The notes under the pieces: generated by a model | Database searches by the model: none | Told to the model about the DNA's origin: nothing | What the model saw: only the letters and a program-made list of their open reading frames with translations | Shown: piece by piece, positions 1-64,000 of the stretch | Layout: each line of letters begins with the position of its first letter | Numbering within the stretch: the first letter of the stretch is position 1 | Program-made: the position numbers and the translations under genes | Source: Clostridia bacterium | Lineage (GTDB): Bacteria; Bacillota; Clostridia; RUG12999 | Assembly (NCBI GenBank): GCA_017467445.1 | Contig: JAFTSG010000016.1 | Span: forward strand, 1 to 64,000 | Direction: 5' to 3' | DNA length: 64,000 bases

Positions 1-28
1 CTGAGCCAGGATCAAACTCTCTATGACA
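1..28 (-). rRNA. 16S ribosomal RNA gene, 5' tip only
   Basis: Bases 1-20 are the exact reverse complement of the conserved 16S 5' motif AGAGTTTGATCCTGGCTCAG, so a 16S gene reads leftward out of the window and the rest of the rRNA operon lies beyond base 1. The mature 5' end is placed about 8 nt before the motif by analogy with other bacteria and is not exact. Confidence 0.95.
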
Positions 29-228
29 TTTGTATATTCAGTACCAAAGTACTTAATATCTAATACATAGAATTTTGATTTCTGACTTAAGTTACTTACT
101 AGCAACTATTAGTTAATAGTCCGTATACTAAAGTATATTTTTCTCAAATTCTTTTAAAAAGAACCTACACTTGAGTTTCTCATTACTGTTTAATTTTCAA
201 AGACCACCGTCGCGCAAGCGACTTTTAT
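29..228 (-). other. rRNA operon leader
   Basis: This is the transcribed leader between promoter P2 and 16S, read on the minus strand. It starts with a GC-rich stretch including GTCGCTTGCGCGAC, followed by TTTGAAAATTAAACAG, which resembles the conserved leader box of Firmicutes rRNA operons. No open frame of note is present. It presumably carries the antitermination box and one arm of the 16S processing stem, but the partner arm lies outside the window. Confidence 0.7.
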
Positions 229-257
229 ATTCTACCACAGTCTTTAGCCCTTGTCAA
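229..257 (-). promoter_or_regulatory. rRNA promoter P2 (sigma-A type)
   Basis: On the minus strand the -35 is TTGACA (257-252) and the -10 is TAGAAT (234-229), with 17 bp between and an upstream TGTGG. It drives the leftward rRNA operon. Confidence 0.88.
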
Positions 258-320
258 GTACTTTTTTAAATTTTTTTAAAAAATTTTTCAAAGCACCTTT
301 TGGGGTGACAGCGGAATTTC

Positions 321-349
321 AGTATACCACACTTTTTTTACTTTGTCAA
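321..349 (-). promoter_or_regulatory. rRNA promoter P1 (sigma-A type)
   Basis: The -35 is TTGACA (349-344) and the -10 is TATACT (326-321), with a 17 bp spacer ending GTGTGG as in P2. The tandem arrangement 92 bp apart is typical of strong rRNA promoters. Confidence 0.88.
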
Positions 350-443
350 GCTTTTTTGCATCTATTTTTCAAGGTTTTATTTTTTTATCAAATATGCACA
401 GTTAATTGACAAATATTTGTAATAAATTGTATTTATAAGTGCA

Positions 444-472
444 TTGTATATTAACTCATTCTCTATTATAAT
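444..472 (+). promoter_or_regulatory. glyA promoter
   Basis: TTGTAT (444-449) and TATAAT (467-472) with 17 bp spacing lie 31 bp before the glyA start. A second TTGACA at 406-411 has only a weak -10 partner. Confidence 0.7.
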
Positions 473-503
473 AATAATGTAGAAAATTATACGGAGGGAA
501 ATT

Positions 504-1742
504 ATGTATTCAACAAACGAAATAAAAAAAGTTGATCCCCAGATTGCAGAGGCAATCGAACTTGAAGTTAACAGACAGAGAAATAAAATTGAACTCATTG
601 CATCGGAAAACTTTGTTTCCAATGCAGTAATAGAAGCAATGGGCACTCCGCTTACAAATAAATATGCGGAAGGCTATCCGGGAAAAAGATACTACGGTGG
701 CTGCGAATACGTTGACGTAGTTGAAACTCTCGGTATCGAAAGAGCAAAAGAACTTTTCGGTGCTGACCATGCAAATCTTCAGCCTCATTCAGGCGCAAGT
801 GCAAACCTTGCAGTATTTTTTGCAGTTCTTCAGCCGGGCGATACAGTTCTTGGTATGAACCTTTCACACGGCGGACACCTTTCACACGGAAGTCCGGTTA
901 ATATTTCAGGTAAATATTTTAATATTGTACCTTACGGTGTTAACGAAAAAACAGAAACAATTGATTACGACGAACTCCGCAGACTTGCACTTGAACACAA
1001 ACCAAAACTTATTCTTGCAGGTGCAAGCGCATATTCAAGAGTTATTGACTTTGCAAAATTCAGAGAAATTGCTGATGAGGTCGGTGCATATTTAATGGTC
1101 GATATGGCACACATTGCCGGTCTTGTTGCTGCAGGACTTCATCCGTCACCTGTTCCGTATGCAGATTTCGTTACAACAACAACTCATAAAACACTTCGCG
1201 GACCGAGAGGCGGACTTATCCTTTGCAAAGAAGAACACAAAGCCGCCATCAACAAAGCTATATTCCCCGGAATTCAGGGCGGTCCTCTTATGCACGTTAT
1301 TGCAGCTAAAGCAGTTTGCCTTAAAGAAGCAATGACAGACGAGTTCAAAGCATATCAGCAGCAGATTGTTAAAAACGCAGCTGCACTTTGCGAAGCACTT
1401 AAAGCTGAAGGATTCAATATTGTGTCCGATGGCACAGACAACCACCTTATGCTTGTAAACCTTTCAAATATTGGTGTTACAGGTAAAGATGCTGAACATA
1501 TGCTTGACGAAGTTTCGATTACAGTTAATAAAAATACTGTTCCGAATGAAACCTTAAGCCCGTTTGTAACAAGCGGTATCAGACTTGGTACACCGGCGGT
1601 TACATCAAGAGGAATGGTTGAAGAGGATATGAAAGAAATTGCCGCACTTATCAAACTTACATTAACAGAGTTTGATACAAAGGCAGACGAAGTAAGAGCA
1701 AGAGTTGCCACACTTTGTGATAAATATCCTTTATATAAATAA
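504..1742 (+). CDS. glyA: Serine hydroxymethyltransferase
   Basis: This PLP enzyme interconverts serine plus tetrahydrofolate with glycine plus 5,10-methylene-THF and is the main cytosolic source of one-carbon units. The 412-aa product has the family length. It shows the N-terminal LIASENF motif (31-37), the [13 protein letters not shown] segment (54-66), the DMAHIAGL motif (200-207) and the PLP-binding lysine K229 in TTTTHKT. A strong ribosome site (GGAGGG) precedes the ATG. The gene has its own promoter and a terminator directly after the stop, so it looks monocistronic. FolD, which acts on the same methylene-THF pool, is encoded elsewhere in the window (24106). Identification is secure. 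Confidence 0.98.
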
Positions 1743-1750
1743 GAAACGGA

Positions 1751-1774
1751 GGGGCTGCAGTGCAGTCCCTTTTT
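1751..1774 (+). terminator. glyA intrinsic terminator
   Basis: An imperfect GGGCTGCA/TGCAGTCCC stem is followed by a run of five T, starting 8 bp after the glyA stop. Confidence 0.7.
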
Positions 1775-2118
1775 AAGCCGAGTGGAGTAGAACACCACAA
1801 GGTTTAAAATCATAAATTTTGCGTAATACTGCAGAAACTGACGCAAATATACACGAGTATTATTGTAGAATACAACAAGGTTCCCGGGACCCAACAGTAC
1901 TCTTTGATTACGTTGTTGGGTGGGGTTCTTATTTTTGAATTTTCTTTGTCTTCCATCAAAATTTAAGGATTTTAAACTCTTCGACCTTAAACGCAGGAAA
2001 ATTTTATATAATTGGAATGCGAAGGACGAAGCAAGGCTGACGCCTTGCGAGGAGGACAAATTACAAGAATGGAAATTTAACAAGTTTAAGGCTTATGGGA
2101 TTCTACTCCCCTCGGCTT
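1775..2118 (+). mobile_element. Foldback (MITE-like) element, copy A, with two nested insertions
   Basis: The ends are imperfect inverted repeats: AAGCCGAGTGGAGTAG at the left and CTACTCCCCTCGGCTT at the right, the similarity continuing inward to about 30 bp. TTAA adjoins both ends. A second copy lies inverted at 48558-48768. Relative to that copy, this one carries two extra blocks: a 64-bp module at 1865-1928 flanked by TTATT, and about 60 bp at 2003-2062 with a GCAAGGC/GCCTTGC hairpin (2031-2048). No transposase is encoded, and the short open frames inside are not credible genes. The element fills nearly the whole glyA-rarA gap. Confidence 0.8.
1865..1928 (+). repeat. 64-bp hairpin module nested in copy A
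   Basis: The module runs from GTAGAATACAAC to GGGGTTC and holds an ACCCAAC/GTTGGGT stem around a TCTTTGATT loop. TTATT flanks it on both sides (1860-1864, 1929-1933). A solo copy with the same length and flanks is at 48026-48089. The other foldback copy lacks it, so it inserted into this one. Confidence 0.75.
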
Positions 2119-2134
2119 AACAAGAGGTGATTTT

Positions 2135-3394
2135 ATGCAGCCGCTTGCTGACAGAATCCGTCCCTCCTCTCTTGACGAGGTAATCGGGCAGAAACATCTT
2201 ATTTCCGAAGGCAAGGTTCTCCGCACGCTTATTGAAAGCGGAAATATTCCGAATATGATTTTTTACGGTCCGTCCGGCACAGGCAAAACCACCATTGCAA
2301 GAATTGCATCCAAAAACGCCGGCAAGGAACTGTACAGCCTTAATGCAACAACGGCATCTGTTGCCGATGTTAAAGCAATTGCTTCCAATATAAATAAGCT
2401 TGATAATTCAAACGGCATTATCCTGTATCTCGACGAAATTCAGAACTTCAATAAAAAACAGCAGCAGTCGCTGCTTGAATATATTGAAAACGGAAGCATT
2501 ACGCTTATTGCATCAACAACCGAAAATCCTTATTTTTATGTTTACAATGCAATCCTCAGCCGAAGCAGTGTGTTTGAGTTTAAACCTGTGGAAGCATCCG
2601 AGATTGTAAATGCACTTGTTCGTGGATTTGAAATGCTGAAAAGCGAATATCCCGAACTTGAGATGAGTGTTGATGACGATGCACTTGGTGCAATTGCCCA
2701 GCTTGCTTTCGGGGATGTGCGAAAATCGCTTAACATTCTTGAAGTTTGTTTCATGACGGCGATTGGAAATAACGAAACGATTATTTCAGCCGCTACCGTA
2801 TCAAACGTCAGCGACCGCCCTGCTATGCGCTACGACCGCGACGGCGACAGTCATTATGATGTGTTAAGTGCGTTTCAAAAATCTATCCGCGGAAGTGACG
2901 AAAACGCCGCACTGCATTATCTGGCAAGACTTATCGTAGGCGGCGACCTGATTTCAATATGCCGCAGACTTATGGTTATTGCATCGGAGGACATCGGCCT
3001 TGCATACCCCAATGCAGCGGCAATTGTTAAATCCTGTGTGGACAGCGCACTGCAACTCGGATTTCCTGAAGCAAGAATTCCGCTTGCCGAAGCAGTTATT
3101 CTTCTTGCTACAGCACCGAAATCAAATTCCGTTATTTGTGCGATTGATGCCGCAATTTCCGATATTAAGACAATGGATACCGGTGATATTCCCACGCATC
3201 TTAAAGACGGGCATTATTCCGGAGCAAAAAAACTCGGCAATGCGATAGGATATAAATATCCTCATTCCTATCCGAATAATTATGTGCCGCAGCAATATCT
3301 ACCGGATAATATTAAAGATAAGGTTTATTACAACCCTGGTAAAAACAAATTTGAAGATTCAATTTCGGAGTATCAGAAAAAAATCAAAAAATAA
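2135..3394 (+). CDS. rarA: Replication-associated recombination protein A (RarA/MgsA), AAA+ ATPase
   Basis: RarA is a clamp-loader-like AAA+ ATPase acting at stalled forks. The 419-aa protein starts with the family signature PLADRIRP. It has Walker A GPSGTGKT (45-52), Walker B LYLDEI (about 97-102), a sensor-1 TTENP and a C-terminal tetramerisation region with the typical HYSGA and PHSYPN segments. The ribosome site AAGAGGTG overlaps the right edge of the foldback element. No clear promoter precedes it, so transcription may start inside the element or read through from glyA. A long hairpin terminator follows. Confident. Confidence 0.95.
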   Translation: MQPLADRIRPSSLDEVIGQKHLISEGKVLRTLIESGNIPNMIFYGPSGTGKTTIARIASKNAGKELYSLNATTASVADVKAIASNINKLDNSNGIILYLDEIQNFNKKQQQSLLEYIENGSITLIASTTENPYFYVYNAILSRSSVFEFKPVEASEIVNALVRGFEMLKSEYPELEMSVDDDALGAIAQLAFGDVRKSLNILEVCFMTAIGNNETIISAATVSNVSDRPAMRYDRDGDSHYDVLSAFQKSIRGSDENAALHYLARLIVGGDLISICRRLMVIASEDIGLAYPNAAAIVKSCVDSALQLGFPEARIPLAEAVILLATAPKSNSVICAIDAAISDIKTMDTGDIPTHLKDGHYSGAKKLGNAIGYKYPHSYPNNYVPQQYLPDNIKDKVYYNPGKNKFEDSISEYQKKIKK

Positions 3395-3403
3395 AAATTT
3401 TAT

Positions 3404-3470
3404 AAATCAGCTATTTACTGTTATATGAAAAGTTTTTTGGACATATAATAGTTAAGTAGCTGATTTTTTT
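3404..3470 (+). terminator. rarA terminator, long hairpin
   Basis: AAATCAGCTA pairs with TAGCTGATTT, and the inner arms TGTTATATG and CATATAATA extend the stem. T7 follows. Confidence 0.75.
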
Positions 3471-3494
3471 ATTGTTAGAAATGAGGATAACCTT

Positions 3495-5384
3495 ATGACA
3501 AGCGTTGAGGAATATTTATTTCATCAGGGTACGAACTATAAAGCATATGAATTTTTAGGTGTTCACCGCATAGATGGCGGATTTATTTTCCGCGTATGGG
3601 CACCGAACGCCGAAAGGGTAGGCCTTGTTGGCGATTTTAATGGATGGAGCGCAGACGCAACACCGCTTACGCGTCTTAATGCCGGGGGAATATGGGAAGC
3701 TGTGCTTGATATACCCGAAAATTCTTTTTACAAATATGCCGTAACTTCAAACGGAAAAACCATTTTTAAAGCTGACCCGTATGCCGTATATTCCGAAACC
3801 GAAGATAAAACCGCTTCCATTGTATATGACATAAACGGTAAATTTTTATGGGAAGACGAAGCCTGGCAGGGTTTTAAAAAAGGTGCTGACATATTTTCCT
3901 TACCTATTAATATATATGAAGTAAATTTAGGTTCGTGGAAGAAGCGGCCTGACAATACTTATTATTCATACGCGGAAATTGCAAAGCTTCTTATCCCCTA
4001 TATTAAAGAGCACAGCTATACCCACATCGAGCTTATGCCGGTTATGGAATATCCGTATGACGGGTCGTGGGGGTATCAGATTTGCGGATATTTTGCGCCA
4101 AGTTCAAGATTCGGCAGGCCCGAAGAGTTTATGCAGTTTGTGGATTTGATGCATCAAAACGGTATTGGCATTATTCTTGACTGGGTGCCTGCGCATTTCC
4201 CGAAAGATGAGCACGGACTGTATGAGTTTGACGGCAGCTGTTTATACGAATATGCCGACCCGAACAAGCAAGAAAATCCGTCGTGGAATACACGAAAATT
4301 TGATTACGGCAAGCCTGAAGTAATTTCATTTCTTATATCAAACGCCCTTTTCTGGCTTGAAAAATATCATATTGACGGACTTCGTGTAGACGCCGTAAGC
4401 TCGATGCTATACCTTGATTATGACCGCCGTGGCGGACAATGGACACCAAACAAATATGGCGGCAACGGCAATCTTGAGGCTGCCGTCTTTTTGCAAAAGC
4501 TTAATATTGCCGTAAAAAAACACGTCCCGGGCGCTATTATGATTGCCGAGGAATCAACAGCATGGCCTCTTGTTACAAAGCCCACATATGACGGCGGACT
4601 GGGGTTTGATTTCAAATGGAATATGGGCTGGATGAACGATATGCTTGAATATGTTTCGGCAAATCATTTTTTCCGCAAGGATATGCATAAAAACATTACC
4701 TTTTCATTCCATTATGCGTTCAGCGAGAATTTTATACTGCCCATATCGCACGACGAGGTTGTGCACGGCAAAAGGTCTCTCCTTGATAAAATGGCAGGCG
4801 ATTACTCCGAAAAGTTTGCAGGTGTACGTGCGTTTTTGGGGTATATGATGGCACATCCCGGCAAAAAGCTTCTTTTTATGGGAAGTGAATTCGGGCAGTT
4901 TACTGAATGGAATTATGAAAAAGAGCTTGACTGGATGCTTTTTGATTTTGAAATGCACCGGAAGCTTTCCGAATATACAAAAGATTTAAACGCACTTTAT
5001 TTAAGCCTTCCCGAGCTATGGGAAATTGACTTTTCGTGGGAAGGATTTTCGTGGATAGTAAGCGATGACAATATGCAAAATATTGTTGCTTTCAGGCGAA
5101 CCAGTAAAAGTGCGGAGGAAATTATAGCGGTGGTGAATTTTGCACCGGTTGCAAGAGAAAATTACTGTATCGGCGTGCCGCACTATGGCACATATACAGA
5201 AATTTTTAATTCCGACTGTGAAAAATACGGAGGCACTGGAATCTCAAATAAGAAACCTTTAAAAAGCAAAAATATTCCAATGCATGGATACGATTTTTCC
5301 ATTGAAATAAGTGTTCCGCCACTTGCCGCAATTTATTTAAAAATTATTAAGAAAGATGGTTTAAAAAAAGATGCTGACAAATAA
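3495..5384 (+). CDS. glgB: 1,4-alpha-glucan branching enzyme (GH13)
   Basis: GlgB cuts alpha-1,4 chains and rejoins them in alpha-1,6 linkage to branch glycogen. The 629-aa protein has an N-terminal CBM48 module (GDFNGW near residue 47), then the GH13 barrel with catalytic Asp near 299 (GLRVDAV), Glu near 352 (IAEEST) and the [10 protein letters not shown] motif near 418, and a C-terminal beta domain. It is the first gene of the glycogen operon and overlaps glgC by 14 bp. No obvious promoter lies in the 100 bp after the rarA terminator, so the operon promoter is unresolved. Confidence 0.96.
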
Positions 5385-6555
5385 AAAAGATTGTGTTACC
5401 ATGCTTCTTGCCGGTGGTCAGGGCAGCAGACTTTATGTTCTTACAGAAAAGAAAGCCAAACCGGCACTTCCATTCGGCGGTAAATACCGCATTATTGATT
5501 ATGCCCTGTCTAACTGCGTAAATTCCGGACTTGATACCGTGGGTGTGCTGACCCAGTATCAGCCGCTTCTCTTGAATGAGTATATAGGCAACGGACAACC
5601 TTGGGACCTTGACAGACTTTCCGGCGGAGTAAATATACTTCCGCCGTATCAGAAATTTGGTGGCAGCGACTGGTATTCAGGAACGGCAAACGCAGTTTAT
5701 CAGAACATACCTTTTATTGAAAGATACAATCCCGACCACGTACTTATTCTGTCGGGCGACCACATATATAAAATGGATTATTCCAAAATGCTTGCCTATC
5801 ACAAGAAAAAAGATGCCGCATGTTCTATTGCGGTTATTGATGTTCCTCTGCACGAGGCAAGCAGGTTTGGGATAATCAACACAGATGAGGATAATAAAAT
5901 TCTTGAATTTGAAGAAAAACCCGCAAATCCGAAAAGCACAAAAGCATCTATGGGAATTTATATTTTCAAATGGAGCTGTCTTAAAAAATATCTTATGGAA
6001 GACAGTGAAAATCCCAAATCTTCCAACGATTTCGGCAAAGACGTACTGCCACACATCCTCGAATGCGGCGAAAAAATGTATGCCTACTGTTTTGACGGAT
6101 ACTGGAAAGACGTTGGTACAATAGACAGCCTGTGGCAGGCAAATATGGATTTACTTGAAGAAGATATGGTGGGAGGCAGCGAATGGAAAATTTATTCCCG
6201 CAGTATGGAAAAACCGCCTCATTATATAAGCAAAAATGCAGTAGTTAAAAATTCCATTGTAAGTGAGGGATGCGAAATTTACGGTGATGTGGAAAACTGC
6301 GTTCTTTTTCCCAGCGTTACCGTAAAAGAAGGTGCTTGTCTTAGGGATTCAATTGTAATGGCAGATACGGTTATAGGCAAAAATTCCTGCATAAATTATT
6401 CAATTATAGACGAAGAGGTTAATATCGGCGAGGATTGCCGTATCGGAGAAAAAAAATCCTCTTTGGCCGAAATTACAGTTATTGCAGAAGGACTTATCCT
6501 CAAAAACAACTGCATCGTTCCCTCCGGTGCAATGATTGACAGTAATATTAATTAG
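5371..6555 (+). CDS. glgC: Glucose-1-phosphate adenylyltransferase, catalytic subunit
   Basis: GlgC makes ADP-glucose from glucose-1-phosphate and ATP, the committed step of glycogen synthesis. The 394-aa protein shows the nucleotide-binding [10 protein letters not shown] motif (12-21), [25 protein letters not shown] and a C-terminal left-handed beta-helix (repeated V/I hexapeptides). The start inside glgB is preferred because homologues begin with a short MxxKKxCxxMLLAGG leader; an internal ATG 30 bp later would cut into the first strand. Its partner glgD follows after 9 bp. Firmicutes enzymes typically work as GlgC/GlgD heteromers. Confidence 0.96.
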
Positions 6556-6564
6556 GAGGAACAT

Positions 6565-7683
6565 ATGAGTACACTTGGCATTTTATTTTCAGACATTCAT
6601 TCCCGAGGCGTAGCGGAGCTTACGCATCTTCGCACAGTTGCATCCGTTCCTTTCGGCGGAAGATACCGCCTTGTTGATTTTCCCCTTTCGAATATGGTAA
6701 ACTCCGGCATTTATAAAATAGGTGTTATTACAAAAAGCAACTATCACTCGCTTATTGACCATATAAAATCAGGTAAGGACTGGGATTTATCAAGAAAAAA
6801 CGGCGGAGTTGTTTTACTTCCGCCATACGGAATTGCCGCTAGTGCCGGTCCGTACAAAAGCCGACTTGATGCCCTTAAACGTATAAAGAAATTTATTGAA
6901 TCCTCCACTGAAGATTATGTTGTTATGGCGGACTGCGATGTAATTCTTAATATTGATTATAACGAAGTTATAAAGTTTCACGAAGCGTCAGGCGCGGATA
7001 TAACCTGCGTATATAAGGATACCGAAATTGATGCCTCCCGCTCCAGACATTCGACTGTTTATAAAATATCGGACAGTGGCAGAATTTGCGATATTCTTCT
7101 TTCTCCTGAAATCTCGGGGAATTGCAACGTGGCACAAAACTCGTGGGTGATGACGCGCAAAATGCTTCTTTATCTTATATCCGAAGCAAACACGCACGGG
7201 CTTGAGCATTTTGGTAAAGATATTCTTCTTGATAATGTCAATAACATGAAGATAATGGGGTATCAACATAATTCATACTGTGCACATATAGCTTCCCTTT
7301 CCGGTTATGTGAAATACAATATGGATATGATTTGCAAGGAAAAACGTGACGCACTTTTTGCTGTGCCGTCCCGTCCTATTCATACAAAAGTAAGAGACAG
7401 CGCACCTACAAGATATGGCGGCGATGCTACAGTAAAAAACTCTCTTATCGCCGACGGATGTATTATAAACGGATATGTTGAAAACAGCATTTTGTTTGAA
7501 GGCGTAAAAATAGAATCCGGAAGCAGAGTTACCAACTGTATTGTAATGCAAAATACAATTATTGAAAGCTCGTCTTCTCTTTCATGGATTATATGCGACA
7601 AAAACGTTATTATAAAAGCAGGGCGCACGCTTTCGGCAGACAAAAGCTACCCACTCTATATTACCAAAGGAAAGATGATTTAA
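6565..7683 (+). CDS. glgD: Glucose-1-phosphate adenylyltransferase, regulatory-type subunit GlgD
   Basis: GlgD is the GlgC paralogue found in Firmicutes. The 372-aa protein keeps the fold (VASVPFGGRYRLVDFPLSNM, DLSRKNGGVVLLPPYG, C-terminal beta-helix). It lacks the GGxGxRL phosphate-binding loop, replaced by LGILFSDIHSRGVAEL, and the GDH motif reads ADCDVI. That agrees with a non-catalytic partner that raises GlgC activity. A perfect AGGAGG precedes the ATG. It sits between glgC and glgA, with one base before glgA. Confidence 0.94.
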   Translation: MSTLGILFSDIHSRGVAELTHLRTVASVPFGGRYRLVDFPLSNMVNSGIYKIGVITKSNYHSLIDHIKSGKDWDLSRKNGGVVLLPPYGIAASAGPYKSRLDALKRIKKFIESSTEDYVVMADCDVILNIDYNEVIKFHEASGADITCVYKDTEIDASRSRHSTVYKISDSGRICDILLSPEISGNCNVAQNSWVMTRKMLLYLISEANTHGLEHFGKDILLDNVNNMKIMGYQHNSYCAHIASLSGYVKYNMDMICKEKRDALFAVPSRPIHTKVRDSAPTRYGGDATVKNSLIADGCIINGYVENSILFEGVKIESGSRVTNCIVMQNTIIESSSSLSWIICDKNVIIKAGRTLSADKSYPLYITKGKMI

Positions 7684-7684
7684 T

Positions 7685-9109
7685 ATGACGAAGAAAATAC
7701 TTTTTGTTGCAAGCGAAGCCGCACCGTTTGTTGTAACCGGCGGTCTTGGAGATGTTATCGGTGCGCTCCCCGCCGCCATTATGAATAAAAGTGATATGGA
7801 CGTGCGGGTAGTTCTGCCGTTTTATCGGGATATTTCCGAAAATCATATGAGCGAAATTGAATATGTGTGTTACACCTATGTTTCGCTCGGTTGGCGAAAC
7901 CAGTACTCTGGAATTTTTCGCACTAAATATAAAAACGTTACGTTCTATTTTATTGACAACGAATACTATTTCAAACGCGATGGGTGTTACGGACATTTTG
8001 ATGATGGCGAGCGGTTTGCATTTTTTTGTAAATCCGTTCTTGAAATTCTGCCGCTTATAGACTTTTTCCCCGATATAATCCACGCCCATGACTGGCAAAG
8101 CGCTCTTGTGCCCATATATCTGCGGACACTTTTTGGCGATTCTGAAAATTACAGACGTATACGTACGGCATTTACAATTCATAATATTGAATATCAGGGT
8201 AAATACGACCTTTCCATACTTGGCGACGTGTTTTCTCTTTCTGACTATCACGGCGGCATAGTTGAATGGAACGGATGCATCAACCTTATGAAAGGTGCAA
8301 TTGAGGTTTGCGATAAGCTGCTTACCGTAAGTCCTACCTATGCATCGGAAATTTTCAGTCCTTTTTATTCGCATGGCTTATCGCCGATTATAGAGAAAAA
8401 TTCCGGCAAGCTTGGCGGAATTTTAAACGGGATTGATTACGAAACATATAATCCAAAAACCGATATGTCCGTTTTCCGGCAGTTTGATGAAACAACTTTT
8501 GAAAATGGAAAAAGAGAAAATAAGCTGCTACTACAGCACATGTTCGGTCTTACGCAAAATGCCGATATCCCTCTGATTGCCGTTATTTCCCGTCTTGTAA
8601 ACCACAAGGGAATGGATATTCTTGCCGAAGCGGCTGATAGAATTATATCGGGCGGCGCCCAGCTTGCAGTTTTAGGCACAGGCGATTATAATTACGAGGA
8701 TTTCTTTTATAATCTTGCAAGGCGGCATCCTGGGATGGCATATACCGAGCTTAAGTTTAATCCCGATACCGCACGCAAAATGTATGCCGCATCGGACATA
8801 TTTTTAATGCCTTCAAAAAGTGAGCCGTGCGGCCTTGCGCAGATGATTGCATCGCGTTACGGAAGTGTGCCGATTGTGCGCGCGACGGGCGGTCTTTACG
8901 ATTCTATTCACGACTGCTCTCTCGGGCGCGGTAACGGATTTACATTTTCCGGATATGGAAGCGGAGATATTATAGATGCCGTAAACCGCGCGAAAACATT
9001 ATATTACGATAAAGAGAACTGGCGCGCCCTTGTGAAAGAGGTTATGAAAACCGATTTTTCATGGGATAAATCTGCCGGTCATTATATAAATACCTATAAC
9101 AGTATGTAA
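7685..9109 (+). CDS. glgA: Glycogen synthase (ADP-glucose, GT5)
   Basis: GlgA extends alpha-1,4-glucan from ADP-glucose. The 474-aa protein has the GT5 N-terminal domain (HAHDWQSALVP near residue 136, FTIHNIEYQG) and the GT-B C-terminal domain (ISRLVNHKGMD, PSKSEPCGLAQMIASRYGSVPIV with the catalytic-site E). One residue is unusual: the KTGGL nucleotide loop is VTGGL, with V17 where E. coli has K15. It is followed after 19 bp by glgP. Family assignment is secure. Confidence 0.96.
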   Translation: MTKKILFVASEAAPFVVTGGLGDVIGALPAAIMNKSDMDVRVVLPFYRDISENHMSEIEYVCYTYVSLGWRNQYSGIFRTKYKNVTFYFIDNEYYFKRDGCYGHFDDGERFAFFCKSVLEILPLIDFFPDIIHAHDWQSALVPIYLRTLFGDSENYRRIRTAFTIHNIEYQGKYDLSILGDVFSLSDYHGGIVEWNGCINLMKGAIEVCDKLLTVSPTYASEIFSPFYSHGLSPIIEKNSGKLGGILNGIDYETYNPKTDMSVFRQFDETTFENGKRENKLLLQHMFGLTQNADIPLIAVISRLVNHKGMDILAEAADRIISGGAQLAVLGTGDYNYEDFFYNLARRHPGMAYTELKFNPDTARKMYAASDIFLMPSKSEPCGLAQMIASRYGSVPIVRATGGLYDSIHDCSLGRGNGFTFSGYGSGDIIDAVNRAKTLYYDKENWRALVKEVMKTDFSWDKSAGHYINTYNSM

Positions 9110-9128
9110 TCTGAAAAGGAGATTTAAT

Positions 9129-11546
9129 GTGATTGAGTTAAGTAAATCTTATATCAAGCAGCAGCTTGAGGGAAATCTTGCAAGAACGTATGGCATTTCG
9201 CCCGAGGAAGCCACCGAGCGTCATATGTTTAATGCGCTTTGCCAGACCGTAAGGGATATCTTGCGCAGTAAAGAACGCGAATTTTCCGCATCTGTTAAGA
9301 AATCAAAAGGCAAAACCGTATACTATTTCAGTATGGAGTTTCTTGTAGGACCTGCCCTTTTCAACAACCTTTACAATTTGAAAATTGACAAAACCGTAGC
9401 CGACATAATAAGCGAATATGGTATGAAACTGGAAGAGCTTGTAGCACTTGACCCGGACCCCGGACTTGGTAACGGCGGTCTTGGCAGACTTGCCGCGTGT
9501 TTTATGGATTCTCTTGCAACGCTTGGTTATCCCGCGCGCGGATACTGCATACGGTACGATTTCGGACTTTTTAAGCAAAAGCTTATTGATGGATGGCAAA
9601 CCGAACTTCCGGATAACTGGCTTCCGGACGGAGAGCAGTGGCTTATTCCCCGAAATGACGATGCCATGACAGTAAAGTTTGACGGACAAATTGAAGAAAA
9701 ATGGACCGAAAACGGACTTGAGATAGCGCATTATAACTATACTCCCGTAACGGCTGTCCCCTATGATTTTATAATTTCGGGATACGACAGCAATGCGGCA
9801 GTTCCGCTTCGGCTTTGGAAAGCGGTAAGTCCTATTGATTTTGATATGAGTCTTTTTTCACAGGGGCAGTACGCACGTGCTATGGAAAAAAGCGCCGAGG
9901 TTGAGGCAATTTCAAAATTCCTATACCCACCGGATGAGCATTTCGAGGGAAAATCCCTTCGTCTTCGTCAGCAGTATTTTCTTGTATCGGCAGGTCTTCA
10001 GGATATTGTGCGCCGCCATCTTAAAGTATATGGCACGCTTGACAATCTGCACGAAAAAGCCGCAATCCACATAAACGATACGCATCCGGCGCTTGCTGTA
10101 CCGGAGCTTATGAGAATTCTGATTGACGAGCACCACTTTGACTGGGATAAGGCGTGGTATATTGTAAATAAAACCGTTTGTTATACCAACCATACAGTTA
10201 TGGCGGAAGCGCTTGAAACGTGGGATGAGCATCTTATCGAGCGAAGACTTCCCCGTATATATAACATTTTAAAAGAAATAAACGAGCGCTTTACAGCCGA
10301 GCTTTGGAACCGCTATCCCGGTAACTGGAACCTTATCGAAAAAATGAGCATTATGTCACAGCACCGCGTGCGTATGGCAAATCTTTCTATTGTAAGCGGG
10401 CACAGTATAAACGGCGTTGCAAAAATCCATTCCGACATTCTTAAAAATGACGTGTTTAAAGATTTTTACAATATGATGCCTGACAAATTCACCAACGTCA
10501 CCAACGGTATTGCGCACCGTCGGTTTTTATGTCAGGCAAATCCGCATCTTTCAAATCTTATTGCTGAATGTATTGGCGACGGATTTATAAAAGATGCAAG
10601 CGAGCTTTCAAAATTTGCGGAATTTGCAGATGACAACAGCGTTTTAATTCAGCTTGGTGTTATAAAATCTCAAAACAAACGTGTTTTCGCAGATTATATG
10701 TCAACGCAGGGCGTTATCCTTGACCCCGATACAATGTGGAACTCGCATATAAAACGAATTCACGAATATAAACGACAGCTGCTTAATATTTTGCACGTTA
10801 TCAGCCTATATCATCAGCTGCTCGAAAATCCCGATATGGACTTTTTACCGCAAACCTTTATTTTTGCAGGCAAAGCGGCAGGCAGCTACCATATTGCAAA
10901 ACGTATTATCAATCTTATATGGGCTGTCGGCAAGGAAATCGAAAAACATCCCCAGATAAGTGAAAAACTTAAGGTTGTATTTATTGAAAACTACAGCGTA
11001 TCGCTTGCCGAAAAAATAATGCCCGCAACCGAGATAAGCCAGCAGATTTCCCTTGCGGGAAAAGAGGCAAGCGGCACAGGAAATATGAAGCTTATGCTTA
11101 ACGGCGCGGTAACAATAGGTACAATGGACGGCGCAAACGTTGAAATCGCAGAGGCGGTAGGACCGGAAAATATATTCATTTTCGGTATGAACGAACGTGA
11201 GGTTGATTTCCTTTGGAAAAATGGATATACTCCTGCGAATTACTATGTTCAAAACCCCGCACTTAAAAAAGCAGTGGACAGTCTTATCCCCGGATTTTAC
11301 GGCCATTCGTTCAAGGATATTTACGATTATCTTATGACGGGCGAGCGCGGATTTGCCGACCCGTATATGTGTCTTGCGGATTTTGGAAACTATGCAATGG
11401 TATATCACAACATGACCGAAGTGTATAAAAACAAAATCGAGTGGAACCGCCGCTCACTTATAAATATTGCAAATGCGGGCGGATTTGCTGCCGACAGAAG
11501 CGTTAGCGAATATGCGCAGAAAATATGGCGGTTAAAACAGATATGA
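9129..11546 (+). CDS. glgP: Glycogen/maltodextrin phosphorylase (GT35)
   Basis: GlgP releases glucose-1-phosphate from glycogen by phosphorolysis. The 805-aa protein has the usual length. It contains DPGLGNGGLGRLAACFMDS in the N-terminal half and the PLP segment EASGTGNMKLMLNGA with the PLP lysine near residue 653. The start is GTG at 9129, behind AAAAGGAGA. An ATG two bases earlier (9127) is followed at once by TGA in another frame, so it cannot be the start. It is in the same operon as the biosynthetic genes, so synthesis and breakdown are co-transcribed. Confidence 0.96.
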   Translation: MIELSKSYIKQQLEGNLARTYGISPEEATERHMFNALCQTVRDILRSKEREFSASVKKSKGKTVYYFSMEFLVGPALFNNLYNLKIDKTVADIISEYGMKLEELVALDPDPGLGNGGLGRLAACFMDSLATLGYPARGYCIRYDFGLFKQKLIDGWQTELPDNWLPDGEQWLIPRNDDAMTVKFDGQIEEKWTENGLEIAHYNYTPVTAVPYDFIISGYDSNAAVPLRLWKAVSPIDFDMSLFSQGQYARAMEKSAEVEAISKFLYPPDEHFEGKSLRLRQQYFLVSAGLQDIVRRHLKVYGTLDNLHEKAAIHINDTHPALAVPELMRILIDEHHFDWDKAWYIVNKTVCYTNHTVMAEALETWDEHLIERRLPRIYNILKEINERFTAELWNRYPGNWNLIEKMSIMSQHRVRMANLSIVSGHSINGVAKIHSDILKNDVFKDFYNMMPDKFTNVTNGIAHRRFLCQANPHLSNLIAECIGDGFIKDASELSKFAEFADDNSVLIQLGVIKSQNKRVFADYMSTQGVILDPDTMWNSHIKRIHEYKRQLLNILHVISLYHQLLENPDMDFLPQTFIFAGKAAGSYHIAKRIINLIWAVGKEIEKHPQISEKLKVVFIENYSVSLAEKIMPATEISQQISLAGKEASGTGNMKLMLNGAVTIGTMDGANVEIAEAVGPENIFIFGMNEREVDFLWKNGYTPANYYVQNPALKKAVDSLIPGFYGHSFKDIYDYLMTGERGFADPYMCLADFGNYAMVYHNMTEVYKNKIEWNRRSLINIANAGGFAADRSVSEYAQKIWRLKQI

Positions 11547-13300
11547 TGTATGAATTCTATAGATTTCCCGAGGGTGCCGTTAAAAGCGGCACCCCTATTT
11601 CCATATACCTTAAAATAATGCGCCGGGCGGCTCTAAGTCCTTATTTTTGCACAGAAAATGAACGGTTACCGATGAAATGGATTTCCTTTGAAAAAGGGTT
11701 TGACCTATATAAACTCATATTTACCCCCGAAACCGGACTTTATTTCTTTAACTTTAAGACCAACAATACCGAGCTTTCAGGCGGACAGATAACCGTATAT
11801 GACAAAAACTTTAAAACTCCTGACTGGATTTACGGCGGGCTTATTTATCATATAATAGTGGACAGATTTTGCCGAAGTGGCGATACCCCCATACGTGGCG
11901 ACGTTATTTTTCACGAAAACAAGGACGATACTCCTCTTTTTTTGCCCGATGAAAACGGCATTGTAAAAAATAACGATTTTTTCGGAGGCAATTTAAAAGG
12001 TATTGAAGAAAGGCTTGATTACCTTTCCTCACTAGGTGTAACCGCAATATATTTAAGCCCGATTTTTAAAAGCTACTCCAATCACAAATACGATACGGGC
12101 AACTATTTTGAAATAGACCCTATGTTCGGTACGGAAAGTGACCTTGTTTCCCTTTGCAATGAGGCAAAGCGACACGGTATCCGTATAATTTTGGACGGCG
12201 TTTTCAGCCATACAGGTGATGACAGCGTATATTTTAACAAATACGGCAATTATGATTCCGTGGGTGCATATCAAAGCGACTTGTCCCCATACCGCAGTTG
12301 GTATAATATTCGTAGCCGCAACGATTATGACTGTTGGTGGGGAATTTCAACTCTTCCTACGGTAAACAAGAACGATCCGACTTATATTGAATTTATAAGA
12401 AATGTACTTGTCTACTGGCAACAACGTGGGATTTCGTCGTGGCGTCTTGATGTTGCAGACGAGCTTACCGACCCGATGCTTGATAATATCCGCGACGCCG
12501 CCAAAGCGAAAAACCCCGAAAGCATAATTATAGGCGAGGTATGGGAGGATGCATCAAACAAAACCTCCTATGGGAAAAGGAGGCACTATCTTCTTGGAAA
12601 TCAGCTTGATTCCGTTATGAATTATCCCTTACGCGAGGGGATTATAAATTTTGTAAAATACAGCAACGCCGAATCTCTTAAAACCTGCATAGAAACGCTA
12701 ATGACAAACTATCCCCCGCCGGTTATAAACTGCCTTATGAACATTCTCGGCACTCACGATACCGCAAGGATTTTGACTATTTTCGGCACAGACAAAACTT
12801 TCTCATCAAAAACCGAAATGGCGGAATTTTCTTTATCCAAAGAAGAATATTCTCTTGCAGTAAAAAGGCTTAAAGCGGCATCGTTTTTGCAATTCTTTTT
12901 ACCGGGGGTGCCGTCCATATATTATGGCGATGAAGTTGGTATGGAGGGGCTTATTGACCCATTCAATCGAAAGTTTTATCCCTGGGGAAAAGAAAACGAA
13001 GAAATACTTTCTCATTACAAAAAAATAAGTGAATTCCGCAAAAAAACCGAAATTTTTAAAGATGGGCTTTACAAAACCGAATATGCCACAGGCGGTGTTT
13101 TTATTTTTACAAGATACGACGAAAAGGACAATCTTACCTTTGCCACAAACGTGTCGTCTTCTCCCCACTTGCTTTTTACGCGGATTTATGATATGCTTAA
13201 CGGTGAATATACTGATACATTAAATCCGTACGGGTTTGTTATATACAAAACACCGCAAGAGAGGACACTAAATGAACAAAAAGGTTTTAAAATCACTTGA
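11525..13300 (+). CDS. GH13 alpha-glucan hydrolase, neopullulanase/cyclomaltodextrinase-like, cytoplasmic
   Basis: This GH13 enzyme probably trims maltodextrins left by GlgP. The 591-aa protein has an N-terminal beta domain (about 1-105), then the barrel with YHIIVDRF, GVTAIYLSPIF, DGVFSHTG, nucleophile Asp near 309 (WRLDVADEL), acid Glu near 338 (GEVWED) and Asp near 411 (GTHDTAR). No signal peptide is present, so it acts inside the cell. The frame opens 22 bp inside glgP; ATG 11543, forming an ATGA overlap with the glgP stop, is an equally good start. Exact substrate is not decidable from sequence. Confidence 0.88.
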   Translation: MAVKTDMMYEFYRFPEGAVKSGTPISIYLKIMRRAALSPYFCTENERLPMKWISFEKGFDLYKLIFTPETGLYFFNFKTNNTELSGGQITVYDKNFKTPDWIYGGLIYHIIVDRFCRSGDTPIRGDVIFHENKDDTPLFLPDENGIVKNNDFFGGNLKGIEERLDYLSSLGVTAIYLSPIFKSYSNHKYDTGNYFEIDPMFGTESDLVSLCNEAKRHGIRIILDGVFSHTGDDSVYFNKYGNYDSVGAYQSDLSPYRSWYNIRSRNDYDCWWGISTLPTVNKNDPTYIEFIRNVLVYWQQRGISSWRLDVADELTDPMLDNIRDAAKAKNPESIIIGEVWEDASNKTSYGKRRHYLLGNQLDSVMNYPLREGIINFVKYSNAESLKTCIETLMTNYPPPVINCLMNILGTHDTARILTIFGTDKTFSSKTEMAEFSLSKEEYSLAVKRLKAASFLQFFLPGVPSIYYGDEVGMEGLIDPFNRKFYPWGKENEEILSHYKKISEFRKKTEIFKDGLYKTEYATGGVFIFTRYDEKDNLTFATNVSSSPHLLFTRIYDMLNGEYTDTLNPYGFVIYKTPQERTLNEQKGFKIT

Positions 13301-15635
13301 ATATAATAAAATACTTGATATGACATCGGCTTTTGCTGCAACTGCAGATGCTAAATCAAATATCCTGTCGCTTGTTCCGTCGTTTGAGTTTGATGAAGTA
13401 AAGCTTTCACTTGAACTGACAAGTCAGGCAATGAGTATGATTTCAATGCATGGAAATCTTCCAGCCGCACCACTTAAAAATATCACCGCGGCAATGAAGC
13501 GTTCGGAAATGGGCGGCACACTTTCCCTTTCCGAGCTTATGAACATCGGCTCTCTTCTTCGTATGTCACGTCAGATTTTAAAATATATGGACGATGCCGA
13601 AAGGTTCCCTCTTTTAACTGAAATAAGCAGCGCATTATCCGTCCACCGCGACCTTGAACGTGATATTACGGATTCAATTATAAACGAAGATACTCTTGCC
13701 GATTCTGCAAGCCCTGAACTTGCGGCACTTCGCCGCCAGGCAGGCAGACTTCAGGCTAAAATAAAAGATGTCCTTAATGGAATGCTGACTTCTGCGGCAA
13801 AATATCTGCAGGACCCGATTATTACAATGCGCGGTGACAGATATGTTCTGCCCGTAAAGAGCGAGCATAAATCTTCCGTGCCGGGAATTGTGCACGATTC
13901 CTCATCAACCGGAGCAACGCTTTTTATTGAGCCTGCGGCGGCGGTTGAAATCAATAATAAACTGCGTGAATTAGCAGTTGCCGAAAAACGTGAAATTGAA
14001 CGCATTATTGCCGAGTTTTCCGCGCGTGTGGGCGAAGTTTCTGGGCTACTACTTGAAAACTACAACGCCATCATAACTCTTGATACTCTTTTTGCAAAAG
14101 CGGCGTTTGGAAGAAGCATACGTGCTAATATCCCGATTCTTAATGAAGAAAAATATTTATCCATAAAAAGCGCACGTCATCCGCTTATAAATGCGGACAG
14201 CGTTGTGCCTGTAAGCATACACCTGGGCAAGGATTTTGACACTCTTGTAATTACAGGACCTAACACCGGCGGTAAAACCGTAACCCTTAAAACCGTTGGT
14301 CTTTTTGCATGTTTGTGCCAGTCGGGCTTTGCAATCCCTGCTGAAATCGGCAGCTGTATGCCGGTTTATACCAATATTTTTGCGGACATCGGTGACGAGC
14401 AAAGTATTGAGCAGAGCCTCAGTACTTTTTCCGCACATATGGTAAATATTGTTGATATTCTTAATAATATCTCGCCGGGCGCACTTGCCCTCTTTGACGA
14501 GCTTGGTGCAGGTACCGACCCCGATGAGGGTGCGGCTCTTGCCATCGAAATTCTTGAATATATCAAATCCATGGGTGCAATTACCCTTGCAACAACGCAT
14601 TATAGCGAGCTTAAGCTTTATGCCGTATCGGCACCGGGTGTTGAAAATGCGTCCTGCGAATTTGACGTGGCAACACTAAAACCGACATACCGACTTCTCA
14701 TCGGTGTGCCGGGCAAAAGTAATGCTTTCGCCATTTCAAAACGTCTTGGACTTTATGACAGTATTATTGAAAAAGCCGGTGCGCGGATGAGTTCTGAAAG
14801 CGTGCGTTTTGAAGATATTATAACCGAGCTTCAGTCTAAACGCGAAGAGGCACGTGCGGCTTATGAAGAGGCACAGGAACTTAAAGCGCAGTCAGCAAAA
14901 TTAAAGTCGGAACTTAAAAATGCATCTTCCGAGCTTGAGAAAAAGCGTCAGGGTATTCTTGATAATGCAAGGCGTGAGGCAAAAGAAATTATTGAACGTG
15001 CGAACGACGAAACCGATGAGCTTATCAAGGAAATCCGTAAGCTTTCCAAAGAAATTACAAATGCGGACAGCCTTGAAGAAATGCGCCGCCTTCGTGAACA
15101 GCTGCGCAAAAAAAGTAATGACAATAACGTATCCTTAAAAAATGAATATGTAAAATCTAAAACACGCGCCGAAGATATAAAGCTTGGTATGGAGGTTGAA
15201 ATTCTTTCCATGCAGGAAACAGGCACAGTTGCCTCTCTTCCCAATAAATCGGGAGATTTGCAGGTGCAGATTGGTATTATGAAAACAAAGGTAAATGTTT
15301 CCGAAATAAAGATAATAAAAGATACCTCGCATAAGAAAATGGGACAGAAGATTTTAAGCGGCAGAAGCGGTGTGGAGGGCAAGTCTATGAGCATAAAAAC
15401 CGAGCTTGACCTGCGTGGTATGTACGCATATGACGCCACCGTTACGGTTGACAAGTTTATTGACGATGCAGTGCTTTCTTCCCTTAAAACGTTTTCAATT
15501 ATTCACGGTAAAGGTACTGGAGCGCTTAAAAAAGCCGTTCACGACCTGCTTAAACAAAACAAGGCCGTTAAAAGCTACCGTCTTGGCGGGCTTGGCGAGG
15601 GCGATACCGGTGTTACCATTGTGGAACTGAAATAA
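13272..15635 (+). CDS. mutS2: Endonuclease MutS2
   Basis: MutS2 is a MutS-family ATPase with a C-terminal Smr nuclease domain, linked to recombination control and, in Bacillus, to collided ribosomes. The 787-aa protein lacks the mismatch-recognition domain. It has the core/clamp region, Walker A GPNTGGKT (near residue 330), a long Lys/Glu-rich coiled coil (about 510-620) and the Smr domain with ELDLRG and IIHGKGTGAL. It begins 29 bp inside the GH13 gene with GAGAGGACACTAA upstream of the ATG, so the operon seems to continue past the glycogen genes. Confidence 0.95.
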   Translation: MNKKVLKSLEYNKILDMTSAFAATADAKSNILSLVPSFEFDEVKLSLELTSQAMSMISMHGNLPAAPLKNITAAMKRSEMGGTLSLSELMNIGSLLRMSRQILKYMDDAERFPLLTEISSALSVHRDLERDITDSIINEDTLADSASPELAALRRQAGRLQAKIKDVLNGMLTSAAKYLQDPIITMRGDRYVLPVKSEHKSSVPGIVHDSSSTGATLFIEPAAAVEINNKLRELAVAEKREIERIIAEFSARVGEVSGLLLENYNAIITLDTLFAKAAFGRSIRANIPILNEEKYLSIKSARHPLINADSVVPVSIHLGKDFDTLVITGPNTGGKTVTLKTVGLFACLCQSGFAIPAEIGSCMPVYTNIFADIGDEQSIEQSLSTFSAHMVNIVDILNNISPGALALFDELGAGTDPDEGAALAIEILEYIKSMGAITLATTHYSELKLYAVSAPGVENASCEFDVATLKPTYRLLIGVPGKSNAFAISKRLGLYDSIIEKAGARMSSESVRFEDIITELQSKREEARAAYEEAQELKAQSAKLKSELKNASSELEKKRQGILDNARREAKEIIERANDETDELIKEIRKLSKEITNADSLEEMRRLREQLRKKSNDNNVSLKNEYVKSKTRAEDIKLGMEVEILSMQETGTVASLPNKSGDLQVQIGIMKTKVNVSEIKIIKDTSHKKMGQKILSGRSGVEGKSMSIKTELDLRGMYAYDATVTVDKFIDDAVLSSLKTFSIIHGKGTGALKKAVHDLLKQNKAVKSYRLGGLGEGDTGVTIVELK

Positions 15636-15645
15636 CGGAGGAATT

Positions 15646-16449
15646 ATGAGTTTTTCTTATATAAATGAAATCGGACTTAAATGTGACGAAATTGACGCAC
15701 TTGGCGGTATAAGTCATATTTTTACAACCAAAAACGGAGGATACTCAGAAGGCAGCCTTTCCTCACTTAATATGGGAATAAACCGCCCCGACACCCGCGA
15801 GAATTTAATAAACAATTATAAAACTGTTTGTGCGGCTATAGGTGCTGATTACACAAGAACTGTGCTGTCGCACCAGACGCATACATCAAACATAAAAATT
15901 GTTACCGAAGAGGATGCGGGAAAAGGATTATATTTGCCGTCCGACATACGTGATACTGACGGACTTGTTACAAATGTGAAAAATATTCCGCTTGTAATTT
16001 TTTATGCTGACTGCGTGCCGGTACTGCTGTATTCAAAAGAATCTTCCGTAATTGCCTGTGTGCATGCAGGATGGCGAGGTACGGTATCCGGAATAGCGGC
16101 AAATGCCGCCGCAATAATGGAAACAAGTTTCGGTGCGGATGCAAGTGAAATACGTGCGGCAATAGGCCCGTCAATCGGGCAGTGCCATTTTGAAACCGGT
16201 CTTGAGGTTGCCGAAGAATTTGAAGAAAACGGTCTTTCGGACTGCATTATATACAAAAATGACAAGGCATACATAGATTTGTGGCGTGCCAACACTGAAA
16301 TACTTGTTTCTGCAGGGTTAAAAGAAGAAAATATATTCGTAAGCGGACTTTGTACCGTATGTAATACAGATAAATTTTTCTCTCACAGAGGACTTGGGGC
16401 GGATACGGGCCGCATGGCACTTATGGCATACCTATGCGACCAAAATTAA
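15646..16449 (+). CDS. pgeF: Peptidoglycan editing factor / multicopper-like YfiH (LACC1) family
   Basis: This 267-aa protein belongs to the YfiH/PgeF/LACC1 family, whose members act on purine nucleosides and, in E. coli, remove misincorporated serine precursors from peptidoglycan. Family hallmarks are LSHQTHTSNI, DGLVTN, DCVPVLLY, CVHAGWRGTVSGI and IGPSIGQCHFE, with the zinc-site His and Cys residues present. GGAGGAATT precedes the ATG, 10 bp after mutS2. It closes this rightward run; a terminator follows at 16521. Confidence 0.9.
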   Translation: MSFSYINEIGLKCDEIDALGGISHIFTTKNGGYSEGSLSSLNMGINRPDTRENLINNYKTVCAAIGADYTRTVLSHQTHTSNIKIVTEEDAGKGLYLPSDIRDTDGLVTNVKNIPLVIFYADCVPVLLYSKESSVIACVHAGWRGTVSGIAANAAAIMETSFGADASEIRAAIGPSIGQCHFETGLEVAEEFEENGLSDCIIYKNDKAYIDLWRANTEILVSAGLKEENIFVSGLCTVCNTDKFFSHRGLGADTGRMALMAYLCDQN

Positions 16450-16651
16450 AAGAGCTTAAGCGTATAAAGCGAATGTAAAAATAGAGATATCTAAAAAGAT
16501 TTTTTAGGCAAATAAAAATGAACGGAGTTGCTGTTTGCAACTCCGTTTTTATATAATCGCTTTATGCTACGGGCACTCTTCACCTCTCGGCGTACATTTG
16601 TACGCCTTCGGGCAAGGTCTTCGACTTCAGATTACCCGTTTAAGCTCATTT
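16449..16651. repeat. Foldback-like noncoding segment with terminator inside
   Basis: GAGCTTAAGCG at the left and CGTTTAAGCTC at the right are inverted (10 of 11 match), with an inner pair ATAAAGCGA / TCGCTTTAT. The right half holds the perfect GGCGTAC/GTACGCC hairpin within nested CGGG...CCCG and ACCT...AGGT pairs on the minus strand. I recognise no known RNA family. It lies between convergent genes. Confidence 0.4.
16521..16550 (+). terminator. Terminator of the glg-mutS2-pgeF run
   Basis: AACGGAGTTG pairs with CAACTCCGTT and T5 follows. Confidence 0.8.
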
Positions 16652-16666
16652 CCTTTTGGTCTTACT

Positions 16667-16912
16667 TTATTCGTTTATTATACTGTACATTTCTCCGGCT
16701 TCTTCCTTTTTAACATGCTCGGTGATTCTCTCTACTTTTGCTTTCAGCACCTTATCGCCGAATGTAACAGTAATTATATCCCCAACTTTAACACGGTCGC
16801 CGGGTTTTGAAACCTTTTCATTTATCATAACACGACCCTGCTCGCAGGCGTCGTTTGCAACTGTTCTTCTTTTAATAAGTCTTGAAACCTTAAGGTATTT
16901 GTCTATTCGCAT
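16667..16912 (-). CDS. rqcP: S4-domain RNA-binding protein RqcP/YabO
   Basis: RqcP stabilises peptidyl-tRNA during RqcH-driven alanine tailing on stalled 50S subunits. The protein consists almost wholly of an S4 domain (MRIDKYLKVSRLIKRRTVAN, GRVMINEKVSKPGDRVKVGDII). The start at 16912 is chosen because GGAGGAAAA immediately precedes it; the frame opens 15 codons earlier without a ribosome site. That gives 81 aa, the family size. It ends the leftward spoVB-like/mazG/hup block, matching B. subtilis yabM-yabN-yabO except that hup is interposed. Confidence 0.88.
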   Translation of the reverse strand: MRIDKYLKVSRLIKRRTVANDACEQGRVMINEKVSKPGDRVKVGDIITVTFGDKVLKAKVERITEHVKKEEAGEMYSIINE

Positions 16913-16930
16913 TTTTCCTCCGAAAAAAAT

Positions 16931-16982
16931 ATAAGGACCGAAAAAGCACATTCCCAAAAAATGCGCTTTTTCTGCCCTTATA
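16931..16982 (-). terminator. Hairpin after hup
   Basis: AAAAAGCACATT pairs with AATGCGCTTTTT (one mismatch), with outer ATAAGG/CCTTAT arms. It may attenuate transcription from hup into rqcP. Confidence 0.5.
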
Positions 16983-16994
16983 TAGTAAGTTTAA

Positions 16995-17273
16995 TTATTT
17001 GCCAGCAACTTTGTCTTTTAAAGCTTTGCTGATTTTGAAAGCAGGAACTTTAGAAGCAGGGATTTTGATAGCCTGTTTTGTGCGCGGGTTGATACCTGTT
17101 CTTGCAGCACGTGTTTTTGTTTCGAATGTACCGAAACCAACTAAAGCTACTTTATCTCCTTTAACTAATGCTTCTTCGATGGAAGCTACTACTGCATTTA
17201 ATGCAGCTTCTGCATCTTTCTTTGTGAGTCCAGCTTTTGCAGCAACGCTTGCTACTAAATCTGCCTTATTCAT
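16995..17273 (-). CDS. hup: HU-family nucleoid DNA-binding protein
   Basis: HU bends and compacts DNA as a dimer. The 92-aa protein starts MNKADLVASVAAKAGLTKKD, has GFGTFETKTRAARTGINPRTKQ (the DNA-gripping arm) and ends in the usual Lys-rich helix. AAGGAGGAAAAGGACT precedes the ATG. The 143-bp gap to mazG could hold its own promoter, but I find no convincing pair. Identification is secure. Confidence 0.96.
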   Translation of the reverse strand: MNKADLVASVAAKAGLTKKDAEAALNAVVASIEEALVKGDKVALVGFGTFETKTRAARTGINPRTKQAIKIPASKVPAFKISKALKDKVAGK

Positions 17274-17416
17274 AGTCCTTTTCCTCCTTAAAATTGTGAT
17301 GTATTAATTTTCTATATTAAATATTGAAAATCCTTTTTTTATGCGAAAAATCGTCATTTTTAATGTTTTGCACCCCTTGTTTTATTGAAATTGCACAATA
17401 AATTGCAGGATTTTAC

Positions 17417-18202
17417 CTATTTTATGCCTTTTCCCTTTGCTTCATCCCACAGCTTGTCCATCTCAGAAAGGGTCATATCTTCAAGATTTCTGCCTTGTTT
17501 TTTAGCGTTTTCCTCAACATACTCAAACCTGTTTACAAACTTATTTATAGACCCGTCAAGCGCAAGTTCGGGGTTAACGCGCGCAAACCTTGAAACGTTT
17601 ACCGCCGCAAAAAAAGTATCGCCCATTTCTTCAAAAATGTTTTCTTCGTCTTTATTTTTAATAGCCTGACGAAGTTCCGCTACCTCTTCCTCGAGTTTTT
17701 TAAGCGTATCTTCTATATTGTCCCAATCAAAACCTACTTTTGCCGCACGGGTTTGTACCTTTTCAGCTTTAAGAAGTGCCGGCAGAATTTTTGTAACATC
17801 TTTAAGGCGGTCTGTTACAGTTGTCATATTCTTTTCGCCGCTTTTGATTTTATCCCAATTTTTGAGCACCTGCTCGCTCGTGTCTGCTTTTACATCCGCA
17901 AAAACGTGCGGGTGGCGGCGTATCATTTTCTCCGATATCATTGTTACAACATCGTTTATGTCAAAGCTTTTTTCTTCCGCACAAATCTGCGACAGCATCA
18001 TCACCTGAAGAAGCAAATCCCCAAGCTCGTCGGAGAGCTTTTCTCTTGGTCCGTCAATGGCATCAATAACCTCATAGGCTTCTTCCATAACGTAGTTTTT
18101 CATATCTTCTAGTTTGAGTTCTCTGTCCCACGGACATCCGCCGGGCGCACGAAGGCGTGCAACAATTTCATAAAGCTCAGAGAATGTATATTTCTTATCC
18201 AT
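17417..18202 (-). CDS. mazG: Nucleoside triphosphate pyrophosphohydrolase MazG
   Basis: MazG hydrolyses (d)NTPs to monophosphates and pyrophosphate, cleaning non-canonical or excess nucleotides. The 261-aa protein has the duplicated MazG fold: GGCPWDRELKLEDMKNYVMEEAYEV with DELGDLLLQ in the first half, and EEEVAELRQAI with EEMGDTFFAAVN in the second. It lacks the N-terminal methylase domain fused to it in Bacillus YabN. One base separates it from the upstream spoVB-like gene, so they are co-transcribed. Confidence 0.93.
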   Translation of the reverse strand: MDKKYTFSELYEIVARLRAPGGCPWDRELKLEDMKNYVMEEAYEVIDAIDGPREKLSDELGDLLLQVMMLSQICAEEKSFDINDVVTMISEKMIRRHPHVFADVKADTSEQVLKNWDKIKSGEKNMTTVTDRLKDVTKILPALLKAEKVQTRAAKVGFDWDNIEDTLKKLEEEVAELRQAIKNKDEENIFEEMGDTFFAAVNVSRFARVNPELALDGSINKFVNRFEYVEENAKKQGRNLEDMTLSEMDKLWDEAKGKGIK

Positions 18203-18203
18203 A

Positions 18204-19817
18204 TTATCCCCTTAAAAGTTTAATTTTTGCAAGAATTTCTGCTATTTTTTCACCTTTCGGGAAAGAAAGAATATCTTCCCTTGAAACGCCACCGAAAGTA
18301 AGAAGTGTAAGCAGGTACGCAATTCCCGAACATCCGCCGGCGATTACAAAATTAACAAGTGTAAACATAAAGCTGTCTCCGAGAACGCCGTTTAACACAC
18401 CATAAACAAAATATGCTACCGTTCCCATTACAACAGCCGCAAGAAGCGGTTTTATCCAGAAATTAATTCCTATATCCGCTTTGGTTATTTTTTTGATGTA
18501 TATAAGGTTTAAAAACATATAGATGAAGTAGCAAACAGTTGTTCCTATCGGAGCACCGTTTATGTTTATTGCGGGATTGCTTACAAGAACGTAGTTTATT
18601 ACAACTTTTGCAATTCCGCCTACAAATATGTTTGCAACAGGAACAAGCACATTCCCTGTTGCCTGCAGAATTGAGTTTGTTACAAGAACCATAGAAACAA
18701 ACACAACCGCCGGTGCAATAAGCTGAAGAAGAAGTGCCGCATCATCTGTTTTAAACAGAATTTTAAGTATTGGGCTTGCAAGCGTACCAAGTCCCACTGC
18801 ACAAGGAAGTGCAAACACATACGCCGCTTTAAGCGACTGTGTTGTAGTTACCCTTACTGTTTTTGTATCCTTTACCACAAACGCTCTTGCTATCGCCGGC
18901 ACAAGCGCCAGACAAAGCGACATCACAAGTGTCGGCGGCATATTGTAAAGAACAACCGCTTTACTTGTGTATCTGCCATAAAGAACAACCGGACTTTCGG
19001 AAATAAGGTGTTTTATAGAGTCAAGATTTCTGCCTATAAGAACAGTATCTATCATATTTGTAAGTGTAAATACAGATGCGCTTATTGTTACAGGAATTGC
19101 TATCATCAGCAGTTTTTTAAGTATTGTTCCCACAGGTGCAGGTTGCGCTGTATCATCTATGTTTTCATAAATAGATTTTTTCTTTTTTGCATGAATTACC
19201 GCAAGAATTATAAGCGACATAAGCGACCCTGCAGTTACACCAAGAACCGCACCCGAAGCCGCAATATGAAGACCGCGATTCAGAAGAAGATATGCAAGCA
19301 CATATCCTATAATAAGCTTGCCCGAGGCTTCAACAACCTCACTTATTGCCGTTGGAATCATATTGGACATGCCCTGGAAAAATCCGCGGTATACACTCAT
19401 AATCGACACAAAAAGGATTGACGGAGCAATTGCCATAACTGCAATGTTGGAGTTTGCAAACTTGGTGGTTGCCGCCCATTTGTCAGCAAACAGGAAAAGT
19501 GCGCCGCTGCCAAGAATACCTATGACAAGAAAAATTGCATATGCCGTGTGGTATATGCGCTTTGTTTCACGTAAGGCTCCCTGCACCATACTTTCCGACA
19601 CCATTTTTGAAACCGCAACCGGAAGACCTGCCGTTGCAACAACAAAAAGTCCTGAATATATGTTATATGCCGCATTGAAATAACCCATTCCCTCATCACC
19701 TATAAGGTGCTGAAGTGGGATTTTAAACATTGCGCCTATTATTTTAACCATAAGGTTTGCTACCAGCAGAATTGCCGAACCTTTAGCAACCGATTGCCCC
19801 ATTGATTTAGCTGACAT
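18204..19817 (-). CDS. SpoVB/MurJ-like polysaccharide flippase (MOP superfamily)
   Basis: This is a 537-aa polytopic membrane protein with about 14 predicted helices, of the MATE/MOP flippase fold that moves lipid-linked wall precursors. The N-terminal KGSAILLVANLMVKIIGAMFKIPL and SVYRGFFQGMSNMIPTA segments are typical of the SpoVB/YabM/YkvU group. A GGAGGATAGCTT ribosome site and a strong promoter precede it. Position ahead of mazG matches YabM of Bacillus better than SpoVB itself, so the exact paralogue is left open. Confidence 0.88.
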   Translation of the reverse strand: MSAKSMGQSVAKGSAILLVANLMVKIIGAMFKIPLQHLIGDEGMGYFNAAYNIYSGLFVVATAGLPVAVSKMVSESMVQGALRETKRIYHTAYAIFLVIGILGSGALFLFADKWAATTKFANSNIAVMAIAPSILFVSIMSVYRGFFQGMSNMIPTAISEVVEASGKLIIGYVLAYLLLNRGLHIAASGAVLGVTAGSLMSLIILAVIHAKKKKSIYENIDDTAQPAPVGTILKKLLMIAIPVTISASVFTLTNMIDTVLIGRNLDSIKHLISESPVVLYGRYTSKAVVLYNMPPTLVMSLCLALVPAIARAFVVKDTKTVRVTTTQSLKAAYVFALPCAVGLGTLASPILKILFKTDDAALLLQLIAPAVVFVSMVLVTNSILQATGNVLVPVANIFVGGIAKVVINYVLVSNPAININGAPIGTTVCYFIYMFLNLIYIKKITKADIGINFWIKPLLAAVVMGTVAYFVYGVLNGVLGDSFMFTLVNFVIAGGCSGIAYLLTLLTFGGVSREDILSFPKGEKIAEILAKIKLLRG

Positions 19818-19852
19818 AAGCTATCCTCCAAAATTATGTTACAATACTACTA

Positions 19853-19881
19853 ATTATAGTATATTACGTGCTAAAAGTCAA
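19853..19881 (-). promoter_or_regulatory. Promoter of the spoVB-like operon
   Basis: TTGACT (19881-19876) and TATAAT (19858-19853) are 17 bp apart, diverging from the ftsK promoter. Confidence 0.85.
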
Positions 19882-19927
19882 GTATACCGCTATATCGGCA
19901 GATTCCCGAAAAAATTTGAAAAAGCTA

Positions 19928-19956
19928 TGGAAATTAAGTAAATTATATGTTATAAT
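19928..19956 (+). promoter_or_regulatory. ftsK promoter, extended -10
   Basis: TATAAT (19951-19956) is preceded by TGT (extended -10) and a weak TGGAAA -35 (19928-19933), 17 bp apart. Confidence 0.6.
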
Positions 19957-19993
19957 GTTATTATATATACTATTTTTGAAAGGACATCTTCCA

Positions 19994-22306
19994 ATGGCAA
20001 AAAAAGTTGTAAGAAAAAAATCAAAAACTTCTTCTAAATCTTCCGCTAATCAGCAAGCGGGCGTTAAAAAGGAATTGCTCCCGCTTATCAGCGTGGGAAT
20101 TGGAATATTTTTTATTATAAGCATATGGTTTTCCGGAGGTGGCATTATAGGCCGTTTTATTACGGATACACTGCGCGGACTTTTTGGCAATGTGGTATAC
20201 GCACTGCCCGTGGTTCTTATTGCCTGTGCGGCAATGGCACTGCTTGACAACAGCAAAAAATCCATGGCAAAAATATGGACAATAGGTCTTTGTCCTGTTG
20301 TTTTTTCCATGATTAATCATTTTATATATCGCCTTAACCCCGACAATGCGTTTGAGGGGGTTATCCGCAATTTTGAAATTGCGCAAAGTGGCGGCGGTGG
20401 CGGCGTTTTCGGTGCGCTTATCGAACCATTTATTTCCCTTATCGGATTTGTAGGTGCTGCTATTGTTCTTTTTATCGTCCTTGCCGCAATAGTGGTTATA
20501 ATTTTTGAAATTTCCGTAACCGAACTGTTTGGTAAGGTTACATCAAAAGCAAAAGAAGGTTTTGCCGAATATAAACAAACCCGTGCCGAAGAAAAACAGG
20601 CGGCAAAATCTCTTGAAAAAGAATTCGAGGCACAGTCGGTATATACAGGTGAAGACGACGAGCCTGATGAAGAGCTTGAAGCATACACCTGGATGACTGA
20701 CGATGTTGTAATTAACGATACTCTTGACAATAAAAATGAGGACAAGCCCGAAGAAGAGCCCGTTTCCGAACCGGAACCGTCAAAAGAAGAAAAAGATACT
20801 GAAGATAATTCTATGATACCCATAGAAATTGAAACTCCGCCGATTATACAGGAATATATATTCCCGACTCCCGACCTTCTTTACGAAGGACCGAAAGTAC
20901 ATACAGGCGGCAAAATTGACCAGCTTAAAGCAAATGCTGCTCGTCTTGTTGAAATTTTTGCAAGCTTTGGTATTGAAACCAAGGTTACAAATATAACACG
21001 CGGTTCAAGCGTAACAAGATACGAGGTTGTTCCCGCACCGGGTATTAAAGTAACCAAAATTACCGCACTTGACCAGGATATTGCACTGCGTCTTCCTGCA
21101 AACAACGTGCGTATTGAAGTTCTGCCCGGATACGTTGGGGTTGAAGTTTCAAACGATTCCATTTCCACCGTATATCTCCGTAGTATTATTGAATCTGCCG
21201 AATTCAAAAATCATCCATCCAAACTTGCAGTTGCAGTTGGTAAGGATATAAACGGCAACACAGTTGTTATGGATATTGCAAAAACACCTCACCTTCTTAT
21301 CGCAGGTGCTACCGGTTCCGGTAAGAGTGTGTGTATTAACACAATCGTTTCAAGTATTTTATATAAATCAACACCGCAGGAAGTTAAACTTGTTATGGTT
21401 GACCCCAAGGTTGTTGAGCTTAGCGTTTATAACGGAATTCCGCACCTTCTCGTGCCTATAGTAACCGACCCGAGAAAAGCGGCAGGTGCACTTTACTGGG
21501 CGGTTTCCGAAATGGAAGACAGGTACAAAAAATTTGCAGAACTTGGTGTCCGTGACCTTGAGGGATATAACAAAAAGCTTACTGCAAACGACGAAAATGC
21601 GCAGGCTCTTCCGCAGATTGTAATTATAATCGACGAGCTTGCCGACCTTATGATGGTTGCGGCAAACGAGGTTCAGGACTATATCTGCCGTCTTGCACAG
21701 AAAGCAAGAGCCGCGGGTATGCACCTTATCCTCGCAACACAGCGTCCGTCTGTTGACGTTATTACCGGTCTTATCAAAGCTAATATTCCGTCACGTATTT
21801 CATTTGCGGTTTCAAGTGCAGTAGACTCAAGAACAATTCTTGACGGCGGCGGTGCTGAAAAGCTTATGGGTAAAGGCGATATGCTTATGATGCTTGCAGG
21901 TGCATCCAAGCTTAACCGTGTGCAGGGTGCATTTGTTTCCGATACAGATGTTGAATCGGTTGTAAGCTTTGCAAAAGATCAGACAACTGCTGAATATAAC
22001 AGCGACGTTCTTAAAACCATTGAGGTAAGCTCCGCAGGCGGCGGAAACAACTCCGGTAGTGACAGCGGTGCCGACCACGACGACCTTTTTGTTGAGGCTG
22101 CAGAGGTTGCTTTTGAGCTTGGACAGGTTTCCGCATCAATGCTACAAAGACGGCTTAAAGTAGGTTATGCCCGTGCCGGCAGACTTATTGATATACTTGA
22201 TAAAAAGAGGGTTATTTCCACATATGACGGAAGTAACAAACCCCGTACTCTTCAAATGACAAGACAGGAATTTAACGAAATGCTGGAGCGAGAAAATGAA
22301 CAGTAA
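19994..22306 (+). CDS. ftsK: FtsK/SpoIIIE-type DNA translocase
   Basis: This hexameric motor pumps chromosomal DNA through the division or sporulation septum. The 770-aa protein has four N-terminal membrane helices (within about 25-180), an acidic linker, the alpha/beta motor with Walker [10 protein letters not shown] (near residue 437) and Walker [12 protein letters not shown], and a C-terminal winged-helix gamma domain that reads polar DNA motifs. The start [11 protein letters not shown] is preferred over an in-frame ATG 126 bp upstream, because the promoter -10 lies between the two. FtsK and SpoIIIE cannot be told apart by sequence alone. It overlaps ygiQ by 11 bp. Confidence 0.93.
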
Positions 22307-24200
22307 TTTTCTTCCCGTTACAAAAGAAGAAATAATTTCACTTGGTTGGGACGCGCCCGATTTTGTATTTGTAACCGGCGACGCATATGTTGACCATCCA
22401 TCCTTTGCGTGTGCTATTTTATCAAGGGTGCTTGAAAGCAAGGGATTTAAAGTGGCAATCCTCCCCCAGCCGTCAGTCAGCAGTGATGCTGATTTTAAGC
22501 GGTTTGGTAAACCCCGTCTTGGGTTTCTTGTATCCGCAGGTAATATAGATTCAATGGTTGCGCACTATACCGCCGCAAAGAAAAAACGCCATGATGACGC
22601 ATATTCCCCCGGCGGCAAGGCAGGGTATCGCCCTGACCGTGCAACTATTTCCTATTGCAACCGCATCCGTCAGGCATACAAGGATGTGCCGATAATTATA
22701 GGCGGAATTGAAGCGTCGCTCCGCAGATTTGCACATTATGATTACTGGGATGATAAGGTACGCCGCAGCGTTTTATTTGACAGCGGCGCCGACCTTTTGA
22801 TATATGGTATGGGCGAGCGAATTCTGACCGAGGTTGCCGTGGCACTGAATAACGGATTTGATATAAAACAACTTACCTATATTGACGGCACGGTTTATAT
22901 TGCCGACAATTTAGACGGGCTTACCGATTACGAACTTTGTCCGTCGTTCAAAGATGTTTCCACATCAAAAACGGCATATGCAAAGTCCGTAAAACTACAA
23001 TATACAGAGCATAATCCCATAAAAGGAAAAACAATTGTGCAGGAGCACGATGGTAAATATATTGTTGCAAACAAACCGGCAATGCCTCTTTCAAGAACAG
23101 AGCTTGACCGTGTGTTTGCACTTAAATTTGAACGAAAATGGCATCCGATGTATGATGATATGGGCGGCATCCCCGCCATTGAAGAAGTGCAGTTTTCCAT
23201 AATCAGTTCAAGAGGCTGTTACGGCGGATGCAATTTCTGTGCCCTTGCATTTCATCAGGGCAGAATGGTGCAATCAAGAAGCCATAAATCCATAATAACG
23301 GAAGCGGAAAAGTTTGTGTGGAACCCCGATTTTAAAGGATATATCCACGATGTAGGCGGGCCGACGGCAAATTTCCGAGACCCTGCTTGCGACCATCAGC
23401 TTGAGCACGGTGTGTGCACAAGCAAACAGTGTATGGCACCGAAGCTTTGTCCTAATATGAAGGTTTCGCACAGCGATTATCTTGACCTCTTACGAAAACT
23501 CCGTAAAATAAAAGGTGTAAAAAAGGTGTTTATCCGTTCAGGACTTCGGTTTGATTATATAATGGCGGATAAAAATGATGAGTTTTTTAACGAGCTTTGC
23601 GAGCATCACATAAGCGGTCAGCTTAAGGTTGCGCCGGAACACGTCTGCGATGAGGTTCTTCGTTTGATGGGGAAACCAAAAAACGATGTTTACAATGCGT
23701 TTAAAGATAAGTTTTATAAAATAAATGAAAAGATAGGCAAAAAACAGTATCTTGTCCCCTATCTTATGTCAAGCCATCCGGGAAGCACCCTCCGCAGTGC
23801 AATAAAGCTTGCACTGTATCTTAAAAAAGAGGGACTTAATCCACAGCAGGTACAGGATTTTTATCCCACACCGGGTACAATTTCAACCTGTATGTACTAC
23901 ACCGGACTTGACCCAATGACAATGAAAAAAGTCTACGTTGCAAAATCTCCGGAAGAAAAGCGGATGCAGCGTGCACTTTTACAATATAAAAAACCCGAAA
24001 ATGCCGCGCTTGTACGAAAGGCTCTTGTTCAGGCAGGACGCGAGGATTTAATCGGGTACGGGAAAGAATGTTTAATTCGTCCCGAAAGGAAAGGAGTTTC
24101 TAGTAATGTCAACACAAATAATAAACGGCAAGGAAGTTTCAGCAAGAATAAAAGGGGAGCTCAAAAATCAGGTGGCAGAGCTAAAGGAAAAAGGCATTAA
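22296..24200 (+). CDS. YgiQ-family radical SAM protein
   Basis: The 634-aa protein belongs to the large YgiQ radical SAM family, whose reaction is unknown. It has the N-terminal [23 protein letters not shown] block, the [4Fe-4S] motif [12 protein letters not shown] (CxxxCxxC near residue 307), VGGPTANF and the [17 protein letters not shown] block. The C-terminal tail of about 30 residues is rich in Lys, Arg, Asn and Gly and is encoded in the 95 bp shared with folD. It starts inside the ftsK end, so it is translationally coupled. Confidence 0.92.
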
Positions 24201-24957
24201 TCCCGGTCTTGCAGTAGTTATCGTAGGAGATGACCCGGCTTCCAGAGTATATGTAAACAACAAGAAGAAAGCTTGCGAAGAAATAGGCATTTATTCTGAG
24301 GAATATGCTCTTCCCGCCGAAACCTCGCAAGCCGAGCTTCTTGACCTTATAAAAACATTATCGGATGCAAAACACATCAGCGGTATTTTAGTTCAGCTTC
24401 CGCTGCCGAAACATCTTGATGAAAAGGCAGTTATTGCGGCTATTCCGCCAGAAAAGGATGTGGATGCATTCCACCCGGTTAACGTTGGTAAAATTATGAT
24501 TGGCGATTTTGATTTTCTCCCCTGCACACCGGCAGGCGTTATGGAGCTTATTGCCGAATCGGGAATTGACCCGGCAGGAAAAGAATGTGTTGTAATCGGC
24601 AGAAGCAACATTGTAGGAAAACCACAGGCAATGCTTTTACTTCATAAAAATGCAACAGTTACAATCTGCCATTCAAAAACAGTTGACCTTAAAAGTGTTT
24701 GCCGCCGCGCCGATATTCTTGTTGCGGCTGTTGGAAAAGCTAAATTTGTTACTGCAGATATGATTAAACCCGGCGCAGTTGTAATTGACGTTGGTATGAA
24801 CAGAGATGAAAACGGCAAGCTTTGCGGCGACGTTGATTTTGAAAACGTTAAAGAAGTTGCCGGTGCAATAACTCCCGTTCCCGGCGGCGTTGGTCCTATG
24901 ACAATTGCAATGCTTATGAAAAATGCAGTTAAGGCGGCACTTATTCAGAAAAAGTAA
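24106..24957 (+). CDS. folD: Methylene-THF dehydrogenase / methenyl-THF cyclohydrolase
   Basis: FolD converts 5,10-methylene-THF to 10-formyl-THF via the methenyl form. The 283-aa protein carries [23 protein letters not shown] with the catalytic Lys/Tyr pair, [36 protein letters not shown] and [11 protein letters not shown]. Its ATG lies 95 bp before the ygiQ stop. It has an AAAGGAG site inside ygiQ, and homologues begin at this same point, so the long overlap appears real. A clean terminator follows. Confidence 0.97.
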
Positions 24958-24973
24958 TATACTTTAAAAAGGT

Positions 24974-25006
24974 AAAGCACCGTTTTAACGGTGCTTTGTT
25001 TTTTTA
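24974..25006 (+). terminator. folD terminator
   Basis: AAAGCACCG/CGGTGCTTT stem with a TTAA loop, followed by a T-rich run that extends into the end of convergent nadE. Confidence 0.85.
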
Positions 25007-26857
25007 TTCTAATTCCGATAAAAAGAGTTCTGCTGCTGCATCGGACGGCATTTTAAAATCTGTTCTCGGCGAGAGCGAAATCTCTCCTACTTTCGGGCCG
25101 TCGGGCACACATGAACGTTTGAACTGCTGAGTGAAAAATCTTCTGTAAAAGGTTTTAAGCCATTTAAGAATTGTTTCCGCTTCATACTCTCCGTCAAATG
25201 CATCTGCCGCGAGTCTGTATATTTTTTTTGGTTCAAAAGAGTATTTTACCGCATAGTAAATAAAGAAATCGTGCAGCTCGTACGGACCTACAATATCTTC
25301 GGTTTTCTGCGCAATATCGCCTTCCTCCGGTGGAAGAAGTTCGGGACTTACAGGTGTATCAAGAATGTCAAGCATCACTTCCTTAAGCTCACCGCTTGAT
25401 ACGTCTGCAACATATTTTACAATATAGCGCACAAGTGTTTTCGGTACACCGCTGTTTACTCCGTACATTGACATATGGTCGCCGTTGTAGGTTGCCCATC
25501 CGAGTGCAAGCTCCGACATATCGCCCGTGCCTATTACAATGCCATTTTCCATATTGGCAATATCCATAAGCACTTGTGTGCGTTCTCTTGCCTGTGCATT
25601 TTCATACACCGCATTATGATTGTTTATATCGTGGCCGATGTCCTCTATATGCTTTGTTACAGAATCGGAGATATCTACACATTTAAGGGTAACACCAAGT
25701 GCCTCGCAAAGCTTTTCAGCGTTGCCTTTTGTTCTTTCAGTAGTGCCAAAACACGGCATTGTTACCGCAATTATATTCTTTTTATCCCAACCAAGATTGT
25801 AAAACGCACGTACGCAGACAATAAGTGCAAGTGTGGAATCAAGTCCGCCCGAAATGCCAATAACAGCGGTTTTGCTGTATGAACGGGATAGGCGTTTTTC
25901 AAGACCTGCCGCCTGAATTTTAAGAATTTCCTCGCACTTGCCGAGTTCCGGAACAAACGGATATTTACTATATTTTCTTGTAAGCGGTGTGTCGGAAAGT
26001 TCCATTTCAAAAATGCTTACTGCATATTCGCCTGTACTTTCCGGATAATATGCTTTTTTTCTTTCGCCGCCAAGCATTTTTACGTCAATATCGGTTATTG
26101 CTTCCGTTTTTTCAAATGGTACATTTTCCGCTAGAACTGCGCCGTTTTCTGCTATTATACTGTGACCTGCATAAACCGCATCGGTTGTTGATTCGCCGTC
26201 TCCCGCATTTGAATACATATATCCGCTAATAAGCTTACTGCTTGTCATTTTTATCATATTTCTTCTTATATCTGCCCTGCCGATAGTTTCGGTCTGAGAC
26301 GCAGAATTAAGAATAATGTTTGCACCCTCTGCCGCGTGGACTTCCGCAAGAGAATATATACCAAAATCATTTCCCGTTACTGCCGCAAATGAGAATTCGG
26401 GAAGCTCGGCGCATTTAAACAGAATATCTGTGCCGAACAGGGTGGACTTACCAAATATATCAATTTCAAATGTTTCTTCCGGTGCAGATGCAAAATATCT
26501 GTTTGCATTTGCTGACGGCACTATACCAAGAATTTTTCCTTTATAGACAACCGCGCTGCAGTTGTAGAGTTTTCCCTCAAATGCAAACGGAAGTCCTACC
26601 GCAAAAACAATATTTGCACGTCTTGTTCCTTCGGCAATATCCAAAAGTGCTTCTTTTGCTCCGGAAATCAGTTTTTCCTGAAAAAACAAATCCCCGCAGG
26701 TAGCTCCTGTTATGCAAAGCTCCGGCAAAAGCGCAAGTCGCACTCCTGCTTGTGCCGCTTCTTTTACAAGAGATATTATTTCTTTTGCATTTGATTTGCA
26801 GTCTGCAAGCCTTATTTCAGGGGTAAGGCACGCACATTTGATAAATCCGTGTTTCAT
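25004..26857 (-). CDS. nadE: NAD(+) synthetase, glutamine-type architecture with degenerate glutaminase domain
   Basis: NadE amidates nicotinic acid adenine dinucleotide to NAD using ATP. The 617-aa protein has the two-domain plan: a nitrilase-like glutaminase (about 1-290) and a synthetase with the PP-loop SGGLDS (336-341) and GTGDMSELALGW. Of the Glu-Lys-Cys glutaminase triad, E46 (LPELCIT) is kept. The Lys of the usual GIVPK is S115 (GIVPSANANRYF), and the usual ICEDLW cysteine segment reads VTGNDFG (160-166), without Cys. The synthetase may therefore use free ammonia, or another subunit supplies it. AAGGAGACTTATTT precedes the ATG. It is the last gene of the polC transcription unit. Confidence 0.93.
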   Translation of the reverse strand: MKHGFIKCACLTPEIRLADCKSNAKEIISLVKEAAQAGVRLALLPELCITGATCGDLFFQEKLISGAKEALLDIAEGTRRANIVFAVGLPFAFEGKLYNCSAVVYKGKILGIVPSANANRYFASAPEETFEIDIFGKSTLFGTDILFKCAELPEFSFAAVTGNDFGIYSLAEVHAAEGANIILNSASQTETIGRADIRRNMIKMTSSKLISGYMYSNAGDGESTTDAVYAGHSIIAENGAVLAENVPFEKTEAITDIDVKMLGGERKKAYYPESTGEYAVSIFEMELSDTPLTRKYSKYPFVPELGKCEEILKIQAAGLEKRLSRSYSKTAVIGISGGLDSTLALIVCVRAFYNLGWDKKNIIAVTMPCFGTTERTKGNAEKLCEALGVTLKCVDISDSVTKHIEDIGHDINNHNAVYENAQARERTQVLMDIANMENGIVIGTGDMSELALGWATYNGDHMSMYGVNSGVPKTLVRYIVKYVADVSSGELKEVMLDILDTPVSPELLPPEEGDIAQKTEDIVGPYELHDFFIYYAVKYSFEPKKIYRLAADAFDGEYEAETILKWLKTFYRRFFTQQFKRSCVPDGPKVGEISLSPRTDFKMPSDAAAELFLSELE

Positions 26858-26883
26858 AAATAAGTCTCCTTATCTTTTGTATA

Positions 26884-27435
26884 TTAATCCATAATTCTTC
26901 GTATTCCGTAGGTTCCTATTTCGGGGTCCATAAAAATCGGTAGTTTTGGCGGATAATATGCAAATATTATAAATGCCGCCAGCAAAATAATGACAACTGA
27001 AAAGGCACGCATACCCTGCCGCTTTGACGGATACATATATGCGCACAGATAATGCGCCGTGAATTGCCCTGTCATAACCGACAAAGTCGCAATTAGAAAA
27101 TCAATGGCTTTGCTGTGAATTCCGAAAGCGCAAATGTAAAAATAGTACATCATTACTGTCATAAGCGGCGAAAGCGTTGCCGACAGTGCCGCCGATGTTA
27201 TAACCATCGCCCTTGATATTTTTAGCTTATACCTTGCAAAATATGCCGCCGTCCAGAACATAAGCGTAGGATAAAAAAGTGTTTTTAAATATTCCCACAC
27301 ACTTTTGTTTATTGGCACAAATGGTGCCAGAATTTCCGCCTGATTTGTAAGATTATAAATATGTCTTCCCGCCGCTGACATAGCCACTATCAGCGGCACG
27401 CTTATCCAAATCCACTTTTCAAACTGTGCTTTCAT
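26884..27435 (-). CDS. DUF6512-like integral membrane protein
   Basis: The 183-aa protein has about five hydrophobic segments and resembles the clostridial DUF6512 family of unknown function, by overall pattern (for example KSVWEYLKTLFYPTLMFW and a C-terminal FMDPEIGTYGI). GGAGGAAAGCTAA precedes the ATG. It lies 48 bp after polC and 26 bp before nadE on the same strand. I do not know what it does; nothing suggests a link to replication or NAD beyond position. Confidence 0.65.
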   Translation of the reverse strand: MKAQFEKWIWISVPLIVAMSAAGRHIYNLTNQAEILAPFVPINKSVWEYLKTLFYPTLMFWTAAYFARYKLKISRAMVITSAALSATLSPLMTVMMYYFYICAFGIHSKAIDFLIATLSVMTGQFTAHYLCAYMYPSKRQGMRAFSVVIILLAAFIIFAYYPPKLPIFMDPEIGTYGIRRIMD

Positions 27436-27483
27436 TTAGCTTTCCTCCAACACACAGTATATGCGTTTTCGGAGCACTAAATG

Positions 27484-30400
27484 CTATATATCCATTGTAA
27501 TCTGGTCGGTTTCCGGAATTCCGTCAAGACAGTGCTGCTCTTTTAAAAGGGCAATAACCGTTTTTGAAACCTTACTTCTTTCGCGCAAATCTTCAATACT
27601 GAAAAATTCGCCGTCTTCTCTCGCCTCGGCAACAGATTTTGCCGCGTTTATACCAAGACCCGGAAGTGCCGAAAGCGGCGGCAGAATACCATCTTCCGTA
27701 GGTATAAACTTTGTTGCATGGGATTTATATAAATCAATTTTTGTAAATTTAATTCCCCTTGCGTACATTTCGTTACACATTTCAAGAATGGTAATCACGT
27801 TCTTTTCTTTTGCCGACGGGTTTTCAAGCTTTGAATATTCATCAAGATGTTTGATTACATTCTCATGCTCGCCCGTCATAATAACGGCATCAAATTCGTC
27901 CGCACGCACAGTAAAATACGTTGCATAAAATTCTTTCGGATAATTAACTTTATAATATGCAATCCTGAATGCCATCATAACATATGCCGTAGCGTGAGCT
28001 TTCGGGAACATATATTTGATTTTTTTACAGGAATCTATATACCATTCTGGAACTCCGGAATCACGCATAAGTGTTTCCTGTTCGGGTGAAAGACCTTTTC
28101 CTTTACGCACGCTTTCCATTATCTTAAACGAATCTTTTTTCGGAAGTCCTGCATAGATAAGATAAACCATAATATCATCACGCGTACAGATGGCTTCTTT
28201 AAGGGTAACTGTGCCGTTCTGGACAAGCTCCTGAGCGTTATTAAGCCAAACGTCCGTACCGTGCGAAAGTCCCGAAATCCGCACAAGCTCCGCAAATGTG
28301 GTAGGCTTTGTATCAACAAGCATTTTACGTACAAACGACGTACCGAATTCGGGTATGCCGTAGCTGCCGACACTGCTTCTTATAGCTTCTGCCGTAGTGC
28401 CGAGCGCCTCGGTTGATGTAAAAATACTCATTGTTTTCGGGTCGCCGATTTTAATATCGGTTGCTTTTGTGTTTGTAAGGTCTTCAAGCATTCTTATTAC
28501 CGTCGGGTCATCATGACCGAGAATATCAAGTTTAAGAAGTCTACCAGATATTGAATGGTAATCAAAATGCGTTGTGATTATATCACTTTCCGTATCATCT
28601 GCCGGATGCTGTACCGGACAGAACATATGTATATCCTCATCCCTCGGCACAACCATAATACCGCCGGGATGCTGACCCGTAGTACGTTTAACGCCGGTAC
28701 ATCCTTTTACAAGACGGTCAATTTCCGCCGCAGATGGTGAAGCCCCTCGTTTATCAAAATATTTTTTAACAAATCCGTATGCGGTTTTTTCCGCAACAGT
28801 ACCTATTGTACCCGCACGGAAAGTATATCCTTTACCAAACAGCGTTTCCGTATACTGATGGGCAACCGGCTGATAATCGCCGGAGAAGTTAAGGTCAATA
28901 TCAGGCTCTTTATCGCCGTCAAACCCAAGGAACGTTTCAAACGGGATATCGTGCCCGTCTTTATTGTATAATGTACCACACTCCGGACAGTTTTTATCTT
29001 CCATATCCACACCCGAACCCACAGAACCGTCGGTTATAAATTCGCTGTGTTTACAGTTCGGGCAAACATAGTGCGGCTGAAGAGCGTTAACCTCCGTAAT
29101 ACCAAGCAGGTATGCCACAAACGACGACCCAACCGAGCCCCTCGAACCTACAAGGTATCCGTCGGATAATGATTTGGAAACAAGCCTTTGTGCAATTATA
29201 TAAAGCACCGAGAACCCGTGTTTTATGATTGAGCCAAGCTCTCTGTCCATTCTGGCACGTACAATTTCAGGGATTTCTTCTCCGTATATTTCTTTTGCTC
29301 TTCCTTCCGAAATTGCAACAATTTCTTCTTCCGCACCATCCATTTTCGGTGTATGCGGTTCGTCAGGAAGAAGCATTATTTCTTCTACCATATCGGCAAT
29401 TTTGTTGGTATTTTCAACAACAACCTCGTATGCTAAATCCTCGCCGAGATATTTAAATTCATCAAGCATTTCTTCGGTTGTTCTAAGATACAGCGGTGCC
29501 TGAAAATCGGCATCAGAAAAGTCCATTCCGTCCATAAGAATACGGCGGAACACCTCGTCCTGCGGGTCAAGGAAATGCACGTCACACGTTGCAACAACCG
29601 GTTTGCCGAGCTGTTTACCGAGCGAAATGATTTTCTTGTTTATATCGCAAAGTGCTTTTTCGTTTGCCACTCTGCCGCTACGCACAAGAAATTCGTTGTT
29701 GCCGTTTGGCTGAATTTCAAGATAATCGTAAAACTCGGCAATATTTTCAAGCTTGTGCTTTTTCTCGCCGTTTAAAACTGCACGGAAAAGCTCGCCCTGC
29801 TCGCACGCAGAGCCGATTATAAGACCCTCTCTGTATCTGCCAATCAAATCCCTTGAAATAACCGGATGTTTATGGAAATTCTTAAGATGCGATTCCGTGA
29901 TTATATGATACAGATTTTCGAGTCCCTGTTTGTTTTTAGCGAGTATGATTATATGATAATCCTTTTTCTTTCCGCCATCTGCCGCAAGGTCTGTATTTAT
30001 GCGGTCAAGCGCAGTTACACCTTTTTCGCGGAGCATACCAAAGCATACCTTTAATATTTCGGCAGTTGCTTCCGCATCATCCACCGCACGGTGATGGTGC
30101 TGCAACTGTATATCAAGCAGTTTTACCATTGCCGCAAGACCGTGTCTTTTCTTATCGGGGAAAAGAACTCTGCAAAGGTCAAGCGTATCAAGATAGCAAT
30201 AGTCAAATTCTGTTTCAAGCTTTTCTGCCTGTGCACGCATAAATCCAACATCAAAATTTGCGTTATGCGCAACAAGGACGCACCCTTCGCAGAACTTTTC
30301 AAATTCTTTATAAACTACATCTATTGTCGGTGCGTCTTTTACCATCGCATCCGTAATACTTGTAAGCTCGGTAATATTATCCGGAATATGCATACCCGGA

Positions 30401-31791
30401 TTTACAAAACTCGAATATCTTTCGGTAATGTTTCCGTTTTCAACCTTTACCGCACCAACTTCAATAATGCGGTCGTCCACCTGCGAAAAGCCGGTGGTTT
30501 CAATATCAAACACAACAAACGACGAGTCTATGGTATAATCGTCATTTACATTATATGCAATGCTGAGGCTGTCGCCCTGAAGATAGCCCTCAACACCGTA
30601 CAAAATTTTTATGCCTTTTTTGCGTGCAACATCAAACGCATCGGGAAATGCCTGTACAACGCCGTGGTCGGTAACCGCAATAGCTTTATGTCCCCAGGCT
30701 GCCGCTCTTGAAATAAGTGCTTTTGCTTCCGCAACACCGTCCATTGCCGACATTTTTGTATGCATATGAAGTTCAACACGTTTAACCTCAGCATTGTCGG
30801 TGCGTTCTTCCTTTTCAATCTGGTTAATGTCCTTGCCCATAATGACAAGCTCTTTTTCAAAATCATCCATTTCTACTCTGCCGCTTACTGCAACCCTTAT
30901 TCCCTCTTTAAGCTTGCCGAGTATTTTATCAAGCTTGTCCCAGGCACGTTTTTTCTTATCATCAGGCGCATCGGATTTTGCCCCTTCAAACATCTTTATT
31001 TTAACGGAGCTTGTATAGTCAGTAACCGCAAAGCTTATAAGCACCTTACCGCTTTTAAGTTCACGTGTTTCTACTGAAAGCACGTCCCCTTTTACCACTA
31101 CATTATTAAGACTTGCGGAAAGTTTTGCAATGGGCATCGGCTCATCATTAATCTTTTTGCCGCGGATAACGCCCATATATTCTACCGGCTCGTCTTCAAT
31201 AATGCTTTTTATTTCAGGCATAGGAATAATCGGTTCTTTCGGTTCTTCCGCCTGAATAACAGGGTCTTTTGAAATTACTTCCTGTTCCTTTTTATGTATA
31301 AGCTCTTCTTCCCTTTTTTCGTCTTCTTTAAACTTAAATATTACGTTATAGGTATTGCCTGTTTCTTCTTTTAATATTTTTTTAAGCTTTGCATCGCATT
31401 TAAAATCTTTTATGTACTGTCCGTCGCCAAAATAGGTGGTAATTACAATTTCGCCGTCCCCAATCTGCCATTTGGAATCGGTAAGTTCACATCGTGCAAT
31501 AAATGCACCCTCACAAATGCGATTTATAAGATAGCTTTTATAAATAAGCAGGCTTTCCGAATTGATGGTTTTTCCCGTATAATCACAAGAAATTTCGGCT
31601 TTGTAGCCTTTCATCATCTTTTCCGCCGCCGTTTTTAAGCTTGCCACCTCTTCGGCAGACAAAAACCTGTGCGGACGGATGACAATTTTTGCGCACTTCT
31701 CTTTTTTAAATATGTCTATATTTTTAATTTCGATTTTCTCCGATTCGTTTATAAGCACGTTCGGCCCGAAAAAATCTTTTACATAAGTCAT
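27484..31791 (-). CDS. polC: DNA polymerase III alpha subunit, PolC type
   Basis: PolC is the main replicative polymerase of low-GC Gram-positives. The 1435-aa protein has an N-terminal domain, an OB-fold region (about 240-330), a PHP domain (VELHMHTKMSAMDGVAE) interrupted by a DEDDh proofreading exonuclease (VVFDIETTGFS near residue 425), then the polymerase core with zinc-knuckle-like CPNCKHSEF...CPECGTLY, PDIDLNFSGDYQ and GTIGTVAEKTAYGF. The start MTYVKDF at 31791 follows AGAGGAATACAA; the frame opens 15 codons earlier but without a ribosome site. It is the first gene of a unit with the DUF6512-like gene and nadE. Confidence 0.97.
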   Translation of the reverse strand: MTYVKDFFGPNVLINESEKIEIKNIDIFKKEKCAKIVIRPHRFLSAEEVASLKTAAEKMMKGYKAEISCDYTGKTINSESLLIYKSYLINRICEGAFIARCELTDSKWQIGDGEIVITTYFGDGQYIKDFKCDAKLKKILKEETGNTYNVIFKFKEDEKREEELIHKKEQEVISKDPVIQAEEPKEPIIPMPEIKSIIEDEPVEYMGVIRGKKINDEPMPIAKLSASLNNVVVKGDVLSVETRELKSGKVLISFAVTDYTSSVKIKMFEGAKSDAPDDKKKRAWDKLDKILGKLKEGIRVAVSGRVEMDDFEKELVIMGKDINQIEKEERTDNAEVKRVELHMHTKMSAMDGVAEAKALISRAAAWGHKAIAVTDHGVVQAFPDAFDVARKKGIKILYGVEGYLQGDSLSIAYNVNDDYTIDSSFVVFDIETTGFSQVDDRIIEVGAVKVENGNITERYSSFVNPGMHIPDNITELTSITDAMVKDAPTIDVVYKEFEKFCEGCVLVAHNANFDVGFMRAQAEKLETEFDYCYLDTLDLCRVLFPDKKRHGLAAMVKLLDIQLQHHHRAVDDAEATAEILKVCFGMLREKGVTALDRINTDLAADGGKKKDYHIIILAKNKQGLENLYHIITESHLKNFHKHPVISRDLIGRYREGLIIGSACEQGELFRAVLNGEKKHKLENIAEFYDYLEIQPNGNNEFLVRSGRVANEKALCDINKKIISLGKQLGKPVVATCDVHFLDPQDEVFRRILMDGMDFSDADFQAPLYLRTTEEMLDEFKYLGEDLAYEVVVENTNKIADMVEEIMLLPDEPHTPKMDGAEEEIVAISEGRAKEIYGEEIPEIVRARMDRELGSIIKHGFSVLYIIAQRLVSKSLSDGYLVGSRGSVGSSFVAYLLGITEVNALQPHYVCPNCKHSEFITDGSVGSGVDMEDKNCPECGTLYNKDGHDIPFETFLGFDGDKEPDIDLNFSGDYQPVAHQYTETLFGKGYTFRAGTIGTVAEKTAYGFVKKYFDKRGASPSAAEIDRLVKGCTGVKRTTGQHPGGIMVVPRDEDIHMFCPVQHPADDTESDIITTHFDYHSISGRLLKLDILGHDDPTVIRMLEDLTNTKATDIKIGDPKTMSIFTSTEALGTTAEAIRSSVGSYGIPEFGTSFVRKMLVDTKPTTFAELVRISGLSHGTDVWLNNAQELVQNGTVTLKEAICTRDDIMVYLIYAGLPKKDSFKIMESVRKGKGLSPEQETLMRDSGVPEWYIDSCKKIKYMFPKAHATAYVMMAFRIAYYKVNYPKEFYATYFTVRADEFDAVIMTGEHENVIKHLDEYSKLENPSAKEKNVITILEMCNEMYARGIKFTKIDLYKSHATKFIPTEDGILPPLSALPGLGINAAKSVAEAREDGEFFSIEDLRERSKVSKTVIALLKEQHCLDGIPETDQITMDI

Positions 31792-31826
31792 TTGTATTCC
31801 TCTTTTGCATTTTGCTCTTATTTTAT

Positions 31827-31855
31827 ATGATATCATACATATAAAAATTTTTCAA
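31827..31855 (-). promoter_or_regulatory. polC promoter
   Basis: TTGAAA (31855-31850) and TATCAT (31832-31827), 17 bp apart. Confidence 0.7.
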
Positions 31856-31966
31856 TACATTCGGTAGCATTTTGGAGTATTTTGGAGATATTTTTCAAAA
31901 AAGTATTTTAACTTGATTTCCTGCGGGGCAAGGCGCAATTTTCCAAAAATAAACCCTGCAAAGTGG

Positions 31967-31995
31967 TTGAAATGGCAAAGTTTGTGTGTTATAAT
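31967..31995 (+). promoter_or_regulatory. ABC exporter promoter
   Basis: TTGAAA (31967-31972) and TATAAT (31990-31995) with 17 bp spacing and an extended -10 TGT. Confidence 0.85.
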
Positions 31996-32029
31996 AACCT
32001 CACAAAATAAAAAGGTTAGGGTGAGCGCC

Positions 32030-33778
32030 ATGAAAAAGTTTAAATTTTATGCAGGACTTCTTAAAGGACAGACACTCCGTTACCTGATTGTTGTTTTACT
32101 TGGAATTTTTATTTCTCTTATTCCTTTATGTTCCAACTATCTTATTAAATTCATTGTTGACGATGTTATTATCGGCGAGCAGTTTTCACTTATTATGCCG
32201 ATTCTTATTACGTATATGTCGCTGACAGTTATTCGTATGCTTATTTGGTATTACAACCAGTATACGCTTGTGGTAATCGGGCAGGACGTCGGGCTTAAAA
32301 TGCGTCAGAGGTGTTTTAAGAAAATTATGTCGCTTGACTTTTCTTATTTTGACAAACATCGCACCGGCGATATTATGACCATAATAACCGCCGATATGGA
32401 TTTTATCCGTCAGTTTTACGCATTTACAGTTTATACTATAATTGAATATTCCGTAACTTTCCTTGGTGCAGTTGCTATAATAATGTTTATGAGCGACCTG
32501 TATTTCATTTCAATTGTTGCGGTTATCGTGCCGCTTGTGGGATATCTTACATACCGCCTTACAAAAGAAATGAAACCGTGTTTCCGCCGCATCCGCGAAA
32601 CAAGGGCGCATCTTAACACCATTGCACAGGAAAACATAAGCGCCAACAAGGTAGTTAAAACCTTTCAGTGTGAAGACTATGAATGCTCTAAAATGGAAGA
32701 CGCAAACGAAGAATTTAAAAATCAGCAGATTAATTCAATCAACATTTCGCGTAAATATACTCCGTTTCTTACAAATATTTCAAATATATTTACAATTTAT
32801 ATAATTATTGTCTGCGGGCTTTTTGTAATATACGATAAAATGTCTATGGGTCAGCTTATTATGATAAACAGTATGGTATGGATGCTTACAACCCCGCTTT
32901 CACAGGTCGGATATGTTGCAAACTATTTCACCAACTGTATGGCATCTACAGAAAAAATGCTGATGCTGCTTGAAACCAAGCCCGATATTACAAATTATTC
33001 ACTTATTACAAAAAGACGAATGGAAGGCTGTATTGAATTTAAAGATGTTTCGTTTGGATATGAATCGGAACATGCTATAAAAGATATGAGTTTCAGCATA
33101 AACAAAGGGGAACGCGTTGCCTTTATAGGCAAAGCAGGAAGCGGTAAATCCACTATAATAAACCTTATCAGCCGTTTTTACGAGGCAGATGACGGACTGG
33201 TACTTATTGACGGAATAAATATAAAAAATCTTGACCTTGAGTTCCTGCGCCGCAATATTTCCGTGTCTCAGCAGGATGTGTTCCTGTTTTCTGATACAAT
33301 AGCAAAAAATATTGCGTACGGTAACGTAACGGCAAGTCAGGAAGAAATTGAGGAAGCAGCAAAATCCGCAAAGGCACACGATTTTATTATGGAACTTCCC
33401 GATAAATACGAAACCATTATCGGCGAGCGAGGGGTCGGTCTTTCCGGCGGTCAGAAACAGCGTCTTACCCTTGCAAGGGCGCTTCTTAACAAATCTGCTG
33501 TTCTTATTCTTGATGATACCACCTCGGCACTTGATGCAAACACCGAAAAATATATTCAGGAAAGCTTAAAAACCGATTTTGCCGATAAAACAGTAATTAT
33601 AATTTCACAAAGGATTTCTTCCGTCAAGGATTGCGATAAAATTATTGTTCTTGATGACGGAAAAATACGAGAACAGGGTACTCACGAGCAGCTGCTCGAA
33701 AATAAAGATTATTATTACGGAATCTATGAACGTCAGTATGGTAGCGGCGTCGAAGGTGAGGTGGATATAAATGGCTAA
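32030..33778 (+). CDS. ABC exporter half-transporter, subunit 1 (degenerate ATP site)
   Basis: The 582-aa half-transporter has a six-helix membrane domain followed by an ATPase domain. Walker A is GKAGSGKST and the signature is canonical (LSGGQ). Walker B ends LILDDTTSALD, with Asp in place of the catalytic Glu, and the H-loop reads SQRISS, with Gln for His. This pattern marks the degenerate-site partner of heterodimeric exporters such as BmrCD. The start at 32030 lies after the promoter; an earlier in-frame ATG is upstream of the -35. It overlaps the next gene by 8 bp. The substrate (drug, peptide or lipid) is unknown. Confidence 0.9.
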   Translation: MKKFKFYAGLLKGQTLRYLIVVLLGIFISLIPLCSNYLIKFIVDDVIIGEQFSLIMPILITYMSLTVIRMLIWYYNQYTLVVIGQDVGLKMRQRCFKKIMSLDFSYFDKHRTGDIMTIITADMDFIRQFYAFTVYTIIEYSVTFLGAVAIIMFMSDLYFISIVAVIVPLVGYLTYRLTKEMKPCFRRIRETRAHLNTIAQENISANKVVKTFQCEDYECSKMEDANEEFKNQQINSINISRKYTPFLTNISNIFTIYIIIVCGLFVIYDKMSMGQLIMINSMVWMLTTPLSQVGYVANYFTNCMASTEKMLMLLETKPDITNYSLITKRRMEGCIEFKDVSFGYESEHAIKDMSFSINKGERVAFIGKAGSGKSTIINLISRFYEADDGLVLIDGINIKNLDLEFLRRNISVSQQDVFLFSDTIAKNIAYGNVTASQEEIEEAAKSAKAHDFIMELPDKYETIIGERGVGLSGGQKQRLTLARALLNKSAVLILDDTTSALDANTEKYIQESLKTDFADKTVIIISQRISSVKDCDKIIVLDDGKIREQGTHEQLLENKDYYYGIYERQYGSGVEGEVDING

Positions 33779-35555
33779 AGTAAACACCTATCAGAAAGAC
33801 GAAGAACTGAAAATAAAACTTGGTAAAAAAGAAATCAAAAAAATAGCACATTATATCAAACCTTATAAAAAAGAATTTATACTTACATTTATAATTCTTG
33901 TTATTGCAATGGTTGCGGCTACGTCTATGCCATATCTTATACAAAACGCACTTGACGTGCAAATTCCAAACAAAAACGTCAAGGGACTTCTTACAATAGG
34001 TATTGCCTTTGTACTTATAACACTTATTTCAATTCTTGCAGCAAGCCTCAGGATGAAATATATGAACTACATAGGTCAGAACATCATTTTTGATATGCGA
34101 AAAGACCTGTTCAAAACCTTGCAGCACCTTCCGTTTTCGTATTTTGACACACGTTCGCACGGAAAAATTCTGGTGCGCGTAGTTAACTATGTAAACACCA
34201 TTGCCGATATGTTCTCGTCCGGTCTTGTAACGGCGGTGCTTGAAATACTTTCGCTTGGCGTTATTGTATATTTTATGTTTTCAATAAGCCCTCGTCTTTC
34301 GTTTATTGCGCTTGCCGGCGTTCCGTTTCTTGTAATTACGACACTGCTTATCCGTAAAAAGCAACGCCGCGCTTGGCAAGTGCACAGTAACAAACATTCT
34401 AACCTGACGGCATACCTGCACGAAAGTATAAACGGAATTAAAATAACACAGGCATTCGTGCACGAAAAGAAAAGCTCGCGTATTTTCTCAAGACTTTGTA
34501 CCGAAACATACCGTTCATTCCTTGAAGGTAAAAAATACGAGCTGATGCGTATTCCGGCAATCACAATTATTTCCGACCTTACCATTTGTATTATATACTA
34601 TATCGGCGTGTCGGCCATTGCAAAAGACCCTGCGTCTATGCAGATTGGTGTAATCGTGGCAATGGTTGCATATATACAAAGGTTCTGGGAGCCCATCAAA
34701 AACATTATCAACTTGTACAACAATATCATTACCAACGTTGCTTATCTTGACAGAATTGTTGAGATGCTTGACGAGCCGCAGGAACTTTCTTCCCCCGAGG
34801 GTGCGCTAGAGCTTCCCGAATCCACAGGGAATATTGTATTTGACAACGTAACGTTTGGGTATGAAGACGGCATAAACGTACTTGAAAATGTTTCTTTTGA
34901 AATAAAAAGCGGACAGAGTGTTGCTCTTATCGGTCCTACGGGTGCAGGAAAAACAACTATTGTAAATCTGCTCGGAAAGTATTATAATCTTAATGGAGGC
35001 CGAATTTTAGTTGACGGATATGACATATCAAAGGTAACACTCTCCTCTCTTCGTGCACAGATTGGATATATGTTTCAGGACAGTTTCCTGTTTTCGGGAA
35101 CTATTATGGAAAACATCCGTTACGGACGACTTGATGCAACAGACGAAGAGGTTATGGAAGCCGCAAAAGCTGTTAATGCCCACAATTTCATTGTAGGGCT
35201 TAAAAATGGATACGATACTTTTGTAAGCGAACGCGGGTCATCTCTTTCCGTTGGTCAGCGCCAGCTGATTTCTCTTGCACGAACAATGCTTCGCAGTGCC
35301 AACATCCTCATTCTTGACGAGGCTACGTCGAACATAGACAGCGAAACCGAGGCAAAACTTCTCGAGGGTATGAACAAGCTTATGGAAGGCAGAACATCGT
35401 TTGTTATTGCACACAGGCTGTCAACCATAAAAAATGCCGACAAAATTATGGTTATTGCAAATAAAGGTATTGAAGAATCGGGAACTTTTGACGAGCTTAT
35501 GAAAAAGAAAGGTCGTTTTTACGAGCTTTATACAAAACAACATTCACTTGATTAG
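33771..35555 (+). CDS. ABC exporter half-transporter, subunit 2 (consensus Walker B)
   Basis: The 594-aa half-transporter pairs with the upstream gene. It has six membrane helices and an ATPase domain with Walker A GPTGAGKTT, Q-loop MFQDSFLFSGT, Walker B LILDEATSNID with the catalytic Glu, and AHRLST with the H-loop His. Its signature is LSVGQ rather than LSGGQ. Because each ATP site combines Walker motifs of one subunit with the signature of the other, the defects of both subunits fall in the same site. AGGTGAGGTGGATATAA precedes the ATG. Confidence 0.91.
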   Translation: MAKVNTYQKDEELKIKLGKKEIKKIAHYIKPYKKEFILTFIILVIAMVAATSMPYLIQNALDVQIPNKNVKGLLTIGIAFVLITLISILAASLRMKYMNYIGQNIIFDMRKDLFKTLQHLPFSYFDTRSHGKILVRVVNYVNTIADMFSSGLVTAVLEILSLGVIVYFMFSISPRLSFIALAGVPFLVITTLLIRKKQRRAWQVHSNKHSNLTAYLHESINGIKITQAFVHEKKSSRIFSRLCTETYRSFLEGKKYELMRIPAITIISDLTICIIYYIGVSAIAKDPASMQIGVIVAMVAYIQRFWEPIKNIINLYNNIITNVAYLDRIVEMLDEPQELSSPEGALELPESTGNIVFDNVTFGYEDGINVLENVSFEIKSGQSVALIGPTGAGKTTIVNLLGKYYNLNGGRILVDGYDISKVTLSSLRAQIGYMFQDSFLFSGTIMENIRYGRLDATDEEVMEAAKAVNAHNFIVGLKNGYDTFVSERGSSLSVGQRQLISLARTMLRSANILILDEATSNIDSETEAKLLEGMNKLMEGRTSFVIAHRLSTIKNADKIMVIANKGIEESGTFDELMKKKGRFYELYTKQHSLD

Positions 35556-35563
35556 GAGGAGTT

Positions 35564-36283
35564 ATGTCCTACACAATTAAAGAACTTCGCGAAATGCCGA
35601 TTGAAAATCTGGCATATACAATTAAACAGATGTGCGAATCGGGCGAAAAAGTACCGCCGAGTATAGAAAAGAGACTTTCGGAATATATCCGTGTCTGCAA
35701 TATGCGTGATTTTGACCGCACGTTCGGCACGCCTTTCGTTGCAGGTGTTGACGAAGCAGGACGCGGTCCGCTTGCAGGATGTGTATATACAGCGGCGGTA
35801 ATTTTGCCTGAAGATGCGGTTATTGAGGGAATTAACGATTCAAAAAAGCTCAGCGAGAAGAAACGCGAAGAGCTGTTTGATGTGATTATTTCCACCGCCG
35901 TAGCCTACAGCATAACACCTATATCAGCAGAAGAAATTGATAAAATCAACATAAGAAATGCTACATATAAATCAATGAATATGTCGGTAAATTCGCTTTC
36001 CGTACCCGCACAGTTTGTGCTTGTAGACGGCGATGCGATTACAGGAATGGCCACTCCACACCAGACGGTTATCAAGGGCGATGCAAAAAGCCAGTCTATT
36101 TCAGCCGCATCAATTCTTGCAAAGGTAAGCAGAGACAGATATATGCAGGAGCTTGACAAAAAATATCCCGAATACGGATTTGCGCAGAATAAAGGCTACG
36201 GTACAGCCGCACATATCGAGGCAATCAAAAAATACGGCCCGTGCCCTGAACACAGACGCAGTTTTATTAAGAATTTTGTATAA
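35564..36283 (+). CDS. rnhB: Ribonuclease HII
   Basis: RNase HII cuts RNA in RNA-DNA hybrids, notably at single ribonucleotides in DNA. The 239-aa protein has an N-terminal extension of about 55 residues (ELREMPIENL), then the catalytic GVDEAGRGPLAG (first Asp and Glu), the DG segment (VLVDGDA) and KGDAKSQSISAASILAKVSRD. GYGTAAHIEAIKKYGPCPEHRRSF closes it. AGGAGGAGTT precedes the ATG, 8 bp after the exporter genes. Confidence 0.95.
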   Translation: MSYTIKELREMPIENLAYTIKQMCESGEKVPPSIEKRLSEYIRVCNMRDFDRTFGTPFVAGVDEAGRGPLAGCVYTAAVILPEDAVIEGINDSKKLSEKKREELFDVIISTAVAYSITPISAEEIDKINIRNATYKSMNMSVNSLSVPAQFVLVDGDAITGMATPHQTVIKGDAKSQSISAASILAKVSRDRYMQELDKKYPEYGFAQNKGYGTAAHIEAIKKYGPCPEHRRSFIKNFV

Positions 36284-36295
36284 GGAAGGTATTTT

Positions 36296-37228
36296 ATGAT
36301 AAGACAACAGGCTTTTATCGGTAAAAATCAAATGCTTAAAGGCGGACTTCATTGTCATACCACCCGTTCCGACGGTGCTCTTTCACCTGAACAAATAATG
36401 AACGTTTATAAGGACCTTGGATATGATTTTCTTGCAATAACCGACCACAGAAAATATAATTTAACAAATTATGCTCCCGAAATCGGACTTACGATTATTC
36501 CGGGTATGGAATATAATAATGCTCCCAGGCGCTCAATTGCAGACGGTGGGCGTTGTTTTCACACCTTATGTCTTGGTCCGTTAAAAGAAAACGGCAACGG
36601 ATTTGAGCAAGATCAGGAATGCATTCCCTGTCCCGCCGATAATCAGGAAGAATATCAGCCATATCTTTACGAAATACACGAAAAAAATAATATTACAGTT
36701 GTAAACCATCCCGTATATAGCAAAATACCGCCAAGCTATTTTGAAAAGCTACGTGGTAATTTTGCAATGGAAATCTACAACGCTGATTCTGCCCTTCACA
36801 ACATGGATACTGATGCTCAATACTGGGATGAGATTTTGGGGAAAGGCATAAAAATTTACGGCATTGCATCCGATGATGCACATTCCATTCATTTATGCGG
36901 AAGCGGTTGGGTAATGGTAAATTCGGAAAATAATGTTGATTCTATTTTAAAAGCTCTTTTCAAAGGAGCATTTTATTCTTCCTGCGGACCGGAAATATAT
37001 GATTTTTATGTAAAAGATAATGTTGCAGTGATTGATTGCTCTCCTGCATCAAAAATCCGCCTGCATTCAGATAAGCATGTTACACGTATTCACCATAGTG
37101 AAGACAATAATTTGACTCATGCCGAGTTTGAGCTTAATACTGTTGAAGAAAGTTATGACTATGTACGAATTTCTGTTGTTGATGCAAACGAAAAAATCGC
37201 ATGGACAAACCCCATTTTTCTTAAATAA
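36296..37228 (+). CDS. PHP-domain metal-dependent phosphoesterase
   Basis: The 310-aa protein has the PHP motifs in order: LKGGLHCHTTRSDGALSPEQI (metal-binding HxH, residues about 16-35), FLAITDHRKY, PGMEYN, and a later GIASDDAHSI. It likely hydrolyses a phosphodiester or phosphomonoester with bound metals; the substrate is unknown. AAGGAAGGTATTTT precedes the ATG. A shared terminator lies between it and the convergent PPTase-GNAT gene. Confidence 0.82.
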   Translation: MIRQQAFIGKNQMLKGGLHCHTTRSDGALSPEQIMNVYKDLGYDFLAITDHRKYNLTNYAPEIGLTIIPGMEYNNAPRRSIADGGRCFHTLCLGPLKENGNGFEQDQECIPCPADNQEEYQPYLYEIHEKNNITVVNHPVYSKIPPSYFEKLRGNFAMEIYNADSALHNMDTDAQYWDEILGKGIKIYGIASDDAHSIHLCGSGWVMVNSENNVDSILKALFKGAFYSSCGPEIYDFYVKDNVAVIDCSPASKIRLHSDKHVTRIHHSEDNNLTHAEFELNTVEESYDYVRISVVDANEKIAWTNPIFLK

Positions 37229-37232
37229 TACA

Positions 37233-37262
37233 AAAGCACAGTTTTTATCAACTGTGCTTTTT
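37233..37262. terminator. Bidirectional terminator, PHP gene and PPTase-GNAT gene
   Basis: AAAGCACAG/CTGTGCTTT stem with A-run on one side and T-run on the other. It overlaps the 3' end of the leftward gene. Confidence 0.8.
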
Positions 37263-38372
37263 ATATACTTCTTTATATAATGTATGTTTTATTTCTTCAA
37301 ATTCCTGTTTTGTTATCGGCGCCCCCGATGTCATAATCATAAGCGGAACTTCTTTTTTGCCTTTTGAGATGGGTGGCTGAATGTACGGATGTTCATTTAA
37401 ATAAAAGCCGTTTCGCTCATAAAAGTTTATTCTTCTTTTTGCCATATCGATTTCGGAAGGTTCTACTTCAAGGCAGATTTTTTTGTTATACATTTCTTTA
37501 AGTGCGGCAAGTATTTTACTGCCAAGCCCTTCGTTTCTGTATTCGGGACTTACCGCAAAATGTTCTATATATACAAAGCATTCAAATTCCCATACTGCTA
37601 TAAAAGCTTTGACTTCTTTTTCTTTTACACAGTACACCTTATAAACCGGATTTTCAAACAGTTTCTTCTGTTCTTCTTTGGATCTTCGTTCGTCCGTCGG
37701 AAAGCTTTTTCCCATAATTTCAAACATTTTGCCAAAATCAGCTATATCCATTTCGGTTAATTCCACTATTGTTTCATATCCGTCCGCCGCAGTTTCGCCG
37801 CATACGGCAAGCTTATAGCCAGCCAAATCAAAAACGGATAAATACATCTGTTTACCGCCTATATCAATGGTTTTTCTGATGCCTTTCTTATCGGCACATT
37901 CTATTTCAGCAGGCGCCAATTTAAAGCCTGTGCCCATCGCTTTTGCTACGGCTTCTTTTAGTGTCCAAAGCTTAAAAAATGCATCTGTCTTCTCCTCTTC
38001 CGCAGATAAAAATTCCGTTTCTGCGTTAGAAAGCGTCCGTTCCAAAACTTTTTCATTTACATCTTTTATCTGCTCGATATCAATGCCGCCTTCGCCCACC
38101 ATAACCGCAACATATTTCCCGCTGTGCGATATGGAAAACGGCGCGCCTCCGGGGATGTACGGTTTTCCTTTTTTATCGTACAAAAAGCCTTTGTCTGTCA
38201 TATCAGGATGCACTTTTTTAAGCAGGATTTCGGCATAAAGGCATCTAATTTTATCTTCAATTTTCAAAAATCTTTCGGCTTTTTTCCTCCGCTCTTCCGA
38301 TGCAAGAGAAAGAAGAGTCTTTACCCCTTCTTCCGTAAAAAAACCGCTTATATCGCTTATATAAATCTTCAT
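37248..38372 (-). CDS. 4'-phosphopantetheinyl transferase fused to GNAT acetyltransferase
   Basis: The 374-aa product joins two domains. Residues about 1-200 are an Sfp-like phosphopantetheinyl transferase with FSISHSGKYVAV, GIDIEQIKD (metal-binding Asp) and FFKLWTLKEAVAKAMG. This class loads phosphopantetheine on acyl or peptidyl carrier proteins. Residues about 205-345 form a GNAT acetyltransferase with HFAVSPEYRNEGLGSKILAAL (acetyl-CoA loop) and FYERNGFYL. There is no stop or frame break between them. No carrier-protein, NRPS or PKS gene is in the window. The ribosome site is weak (GCAGGTAG). Confidence 0.87.
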   Translation of the reverse strand: MKIYISDISGFFTEEGVKTLLSLASEERRKKAERFLKIEDKIRCLYAEILLKKVHPDMTDKGFLYDKKGKPYIPGGAPFSISHSGKYVAVMVGEGGIDIEQIKDVNEKVLERTLSNAETEFLSAEEEKTDAFFKLWTLKEAVAKAMGTGFKLAPAEIECADKKGIRKTIDIGGKQMYLSVFDLAGYKLAVCGETAADGYETIVELTEMDIADFGKMFEIMGKSFPTDERRSKEEQKKLFENPVYKVYCVKEKEVKAFIAVWEFECFVYIEHFAVSPEYRNEGLGSKILAALKEMYNKKICLEVEPSEIDMAKRRINFYERNGFYLNEHPYIQPPISKGKKEVPLMIMTSGAPITKQEFEEIKHTLYKEVYKKHS

Positions 38373-38426
38373 TGTACTACCTGCATTTTTATGTGCTTAA
38401 TTATATTATTAAAATCATAATAATTA

Positions 38427-38450
38427 AAGCGGGGTACATATACCCCGCTT
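38427..38450 (-). terminator. Hairpin after the 58-aa peptide gene
   Basis: AAGCGGGGTA and TACCCCGCTT form a perfect 10-bp stem with a CATA loop. On the minus strand a T/A-rich tail follows. Confidence 0.7.
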
Positions 38451-38474
38451 AATAATCGTCAATTAGGTAAGGGC

Positions 38475-38651
38475 TTAGCCTTGCTGCACTAATGATGACA
38501 TTCTGTAACTTGTTGTGTAACTGCTACTACCGTTGCCAAGTCCAAGTCCCGAACCTCTGCTTGATGTCCAATCGTTGAGGTTCGATGCTATTTTTTCTAT
38601 TGCTTCAAATGATTTCATTTCGGCTTCAGGTTTAACATATTTTTTAAGCAT
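38475..38651 (-). CDS. 58-aa Gly/Ser-rich peptide, unknown function
   Basis: A strong AAGGAGGG ribosome site lies 7 nt before an ATG opening a 58-codon frame. The peptide begins MLKKYVKPEAEMKSFEA and ends in a Gly/Ser/Tyr-rich tail (SSRGSGLGLGNGSSS, then YTTSYRMSS) with no Cys. N-termini of the type M-K-K-Y-x-K-P-E are frequent among small clostridial peptides of unknown role, some near modification or export genes. It begins 14 bp after the secreted-protein stop and is followed by a hairpin, so the two genes form one transcript. It could be a leader-core precursor, a small surface protein or a toxin-like peptide; none is proven. Confidence 0.7.
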   Translation of the reverse strand: MLKKYVKPEAEMKSFEAIEKIASNLNDWTSSRGSGLGLGNGSSSYTTSYRMSSLVQQG

Positions 38652-38665
38652 ATCTTTTACCCTCC

Positions 38666-39676
38666 TTATTCTGCCACGGTAAACGGAACTTTAATTCCTT
38701 TAACTATTCCGTCTGTATACTCAATATATGTCTGTGCAAAGTAGCTACCCTGGGTAAGCTGTTCAAAGATAATACCGAACTGATTATCGCTTGAGCGTTC
38801 GCTTGTATGGGCAAATTTCGGTCCGATTTTCGGATTCGCTGTTGTTACATCTGTGCCATTTTCATACGTAAGGTAAATTCCGTAACTTACAATTTCTTTT
38901 TCGGTGTTCGGAGCTATCTGTCCGAATGCAACCGCTACATCTTCAGTAGCTTCATTATTAACTTTTCCTCTGAACACTTCCGGAAGTGTAAGAGCGTCCA
39001 TACCGGTCATACCGGTATCTTCTGTAATCTTGTCTGTTACGTTTGTAATTGGTGAAAATGTTACTGTAAATACAGCATCTTCAGATGCCACATATGTATA
39101 TGTTCCGCCCCTGTATACATCAATACTTCCTGCTTTTTCCGTACCATTTTCCTTTACACTTTCGATGTAATAACCTATTGCAGGGATTATATTTAAGTAA
39201 ACTTTTGTGTTTTTCTGAACAGTTACCGAAGATTTGTCAGTTGTTGAAAATTCAACAATGCCGTTTGTTGTTTCATTTATCGTTACAGTAGTTGGAATAT
39301 TTCCATATATAAAATCATATTCTGCCGCTTGTTCAACACCTGTTCCGCCCATAAGAAGTGTGCACTGTGTTCCGTCTTTTATATCGCCTTTCATTTTGAA
39401 AGAAAATGTTTCACCATATTCACTTTTTGTGTTTTGGTCAATATAAACAATATTTGTATCTGCCGGACCGGAATCATCTGAAATGTATACAAGAGCAGTA
39501 ATCTGATCAGTATCTGCTATATCCGAAGTAGTAAAATTAATGCTTACCTCTCTTGTTTCAGTATTTATTACCTCTGAATTTTCTTCTATAGTAATTGACG
39601 CTGCCAAAGAAGCAACAGATGCAAACACCGTTATTACCGATGCAGCAATTAAAAATTTAAACAATTTTTTCTTCAT
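38666..39676 (-). CDS. Secreted protein of unknown function
   Basis: The 336-aa product begins MKKKLFKFLIAASVITVFASVASLAA, a clear signal peptide with cleavage near residue 26. The mature part is Thr/Ser/Asp-rich and beta-sheet-like. Residues about 130-215 (TVTINETTNGIVEF, YYIESVKENG, ASEDAVFTVTF) resemble a bacterial extracellular InlB-B/YGxI-type repeat. No catalytic motif, LPXTG or SLH domain is seen. The start at 39676 fits AGGAGG six bases upstream; earlier ATGs overlap that site. A promoter lies at 39716-39744. Probably an exported or surface-associated protein, expressed with the 58-aa peptide. Confidence 0.75.
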   Translation of the reverse strand: MKKKLFKFLIAASVITVFASVASLAASITIEENSEVINTETREVSINFTTSDIADTDQITALVYISDDSGPADTNIVYIDQNTKSEYGETFSFKMKGDIKDGTQCTLLMGGTGVEQAAEYDFIYGNIPTTVTINETTNGIVEFSTTDKSSVTVQKNTKVYLNIIPAIGYYIESVKENGTEKAGSIDVYRGGTYTYVASEDAVFTVTFSPITNVTDKITEDTGMTGMDALTLPEVFRGKVNNEATEDVAVAFGQIAPNTEKEIVSYGIYLTYENGTDVTTANPKIGPKFAHTSERSSDNQFGIIFEQLTQGSYFAQTYIEYTDGIVKGIKVPFTVAE

Positions 39677-39715
39677 TTCCATCCTCCTGTTCTTAAAGAA
39701 CATAGTCCATAATTT

Positions 39716-39744
39716 ATTTTACCATAAAATAAAAACCATTGCAA
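39716..39744 (-). promoter_or_regulatory. Promoter of secreted protein/peptide pair
   Basis: TTGCAA (39744-39739) and TAAAAT (39721-39716), 17 bp apart. Confidence 0.75.
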
Positions 39745-39767
39745 CCTTTTTTAGAGTAAAAAGTATA

Positions 39768-39798
39768 AAAAAAAGTGCACTTTTTTTGTGCACTTTTT
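39768..39798 (-). terminator. Second hairpin after rpsR
   Basis: AAAAAGTGCAC/GTGCACTTTTT stem, followed on the minus strand by a T-rich run. With the hairpin at 39807 it forms a tandem terminator. Confidence 0.7.
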
Positions 39799-39806
39799 AA
39801 AAAAAC

Positions 39807-39835
39807 AAAGCGGATGCGTTTGCATCCGCTTTTTT
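39807..39835 (-). terminator. rpsF-ssb-rpsR terminator
   Basis: AAGCGGATGC/GCATCCGCTT stem followed on the minus strand by a run of T. Confidence 0.85.
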
Positions 39836-39844
39836 ATTTTTAAA

Positions 39845-40108
39845 TTAGTCAGCAGAGAAAGGTAAAAGTGCAATAATTCTTGCTCTTTTAATAGCTGTTG
39901 TCAGCTGACGCTGATGTTTTGCACAGCAACCATTTACTCTTCTGGGAACGATTTTGCCTCTTTCAGAAACGTATTTTCTTAATTTAGCAACATCTTTATA
40001 ATCGATAGAATCAACCTTGTCCACGCAGAAACTGCAAACTTTTTTCTTTGCACGTCTTGCTCTTAAAGGAGCACGGTCGTTTCTTTCCATTTTTTCCTTT
40101 TCAGCCAT
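39845..40108 (-). CDS. rpsR: 30S ribosomal protein S18
   Basis: S18 binds S6 and the platform of the 30S subunit. The 87-aa protein includes [18 protein letters not shown] and [28 protein letters not shown]. Four Cys residues sit in CSFC and CCAKH, the zinc-binding S18 form. The start at 40108 follows AAGGAG with 9 bp spacing; an ATG three codons earlier overlaps that site. It is last in the rpsF-ssb-rpsR operon. Confidence 0.97.
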
Positions 40109-40131
40109 TATTTTCATCTCCTTATTAACTA

Positions 40132-40560
40132 TTAAAACGGCAAGTCATCATCATCAACATCTGTTGTAAAACCCTGTGTATTTACCGCCGGCTGATAAAA
40201 ATTATCCCCGCCCTGTGCAGGCGCACCGCCGTAGTTATCACGTTTCGGTTCAGCAAAATGAACCTCATCGGCAACAACTTCCGTTACATAATGTCTTTTG
40301 CCTTCGTTATCATCCCAGTTTCTTGTCTGCAGTCTTCCGCAAACGGCAACAAGCTGACCTTTTGTGAAATATCTTGCAACAAAATCCGCACTTGAACGGA
40401 ATGCAACAATATTAATAAAATCTGCCTGTCTTTCTTCACCGGCTTTAGCGTATCCTCTGTCTACCGCAAGGGTAAATGTTGTTACACTTATGCCTGACTG
40501 GGTTGATTTCTGTTCCGGGTCACGTGTAAGGCGGCCCATTAAAATTACTTTGTTCAGCAT
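40132..40560 (-). CDS. ssb: Single-stranded DNA-binding protein
   Basis: SSB coats single-stranded DNA in replication and repair. The 142-aa protein has the OB fold ([41 protein letters not shown]), a Gly/Asn/Gln-rich linker and the acidic tip DVDDDDLPF that recruits partner proteins. GGAGGGAAAGT precedes the ATG. The location between rpsF and rpsR is the conserved one. Confidence 0.98.
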
Positions 40561-40571
40561 ACTTTCCCTCC

Positions 40572-40865
40572 TTAGTCTTTAACGACTACTATAGAACGCA
40601 TGATACCGTCTGTAATCTTATAGATACGTTCGAGTTCTGCCGGGAAATCGGTTTTTGAAGTAAAGTTAATAAGAACATAATAGCCTTCTGTCTTGTAATC
40701 GATTGCATATGCCAGTCTTCTTTTACCCCAAACGTCAACGTTTTCGATTTCAGCATTTGCTTCGATTAATGACTTAAACTTTTCAACAAGACCGTTGATA
40801 GCTTCTTCATCTAATGTTGCATCAACAACAAAGATTGTTTCATAAGCTCTTTTGATTTCAGTCAT
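40572..40865 (-). CDS. rpsF: 30S ribosomal protein S6
   Basis: S6 pairs with S18 on the 30S platform. The 97-aa protein shows YETIFVVDATLDEE, VDVWGKRRLAYAIDYKTEGYYVLINF and a C-terminal YKITDGIMRSIVV. The start at 40865 has AAGGAGG eight bases upstream; a GTG three codons earlier overlaps it. It leads the operon. Confidence 0.97.
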   Translation of the reverse strand: MTEIKRAYETIFVVDATLDEEAINGLVEKFKSLIEANAEIENVDVWGKRRLAYAIDYKTEGYYVLINFTSKTDFPAELERIYKITDGIMRSIVVVKD

Positions 40866-40874
40866 TTCTTTCAC

Positions 40875-40930
40875 CTCCTTATGGACTTTGGCTGTAAAAA
40901 TTTACAGCAAGGATTTATAGCCAATTTAAG
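40875..40930 (-). promoter_or_regulatory. rpsF 5' leader hairpin, possible autoregulatory site
   Basis: The leader contains TTGGCT...AGCCAA and, nested, CTGTAAA/TTTACAG, both able to pair. Ribosomal S6:S18 complexes bind rpsF leaders in many bacteria. The characteristic CCG bulge is not evident here, so the link is tentative. Confidence 0.35.
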
Positions 40931-40959
40931 ATTATACACTAATTTTTTCTATTTGTCAA
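40931..40959 (-). promoter_or_regulatory. rpsF operon promoter
   Basis: TTGACA (40959-40954) and TATAAT (40936-40931) are consensus, with 17 bp spacing and an upstream TG. Confidence 0.92.
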
Positions 40960-40964
40960 TACCT

Positions 40965-41786
40965 TTATAATTCAATTTTCTTTTTATGAAGGTCATCTAC
41001 TATTTTTGCAATGGCATGCTCATTATTACTTACGGTAATTATATCAGCCGCATTTTTTGCACCCTCACTGGCGTTTGCAACTGCATATCCTATTTTTGCC
41101 GCCCGTATCATTGAAATATCGTTATCGTAATCGCCTACGGCAATAGTTTTATCCATACTGACCCCAAGCATATCCGCCATTCGCGCAAGAACACCGCCTT
41201 TACTGTTTCCTTTAGGCAAAATCTCGTACAAATCACGCGCGGAACGGATAAAATCAAACTCTTCCGCACGCGGATGAGAATTTAAAATTTCCGCCAGCTT
41301 ACATATCCTGTCATTATCTTCGTGTGCAAAAATGATTTTTGCAATCGGTTCTGTTACATCATTATGATATTTGAACAAATCCGGAAGCTCTGTTATTTTA
41401 CGGAATTTTACCATTGCCGAATTATCCCGGCTGAAATACACAATGTCCGGCGCATCCACTAAAATTCCCATATCGGGCATTGTTTCATAAACAACATCAA
41501 CAAGTTCAAGTGCCGTTCTGGGAAGAGTAGTCATCCACAGCATTTCGTTTTTTCGGTGGTCATATATTCCGCCGCCGTTGATACATCCATACGGCACATT
41601 AGGGTTTAGTATAGTGCATATTTTCCTTGATGTCATAGGCATTCTGCCTGTTATAAAAGTGAAAAGTCCACCTTCCGATTTGAAATATTCAATTGCATCA
41701 AGATTTTCTTTTGACACATTTTTATTACTGTCAAGCACAGTGCCGTCAAGGTCTGTGCAAAGCAGTATGCCACTGAATTTATCCAT
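40965..41786 (-). CDS. Cof-type HAD hydrolase
   Basis: The 273-aa protein is a HAD phosphatase with a C2B-type cap: motif I LLCTDLDGTVLDSNKNVS, motif II FITGRMPMTS, the conserved Lys in NSKGGVLARM, and GDYDNDISMIRAAKIGYAVANA. Such enzymes remove phosphate from sugar phosphates or flavin precursors; the substrate is unknown. GGAGGGAAA precedes the ATG. It is the last gene of the aldo-keto-reductase operon. The promoter of the next leftward operon starts right after it. Confidence 0.9.
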   Translation of the reverse strand: MDKFSGILLCTDLDGTVLDSNKNVSKENLDAIEYFKSEGGLFTFITGRMPMTSRKICTILNPNVPYGCINGGGIYDHRKNEMLWMTTLPRTALELVDVVYETMPDMGILVDAPDIVYFSRDNSAMVKFRKITELPDLFKYHNDVTEPIAKIIFAHEDNDRICKLAEILNSHPRAEEFDFIRSARDLYEILPKGNSKGGVLARMADMLGVSMDKTIAVGDYDNDISMIRAAKIGYAVANASEGAKNAADIITVSNNEHAIAKIVDDLHKKKIEL

Positions 41787-41797
41787 TTTCCCTCCGT

Positions 41798-42634
41798 TTA
41801 TTTATACAGATAAAATCCGTTTCCTTTTATGCGTTGCGATTCCGAAAATACAATAAAGGCATTTTCATCAATCGCAAGAATTTTCTTTTGGAACTCTTCC
41901 GCTTCACTTTCTTTCAGTGCACAAAACAGCATTTGTTTAGCACTGTCGGTATATACGCCTTTAACATCAATAAGAGTTACCCCTCTTGGCGAGGTGGAAA
42001 CAAGTTTTGTTGATATTTCCTCGCCGAAATCCGTTATTACAAACGCAAGTCTTGATATATTAAGCTTGCTTATAACAAGGTCTATTGTATAGCTTGATAT
42101 AAACAGTGCAATTATACCGTAAAGTGTAAGCTCAAGGTTTTTGAATATTATAAGCGAAACAAGAATTATAATACCATCTACAAAAAGCAGAAGTTTTCCT
42201 ATAGGCAGAAATGAAAATTTTGATTGCAGGATTCTGCCGAGAATATCCGTACCGCCGGTTGATGCACCTGCCGCAAACGCAAGTCCAATACCGATACCGT
42301 AAAGCACACCGCCGAAAATGGTTGACAGCATTGTATTTTCCGTATGTATTGGAATGAGTGTGAATACTTCAACAAATACCGACAGAATAAATGTGCCAAA
42401 CAGAGTTTTAAACACAAATTCTTTGCCAAGCACCTTAAATCCTATTGCAAGAAAAACAAGGTTTATTCCAAAAAATCCTACACCTGGTTGTATTCGAATT
42501 GTATGAAACAGTATTGTTGCAAGTCCCGACGCCCCTCCGCCTACTATCATATTCGGCGTAAGGAACATTCCTATACCCATTGCAGTTATCATTGTTCCTA
42601 TTATTGTAAGTATCAACGATTTTGTTTTTGTCAT
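41798..42634 (-). CDS. YitT-family membrane protein (DUF161-DUF2179)
   Basis: The 278-aa protein has about six membrane helices in the first 200 residues (ASGLATILF, FGGVLYGIGIGLAFAAGASTGGTDIL) and a soluble C-terminal DUF2179 domain (FVITDFGEEISTKLV, GVTLIDVKGVYT). The family is widespread in Firmicutes; its transported substrate, if any, is unknown. AAAGGGGAAAGTT precedes the ATG. It lies 11 bp after the NSS transporter gene. Confidence 0.9.
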   Translation of the reverse strand: MTKTKSLILTIIGTMITAMGIGMFLTPNMIVGGGASGLATILFHTIRIQPGVGFFGINLVFLAIGFKVLGKEFVFKTLFGTFILSVFVEVFTLIPIHTENTMLSTIFGGVLYGIGIGLAFAAGASTGGTDILGRILQSKFSFLPIGKLLLFVDGIIILVSLIIFKNLELTLYGIIALFISSYTIDLVISKLNISRLAFVITDFGEEISTKLVSTSPRGVTLIDVKGVYTDSAKQMLFCALKESEAEEFQKKILAIDENAFIVFSESQRIKGNGFYLYK

Positions 42635-42645
42635 AACTTTCCCCT

Positions 42646-44013
42646 TTATATTACAGACATTATAAATACTGCTATTATGATAACCGGAAGAATATATGAA
42701 ACATATGGTTTAAGCCATTTCGGCAGTTTCATACCTTTTCCTTCATTTACTTCATTGAAATACTTATCCCATCCCCAGCCGTAACGTGTTGTACAGAATA
42801 AAACATATACAAGACTTCCGAGCGGAAGAAGTACGTTTGAAACCGCAAAGTCTTCCAAATCCATAATTCCTTTGCCGAAAATCGTTACATCCGACAAGAG
42901 ATTGAACCCGAAAATACACGGAAGCGAAAGCACCATCATAAGTATTATGTTGATTGTTGCAATCTTACGACGGCTCATTTTTGTAAGTTCAAGCCAGAAC
43001 GAAACAATGTTTTCAAACACCGCAATAACTGTTGAAAGTGCCGCAAACGTCATAAATACAAAAAACAGCGCCCCCACAATTCTGCCCGCCGGCATTGCGT
43101 TGAAAATGCTTGACAGAGTTGTAAATAAAAAGCTTGCACCAACGGTTGAAGCATCTGCAGTTACGCCGCCGTTATAAGTAAAGCACGCCGGGAAAATGAT
43201 AAGACCGGACATAAGTGCAACAAAAGTATCAAGTGAAAGTATGGTAAGTGCTTCACCCGGCAGACTTCTGTCCTTATTGATATAGCTGCCGAAAATTGCA
43301 ATCGAACCGATACCGATGCTGAGTGTAAAGAAGGATTGTCCCATTGCGGCAGAAATTACTGTCCATATACCGTGCTGCTGTATTCCGTTTGTATTCGGAA
43401 TAAGATAAAACTTAAGTCCCTCTTCTGCATTCGAAAGAGTGCAGGAATATACTGCAAGTCCTACCATAAGAACAAGAAGAGCAATCATCATACCTTTTGT
43501 AATTTTTTCAACGCCCTTCTGAAGCCCGAGCGAGCATATACCAAAACAGCTTATGATAACAACTGCAGCTGCTATAATAAGTGTGGTTGGGTTTGAAACA
43601 ACGCCGCCAAACACAGCACCAAGCTGATCGGCTGTTTCAAACTGCAGAATTGAACCGTTTAAATATTTTACAAAATAAATAAGCATCCAGCCGGAAATGG
43701 TAGTATAAAACATCATAAGAATGTAGTTGCCCGCCATACCGAAATATTTAAACCAGTGCCATTTTTGTCCTTTTTTCTCAAGCACATCAAAAGATGATGC
43801 AATACTTCTCTGGCTTCCTCTGCCTACTGCAAGTTCCATTGTCATTATCGGAAACCCAAGAAGTAGCAGAAACGCAATGTAAATAAGCACAAACAGTGCA
43901 CCGCCGTATGCTCCTGTTATAATAGGAAAACGGTATACGTTACCAAGCCCTATTGCACAACCTGCCGAAATGAGTATAAACCCAAGCCTTGAAGAAAATT
44001 TTTCCCTTTGCAT
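42646..44013 (-). CDS. Sodium-dependent NSS-family amino-acid transporter
   Basis: The 455-aa protein has about 11-12 helices of the LeuT fold. The N-terminal SRLGFILISAGCAIGLGNVYRFP block carries the unwound helix 1 that binds substrate and sodium, and AVGRGSQRSI follows. Bacterial members import amino acids with sodium; the specific one is not predictable. TAGGAGGACTTACA precedes the ATG. It lies within the leftward operon with other transporters. Confidence 0.92.
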   Translation of the reverse strand: MQREKFSSRLGFILISAGCAIGLGNVYRFPIITGAYGGALFVLIYIAFLLLLGFPIMTMELAVGRGSQRSIASSFDVLEKKGQKWHWFKYFGMAGNYILMMFYTTISGWMLIYFVKYLNGSILQFETADQLGAVFGGVVSNPTTLIIAAAVVIISCFGICSLGLQKGVEKITKGMMIALLVLMVGLAVYSCTLSNAEEGLKFYLIPNTNGIQQHGIWTVISAAMGQSFFTLSIGIGSIAIFGSYINKDRSLPGEALTILSLDTFVALMSGLIIFPACFTYNGGVTADASTVGASFLFTTLSSIFNAMPAGRIVGALFFVFMTFAALSTVIAVFENIVSFWLELTKMSRRKIATINIILMMVLSLPCIFGFNLLSDVTIFGKGIMDLEDFAVSNVLLPLGSLVYVLFCTTRYGWGWDKYFNEVNEGKGMKLPKWLKPYVSYILPVIIIAVFIMSVI

Positions 44014-44043
44014 TGTAAGTCCTCCTAATTTATATAATATGCA

Positions 44044-44496
44044 TTAATACCCGTATAACCAGCCGGATGGAACAAGGAAGGTATACGGTGCGGTTATAAC
44101 CGCAAAAACAAGCGCAAGTTTAAAGCGGATTTTTTGCTCGCACTTTTTAAATGTAATAAAATAGTTAAATACAAAAATAAGCACTGAAGCAATAAGGAGT
44201 GCCGGAACGGTAAGATACCATTCGTCTCCCATTCTTCCCAGTTCAAAGCCTATCATTATTATAAGCATATATACTGAACCTACCACATCTGCAAGAAGCC
44301 CGAATCCGTATATTTTCAATATGTTCTTTTTGTAAAACTCTTTTTTCTCCGGCATTTTCATAATAAGCATACTTATTATCAGAACTATGCTGTCAATGAT
44401 AAAATTGCCCGGCAGAACAATAAGCCACATTACCGGAAACATAAGAAGCATCCACAACGGAAACAGAACATTGTACAGCGTTACATCTTTTTTCAT
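44044..44496 (-). CDS. Small integral membrane protein, unknown
   Basis: The 150-aa protein has about five hydrophobic segments and short charged loops (MPEKKEFYKKN, KKCEQKIRFK). I do not recognise a family. GGAGGTGGCATT precedes the ATG. It sits 22 bp after the MFS gene and 30 bp before the NSS gene, so it may be an accessory of one of these transporters, but only position suggests so. Confidence 0.7.
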   Translation of the reverse strand: MKKDVTLYNVLFPLWMLLMFPVMWLIVLPGNFIIDSIVLIISMLIMKMPEKKEFYKKNILKIYGFGLLADVVGSVYMLIIMIGFELGRMGDEWYLTVPALLIASVLIFVFNYFITFKKCEQKIRFKLALVFAVITAPYTFLVPSGWLYGY

Positions 44497-44518
44497 AATG
44501 CCACCTCCAAAAATAACA

Positions 44519-45733
44519 TCAATTTATGCTTTTTTTCTTATATGGAAGTGCAATAATCACTCCGAGAGCAACTACTCCAAACCATACAAGAATAAGACCG
44601 TTCCAGCCGATTGCAGAAGGTGCGCCCGCAAACAGTTTGTTTGCCATTGCAGCCGCCATATAGCTTATAAAATCAATATATCCCGTAACACTTGATACCA
44701 TTCCTGTATCGCAAAGGCTTGGGCAGTATCTACTGTAGAGCATTGTTGCTGAACCGCCCGACGCCATTATTCCAAGCACTAGTAAAATTATGTTGAGTGC
44801 GGGCTGACGCACAAAATATGTCAGTGCAAAAAACACAGCAGACAGCGAAAACATAATAAGTATTGTTTTGTCCATATTTCTGCCAAGCTTTTCATATATA
44901 AATATGGCAATAAATGTTGTAAATGAAATTACAAAAGTTGCCACCGTAAACACCGATGCGGACGTTTCAGGAGCAAACCCAAGATACTGCGTTATATATG
45001 TAGGCATCCAGAACACCACACTTGTCCTTATAACGCCTGTAATAATTGCAATAAACGTGAATTTGATTATCTGCCGTTTTATAAGAACTTTTACTCCGTA
45101 GCCTTTTTCTTCCCTTTGCGGTTTGAACTGATTATATTTCACAATGCCTTTTTTCTCATAAACCAAAAATACCGCAAAACACACAATTGCCATTATCCCC
45201 AATGCCGCTGTGCTTGACATAAACACTCCCTGCCAGGTAAGTGCCGCCGCCGCAACACCCGCCATAGGCGAGCCGATAAACGATGCGAAGGTATATCCCA
45301 TTGAACAGCGTGTGGCATACACAAGCTCGGTGTTTTCCGCTACCACTTTGGTTATTGAGCCATATATCATTGACAGGAAATATCCTGTCATTCCATAAAA
45401 AACGATTGCCGCCGTCTCTGATACAGATGCTACGTTTGCAAAAATAAAGTTTGTTATACCTGAAAGCAGAAGCCCAAGGCTTATCATATACCTTGATTTT
45501 ATTTTATCGCCTATTCTCCCATTAATAAGCTGTCCCAATGCATAGCATATAAGATATACAAACGATGCTGTCCCAATAAAGCTTTCGTCAAATCCGCTTG
45601 CAAGCATTTTGGGAGCAGCTGCACTGAATATATTTTTTGCAAAATATACCGCAAGGTATGATACTGAACAAAGACCGCCGATGCAAATTGCATTCACAAC
45701 ACTTTGATTTTTTAAAAATTTCGGGTTTTTCAT
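44519..45733 (-). CDS. Major facilitator transporter, OPA/sugar-phosphate antiporter-like
   Basis: The 404-aa protein has 12 helices with the MFS loop motif NGRIGDKIKSRYMISLGLLLSG between helices 2 and 3, and GYFLSMIYGSITKVVAENT. The layout resembles the organophosphate:phosphate antiporter group (UhpT/GlpT type), though the substrate is uncertain. The start at 45733 follows TGGAGTAAACAA. A longer in-frame opening to 45811 would run into the preceding gene. It lies 31 bp after the aldo-keto reductase gene. Confidence 0.86.
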   Translation of the reverse strand: MKNPKFLKNQSVVNAICIGGLCSVSYLAVYFAKNIFSAAAPKMLASGFDESFIGTASFVYLICYALGQLINGRIGDKIKSRYMISLGLLLSGITNFIFANVASVSETAAIVFYGMTGYFLSMIYGSITKVVAENTELVYATRCSMGYTFASFIGSPMAGVAAAALTWQGVFMSSTAALGIMAIVCFAVFLVYEKKGIVKYNQFKPQREEKGYGVKVLIKRQIIKFTFIAIITGVIRTSVVFWMPTYITQYLGFAPETSASVFTVATFVISFTTFIAIFIYEKLGRNMDKTILIMFSLSAVFFALTYFVRQPALNIILLVLGIMASGGSATMLYSRYCPSLCDTGMVSSVTGYIDFISYMAAAMANKLFAGAPSAIGWNGLILVWFGVVALGVIIALPYKKKSIN

Positions 45734-45764
45734 TTGTTTACTCCACTTGCTCCAAATACTGATT

Positions 45765-46571
45765 TTAGTGCCCTGTCCACTCAAATAAAGTTTTTCCTTC
45801 ATCAAGAACATCTATTCTTCTCATTTCGTCTTTGTTGAGCATAAAATCAAAAAGCTGTATATTTTCAATCATCCGCTCTTTATGCGAAGTTTTAGGAATT
45901 ACAACTATTCCTTGTTGAACAAGATATTTCAGCGCAATCTGTGCGGGTGTTTTTCCGTGAACTTCACCTATTTCTTTTAAAACAGGTTCTTCTGATATAT
46001 TTCTTTTCTTTTGAGTCAGACAGCTCCACGCTTCCATTACCGTTCCTTTTTTATCAAGCACCTCTTTCAGATCATGACGAGGATGATAAACATGTGAATC
46101 CACCTGGTTAACAGCAGGCATAATATTGCAATTTTCAATAAATTTATTGTATCTTTCAATACTAAAATTAGATATCCCTATAGCTCTTACTTTTCCTGTT
46201 TCAAGCGCCTGTTCAAACGCGCGGTACATTTCCTCTGCTTCGTCGTATGCGCCGTGTATAAGCATTAAATCAATATAATCCGTTTTCAGGTTTTTAAGGG
46301 AGTCTTCTATTCCTTTTTTTGCCAGATCATAGCTACGGAAAGGCGTATGCAATTTCGTTGTGATGAACAAATCCTCTCTTGCTACATTACTGTTTTTTAC
46401 AGCTTTACCTATAGCCTCTTCATTCTCATACATCTGCGCCGTATCTATAAGACGGTATCCAACATCTATTGCTTCCAAAACTGCACGGGTTACTTCGTCC
46501 CCTCGCAAATCCCATGTTCCAAGCCCTACCATTGGCATTTTTATGCCGTTTAATAACGTTACATATTCCAT
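45765..46571 (-). CDS. Aldo/keto reductase
   Basis: The 268-aa NADPH-dependent oxidoreductase has the AKR barrel and tetrad: Asp in DTAQMYENEE, Tyr in the same motif, Lys in ITTKLHTP and His in LMLIHGAYD. GISNFSIERY and the C-terminal VVIPKTSHKERM (cofactor phosphate) are typical. Natural substrate unknown. AGAGGGGGAAACT precedes the ATG. It is the first gene of a six-gene leftward operon and is preceded by an unusually long leader. Confidence 0.93.
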   Translation of the reverse strand: MEYVTLLNGIKMPMVGLGTWDLRGDEVTRAVLEAIDVGYRLIDTAQMYENEEAIGKAVKNSNVAREDLFITTKLHTPFRSYDLAKKGIEDSLKNLKTDYIDLMLIHGAYDEAEEMYRAFEQALETGKVRAIGISNFSIERYNKFIENCNIMPAVNQVDSHVYHPRHDLKEVLDKKGTVMEAWSCLTQKKRNISEEPVLKEIGEVHGKTPAQIALKYLVQQGIVVIPKTSHKERMIENIQLFDFMLNKDEMRRIDVLDEGKTLFEWTGH

Positions 46572-46699
46572 AGTTTCCCCCTCTTCTTATAACCAAAAAA
46601 TTATAAACCCAGCAAAAAAGCAGAGCCTACTAATTTCAAATGAAATGAACTGCCTGTTAATGTACTTTCATGCAATTCATTGAGCTTGTACACAAAGGC
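46572..46699 (-). other. Long 5' leader of the aldo-keto-reductase operon
   Basis: About 120 nt separate the promoter from the first start codon. The leader contains short inverted pairs, such as TTCATTTCATTTGAAAT, and ends in an A/T-rich stretch before the ribosome site. No known riboswitch motif is recognised and no open frame stands out. Confidence 0.4.
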
Positions 46700-46728
46700 A
46701 TTATATCACAACATTTTCCCTTTTTCAA
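46700..46728 (-). promoter_or_regulatory. Promoter of the AKR-MFS-NSS-YitT-HAD operon
   Basis: TTGAAA (46728-46723) and TATAAT (46705-46700) are 17 bp apart, with TG one base before the -10. Confidence 0.85.
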
Positions 46729-46732
46729 CATA

Positions 46733-46757
46733 AAAATCCTCGCAAAGCGAGGATTTT
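46733..46757 (-). terminator. dinB terminator
   Basis: AAAATCCTCGC/GCGAGGATTTT stem with an AAA loop, beginning at the dinB stop codon. Confidence 0.85.
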
Positions 46758-47968
46758 TATTCTTCATCTATACCTATTTCATTACCGAGTGCCGAACCGA
46801 ATGTAATTGCACCTTTACCGAATTTTTTTCTTATTTTATCAATATTCGTTTCAAGGCGTTCAAGCTTTTCGTGTTTTTCGGTATTGACATCTTCAAAAAG
46901 CGACAACTGCACGCCGCAGTTATCCTGATGCTCTATGTTTATTCCCGTAATTCTGAGCATACGGATAGCTTTTCGTTTATCCCTTACGGCATTTGCAAGG
47001 TCAAATGCCTCTTTTGCAATTTCCTTTGATACATTTGTCGGAAGGGATAGCTGTTTTTGTTTTGAAACCGATTTGAAATCCGCATATTTTATATATACCT
47101 GAACACCGCGGCATTTGACGCATGCACGACGCATTCTTGAACATATACTGTCAGAAAGTGCGGTTATTCCGCATCTAAGCTCGTCCTCGGTTACAATATC
47201 GGTTTTAAATGTCATTCCGTTACCCACGGATTTTATTTCCCTTACGTCTTCCACGCTTTTTACGGGGTCGTTATCAATTCCGTTTGCATAATCATGAAGG
47301 ATATATCCCATTTTACCAAGCATACCGCCTATTAGCTCTTTGTTTGAATTTGCAAGTTCCCCAATGGTTTTTATACCGATTTTCCCAAGCATTTCCGTGG
47401 TTCGCCGTCCTGCAAAAAGCAGGTCGCCCACAGGAAGAGGATATACAATATCTTTATAGTTATCTCTGCTAATAACGGTGGTGGCGTCGGGTTTTTTATA
47501 GTCGCTGCCCAGTTTGGCAAAAACCTTATTGAACGAAACTCCCACCGAAACAGTGATGCCGATTTCCTCCCTTACGGTGCGGCGGATTTCGTTTGCAATA
47601 TGTACTCCGTCGCCAAAAAGATTTTTACTTGCGGTTACGTCAAGCCACGATTCGTCAATCCCGAACGGTTCCACAAGGTCGGTATAGCGTTTATATATAT
47701 CATTAACTTTTTTGGAATATTCGGCATAAAGCTCGTGATGCGGCAAAACAAGCACAATATCGGGGCATTTGCGCCGCGTCGCGCCTATTGTTTCCGCTGT
47801 TTTAACGCCATAGGCTTTTGCCAGTTCGTTTTTTGCCAGAATTATGCCGTGCCGTTTTGTAATGTCGCCCGCTACTGCCATCGGTACATCTTTAAGCTCT
47901 GGGCGTAGCATACATTCAACGGAAGCGTAAAAAGCATTACAATCACAATGCAGTATAGTCCTGTCCAT
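46757..47968 (-). CDS. dinB: DNA polymerase IV (Y family)
   Basis: DinB is an error-prone lesion-bypass polymerase. The 403-aa protein has HCDCNAFYASVE with the first metal Asp (in place of the more usual HxDMDAFFAS), GIDESWLDVT with the other acidic residues, the helix-hairpin-helix region and the little-finger domain. No clear LexA box was found upstream. It starts close to the terminator of the next gene, and its promoter is not obvious. Confidence 0.94.
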   Translation of the reverse strand: MDRTILHCDCNAFYASVECMLRPELKDVPMAVAGDITKRHGIILAKNELAKAYGVKTAETIGATRRKCPDIVLVLPHHELYAEYSKKVNDIYKRYTDLVEPFGIDESWLDVTASKNLFGDGVHIANEIRRTVREEIGITVSVGVSFNKVFAKLGSDYKKPDATTVISRDNYKDIVYPLPVGDLLFAGRRTTEMLGKIGIKTIGELANSNKELIGGMLGKMGYILHDYANGIDNDPVKSVEDVREIKSVGNGMTFKTDIVTEDELRCGITALSDSICSRMRRACVKCRGVQVYIKYADFKSVSKQKQLSLPTNVSKEIAKEAFDLANAVRDKRKAIRMLRITGINIEHQDNCGVQLSLFEDVNTEKHEKLERLETNIDKIRKKFGKGAITFGSALGNEIGIDEE

Positions 47969-47987
47969 AATTCACCTTCTTTGTAAA

Positions 47988-48015
47988 AAATCCCGAGCGT
48001 TTACGTTCGGGATTT
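47988..48015 (-). terminator. Terminator after the 142-aa exported protein gene
   Basis: AAATCCCGA-CG/CG-TTCGGGATTT stem followed by T-run on the minus strand, just before dinB. The 64-bp repeat module lies between the gene and this hairpin. Confidence 0.75.
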
Positions 48016-48025
48016 AAACATTATT

Positions 48026-48089
48026 GTGGAACACAACAAGGTTCACGGGACCCAACCGCAATCTTTGATTGTGCTGTTGGGTGTGGTTC
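48026..48089 (+). repeat. Solo copy of the 64-bp hairpin module
   Basis: Same length as 1865-1928, about 54 of 64 positions identical by hand count, and likewise flanked by TTATT (48021-48025, 48090-48094). The ACCCAAC/GTTGGGT stem is preserved. The right TTATT contains the stop codon of the adjacent leftward gene. Confidence 0.75.
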
Positions 48090-48518
48090 TTATTTAATTT
48101 CATATTCTCCTTTTACCATTACAAGAACCTTTGAATTGGCTTCAATACCTCTGCCGTCGGAAACGGGAACTATAAGCAGATGGTTTGCAGGCATAGCCAT
48201 ACCGTTTGACGGGTCGTTTCCTGCAGTAACATCCGCAAGACCGCCTTTTTCGGTGGATATTATAGTTGCGCTGCCCTGACGTAAAATCAGCTCGCATCCA
48301 GCCTGACCGATAAGCTTCTGACCGTCTTTAAGTTCAACAACCGCAAAAGCATTTTTTTCTTTAACATATTCTGTAATTTCCGGTTTGAACACTTTATCAA
48401 GATAATCCTTTGAAATAAGGGGATTATCGTCACTTCCCGGTGTTGCAAGAGCAACAACCGCGCAAACTGCTATAATTGCAAGTCCTGTTACAAGTCCGGT
48501 TACAAAATTCTTTTTCAT
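48090..48518 (-). CDS. Exported or membrane-anchored protein, unknown
   Basis: The 142-aa product begins MKKNFVTGLVTGLAIIAVCAVVALA, a signal peptide or single anchor. The rest is a small beta-rich domain (VVELKDGQKLIGQAGCELILRQGSATII, GGLADVTAGNDPSNG, ANHLLIVPVSDGRGI). I recall similar unnamed domains in other clostridia but cannot name a family. GGAGGAATGACGA precedes the ATG. The stop codon lies exactly in the TTATT flank of the 64-bp repeat, so the C-terminus may have been altered by that insertion. Confidence 0.72.
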   Translation of the reverse strand: MKKNFVTGLVTGLAIIAVCAVVALATPGSDDNPLISKDYLDKVFKPEITEYVKEKNAFAVVELKDGQKLIGQAGCELILRQGSATIISTEKGGLADVTAGNDPSNGMAMPANHLLIVPVSDGRGIEANSKVLVMVKGEYEIK

Positions 48519-48557
48519 TCGTCATTCCTCCGTAATGATACGTCAAAATTCGTCAAA

Positions 48558-48768
48558 GCCGAGGGAGTCGGACCCCATAAGCTTTAAATTTGTTAAATTC
48601 TCATTCTTGTGATTTTCCTGTTTTTAAGGTCGAAGAGTTTAAAACCTTTAAATTTTGATGGAAGACAAAGAAAATTCAAAAATAATACTCGCGTATATTT
48701 GCAGAATTTTCTGCAGTATAACGCAAAATTTATGGTTTTAAACCTTGTGGGGTTCGACCTCACTCGAC
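48558..48768 (-). mobile_element. Foldback (MITE-like) element, copy B
   Basis: This copy is about 211 bp and inverted relative to copy A at 1775-2118. Its ends are GCCGAGGGAGTCGGACCCC and, inverted, GTCGAGTGAGGTCGAACCCC. The interior matches copy A closely once the two extra blocks in A are removed. It overlaps the last codons and the TGA of the mazF-like gene (48760-48768). It fills the gap between that gene and the 142-aa exported protein gene. Confidence 0.8.
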
Positions 48769-49110
48769 TTCAAGTCCAAAGCTTATTCCTATAGCTCTGT
48801 CCACGCCATCCATAAGGTCATCACTAAGGCGTCCTATTTTTTCACGGAGCCTTTGTTTATCTATGGTACGGATTTGTTCAAGCAGAATTACCGAATCTTT
48901 GTTAAGTCCGTAATTTTCCGCCCCGATTTCAATATGCGTCGGCATTTTTGCTTTATTAATCTGCGAGGTAATAGCCGCCGCAATAACCGTGGGACTGTAT
49001 TTATTCACAACATCGTTCTGGACAATAAGTACAGGCCTTACTCCACCCTGTTCCGATCCTATCACAGGGCTTAAATCCGCATAGTAGATGTCCCCTCGTT
49101 TTACTATCAT
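48760..49110 (-). CDS. ndoA: MazF/PemK (NdoA)-type endoribonuclease toxin
   Basis: This mRNA interferase cuts single-stranded RNA at short sequences when its antitoxin is lost. The 116-aa protein starts [33 protein letters not shown] and has [11 protein letters not shown], the family core with the catalytic Arg in GGVRPV. The last residues and stop lie in the inverted repeat of foldback copy B. It follows its antitoxin after 3 bp. The pair downstream of alr matches the ndoAI-ndoA arrangement of Bacillus. Confidence 0.94.
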
Positions 49111-49113
49111 GTT

Positions 49114-49386
49114 TTATTCACACTCCGCCAGTTTTTCCTCGTAGCGGTCAAGGGTTTCCTGATCCGCATCAAAACATATTTCGGCGAGTTTGAGATTGAG
49201 TTTTCCCATTTCCGTATACCCCGTCTTAAGTTCCTGCCGTAATTTTTTCTCTTCTTTTTTCACCAAATCCTCGGCAGCATCTCTTAAAACCCGAGTGCGG
49301 CTTACACCTTTTTTATTTGCAATGGCGTCAAGCTTTTTCAGCAAGGGGTCCGGAAGACTAAACAATATTTTTTTCAGCTGCGGCAA
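49114..49386 (-). CDS. ndoAI: Ribbon-helix-helix antitoxin (NdoAI/MazE-like)
   Basis: The 90-aa protein has an N-terminal ribbon-helix-helix (KKILFSLPDPLLKKLDAIANKKGVSRTRVLRDAAED) for DNA binding and dimerisation. Its acidic C-terminal helix presumably covers the toxin. The start is TTG at 49386, eight bases after GGGGG; an ATG inside that spacer is out of frame. Together with its promoter this suggests autoregulation, as in related systems. It is longer than the MazE of E. coli but close to Gram-positive homologues. Confidence 0.88.
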   Translation of the reverse strand: MPQLKKILFSLPDPLLKKLDAIANKKGVSRTRVLRDAAEDLVKKEEKKLRQELKTGYTEMGKLNLKLAEICFDADQETLDRYEEKLAECE

Positions 49387-49462
49387 GCTTCATGCCCCCT
49401 TTTTAGTTTAATATAAGTCCCGGCATAATCTTGTTTTAAATTTCCACAGCGGGTATAAATAA

Positions 49463-49491
49463 ATTATACAACACTTTTATGTAAAAATCAA
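49463..49491 (-). promoter_or_regulatory. Toxin-antitoxin promoter
   Basis: TTGATT (49491-49486) and TATAAT (49468-49463) are 17 bp apart, directly after alr, so the pair is not wholly dependent on alr transcription. Confidence 0.8.
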
Positions 49492-49512
49492 TTACAATTT
49501 ACACCATAACTA

Positions 49513-50694
49513 TTAAACAAGCTGATTTAAAATATCGGTTATTTCCCCGTTTTTTAAATATACTCTGGGCACACGTTTGCCCACATCACATACAATCTCG
49601 TAATTAATGGTTCCTATAATGCCGGCAAGAGCATCCGCACTGACGCATTTTCCGCCCGCACAGCCCATAATGATTACTTCATCGCCTACATTAACATTAT
49701 TCACATCAGTTACGTCAATCATACACTGATCCATACAAACTTTTCCAACAATATTCGCATACTTGCCGCCGATTATAACCTTTCCTTTATTGGATAAATG
49801 GCGGCTAAGTCCGTCCGCATATCCTATCGGCAGGGTTGCAATTTTCATTTCTTTTTCAGCGGCATATGTTCCGCCGTAACTGATTTTTTCACCCTTACAT
49901 ATACATTGTATGCGCGAAACTATGGTTTTTATACTCATAGCAGGTTTAAGTTTTATAAGATTTTTGTCGAAATCCTCCGACGGATAAAGTCCGTATACAA
50001 TTATTCCCACACGCACCATATCAAGATGCATAGGCTTAAATTTTGCTGTAGCGGCACTGTTACACACGTGATGAACAGGGATTTTTTTACCGCATTTTTC
50101 TTCCAGCTTATTTACAAAATCCGTATATTTTTTAAACTGTTTTTTTGTAAGTTCATCTTCATTTTCATCTGCACAGGGGAAATGCGTGAATATCCCTTCC
50201 GCAAACAGATTTTTCATATTAAGTATTTCTGCCGCATCGTCCACAGATGATGTTTCAAACCCTATTCTGTTCATACCAACGTTTATTTTAATATGAACCT
50301 TTGCGGTTTTACCAAGGCGCATCGCTACCGCATCAAGTGCCGCCGCATCCTCACATCTGAATACCGTCAGCGTAATGTCATTATTTATTGCATCTTCATA
50401 CTCACCCTCTGGTGTATATCCAAGAACAAGAATTGGTGCATCTATACCAAAGTTTCTTATTTCAAGAGCTTCGTTTACGCAGCTTACGGCAAGGCAGTCC
50501 GTCCCCGCTTCAAGCACGGTTTTAGCAGTCATTTTAACACCGTGGCCATAGCCATCGGCTTTAACGCTTGCCATTATTTTAACTTTATCGCCCACAATTT
50601 TTCTTATTTCGGCAATGTTAGCGGAAATCGCATCCACATTAACCTCTGCCCAAGTTCTTTTTACAAAAGTTTTCATCTTAAGAATATCCCCCAT
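49513..50694 (-). CDS. alr: Alanine racemase
   Basis: Alr makes D-alanine for peptidoglycan and, in spore formers, modulates germination by removing L-alanine. The 393-aa protein has the PLP lysine K45 in ASVKADGYGHG, HICNSAA-type HHVCNSAATAKF, the YGLYPSE segment and the C-terminal beta domain with KVCMDQCMIDVT. The ATG at 50694 overlaps the lipoprotein stop as TGATG, which implies coupling. A second ATG at 50676, with GGGGGA upstream, is also possible. It precedes the toxin-antitoxin pair. Confidence 0.96.
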   Translation of the reverse strand: MGDILKMKTFVKRTWAEVNVDAISANIAEIRKIVGDKVKIMASVKADGYGHGVKMTAKTVLEAGTDCLAVSCVNEALEIRNFGIDAPILVLGYTPEGEYEDAINNDITLTVFRCEDAAALDAVAMRLGKTAKVHIKINVGMNRIGFETSSVDDAAEILNMKNLFAEGIFTHFPCADENEDELTKKQFKKYTDFVNKLEEKCGKKIPVHHVCNSAATAKFKPMHLDMVRVGIIVYGLYPSEDFDKNLIKLKPAMSIKTIVSRIQCICKGEKISYGGTYAAEKEMKIATLPIGYADGLSRHLSNKGKVIIGGKYANIVGKVCMDQCMIDVTDVNNVNVGDEVIIMGCAGGKCVSADALAGIIGTINYEIVCDVGKRVPRVYLKNGEITDILNQLV

Positions 50695-51290
50695 CAGCTT
50701 ATCTGGAAAAGCTCATCTCCCAGCTCTGGATTTATTTTAAATTCCGTGTATTCAATTTTTGAATAGGTTTTCCCGTCGCTGCCTTTTATTTCAAGGCTGA
50801 CTGGCTGCATTTTTGCAGTGTCAAGCACCAGCTGTGCCCGTGCTTTATACTGATTGGAAAGTCCCGTATCAACAGTTAATGTTACAAGCTTGTCATCATC
50901 TGCCGATACCGACGCAGTAGTAAGCTCATTCCGGTAATACGCTTCAAAAAAGTTCTGCAGAAACATAAAATCCCCTTCATCAATGTTAAGCCTTTCAAGC
51001 TTGAACGGAGACGATGTGCCGCTACCTTTTACTGTAGCGGAATTGCCGTTTATTACCGTAACAACTCCGCCCGATTCGCTGCGCATTTTGTCGGGCGATT
51101 TATAATACTGCTTCATTTCATATGTATTGGTGTTATTGTTTGAATACGTAGTAAGGTGCACTATTGCCGAATAGCTTTGCATTCCGGCAAATGTATTATA
51201 AATTTTTCTGCTTGTATCAAGCTCAGGACGCACGCCTGCGCACGCCGTAAGCACTATCATAAGTATAACAGGCAAAATTATTTTTTTCAT
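50694..51290 (-). CDS. LolA-like lipoprotein, YdcC/GerS-related
   Basis: The 198-aa product begins MKKIILPVILMIVLTACAG, a lipoprotein signal with lipobox LTAC. The mature part has the LolA/LppX-like half-barrel pattern (YKSPDKMRSES, AQLVLDTAKMQPVSLEIKG, YTEFKINPEL). AGGAGGCTTT sets the start at 51290. Such lipoproteins sit next to alr in Bacillus (ydcC) and Clostridioides difficile (gerS), where GerS is required for spore germination. The same role here is inferred from neighbours and fold only. Confidence 0.82.
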   Translation of the reverse strand: MKKIILPVILMIVLTACAGVRPELDTSRKIYNTFAGMQSYSAIVHLTTYSNNNTNTYEMKQYYKSPDKMRSESGGVVTVINGNSATVKGSGTSSPFKLERLNIDEGDFMFLQNFFEAYYRNELTTASVSADDDKLVTLTVDTGLSNQYKARAQLVLDTAKMQPVSLEIKGSDGKTYSKIEYTEFKINPELGDELFQIS

Positions 51291-51333
51291 AAAGCCTCCT
51301 GAATAGATTTTTTCTCTAATCAGGAACAAAGGA

Positions 51334-52809
51334 TTAGTGTTCCGGATTTTTTATCCTTTGTATTGCCTCTGCCACGCATTTTGCCATATCGGTAGGAATC
51401 ATTCCTATCTGCCCGATTTGTCTGGCAGCAATATCGCCCGCAAGACCGTGCACATAAACCCCTGCCGCTGCCGCATATTCTGCGGACATACCGCGCGCGG
51501 CAAACGCGCCGATAATTCCCGAAAGAACATCGCCGCTGCCACCGGTTGCCATTCCCGGATTTCCGGTCGGATTAATATATGTGTTTCCGCCCGTCGCGGC
51601 AGTTACGGTCCCTGCACCTTTAAGTACCATTGTTGTATTATACTCTTTAGAAAAGGTTTTTGCAAGGTTTATTCTGCTGCTTTGCACTTTTTCTATATCC
51701 AACCCGAGAAGACGTGCCGCCTCGCCCGGATGAGGAGTAAGAATGGCTTTTTTACCAAATTGCTTTAATATATCTATATTCCCGCAAATCGCATTTATAC
51801 CATCGGCATCTATTACTACAGGAACATCTTTTTTAAGAACATATTCTACTATTTTATATATATCTTTTCCTCTGCCAAGTCCGGGACCTATTACATAAGC
51901 GTCCGCCGCCACAGAGTCAATAGCTTTTTTTGCCGCATCAAATGTAAGGCTATCCACGCAAGGCGCGCTCACCGTCATTGCTTCGGTAAGTTTTATTTCC
52001 ATAATTGTATTAAGATTATCGGGTATCACAACCGACACAAGCCCCGCACCGGCGCGCAGTGCCCCCATTGCCGAAAGTGTTGCTGCGCCTGTCATTCCCT
52101 TGCTTCCTGCAATAATACAAAGTCTGCCCATTGAGCCTTTATGTTCATCCATCGCCATATCGGGAATCATATCTGCAATATCCTCTTCATCAGGATAAAA
52201 GCATTTTATGTCCGTTGGCGCAAAATCAAGCGGTGCAAGCACAATTTCTCCCGCAAGAGTTTTTGCGGGATACTGCAAAAGTCCTGTTTTTACATATCCG
52301 AAAGCCAGCGTAGCATCCGCGCGCACCGCTTTTCCAAAAGCCATACCTGTATCGGCATCTACACCCGTCGGCACATCAACCGCAAGCACATATGCACCGC
52401 TTTCGTTTATTTCATCAATTATATCAAGACTGCATGCGCCGTTTATGCCAATTCCTAAAACTGCATCAATAACAACATCCGCATCAATTCTTTTTACAAA
52501 TGGTATATCAAGAGATTTAGCCTCATCAAAGTTTGTTTTTGCATCCTCGGTTTGCGGAGCGTCAAATACATTATATATACATACGTCATACCCGCCGCCG
52601 TGCAGAATTCTTGCCGCGGCATATCCGTCGCCTCCGTTGTTCCCTTTTCCGCACACCACACATATTTCTGTATCTTTATCAAACCTCAAGTTTATAAAAT
52701 CTGCCACAGCCTCTGCCGCTTTTTCCATAACATCAACGGAACGCGCACCAAGTGCAAAGGTTTTTTGTTCAATTTCTTTCATTTCCTTTGAAGAAACAAG
52801 TTCAAGCAT
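51334..52809 (-). CDS. nnr: Bifunctional NAD(P)H-hydrate epimerase / ADP-dependent dehydratase
   Basis: Nnr repairs hydrated NADH and NADPH. The 491-aa protein joins an N-terminal YjeF_N epimerase (about 1-205, with VVCGKGNNGGDGYAAAR and AVDVPTGVDADTG) and a C-terminal ADP-dependent dehydratase (about 220-490, with HKGSMGRLCIIAGS, LTPHPGEAARLL, GAGTVTAA and GNPGMATGGSGDVLSG). AGGAGAATAAA precedes the ATG and overlaps the upstream gene end. It is in one unit with the lipoprotein and alr. Confidence 0.96.
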   Translation of the reverse strand: MLELVSSKEMKEIEQKTFALGARSVDVMEKAAEAVADFINLRFDKDTEICVVCGKGNNGGDGYAAARILHGGGYDVCIYNVFDAPQTEDAKTNFDEAKSLDIPFVKRIDADVVIDAVLGIGINGACSLDIIDEINESGAYVLAVDVPTGVDADTGMAFGKAVRADATLAFGYVKTGLLQYPAKTLAGEIVLAPLDFAPTDIKCFYPDEEDIADMIPDMAMDEHKGSMGRLCIIAGSKGMTGAATLSAMGALRAGAGLVSVVIPDNLNTIMEIKLTEAMTVSAPCVDSLTFDAAKKAIDSVAADAYVIGPGLGRGKDIYKIVEYVLKKDVPVVIDADGINAICGNIDILKQFGKKAILTPHPGEAARLLGLDIEKVQSSRINLAKTFSKEYNTTMVLKGAGTVTAATGGNTYINPTGNPGMATGGSGDVLSGIIGAFAARGMSAEYAAAAGVYVHGLAGDIAARQIGQIGMIPTDMAKCVAEAIQRIKNPEH

Positions 52810-52810
52810 T

Positions 52811-53323
52811 TTATTCTCCTGTTATAACTATACTCGGTCTGGACAGTTTTATTGCTTCAAGAAGCTCGTCGTTCGGGTTGAACAGTACCCTTACCTTGCC
52901 CACTCCGTGACGTTCTGTCATAATATAGTAAAGTCTGTCATTTTCATCTTTTGTGGAACAGTTGAGCGTTTTATACTCTCCGCTGTAAGGATGGCTTACA
53001 GGCGCAACAAGTTCAAATTCCATTTTAGATACGGTAATAACTCTGCCGCGTCTTGAGCCTGCAATAATCATATCTATATCAAGTGTACCGTCCGTAAAAA
53101 CATATTCATATTCAACTGTTTTTGATTTTATAAGACGGACAACACACCACCACATCGCCGCAAGCATTATAAGAAAAACATAGCCCAGATAATGAAGTGC
53201 AAACCCGAAATACAGTGCCATAGGCGTAAATATAATACCCCCTATGACAAGAAGAACACTTGTCCATACGTCCTTCTCGGTTTTTTTCCGTCTTATAAGT
53301 TGTTCAACAAAAATATCTTCCAC
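52811..53323 (-). CDS. DUF6106-like membrane protein
   Basis: The 170-aa protein has two membrane helices near its N-terminus (SVLLVIGGIIFTPMALYFGF and YLGYVFLIMLAAMWWCVV), then a cytosolic beta-rich domain (YEYVFTDGTLDIDMIIAGSRR, LYYIMTERHGVGKVRVLFNPND). It resembles the DUF6106 family; function unknown. The GTG at 53323, with AAAGGTGATAACA upstream, is preferred to a GTG three codons earlier that overlaps the ribosome site. One base separates it from nnr. Confidence 0.75.
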   Translation of the reverse strand: MEDIFVEQLIRRKKTEKDVWTSVLLVIGGIIFTPMALYFGFALHYLGYVFLIMLAAMWWCVVRLIKSKTVEYEYVFTDGTLDIDMIIAGSRRGRVITVSKMEFELVAPVSHPYSGEYKTLNCSTKDENDRLYYIMTERHGVGKVRVLFNPNDELLEAIKLSRPSIVITGE

Positions 53324-53354
53324 TGTTATCACCTTTTTACAAATTTATATATAC

Positions 53355-53383
53355 ATTATATCACGTTTATTTTACATAAACAA
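53355..53383 (-). promoter_or_regulatory. Promoter of the DUF6106-nnr-lipoprotein-alr unit
   Basis: TTGTTT (53383-53378) and TATAAT (53360-53355), 17 bp apart, with TG one base before the -10. Confidence 0.78.
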
Positions 53384-53422
53384 CAATTTTTTAAAATAAT
53401 TAACATTTTTTTAAAAAAACAC

Positions 53423-53451
53423 TTGCATTAGTGGTTTTTTTGTGTTATAAT
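53423..53451 (+). promoter_or_regulatory. rpsT promoter
   Basis: TTGCAT (53423-53428) and TATAAT (53446-53451) are 17 bp apart, with an extended -10 TGT, diverging from the promoter at 53355-53383. Confidence 0.85.
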
Positions 53452-53488
53452 ACATTTTACGTATTATTGTATGAGAGGTGAAAACGCA

Positions 53489-53752
53489 ATGCCTAACATT
53501 AAATCGGCTAAAAAAAGAGTTAAGGTAATACAGACAAAAACTTTAAGAAACCAGATGATTAAATCTGCTCTTAAAACTTCCATTAAATCTTTTGAAACTG
53601 TTGCTTTAAGCGGTGATAAAGCAAAAGCTGAAGAAAGCTTTAAATTAGTTATTAAGAAGATTGGCCAGGCTGTTTCCAAAGGTGTATTGCACGCTAACAC
53701 TGCAGCCAGAAAAAAATCCAGATTAGCAAACGTATTAAATAAAGTTGGATAA
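53489..53752 (+). CDS. rpsT: 30S ribosomal protein S20
   Basis: S20 binds 16S rRNA early in 30S assembly. The 87-aa product is all-helical and basic: MPNIKSAKKRVKVIQTK at the start, GVLHANTAARKKSRLANVL near the end. AGAGGTG upstream fixes the ATG at 53489 rather than an in-frame ATG 18 bp earlier that overlaps it. Monocistronic between its promoter and a terminator. Confidence 0.97.
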   Translation: MPNIKSAKKRVKVIQTKTLRNQMIKSALKTSIKSFETVALSGDKAKAEESFKLVIKKIGQAVSKGVLHANTAARKKSRLANVLNKVG

Positions 53753-53767
53753 TTAACAATAAACATA

Positions 53768-53799
53768 AAAATAGACATATGAAAATATGTCTATTTTTT
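53768..53799 (+). terminator. rpsT terminator
   Basis: AAAATAGACATA/TATGTCTATTTT stem followed by T. Confidence 0.85.
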
Positions 53800-53815
53800 G
53801 ATTTAAGGTGAATTT

Positions 53816-54463
53816 ATGTTTAAATGCTGTATTTTTGATATGGACGGCACAGTTTCCGATACTATCCGTTCAATTGCATATTTTGGGAACAAATCTCTTG
53901 CCGAAATAAATCTTCCGCCTATCGATACCGAAACTTATAAAATCCTTGTAGGTAACGGTGCGGCAATTCTTGTACACCGTATGCTCGCTCATTACGGATG
54001 TGATACAGAAGAAAATTTCAATAAAGTTTTTCCAAAATATAAATCGGATTACGATGCTGATTTTATGTATCTTACCGAACCTTATGACGGAATTATGGAA
54101 CTTCTAAAAGAGCTTAAAGCGCGCGGGATTAAAACTGCCATTCTTTCTAATAAACCCCATTCTACTGCACAAAAGGTTTCGGATATTATGTTTGGGGACA
54201 AGCTTATTGATATATGCCGCGGTGAAACACCCGAAGTACCAATAAAACCCGACCCAAAAGGTCTGTTTCTTTTGCTTGATGAGTTCGGCTTAACGCCCGA
54301 CGAATGTATCTACATAGGCGATACGGGCACTGATGTTGCAACAGGAAAATCGGCAGGCGCATTTACCGTTGGCGTTTTGTGGGGATTTCGTAAAAAACCC
54401 GAACTTGAAGATGCTGATGCCATTATTTCGCATCCTAGAGAAATACTTTCTTTTCTTGACTGA
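53816..54463 (+). CDS. HAD-family phosphatase, phosphoglycolate-phosphatase-like
   Basis: The 215-aa protein has HAD motif I (CCIFDMDGTVSDTI), a C1-type helical cap, motif II (TAILSNKPH), the Lys in PIKPDPKG and motif III (IYIGDTGTDVATGKSAG). It groups with Gph/PpaX-type enzymes; the substrate cannot be fixed from sequence. The ribosome site AAGGTGA overlaps the end of the rpsT terminator region. Confidence 0.88.
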   Translation: MFKCCIFDMDGTVSDTIRSIAYFGNKSLAEINLPPIDTETYKILVGNGAAILVHRMLAHYGCDTEENFNKVFPKYKSDYDADFMYLTEPYDGIMELLKELKARGIKTAILSNKPHSTAQKVSDIMFGDKLIDICRGETPEVPIKPDPKGLFLLLDEFGLTPDECIYIGDTGTDVATGKSAGAFTVGVLWGFRKKPELEDADAIISHPREILSFLD

Positions 54464-54510
54464 TTATCATTTTTTGCGGCCCCGCCGCGTATAGTTTAAT
54501 ATAAAACTAA

Positions 54511-54538
54511 AACTGCCCTGCATTTATGCAAGGCAGTT
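54511..54538 (+). terminator. Hairpin before the ylmC-like gene
   Basis: AACTGCC.TGCA/TGCA.GGCAGTT stem with a TTTA-type loop. Only a short T stretch follows, so termination is uncertain. It ends 23 bp before the next start codon. Confidence 0.5.
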
Positions 54539-54561
54539 TCTTGTAAAGGGGCTTTAAAACA

Positions 54562-54813
54562 TTGAATAAAAGTGCAGATTTTCGTAATAAAGAGGTTATT
54601 AACATTTCCGACGGCAAACGTCTTGGTTTTGTAAGCGATGTGGATATAAATTTTGAAAAAGGTACTGTTGAAGCCATTATTGTTCCCGGTCCGTCAGGAC
54701 TTGTAAATTTTTTCACCGGTGGACGCGACGATTATGTCATTCCCTGGAATAATATCCAGAAAATCGGAGACGATATTATACTTGTAAACTATTCTACTTC
54801 TTATAAACGGTAA
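54562..54813 (+). CDS. YlmC/YmxH-family sporulation-associated PRC-barrel protein
   Basis: The 83-aa protein is a single PRC-barrel: FRNKEVINISDGKRLGFVSDVDI, then VEAIIVPG and DYVIPWNNIQKIGDDIILV. This matches the YlmC/YmxH family, linked to sporulation in Bacillus and of unknown mechanism. The start is TTG at 54562, because family members begin a few residues before this block and no ATG is available; AAAGGGGC lies upstream. Confidence 0.85.
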   Translation: MNKSADFRNKEVINISDGKRLGFVSDVDINFEKGTVEAIIVPGPSGLVNFFTGGRDDYVIPWNNIQKIGDDIILVNYSTSYKR

Positions 54814-54842
54814 TTGACAAAATATTCCGCTTATGATAAACT
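54814..54842 (+). promoter_or_regulatory. rho promoter
   Basis: TTGACA (54814-54819) and an extended -10 TGATAAACT (TAAACT 54837-54842), 17 bp apart, starting right after the preceding stop. Confidence 0.65.
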
Positions 54843-54903
54843 TATTATATTGAATTCTTAAATTTATTTTTTTCTTTATATAACCCCCATTGGAGGACAA
54901 ATT

Positions 54904-56229
54904 ATGACTATTACCGATTTGAGTGTTTCCCAACTGCGCGAGCTTGCAAAAGAGCGCGGTCTTAAAGGAATAAGTGCGCTTAAAAAAGACGAGCTTATAA
55001 CACTTCTTCAAAACACCGATCCCATTGTGGCAGATGACAAAACTCCCGAACCGACAGAGGATAAAAAACAGCTTTTTGATGTGAATAAAACCGAGGCAAA
55101 TGTTAACGGCATTCTTGAGGTGCTTGCCGACGGATACGGATTTGCAAGGGGCGCAAACTGTCTTGATGACGGCAGTGACGTTTATGTTTCCCCTGCAATG
55201 ATAAGAAAATATTCTCTCAAAACAGGAGATAAAATTACAGGCTATGCCGTAAAGCGCGAGGGAGAAAAGTTTGAGGCTCTTATCTATATCAAAAGCGTTA
55301 ATGACGAGCGTCCCGATTCAATCCGTTTTCGAAAACCGTTTGAATCGCTTGTGCCGGTATATCCCGATGAAAGACTTCGTCTTGAAACCGACTCTAAAAA
55401 CTATGCAATGCGTATTGTTGACCTTATTTCTCCCGTAGGAAAAGGTCAAAGAGGGCTTATTGTTGCGCCGCCGAAGGCCGGTAAAACAACTCTTCTTAAA
55501 CAAATTGCAAAAAGCATGCTTGCCAATAACAAAGATATCCATATGATTGTACTTCTTATCGACGAACGTCCCGAAGAAGTTACAGATATGCAGCATTCAA
55601 TAGAAGGCGCCGACGTTGTGTATTCAACGTTTGATATGCCACCCGAAAACCACGCAAAAGTGGCAGAGCTTGTGCTTGAACGCGCCGAGCGTCTTGTTGA
55701 ACACGGCAAGGATGTGGTTGTTCTTCTTGACAGTATTACAAGACTTGCAAGGGCATATAATATAACCGGTCAGGCAAGCGGAAGATCTCTTTCCGGCGGT
55801 CTTGATGCAGGTGCACTGTATAAACCAAAAAAATTCTTTGGTGCGGCACGTAACATAAAAGGTGGCGGCAGTCTTACCATTCTTGCAACTGCACTTATTG
55901 AAACCGGCAGCCGTATGGATGACGTTATTTTTGAAGAGTTCAAAGGCACTGGTAATATGGAGCTTCATCTTGACCGTCATATGTCCGAGCGTCGTATATT
56001 CCCCGCAATCGACATATTCAAATCGGGCACAAGAAAAGAAAATCTCCTGATGCCGTATGAAGAGCTTAATGCCGTATGGAATATACGAAGAGCCTTTGGC
56101 GGAGGAAGTAATCCCGAGGTTACGGAATATATCATAAATAAGATTGTAAACACTAAAAATAATGAGGAGTTTGTTAAAGTAATAAATGACGAACTCAAAC
56201 ACGAAAAGTTTTCTAAAAACGGGAGGTAG
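54904..56229 (+). CDS. rho: Transcription termination factor Rho
   Basis: Rho is a hexameric RNA helicase that ends transcripts. The 441-aa protein has an N-terminal Rho_N helical domain ([17 protein letters not shown]), a cold-shock-like RNA-binding domain ([19 protein letters not shown]), and the ATPase with Walker [10 protein letters not shown] (near residue 187), [10 protein letters not shown] and [21 protein letters not shown] precedes the ATG. It is 4 bp from dacF. There is no insertion domain of the long actinobacterial kind. Confidence 0.97.
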
Positions 56230-56233
56230 AATC

Positions 56234-57379
56234 ATGAAAAAAATAATATCTGTTTTACTGGTTTTATCAATCCTTGTTTCAATGTGCGGATTTTGCGCTG
56301 TTGCAGCGCCTGCCGCCGAAGATTTTACAGCAAAAGCGGCGATTCTTATGGAAGCATCAACCGGCAAAATTCTTTATGAATATAACAAAGACGAAAAGCT
56401 TGCAATGGCAAGCATAACAAAGCTTATGCCGCTTCTTATAACAATGGAAAAGCTGGATAGCGGCGAACTCACTCTTGATACGCCCATTACCGGTTCTCCG
56501 AAAGCAAAGGAAGCGGGCGGCAGTACAATTTTCCTTGATGTAGGCGAAAAAATGGCACTTAATGACATCATCAAAGGAATATGTATTGCAAGCGGAAACG
56601 ATGCAACAATTGCCCTTGCCGAAACACTTGCAGGAAGTGAAAACGATTTCGTTACACTTATGAACCAGAAAGCTTATGAGCTTGGAATGACAAATACAAA
56701 CTACGTAAACGTAACGGGTTTTGATGCGGATTATCATTATACAAGTGCGTATGATACCGCACTTCTTGCAAAAGAGATTATTATGAACCATCCCGAAATT
56801 TTAAACTACAGTACTATCCGCGAAGAATGGCTGCGTGGAAACCGCACACAGCTTATAAATACAAACAGACTTTTATCCACATATCAGTATACAACCGGAC
56901 TTAAAACCGGAACAGAAACAAACGCAAAATACTGCGTTGTTGCAACCGCAAAAAAAGATAATATGGATTTGATTGCCGTAATCCTCGGTGCGGAAGATAC
57001 AAATGCAAGATTTTCTGAAGCAAAAATGCTTTTGCAGTACGGATATTCGGCATATGAGCTTTCGCATCCGGTTGAGGATAATGAGCTTGTTGGCACGGTA
57101 ACCGTAAACAAAGGCGCAAAAGACAGCGTAAATGCAATAATCAAAAAACCGAGCGGTGTTGTTGTGCCGAAAACATATTCCGATAATATAAAAAAGGAAG
57201 TAACTCTTTTTAAAGATGTCCCCGCACCCGTAAAAGCCGGCGATATCATTGGCGAAATGGTTGTTTCCGCCGCGGGCGAACCTATCACAACCATTCCCGT
57301 TGTTGCCGAAGAGGATGTTAATAAACTTACTTTCTGGCAAGCAGTATGGAAAATCTTCACGGCATTATTCCAGTTTTAA
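56234..57379 (+). CDS. D-alanyl-D-alanine carboxypeptidase (DacF/PBP5-like, S11)
   Basis: This enzyme trims the terminal D-Ala of peptidoglycan stem peptides outside the membrane. The 381-aa product has a signal peptide (MKKIISVLLVLSILVSMCG), the active serine S60 in SITK, SGND, and KTG in GLKTGTE, then a beta-rich C-terminal domain and a short hydrophobic end (FWQAVWKIFTALF) typical of membrane-anchored S11 enzymes. GGGAGG at 56221 fixes the ATG at 56234. In spore formers a DacF paralogue tunes cortex crosslinking, but vegetative and spore types cannot be separated here. Confidence 0.92.
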   Translation: MKKIISVLLVLSILVSMCGFCAVAAPAAEDFTAKAAILMEASTGKILYEYNKDEKLAMASITKLMPLLITMEKLDSGELTLDTPITGSPKAKEAGGSTIFLDVGEKMALNDIIKGICIASGNDATIALAETLAGSENDFVTLMNQKAYELGMTNTNYVNVTGFDADYHYTSAYDTALLAKEIIMNHPEILNYSTIREEWLRGNRTQLINTNRLLSTYQYTTGLKTGTETNAKYCVVATAKKDNMDLIAVILGAEDTNARFSEAKMLLQYGYSAYELSHPVEDNELVGTVTVNKGAKDSVNAIIKKPSGVVVPKTYSDNIKKEVTLFKDVPAPVKAGDIIGEMVVSAAGEPITTIPVVAEEDVNKLTFWQAVWKIFTALFQF

Positions 57380-57385
57380 GACATA

Positions 57386-57414
57386 AAAAAGCACCCTTAC
57401 GGGTGCTTTTGTTT
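57386..57414. terminator. Bidirectional terminator between dacF and degV
   Basis: AAGCACCC/GGGTGCTT stem with A-run on one side and T-rich run on the other. It serves both convergent genes. Confidence 0.8.
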
Positions 57415-58277
57415 TATCTTTTATCTGCGTAGAAGAATACTGCCATTGTGCCCGGACCGGAATGTGCGCCGATTGACGGGTCAAGAATGATGATTCTTAC
57501 ATCCTCAACGCCGATTACATTAAGCTGTGCTTTTACTTTTTCGGCTTCTTCAATACAATCGCCGTGTGTTATAAACACAGTCTGATTTTTATCCGCTCCC
57601 ATTTCTTCAAACTTGTTTGCAATGGTGCTTAAAGACTTTTTACGGCCCATAACCTTGCCTTTAACAATAAGCTTACCGTTGTCATCTACGTGCATTACAG
57701 GCTTAACGCTGAGCATTTCGCCGAATGTTGCGGAAGCACGGCTTACTCTGCCGCCGCGCATAAGGAAGAACAAATCATCAACAGTAAACCAATGGTTAAG
57801 GCGGAGTTTATTTTCTTCAACCCATGCTGCAACCTCATCAATAGTTTTCCCTTCGGCTTTTAATTTTGCCGCATCATATACGAGCATTCCTTCACCTATA
57901 CTTGCAGCAAGCGAATCAACCGTAATAATTTTTCTGTCGGGATATTTATCCGCAAGCATACTTTTTGCAATGGTTGATGCCTGATATGTTCCCGAAATTC
58001 CGCTTGAAAGGCCGATGTAAAGAACATCCTCACCGTTTGCAAGTGCCGCTTCAAACGCAGTTGCAAATTCATCTGCATTTACAAGCGATGTTGTTATCGG
58101 CTCTTTATTTCTCATTTTTTCGTAGAACATCTGAAGATCAATAGTTGTGCCTTTTTTATAGCTCACATATTCTTTGCCGTCAATAGTAAATTTAAGAGAT
58201 AAAACCTCAATACCGTACTGTTCATACATTTCGGGTGTAAGGTTTGACCCGTTATCCGTAAATATTCTGTAACTCAT
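57414..58277 (-). CDS. DegV-family fatty-acid-binding protein
   Basis: DegV (FakB-type) proteins bind a fatty acid and present it to the kinase FakA. The 287-aa protein has the fold signature (FTDNGSNLTPEMYEQYGIEVLSL, GLSSGISGTYQA, DSLAASIGEGML) and GAHSGPGTMAVFF at the end. The start at 58277 follows GGAGGTAATT; a GTG four codons earlier overlaps that site. It has its own promoter. No fakA is in the window. Confidence 0.93.
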   Translation of the reverse strand: MSYRIFTDNGSNLTPEMYEQYGIEVLSLKFTIDGKEYVSYKKGTTIDLQMFYEKMRNKEPITTSLVNADEFATAFEAALANGEDVLYIGLSSGISGTYQASTIAKSMLADKYPDRKIITVDSLAASIGEGMLVYDAAKLKAEGKTIDEVAAWVEENKLRLNHWFTVDDLFFLMRGGRVSRASATFGEMLSVKPVMHVDDNGKLIVKGKVMGRKKSLSTIANKFEEMGADKNQTVFITHGDCIEEAEKVKAQLNVIGVEDVRIIILDPSIGAHSGPGTMAVFFYADKR

Positions 58278-58306
58278 AATTACCTCCACGCAATCTAATA
58301 TGTTAT

Positions 58307-58335
58307 ATTATATTATATCATAATTCATATGTCAA
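58307..58335 (-). promoter_or_regulatory. degV promoter
   Basis: TTGACA (58335-58330) and TATAAT (58312-58307), 17 bp apart. The -35 lies in the left copy of the 17-bp direct repeat. Confidence 0.85.
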
Positions 58336-58347
58336 TAGGTAATTTGA
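58331..58347. repeat. 17-bp direct repeat, left copy
   Basis: GTCAATAGGTAATTTGA, matching the copy at 59319-59335 at 16 of 17 positions. The two flank the three-gene module. Confidence 0.65.
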
Positions 58348-58348
58348 T

Positions 58349-58690
58349 TTATTCTTTAATGCTTTCAATAAGGCTTATTATATTTTCGGTTTCAGTATCT
58401 TTTTCCATTTTTCCTACTTTATCAATAAGTACACCCAGTGCCGACGCCAGCTGATTAAGGGGTGCCGCCTTTATTTTTTCCGATTTTGACAGCTCGTCCA
58501 TATACAGATTGATAATTTCCATTGCTTTTATGCGGCATTTTGTGTCAAACTTTTCGGGTGAATATTCGTCAATAATTTTTTGTACGCTTGCCACCGAAAT
58601 TTTGTTTCGTTTTGCACTTTCTTCGTAAGATTTTGTTTCTTTATAATCACCCAGTATTTTTTCTTTTTTTATATCCGACAGTTTCGGCAA
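58349..58690 (-). CDS. Small helical protein with putative HTH, module gene 3, unknown
   Basis: The 113-aa protein is mostly helical. Residues about 5-45 (KKEKILGDYKETKSYEESAKRNKISVASVQKII) resemble a helix-turn-helix of the kind found in phage terminase small subunits and transposase-like proteins; the remainder is Lys/Glu-rich. The start is TTG at 58690, with AGGAG eight bases upstream and 22 bp inside the preceding gene. I do not recognise a family. It lies in a three-gene leftward module ending at the left direct repeat. Confidence 0.7.
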   Translation of the reverse strand: MPKLSDIKKEKILGDYKETKSYEESAKRNKISVASVQKIIDEYSPEKFDTKCRIKAMEIINLYMDELSKSEKIKAAPLNQLASALGVLIDKVGKMEKDTETENIISLIESIKE

Positions 58691-59091
58691 TCCCGTTTCT
58701 CCTCTCTTCCAAAAATGTTATATCTTATGTAATCTCCGTTTTTCATACACTCTTCAAGTATATCACAAACGGTTTTTTTGCTTCTGCCAAGCTGGGCACA
58801 TATGTTTTCAACGCCCGACCCCTCAAAATAGTACCTGCACACAAGCATTTTTGTATCGTCTGTAACGGGGTTCGGGTTTGTTGGCTTTTTTCTGCCAAAC
58901 ATAAGTAAATCGGTTATATGCTTTTTCTTAAGCTTCAAATTAAGCATTTTTGCCATTTTCAGAAACTGCGGCGCCGATATATCAAGATCTGCCATTATCG
59001 TTTCAATGGGAATTACCCCAAAATACTTTTTCATATACGTAAGCTCTGTTTTTGTGGGAACAAATCCACGTCTTTTCATTCTAAGTTCCAT
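58669..59091 (-). CDS. Double helix-turn-helix protein, module gene 2, unknown
   Basis: The 140-aa protein seems to hold two HTH-like segments. The first is at about 13-55 (TKTELTYMKKYFG, IMADLDISAPQFLKMAKML). The second is at about 75-120 (DDTKMLVCRYYFEG, NICAQLGRSKKTVCDILEE), with a basic C-terminus ending CRNCRI. It is likely a DNA-binding protein; target and role are unknown. GGAGGAGAGATTATT precedes the ATG. It overlaps gene 3 by 22 bp and follows gene 1 after 22 bp. Confidence 0.75.
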   Translation of the reverse strand: MELRMKRRGFVPTKTELTYMKKYFGVIPIETIMADLDISAPQFLKMAKMLNLKLKKKHITDLLMFGRKKPTNPNPVTDDTKMLVCRYYFEGSGVENICAQLGRSKKTVCDILEECMKNGDYIRYNIFGREEKRDCRNCRI

Positions 59092-59113
59092 AATAATCTC
59101 TCCTCCATAAGGG

Positions 59114-59263
59114 CTACTCTTCTAATTCACTTTTCTGCCCGATGTCATATCCACCAAAGCTGCTGTACTCTTCATCTTCGTTCTCTTTACAAACAAAAGC
59201 ACCGTCTGTTATCCACAAATCCAGATGATGCTCAAGTTTATTTCGATCCGAAATATTTATTAT
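59114..59263 (-). CDS. Acidic small protein, module gene 1, apparent non-standard start
   Basis: A full promoter (59295-59323) and a consensus GGAGG (59276-59272) lie upstream. Eight bases after GGAGG the frame reads ATA ATA AAT ATT, with no ATG, GTG or TTG. If initiation is at ATA 59263 the product has 49 residues and ends in an acidic tail (CKENEDEEYSS, KSELEE). An ATG at 59347 in the same frame is upstream of the promoter and probably not used. Function unknown. A mutated start or sequencing error is possible. Confidence 0.5.
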   Translation of the reverse strand: MINISDRNKLEHHLDLWITDGAFVCKENEDEEYSSFGGYDIGQKSELEE

Positions 59264-59294
59264 GGTTCTTACCTCCTTTTTATCTCGCACTGAG

Positions 59295-59323
59295 ATTATA
59301 TCACGGATATCACTACCCGTCAA
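59295..59323 (-). promoter_or_regulatory. Promoter of the three-gene module
   Basis: TTGACG (59323-59318) and TATAAT (59300-59295), 17 bp apart. The -35 lies in the right copy of the direct repeat. Confidence 0.85.
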
Positions 59324-59335
59324 TAGGTAAATTGA
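59319..59335. repeat. 17-bp direct repeat, right copy
   Basis: GTCAATAGGTAAATTGA, one mismatch to 58331-58347. It lies just after the yunB stop region. Confidence 0.65.
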
Positions 59336-59353
59336 AAAATATCTCATTTTGTG

Positions 59354-59995
59354 TTACTCTTTGGCGAATTTTCCGTTAAAATCGGCATATGTGTCCGGAA
59401 CAGACCCTACAAGAACAACCTGTGCAACAGGGATTGTGCGGTCTACGCCCACACTGGTACGGAACGGGATTGCGCTTACCATCATTTCCGCTTCTACAGT
59501 AATACTGACGGCAAATTTTGTCTGATTTATACCTGCGCTTATAAAACTGTCATCAAATTTAACAGAGATATTGGGCGATGGCGAAATTTTTATTGGAACC
59601 TTCGGACCGAAACCCGTAATGGTTCGCATACCGAGAATGTTTGCAATAGAAAGGGTTATGTAGTATTGATTATTTTCCCGAAATCTTTCAATAAGGCGGG
59701 AAGAAATTTCACTTTGCATACGGTTTATGAGTGCCGAATCGGTACTGACTGCAGTTATTTTACCTTCGCCGTCATATTCCTTTATTATAATATTGGAATA
59801 AGAGTTTCCGGCGGATGCAGTTGTTTCACCTATAACTTTATTTATTGCATAGGTAGCTTCAAACCGTGCTTTACTTTGTGCAAGTGAATTAAAAAGTGTA
59901 CCCACTCGCATAGTAAGGGCAACTATAATAAGTGCCGTTACAAGAACAAAAATTATGCATTTCATTTTCCTTCTTTTTTTTGCAAAAATTCTCAA
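59354..59995 (-). CDS. yunB: Sporulation protein YunB
   Basis: The 213-aa protein has one N-terminal membrane helix (CIIFVLVTALIIVALTM) and an extracytoplasmic domain. Its family pattern includes YAINKVIGET, INRMQSEISSRL and a MRTITGFGPKVPIKISP block. YunB is made in the mother cell of Bacillus during sporulation; its mechanism is unknown. The start is TTG at 59995, ten bases after GGGG; an ATG at 59965 is the alternative. A possible mother-cell promoter lies upstream. Confidence 0.9.
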   Translation of the reverse strand: MRIFAKKRRKMKCIIFVLVTALIIVALTMRVGTLFNSLAQSKARFEATYAINKVIGETTASAGNSYSNIIIKEYDGEGKITAVSTDSALINRMQSEISSRLIERFRENNQYYITLSIANILGMRTITGFGPKVPIKISPSPNISVKFDDSFISAGINQTKFAVSITVEAEMMVSAIPFRTSVGVDRTIPVAQVVLVGSVPDTYADFNGKFAKE

Positions 59996-60017
59996 TTTTC
60001 GTCATCCCCTATAAAAT

Positions 60018-60026
60018 ATTATATGT
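60018..60026 (-). promoter_or_regulatory. Possible mother-cell sigma (E/K) -10 of yunB
   Basis: On the minus strand CATATAATA fits the CATANNNTA pattern, with AC 17 bp upstream, as for sigma-K. yunB is mother-cell controlled in Bacillus. Only a pattern match; it also contains TATAAT. Confidence 0.4.
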
Positions 60027-60055
60027 TTTTGGACAAATTTTTGTGAAAAACATCT

Positions 60056-60084
60056 TGACAACACCCACAAGCTGGTATATAATG
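60056..60084 (+). promoter_or_regulatory. sigH promoter
   Basis: TTGACA (60056-60061) and TATAAT (60079-60084), a perfect sigma-A pair with 17 bp spacing. Confidence 0.92.
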
Positions 60085-60119
60085 AAATGGATTAAATGAT
60101 GTAATAGGGGGCGTGCACT

Positions 60120-60758
60120 TTGTCAACACAACCCTCCGAATGCAATCTTGATATATCAGAATTAAGTGATATTGAACTTGTAACGGAGGCGCGCAGCGGG
60201 AACAACGAAGCTTTTGAAATTTTGATTTCTCGCTATAAACCAAGCATAACAGCAAAGGCAAAAACGTATTTTTTGCGTGGCGCCGACAGGGAGGATATTA
60301 TCCAGGAAGGGCTTATTGGTCTTGTTAAAGCCATAAGGGACTTTAAAAGTGACAGGACCTGCGGCTTTCGAGCATTTGCAGAGCTTTGCATAACGCGCCA
60401 GATCATCACGGCAATTAAGACAGCAACAAGGCAAAAACATATTCCGCTTAATTCTTATATTTCACTTTATAATAACGAATCAAGCGGTGAAGGCGAACGA
60501 ATGCTTATCGATTTGATTGAAGGCGACTCCAGTCTTAATCCCGAAGAATATATGATTATCAACGAAAGCTATAAAGGGATTGACGATAAGCTTATTAAAA
60601 TTTTAAGTAAGTTTGAACGCAGTGTGCTTGAACATTATATAGCAGGAAAAAGCTATGTTGAAATTGCCACAGTTGTTGGACGACCCGTCAAATCAATTGA
60701 TAACGCGCTCCAGCGCATCAAGCACAAGCTTGAAAAATCACCTATTGCAAATTCTTAG
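60120..60758 (+). CDS. sigH: RNA polymerase sigma-H factor
   Basis: SigH directs early stationary-phase and sporulation genes. The 212-aa protein has region 2 (EILISRYKPSITAKAKTYFLRGADREDIIQEGLIGLVKAIRDF, FAELCITRQIITAIKTA) and region 4 (KFERSVLEHYIAGKSYVEIATVVGRPVKSIDNALQRIKHKL). The start is TTG at 60120, behind AGGGGGCGTGCACT. A consensus housekeeping promoter suggests growth-phase control through other means. It diverges from yunB. Confidence 0.94.
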   Translation: MSTQPSECNLDISELSDIELVTEARSGNNEAFEILISRYKPSITAKAKTYFLRGADREDIIQEGLIGLVKAIRDFKSDRTCGFRAFAELCITRQIITAIKTATRQKHIPLNSYISLYNNESSGEGERMLIDLIEGDSSLNPEEYMIINESYKGIDDKLIKILSKFERSVLEHYIAGKSYVEIATVVGRPVKSIDNALQRIKHKLEKSPIANS

Positions 60759-60876
60759 GTTATCAGGCATTTTGCCATAACAATATAATAAAGTCCATGA
60801 ATCTTACGTATGTCGCGCTGCTTTTGGCAGGAGAATGGTTTGAATCAGGATTAGAAACAAAGTGAGGGAAAACACA
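60759..60876 (+). other. 118-bp gap between sigH and the zinc-ribbon gene
   Basis: No terminator hairpin with T-run is visible after sigH. TATAAT occurs near 60784 but without a good -35. The stretch 60800-60860 is richer in G and C than the surrounding intergenic DNA and has no open frame. I cannot assign it. Confidence 0.4.
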
Positions 60877-61149
60877 ATGTACGAAGACAAAACTTTAATT
60901 TGCAAGGACTGCGGAAACGAATTTGTATTCACAGCAGGCGAGCAGGAATTCTATGCTGAAAAAGGCTTTCAGAATGAACCGCTCAGATGTAAAGAATGCA
61001 GAGTTAACCGCAAAAACGCATTAAGAGGCACAAGAGAAATGTTTACAATTACTTGTGCAGAATGCGGCGCAGAAGCTCAGGTTCCTTTCAAACCGAAGAA
61101 CGACAAACCTGTATATTGCAGCGAATGTTTCGCAAAAAACAAAGAATAA
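60877..61149 (+). CDS. Small zinc-ribbon protein
   Basis: The 90-aa protein contains four CxxC knuckles: CKDC (about 9-12), CKEC (about 38-41), CAEC and CSEC, forming two zinc ribbons. The N-terminal half (CGNEFVFTAGEQEFYAEKGFQNEP) is the probable zinc-ribbon domain common in Firmicutes, function unknown. AGTGAGGGAAAACACA precedes the ATG. It is followed by a terminator. Confidence 0.85.
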   Translation: MYEDKTLICKDCGNEFVFTAGEQEFYAEKGFQNEPLRCKECRVNRKNALRGTREMFTITCAECGAEAQVPFKPKNDKPVYCSECFAKNKE

Positions 61150-61160
61150 TTTCTTTATAA

Positions 61161-61194
61161 AAAATACCGTTGCCGCAAGGCGACGGTATTTTTT
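61161..61194 (+). terminator. Terminator after the zinc-ribbon gene
   Basis: AAAATACCGTTGCC/GGCGACGGTATTTT stem with T-run. Confidence 0.85.
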
Positions 61195-61212
61195 ACTAAA
61201 CGGAGGATACCA

Positions 61213-61809
61213 ATGATTTCCATTAAAGAAGCCATTATTGTTGAAGGCAAATACGATAAAATCAAAATTTCATCCATTTTCGATACGATTATTGTTTCCC
61301 TCGGCGGTTTTGGCATATTTACAAACGAAGAAAAACAAAAGCTGGTGCGTAAGCTTGCAGAAAAACAAGGCATTATAATTCTTACCGATTCTGACAGAGC
61401 CGGTTTTTTAATAAGGAATTTTATTTGCGGTATTGTGGATAATAAATATATTAAACACGCATATATTCCACAACGCCCCGGCAAGGAAAGCCGTAAATCT
61501 TCAGCCTCAAAAGACGGGTTTTTAGGCGTTGAAGGCATTGATAAGCAAACAATTATAGAAAGTATACAAAACGCCGCAACCATAACCCCTGCAAGTTCGA
61601 ACGAAAAAATCACCAAAGCCGACCTCTACTCTCTCGGCTTTTGCGGACGTAGCGGCAGTGCCGAAATGCGAAATAAACTTCTTTCGTTTCTGGATTTGCC
61701 GATTGGTATAACAGCCAATCCCCTGCTTTCCATTTTAAATTCACTTTATACTCCCATGCAGTTTGCCGATATGCTGGAAAATTTTGAAAAAAGTAACTTT
61801 TCAGAATAA
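61213..61809 (+). CDS. rnmV: Ribonuclease M5
   Basis: RNase M5 matures 5S rRNA by cutting its precursor. The 198-aa protein has the Toprim domain (EAIIVEGKYDKIKISSIF with the catalytic Glu, then ILTDSDRAGFLIRN with the DxD pair) and the Firmicutes C-terminal DUF4093 region (ITKADLYSLGFCGRSGSAEMRNKL). GGAGGATACCA precedes the ATG. In Bacillus rnmV sits beside ksgA; here no ksgA is seen. Confidence 0.92.
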   Translation: MISIKEAIIVEGKYDKIKISSIFDTIIVSLGGFGIFTNEEKQKLVRKLAEKQGIIILTDSDRAGFLIRNFICGIVDNKYIKHAYIPQRPGKESRKSSASKDGFLGVEGIDKQTIIESIQNAATITPASSNEKITKADLYSLGFCGRSGSAEMRNKLLSFLDLPIGITANPLLSILNSLYTPMQFADMLENFEKSNFSE

Positions 61810-61834
61810 TTTATGTTTTTTTGACAAATATCTA

Positions 61835-61863
61835 TTGCAAAGAGGAAAAATTTAGTGTAAAAT
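61835..61863 (+). promoter_or_regulatory. pfkA promoter
   Basis: TTGCAA (61835-61840) and TAAAAT (61858-61863), 17 bp apart. A nearby TTGACA at 61821 has no -10 at proper distance. Confidence 0.7.
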
Positions 61864-61911
61864 ATTTATGCCTACTTTTTCGGGCAACAAAGAGACGGAG
61901 GATTTGCAAGT

Positions 61912-63102
61912 ATGGACAATTCAATAAAAAAAATCGGTATTATGACCGGCGGCGGTGACTGTCCGGGGCTTAATGCTGTAATTCGTGCAGTAACAACAAC
62001 CGCAATCAATAAATACGGACTTGAAGTAGTTGGTATCAAAAACGGCTATAGAGGTCTATATCTTGGCGAATCACAGTTGGTTCCGCTTACCATCGATAGT
62101 GTTGAAGGCATCATAGGAAAAGGAGGCACAATCCTTTATAACTCAAATAAGGACAACCTTTTCAAGTATCCAAGAAGAAACAAAGACGGCCTTGTTAAAG
62201 ACGAAAATGGCAAAATTATTTATGACGATTTGTCCGACGTTGCAGTAAACAACCTTAAAATAAATGGAATTGACGCACTTGTTATAGTTGGCGGTGACGG
62301 CACACTTACTTCCGGACGCGACTATTCCAACAAAGGCGTTAAAGTAATTGGTGTTCCGAAAACAATTGATAACGACCTTAATTCAACGGATGTTACATTC
62401 GGTTTTGATACCGCCGTTAACAGATGTGTTGATGCTATTGAATGTCTTAAAACAACGGGCGAAGCTCATCACCGTGTTATGATCCTTGAAGTTATGGGTC
62501 GTGATGCAGGTCACATTGCTCTTAACACAGCTATTGCCGCCGGCGCAGACGTTGCGCTGATTCCTGAAATCAGATACGATATTGCAAACGTAGTCGAAAG
62601 AGTAAAAGTATCTCTTCGCAGTGCAAAACAGTTCTCGGTTGTAGTTGTTGCAGAAGGTGCTCCAACACCGTCAGGTGCCGCAGCTGTTGGTATAACAACA
62701 GAATTTGCTCCGGACGGATATAAATATAAAGGCGTGAGCGACGCTGTTGCAAAAGAAATTGAAACAAGAATCAACGGAGACCGTGATGATAACGGATATG
62801 CAATTTCCGAAACAATTATGGATGTTGAGGCACGTGCAACCGTAATCGGTCATATTTCAAGAGGCGGCAGCCCCTCCTCTGCAGACAGAATCCTTTGCAC
62901 AAGATATGGTTCTTATGCAGTTGACGCACTGATGAACGGCAAAAATAAACATATGGTAGCACTTAAACAGGGTGAACTTACCGCAGTTCCGCTTAATGAA
63001 GTTATTCCCACAAGCGATATTCACAGCAATTTCAGACCTGTTGACCCAAACGGTGAACTGGTTAAGCTTGCAAGAACAATGGGAATTTATGTAGGAGAAT
63101 AA
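61912..63102 (+). CDS. pfkA: 6-phosphofructokinase, group III-like (mixed ATP/PPi signature)
   Basis: This enzyme phosphorylates fructose-6-phosphate in glycolysis. The 396-aa protein is longer than the 320-aa E. coli PfkA. MTGGGDCPGLNA starts the fold, and VVAEGA and NGDRDDNGYAISE follow. The donor-site positions read G130 (GGDGTL; E. coli G104, ATP type) and K150 (PKTIDND; E. coli G124, usually Lys in PPi enzymes). The Gly/Lys pair is known from a separate ATP-using clade, so ATP is likely but not certain. GGAGGATTTGCAAGT precedes the ATG. Confidence 0.93.
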   Translation: MDNSIKKIGIMTGGGDCPGLNAVIRAVTTTAINKYGLEVVGIKNGYRGLYLGESQLVPLTIDSVEGIIGKGGTILYNSNKDNLFKYPRRNKDGLVKDENGKIIYDDLSDVAVNNLKINGIDALVIVGGDGTLTSGRDYSNKGVKVIGVPKTIDNDLNSTDVTFGFDTAVNRCVDAIECLKTTGEAHHRVMILEVMGRDAGHIALNTAIAAGADVALIPEIRYDIANVVERVKVSLRSAKQFSVVVVAEGAPTPSGAAAVGITTEFAPDGYKYKGVSDAVAKEIETRINGDRDDNGYAISETIMDVEARATVIGHISRGGSPSSADRILCTRYGSYAVDALMNGKNKHMVALKQGELTAVPLNEVIPTSDIHSNFRPVDPNGELVKLARTMGIYVGE

Positions 63103-64000
63103 ATGTTGTATAAAGAATATTCTAAATTTTTGCTGGATAAGTATGGCGAAAAGGTCTACAAGCTTCCCGTTAATTTAGATGTAACCTGCCCAAACCGTGA
63201 CGGAACCGTCGGTTTGGACGGTTGTGCTTATTGCGGAAGCTGCGGTGCAGGATATGAAAGCCTTTCAAATACCTTATCTGCCAAAGAACAGTTAAAACTT
63301 AATATGGAATACATAGGCCCTAAATATAATGCCAAAAAGTTTATTGCATATTTTCAGAATTTTTCAAACACCTATATGCCGACCGAAGATTTTCGCAAGG
63401 CTGTTATGCAAGCGCGCACGGAAAATATTGTAGGAATTGACGTTTCAACACGCCCCGACTGCATTTCTGCCGAATACCTTGACATTCTTAAAGAAACGGG
63501 ACTTGATATATGCATAGAACTTGGACTTCAGACAGTGAATTATCATACACTTAAATCAATCAACCGCGGGCACTCTCTTGCCGAGTTTATTGATGCGGTG
63601 CTTATGGTGAAATCCTACGGATTTGAGGTTTGTGCCCACATAATTCTTGATTTTCCGCAAGATGATATGGAAGACATAATCGAGTGTGCAAAAATTCTTT
63701 CCGCACTTAAAATCGACACCGTAAAACTGCATTCTTTGTATATAGTAAAAGATACAAAATTTGAAAAAATGTACGATGACGGCAGTCTTAAACTGCTTTC
63801 AGTTTTAGATTACGTAGACAGATGCATAGCATTTCTTCGCCATCTCTCCCCCGATATTTCAGTTGCAAGAATTATCGGCAGAGCACCGGAAAAGGATACA
63901 CGAATTGCCAATTTCGGTATGAGCTGGTGGAAAATAAAAGATATGATCCTCGAAAAAATGGAAGTCGAAAACATAAGACAAGGTGATATGTGCACTTACC
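63103..64000 (+). CDS. TIGR01212-family radical SAM protein (YhcC), 3' truncated
   Basis: The visible 299 residues show VNLDVTCPNRDGTVGLDGCAYCGSCGAG (a CxxxxxxxxxCxxC radical SAM cluster), VGIDVSTRPDCIS, ELGLQTVNYHTLKSINRGHS and HIILDFPQDDMEDI. These match the YhcC/TIGR01212 family, whose reaction is unknown. The ATG directly follows the pfkA stop with GGAG upstream, so they are probably coupled. The gene runs past the window end. Confidence 0.9.
   Translation, partial: MLYKEYSKFLLDKYGEKVYKLPVNLDVTCPNRDGTVGLDGCAYCGSCGAGYESLSNTLSAKEQLKLNMEYIGPKYNAKKFIAYFQNFSNTYMPTEDFRKAVMQARTENIVGIDVSTRPDCISAEYLDILKETGLDICIELGLQTVNYHTLKSINRGHSLAEFIDAVLMVKSYGFEVCAHIILDFPQDDMEDIIECAKILSALKIDTVKLHSLYIVKDTKFEKMYDDGSLKLLSVLDYVDRCIAFLRHLSPDISVARIIGRAPEKDTRIANFGMSWWKIKDMILEKMEVENIRQGDMCTY

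Follow-up and report, generated by a model that had tools for sequence, protein, structure and literature searches.

In annotation rules, as in the standard classification of De Ingeniis et al., every fused NAD synthetase is treated as glutamine-using (PMC3376133). The closest described system to the enzyme considered here is the octameric glutamine-dependent NAD+ synthetase of the Mycobacterium tuberculosis (Mtb) type (NF002730/PRK02628; PDB 3dla, 3sez, 6ofc), whose glutaminase has a C-E-K catalytic triad and a YRE loop with a second Glu. This loop contacts glutamine, gates the bottleneck of the ammonia tunnel together with Tyr58, controls the passage of ammonia, and signals to the synthetase, while its second Glu orients the catalytic Lys; Tyr58 of Mtb NadE forms constriction 1 of the tunnel (PMC6946656). 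Intact NAD synthetases accept ammonia, and the human enzyme has a Km for NH3 of 42 mM (PMC6946656). Free ammonia is also used by the type N single-domain NadE of B. subtilis and Salmonella, and by human CPS1, where an ancestral glutaminase has Ser for Cys (PMC4655335). A laboratory-made C176A mutant of Mtb NadE (3sdb, 3sez, 3seq, 3szg) retains its fold without the nucleophile. In the searchable literature we found no description of a natural glutaminase-dead NAD synthetase.

The window, that is the whole stretch of 64,000 nucleotides analyzed, comes from a gut bacterium whose metagenome-assembled genome (MAG) is 61% complete, and it encodes a fused NadE of this kind. Its features are as follows, in window coordinates.

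25004..26857, minus strand: nadE, a two-domain NAD+ synthase of 617 aa; intact frame, ATG with AGGAG upstream
25988..26857, minus strand: N-terminal nitrilase-fold (glutaminase-like) domain, residues ~1-290, without Cys, Lys, or YRE loop
25004..25960, minus strand: C-terminal NAD synthetase domain, residues ~300-617, active-site columns kept; PF02540, 104.6 bits
26720..26722, minus strand: Glu46 codon, sole retained member of the C-E-K triad (alignment)
26702..26704, minus strand: Ala52 codon, at the position of Mtb NadE Tyr58 (alignment)
26513..26515, minus strand: Ser115 codon, replacing the catalytic Lys (alignment)
26495..26512, minus strand: YRE-loop remnant, residues 116-121 (ANANRY), 8 residues shorter than in active relatives
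26372..26374, minus strand: Gly162 codon, replacing the catalytic Cys (alignment)
25835..25858, minus strand: PP-loop GISGGLDS, synthetase residues 334-341, kept in live and dead members
24965..25006, no strand assigned: hairpin between the convergent folD and nadE genes, likely a shared terminator; fold -20.1 kcal/mol

The neighboring folD, which has a ribosome-binding site, starts within the final 95 bases of a YgiQ-family radical SAM gene (window 24106-24200), and these two genes overlap out of frame.

Judged by homology, the product is by descent a glutamine-dependent NAD synthetase of the Mtb type. It scores 734.2 bits against NF002730 (NAD+ synthase, Mtb type; cut-off 473) across residues 2-617, and PF00795 (50.8 bits, residues 9-263) is followed by PF02540, the order expected for the octameric glutamine-dependent type and possessed by the Mtb enzyme; this two-domain, fused-branch architecture distinguishes it from type N. 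The nearest solved structures are those of Mtb NadE, with which it is homologous over its full length at 34-36% identity and shares the synthetase residues together with the last tunnel Asp and the tunnel Lys (D460, K589). An AlphaFold2 model of the monomer, built from 37 relatives, gave a mean pLDDT of 88 (93-98 for most of the nitrilase domain) and superposed on Mtb NadE with a TM of 0.90-0.93, the C176A mutant structures being among the best matches.

Alignment of 260 distinct relatives places Glu46 at the nitrilase Glu (E52 in Mtb), Ser115 at the catalytic Lys column, which is K in 213/214 Cys-bearing relatives, and Gly162 at the catalytic Cys column. In the model, Gly162 comes directly after strand 156-161, at the nucleophile-elbow position. 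The distance from the Lys to a conserved Arg, which includes the YRE loop, is exactly 12 residues in 213/214 Cys-bearing relatives; here it is 4 residues, and the second Glu of the loop is absent. Ala52 occupies the column of Mtb Tyr58, which is Y in 210 of the 213 Cys-bearing but only 14 of the 46 Cys-less relatives. The synthetase active site is present, both in SGGLDS and at its other conserved columns, and the PP-loop is nearly invariant among relatives. The sequence-only reading had recognized the domain plan of a glutamine-dependent NadE with Ser115 at the catalytic Lys, no catalytic Cys in VTGNDFG, Glu46 alone left of the triad, a shortened loop in between, and an intact PP-loop, and it had called for an alignment with characterized enzymes. 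With the relatives and Mtb NadE aligned, each of these points holds, and the shortened loop proves to be the YRE loop. Relative to Mtb NadE the protein thus carries Cys176 to Gly, Lys121 to Ser, and Tyr58 to Ala replacements and a deletion of the YRE loop, leaving no visible route to glutamine hydrolysis. It resembles the C176A mutant in the fold retained by its model; that mutant, however, has one change, whereas the window protein is natural and has lost the Lys and the loop as well. With triad and loop absent, it very probably does not belong to the glutamine-dependent type in the function that defines this type.

We therefore regard it as highly likely that the NAD+ synthetase encoded by nadE is no longer a glutaminase and uses free ammonia to amidate deamido-NAD. 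The synthetase domain, whose active-site residues are in place, should adenylate NaAD and take NH3 as usual; nadD is present in the genome, so the NaAD substrate is made. The nitrilase domain is predicted to fold but should be unable to hydrolyze glutamine: it lacks the nucleophile and the catalytic Lys, and also the YRE loop, which positions this Lys and gates the tunnel in active enzymes. If NAD is nevertheless made, free ammonia is the simplest donor, and the predicted chemistry is that of type N. CPS1 offers a parallel, in that a fused ancestral glutaminase domain has had its catalytic Cys replaced (Ser294 in CPS1) and ammonia is used, as predicted here. Without the YRE loop and Tyr58, the mouth of the old tunnel is probably wider, which would permit entry of ambient ammonia, and the nitrilase domain is probably retained for assembly or stability of the octameric enzyme. 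This agrees with the earlier proposal of a dead glutaminase kept as structure, with free ammonia as one of two suggested nitrogen sources; triad and YRE loop are lost and the synthetase is conserved.

Of the 14 dead-type genomes of at least 94% completeness, 12 have no NAD synthetase besides the dead form, which must therefore make NAD there; one of the 12 (G246) is a single contig. The two exceptions, G364 and G407, each possess a second small NadE. A second copy is also found in three ungraded dead-type genomes, G062, G072, and G073 (those of L005, L045, and L050). Two of these are Rikenellaceae-type, and in this pair the frame that holds the second NadE is 542-543 aa long, as in the other fused type. 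A search for a second nadE, also suggested by the earlier reading, found none in the window's own genome (61% complete) or in that of its congener; the only other PF02540 match in the former, C2:68791, was rejected as MnmA.

Ammonia might alternatively be supplied in trans by a separate glutaminase partner, as in the two-subunit (type C/R) NAD synthetases (PMC3376133), and some dead-type genomes do have another NadE or other nitrilase-family genes. Among the 12 near-complete dead-type genomes, nitrilase-family proteins other than NadE were detected in G019 and G389, with one sub-threshold match in G345. However, none was found in the remaining 9/12 or in the window's own genome (61% complete), and the fused dead domain would already fill the docking site of such a partner. 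We consider this explanation improbable. Of the two donors entertained by the sequence-only reading, then, free ammonia is favored over an external glutaminase because no partner nitrilase was found in the genome at hand (61% complete) or in nine of the twelve others.

Selection on the domain was assessed using a congener MAG (L003/L082), 90% identical, in which the Lys and Cys places read VPSA and VTGED. Between the two, the nitrilase domain exhibits a dN of 0.08 and a dS of 0.57-0.72 (dN/dS ~0.11-0.15), and the synthetase domain a dN of 0.04 and a dS of 0.62-0.68 (dN/dS ~0.06-0.07); both domains are under purifying selection. Nitrilase identity for this pair is 0.858 at a synthetase identity of 0.934, where the median of active (live) pairs is 0.866, so that no relaxation of the nitrilase domain beyond that of active enzymes is apparent for the pair. 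Constraint within the genus as strong as that upon active domains would suit a nitrilase domain which now acts as a glutamine sensor or regulatory module, binding its ligand without cutting it. Against this, the Lys is gone together with the YRE loop that contacts glutamine, the pocket columns decay without acquiring any new shared pattern, and older dead-type pairs do show relaxed nitrilase domains; a sensor role is in our opinion unlikely. Still less credible is a glutaminase kept active by another nucleophile. The domain has Cys residues at positions 8, 10, 20, 48, 54, 100, and 149, but Cys48, Cys54, and Cys149 are common in active relatives too and were rejected as compensatory, no Cys stands at the nucleophile elbow, and the Lys and the loop have been lost as well. 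Although the source is an incomplete MAG, a decaying pseudogene or assembly error is already refuted by the full open frame with its ribosome-binding site and terminator, by the failure to find another NAD synthetase in the same 61% complete genome, and by the identical changes in an independent congener MAG and dN/dS values of ~0.06-0.15, the last two of which exclude a sequencing accident or noise.

The favored reading, an ammonia-fed enzyme with a dead glutaminase domain, probably applies to more than this genus. Forty-six of the 260 relatives lack the catalytic Cys (34 have Gly in this column, 4 Ser, and the rest other residues or a gap), and 44 of these lie outside the window's genus; the loss is consequently not unique to the window. 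In an even draw from the window's class, 19/190 NadE proteins (~10%) were Cys-less. Named members include Clostridia, Erysipelotrichia, Bacteroidales (Alistipes), and a Treponema, and almost every relative with a named source, whether of dead or live type, is a gut MAG. Five sequences were left out or treated as doubtful: L094 is interrupted, L168 is misaligned at the Cys column, and L056, L071, and L169 have a gap there. The first of these is a Cys-less nadE (EIGED) with an in-frame stop, in a genome (G056) that is 97% complete and has no other clear NadE match. In another relative, L106 (G048), the Cys is kept and the adjoining Glu (E177 of Mtb) is replaced by Arg (EVCRDLW), possibly another route to glutaminase loss.

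The number of events was estimated from unrooted trees of the synthetase domain only. With FastTree (260 rows) the Cys trait needs 28 changes, 14 of them forced by supported branches; with IQ-TREE (101 rows) it needs 25, 11 of them forced, and 24-26 over bootstraps. A single origin is permitted by 0% of 200 bootstrap trees and was rejected. The catalytic Cys defines the nitrilase superfamily. For this reason the changes are read as losses, the unrooted trees themselves giving no direction. These trees indicate that the Cys was lost separately at least about a dozen times in related bacteria, the loss in the window being one of many in parallel. In this the enzymes differ from CPS1, which belongs to an unrelated glutaminase class and represents one animal lineage.

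Decay of the active site follows a pattern. Changes to the YRE loop or its Glu occur in 35/46 Cys-less members and in 0/213 clear Cys-bearing ones (Fisher 5e-34, the rows not being independent), and phylogenetically independent pairs gave 7-8 concordant and 0 opposed cases (median p 0.008). In Cys-less members conservation drops most steeply at the Cys and the aromatic residue that follows it, at the YRE loop, and at Tyr58, as well as at other nitrilase-domain and pocket positions and at one Arg of the C-terminal loop; the synthetase core columns are still 90-100% conserved among the 46. The catalytic Lys is retained in 39/46, which places the window NadE among the most degraded cases. This distribution suggests that the nucleophile goes first, the YRE loop next, and the Lys and Glu last.

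A Km such as the 42 mM of the human enzyme implies that the dead form would need either a better Km or high ammonia. Within the class, the ammonium transporter family AmtB (PF00909) was found in 1/19 dead-type versus 96/137 live-type genomes (Fisher 5e-8), and among genomes of up to 2.4 Mb in 1/16 versus 34/57 (p 1e-4); phylogenetically independent pairs gave 5 to 0.2 (p ~0.06). The sole dead-type genome with AmtB, G364, is one of those with a second NadE. As a correlation, this pattern fits lineages living always in high ammonia. Most losses of named source come from animal-gut anaerobes, to which ammonia is plentiful, and this may be the ecological cause. We tentatively put forward, at somewhat less than even odds, a general scheme in which the fused NAD synthetases of high-ammonia anaerobes repeatedly become ammonia-fed, losing the nucleophile and then the YRE gate so that the tunnel turns into an open inlet, with loss of AmtB as a sign of permanently high ammonia.

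About 10% of the fused enzymes from one class are thus very probably not glutamine-using, and most of these are the sole NAD synthetase of their genome. They amount to a repeated experiment of nature on the roles of the nitrilase domain beyond cutting glutamine and on the gating of the ammonia tunnel, as well as test cases for the effect of nitrogen supply on cofactor synthesis in gut anaerobes. NAD synthesis in dead-type bacteria is predicted to be unaffected by glutamine analogues.

Elsewhere in the window, the region 3495-13300 holds a glycogen cluster (glgB-glgC-glgD-glgA-phosphorylase-amylase) followed by mutS2. An open reading frame at 37248-38372 (minus strand) resembles a 4′-phosphopantetheinyl transferase over residues ~63-153 and a RimI-type acetyltransferase over residues ~214-323, an apparently unusual fusion.
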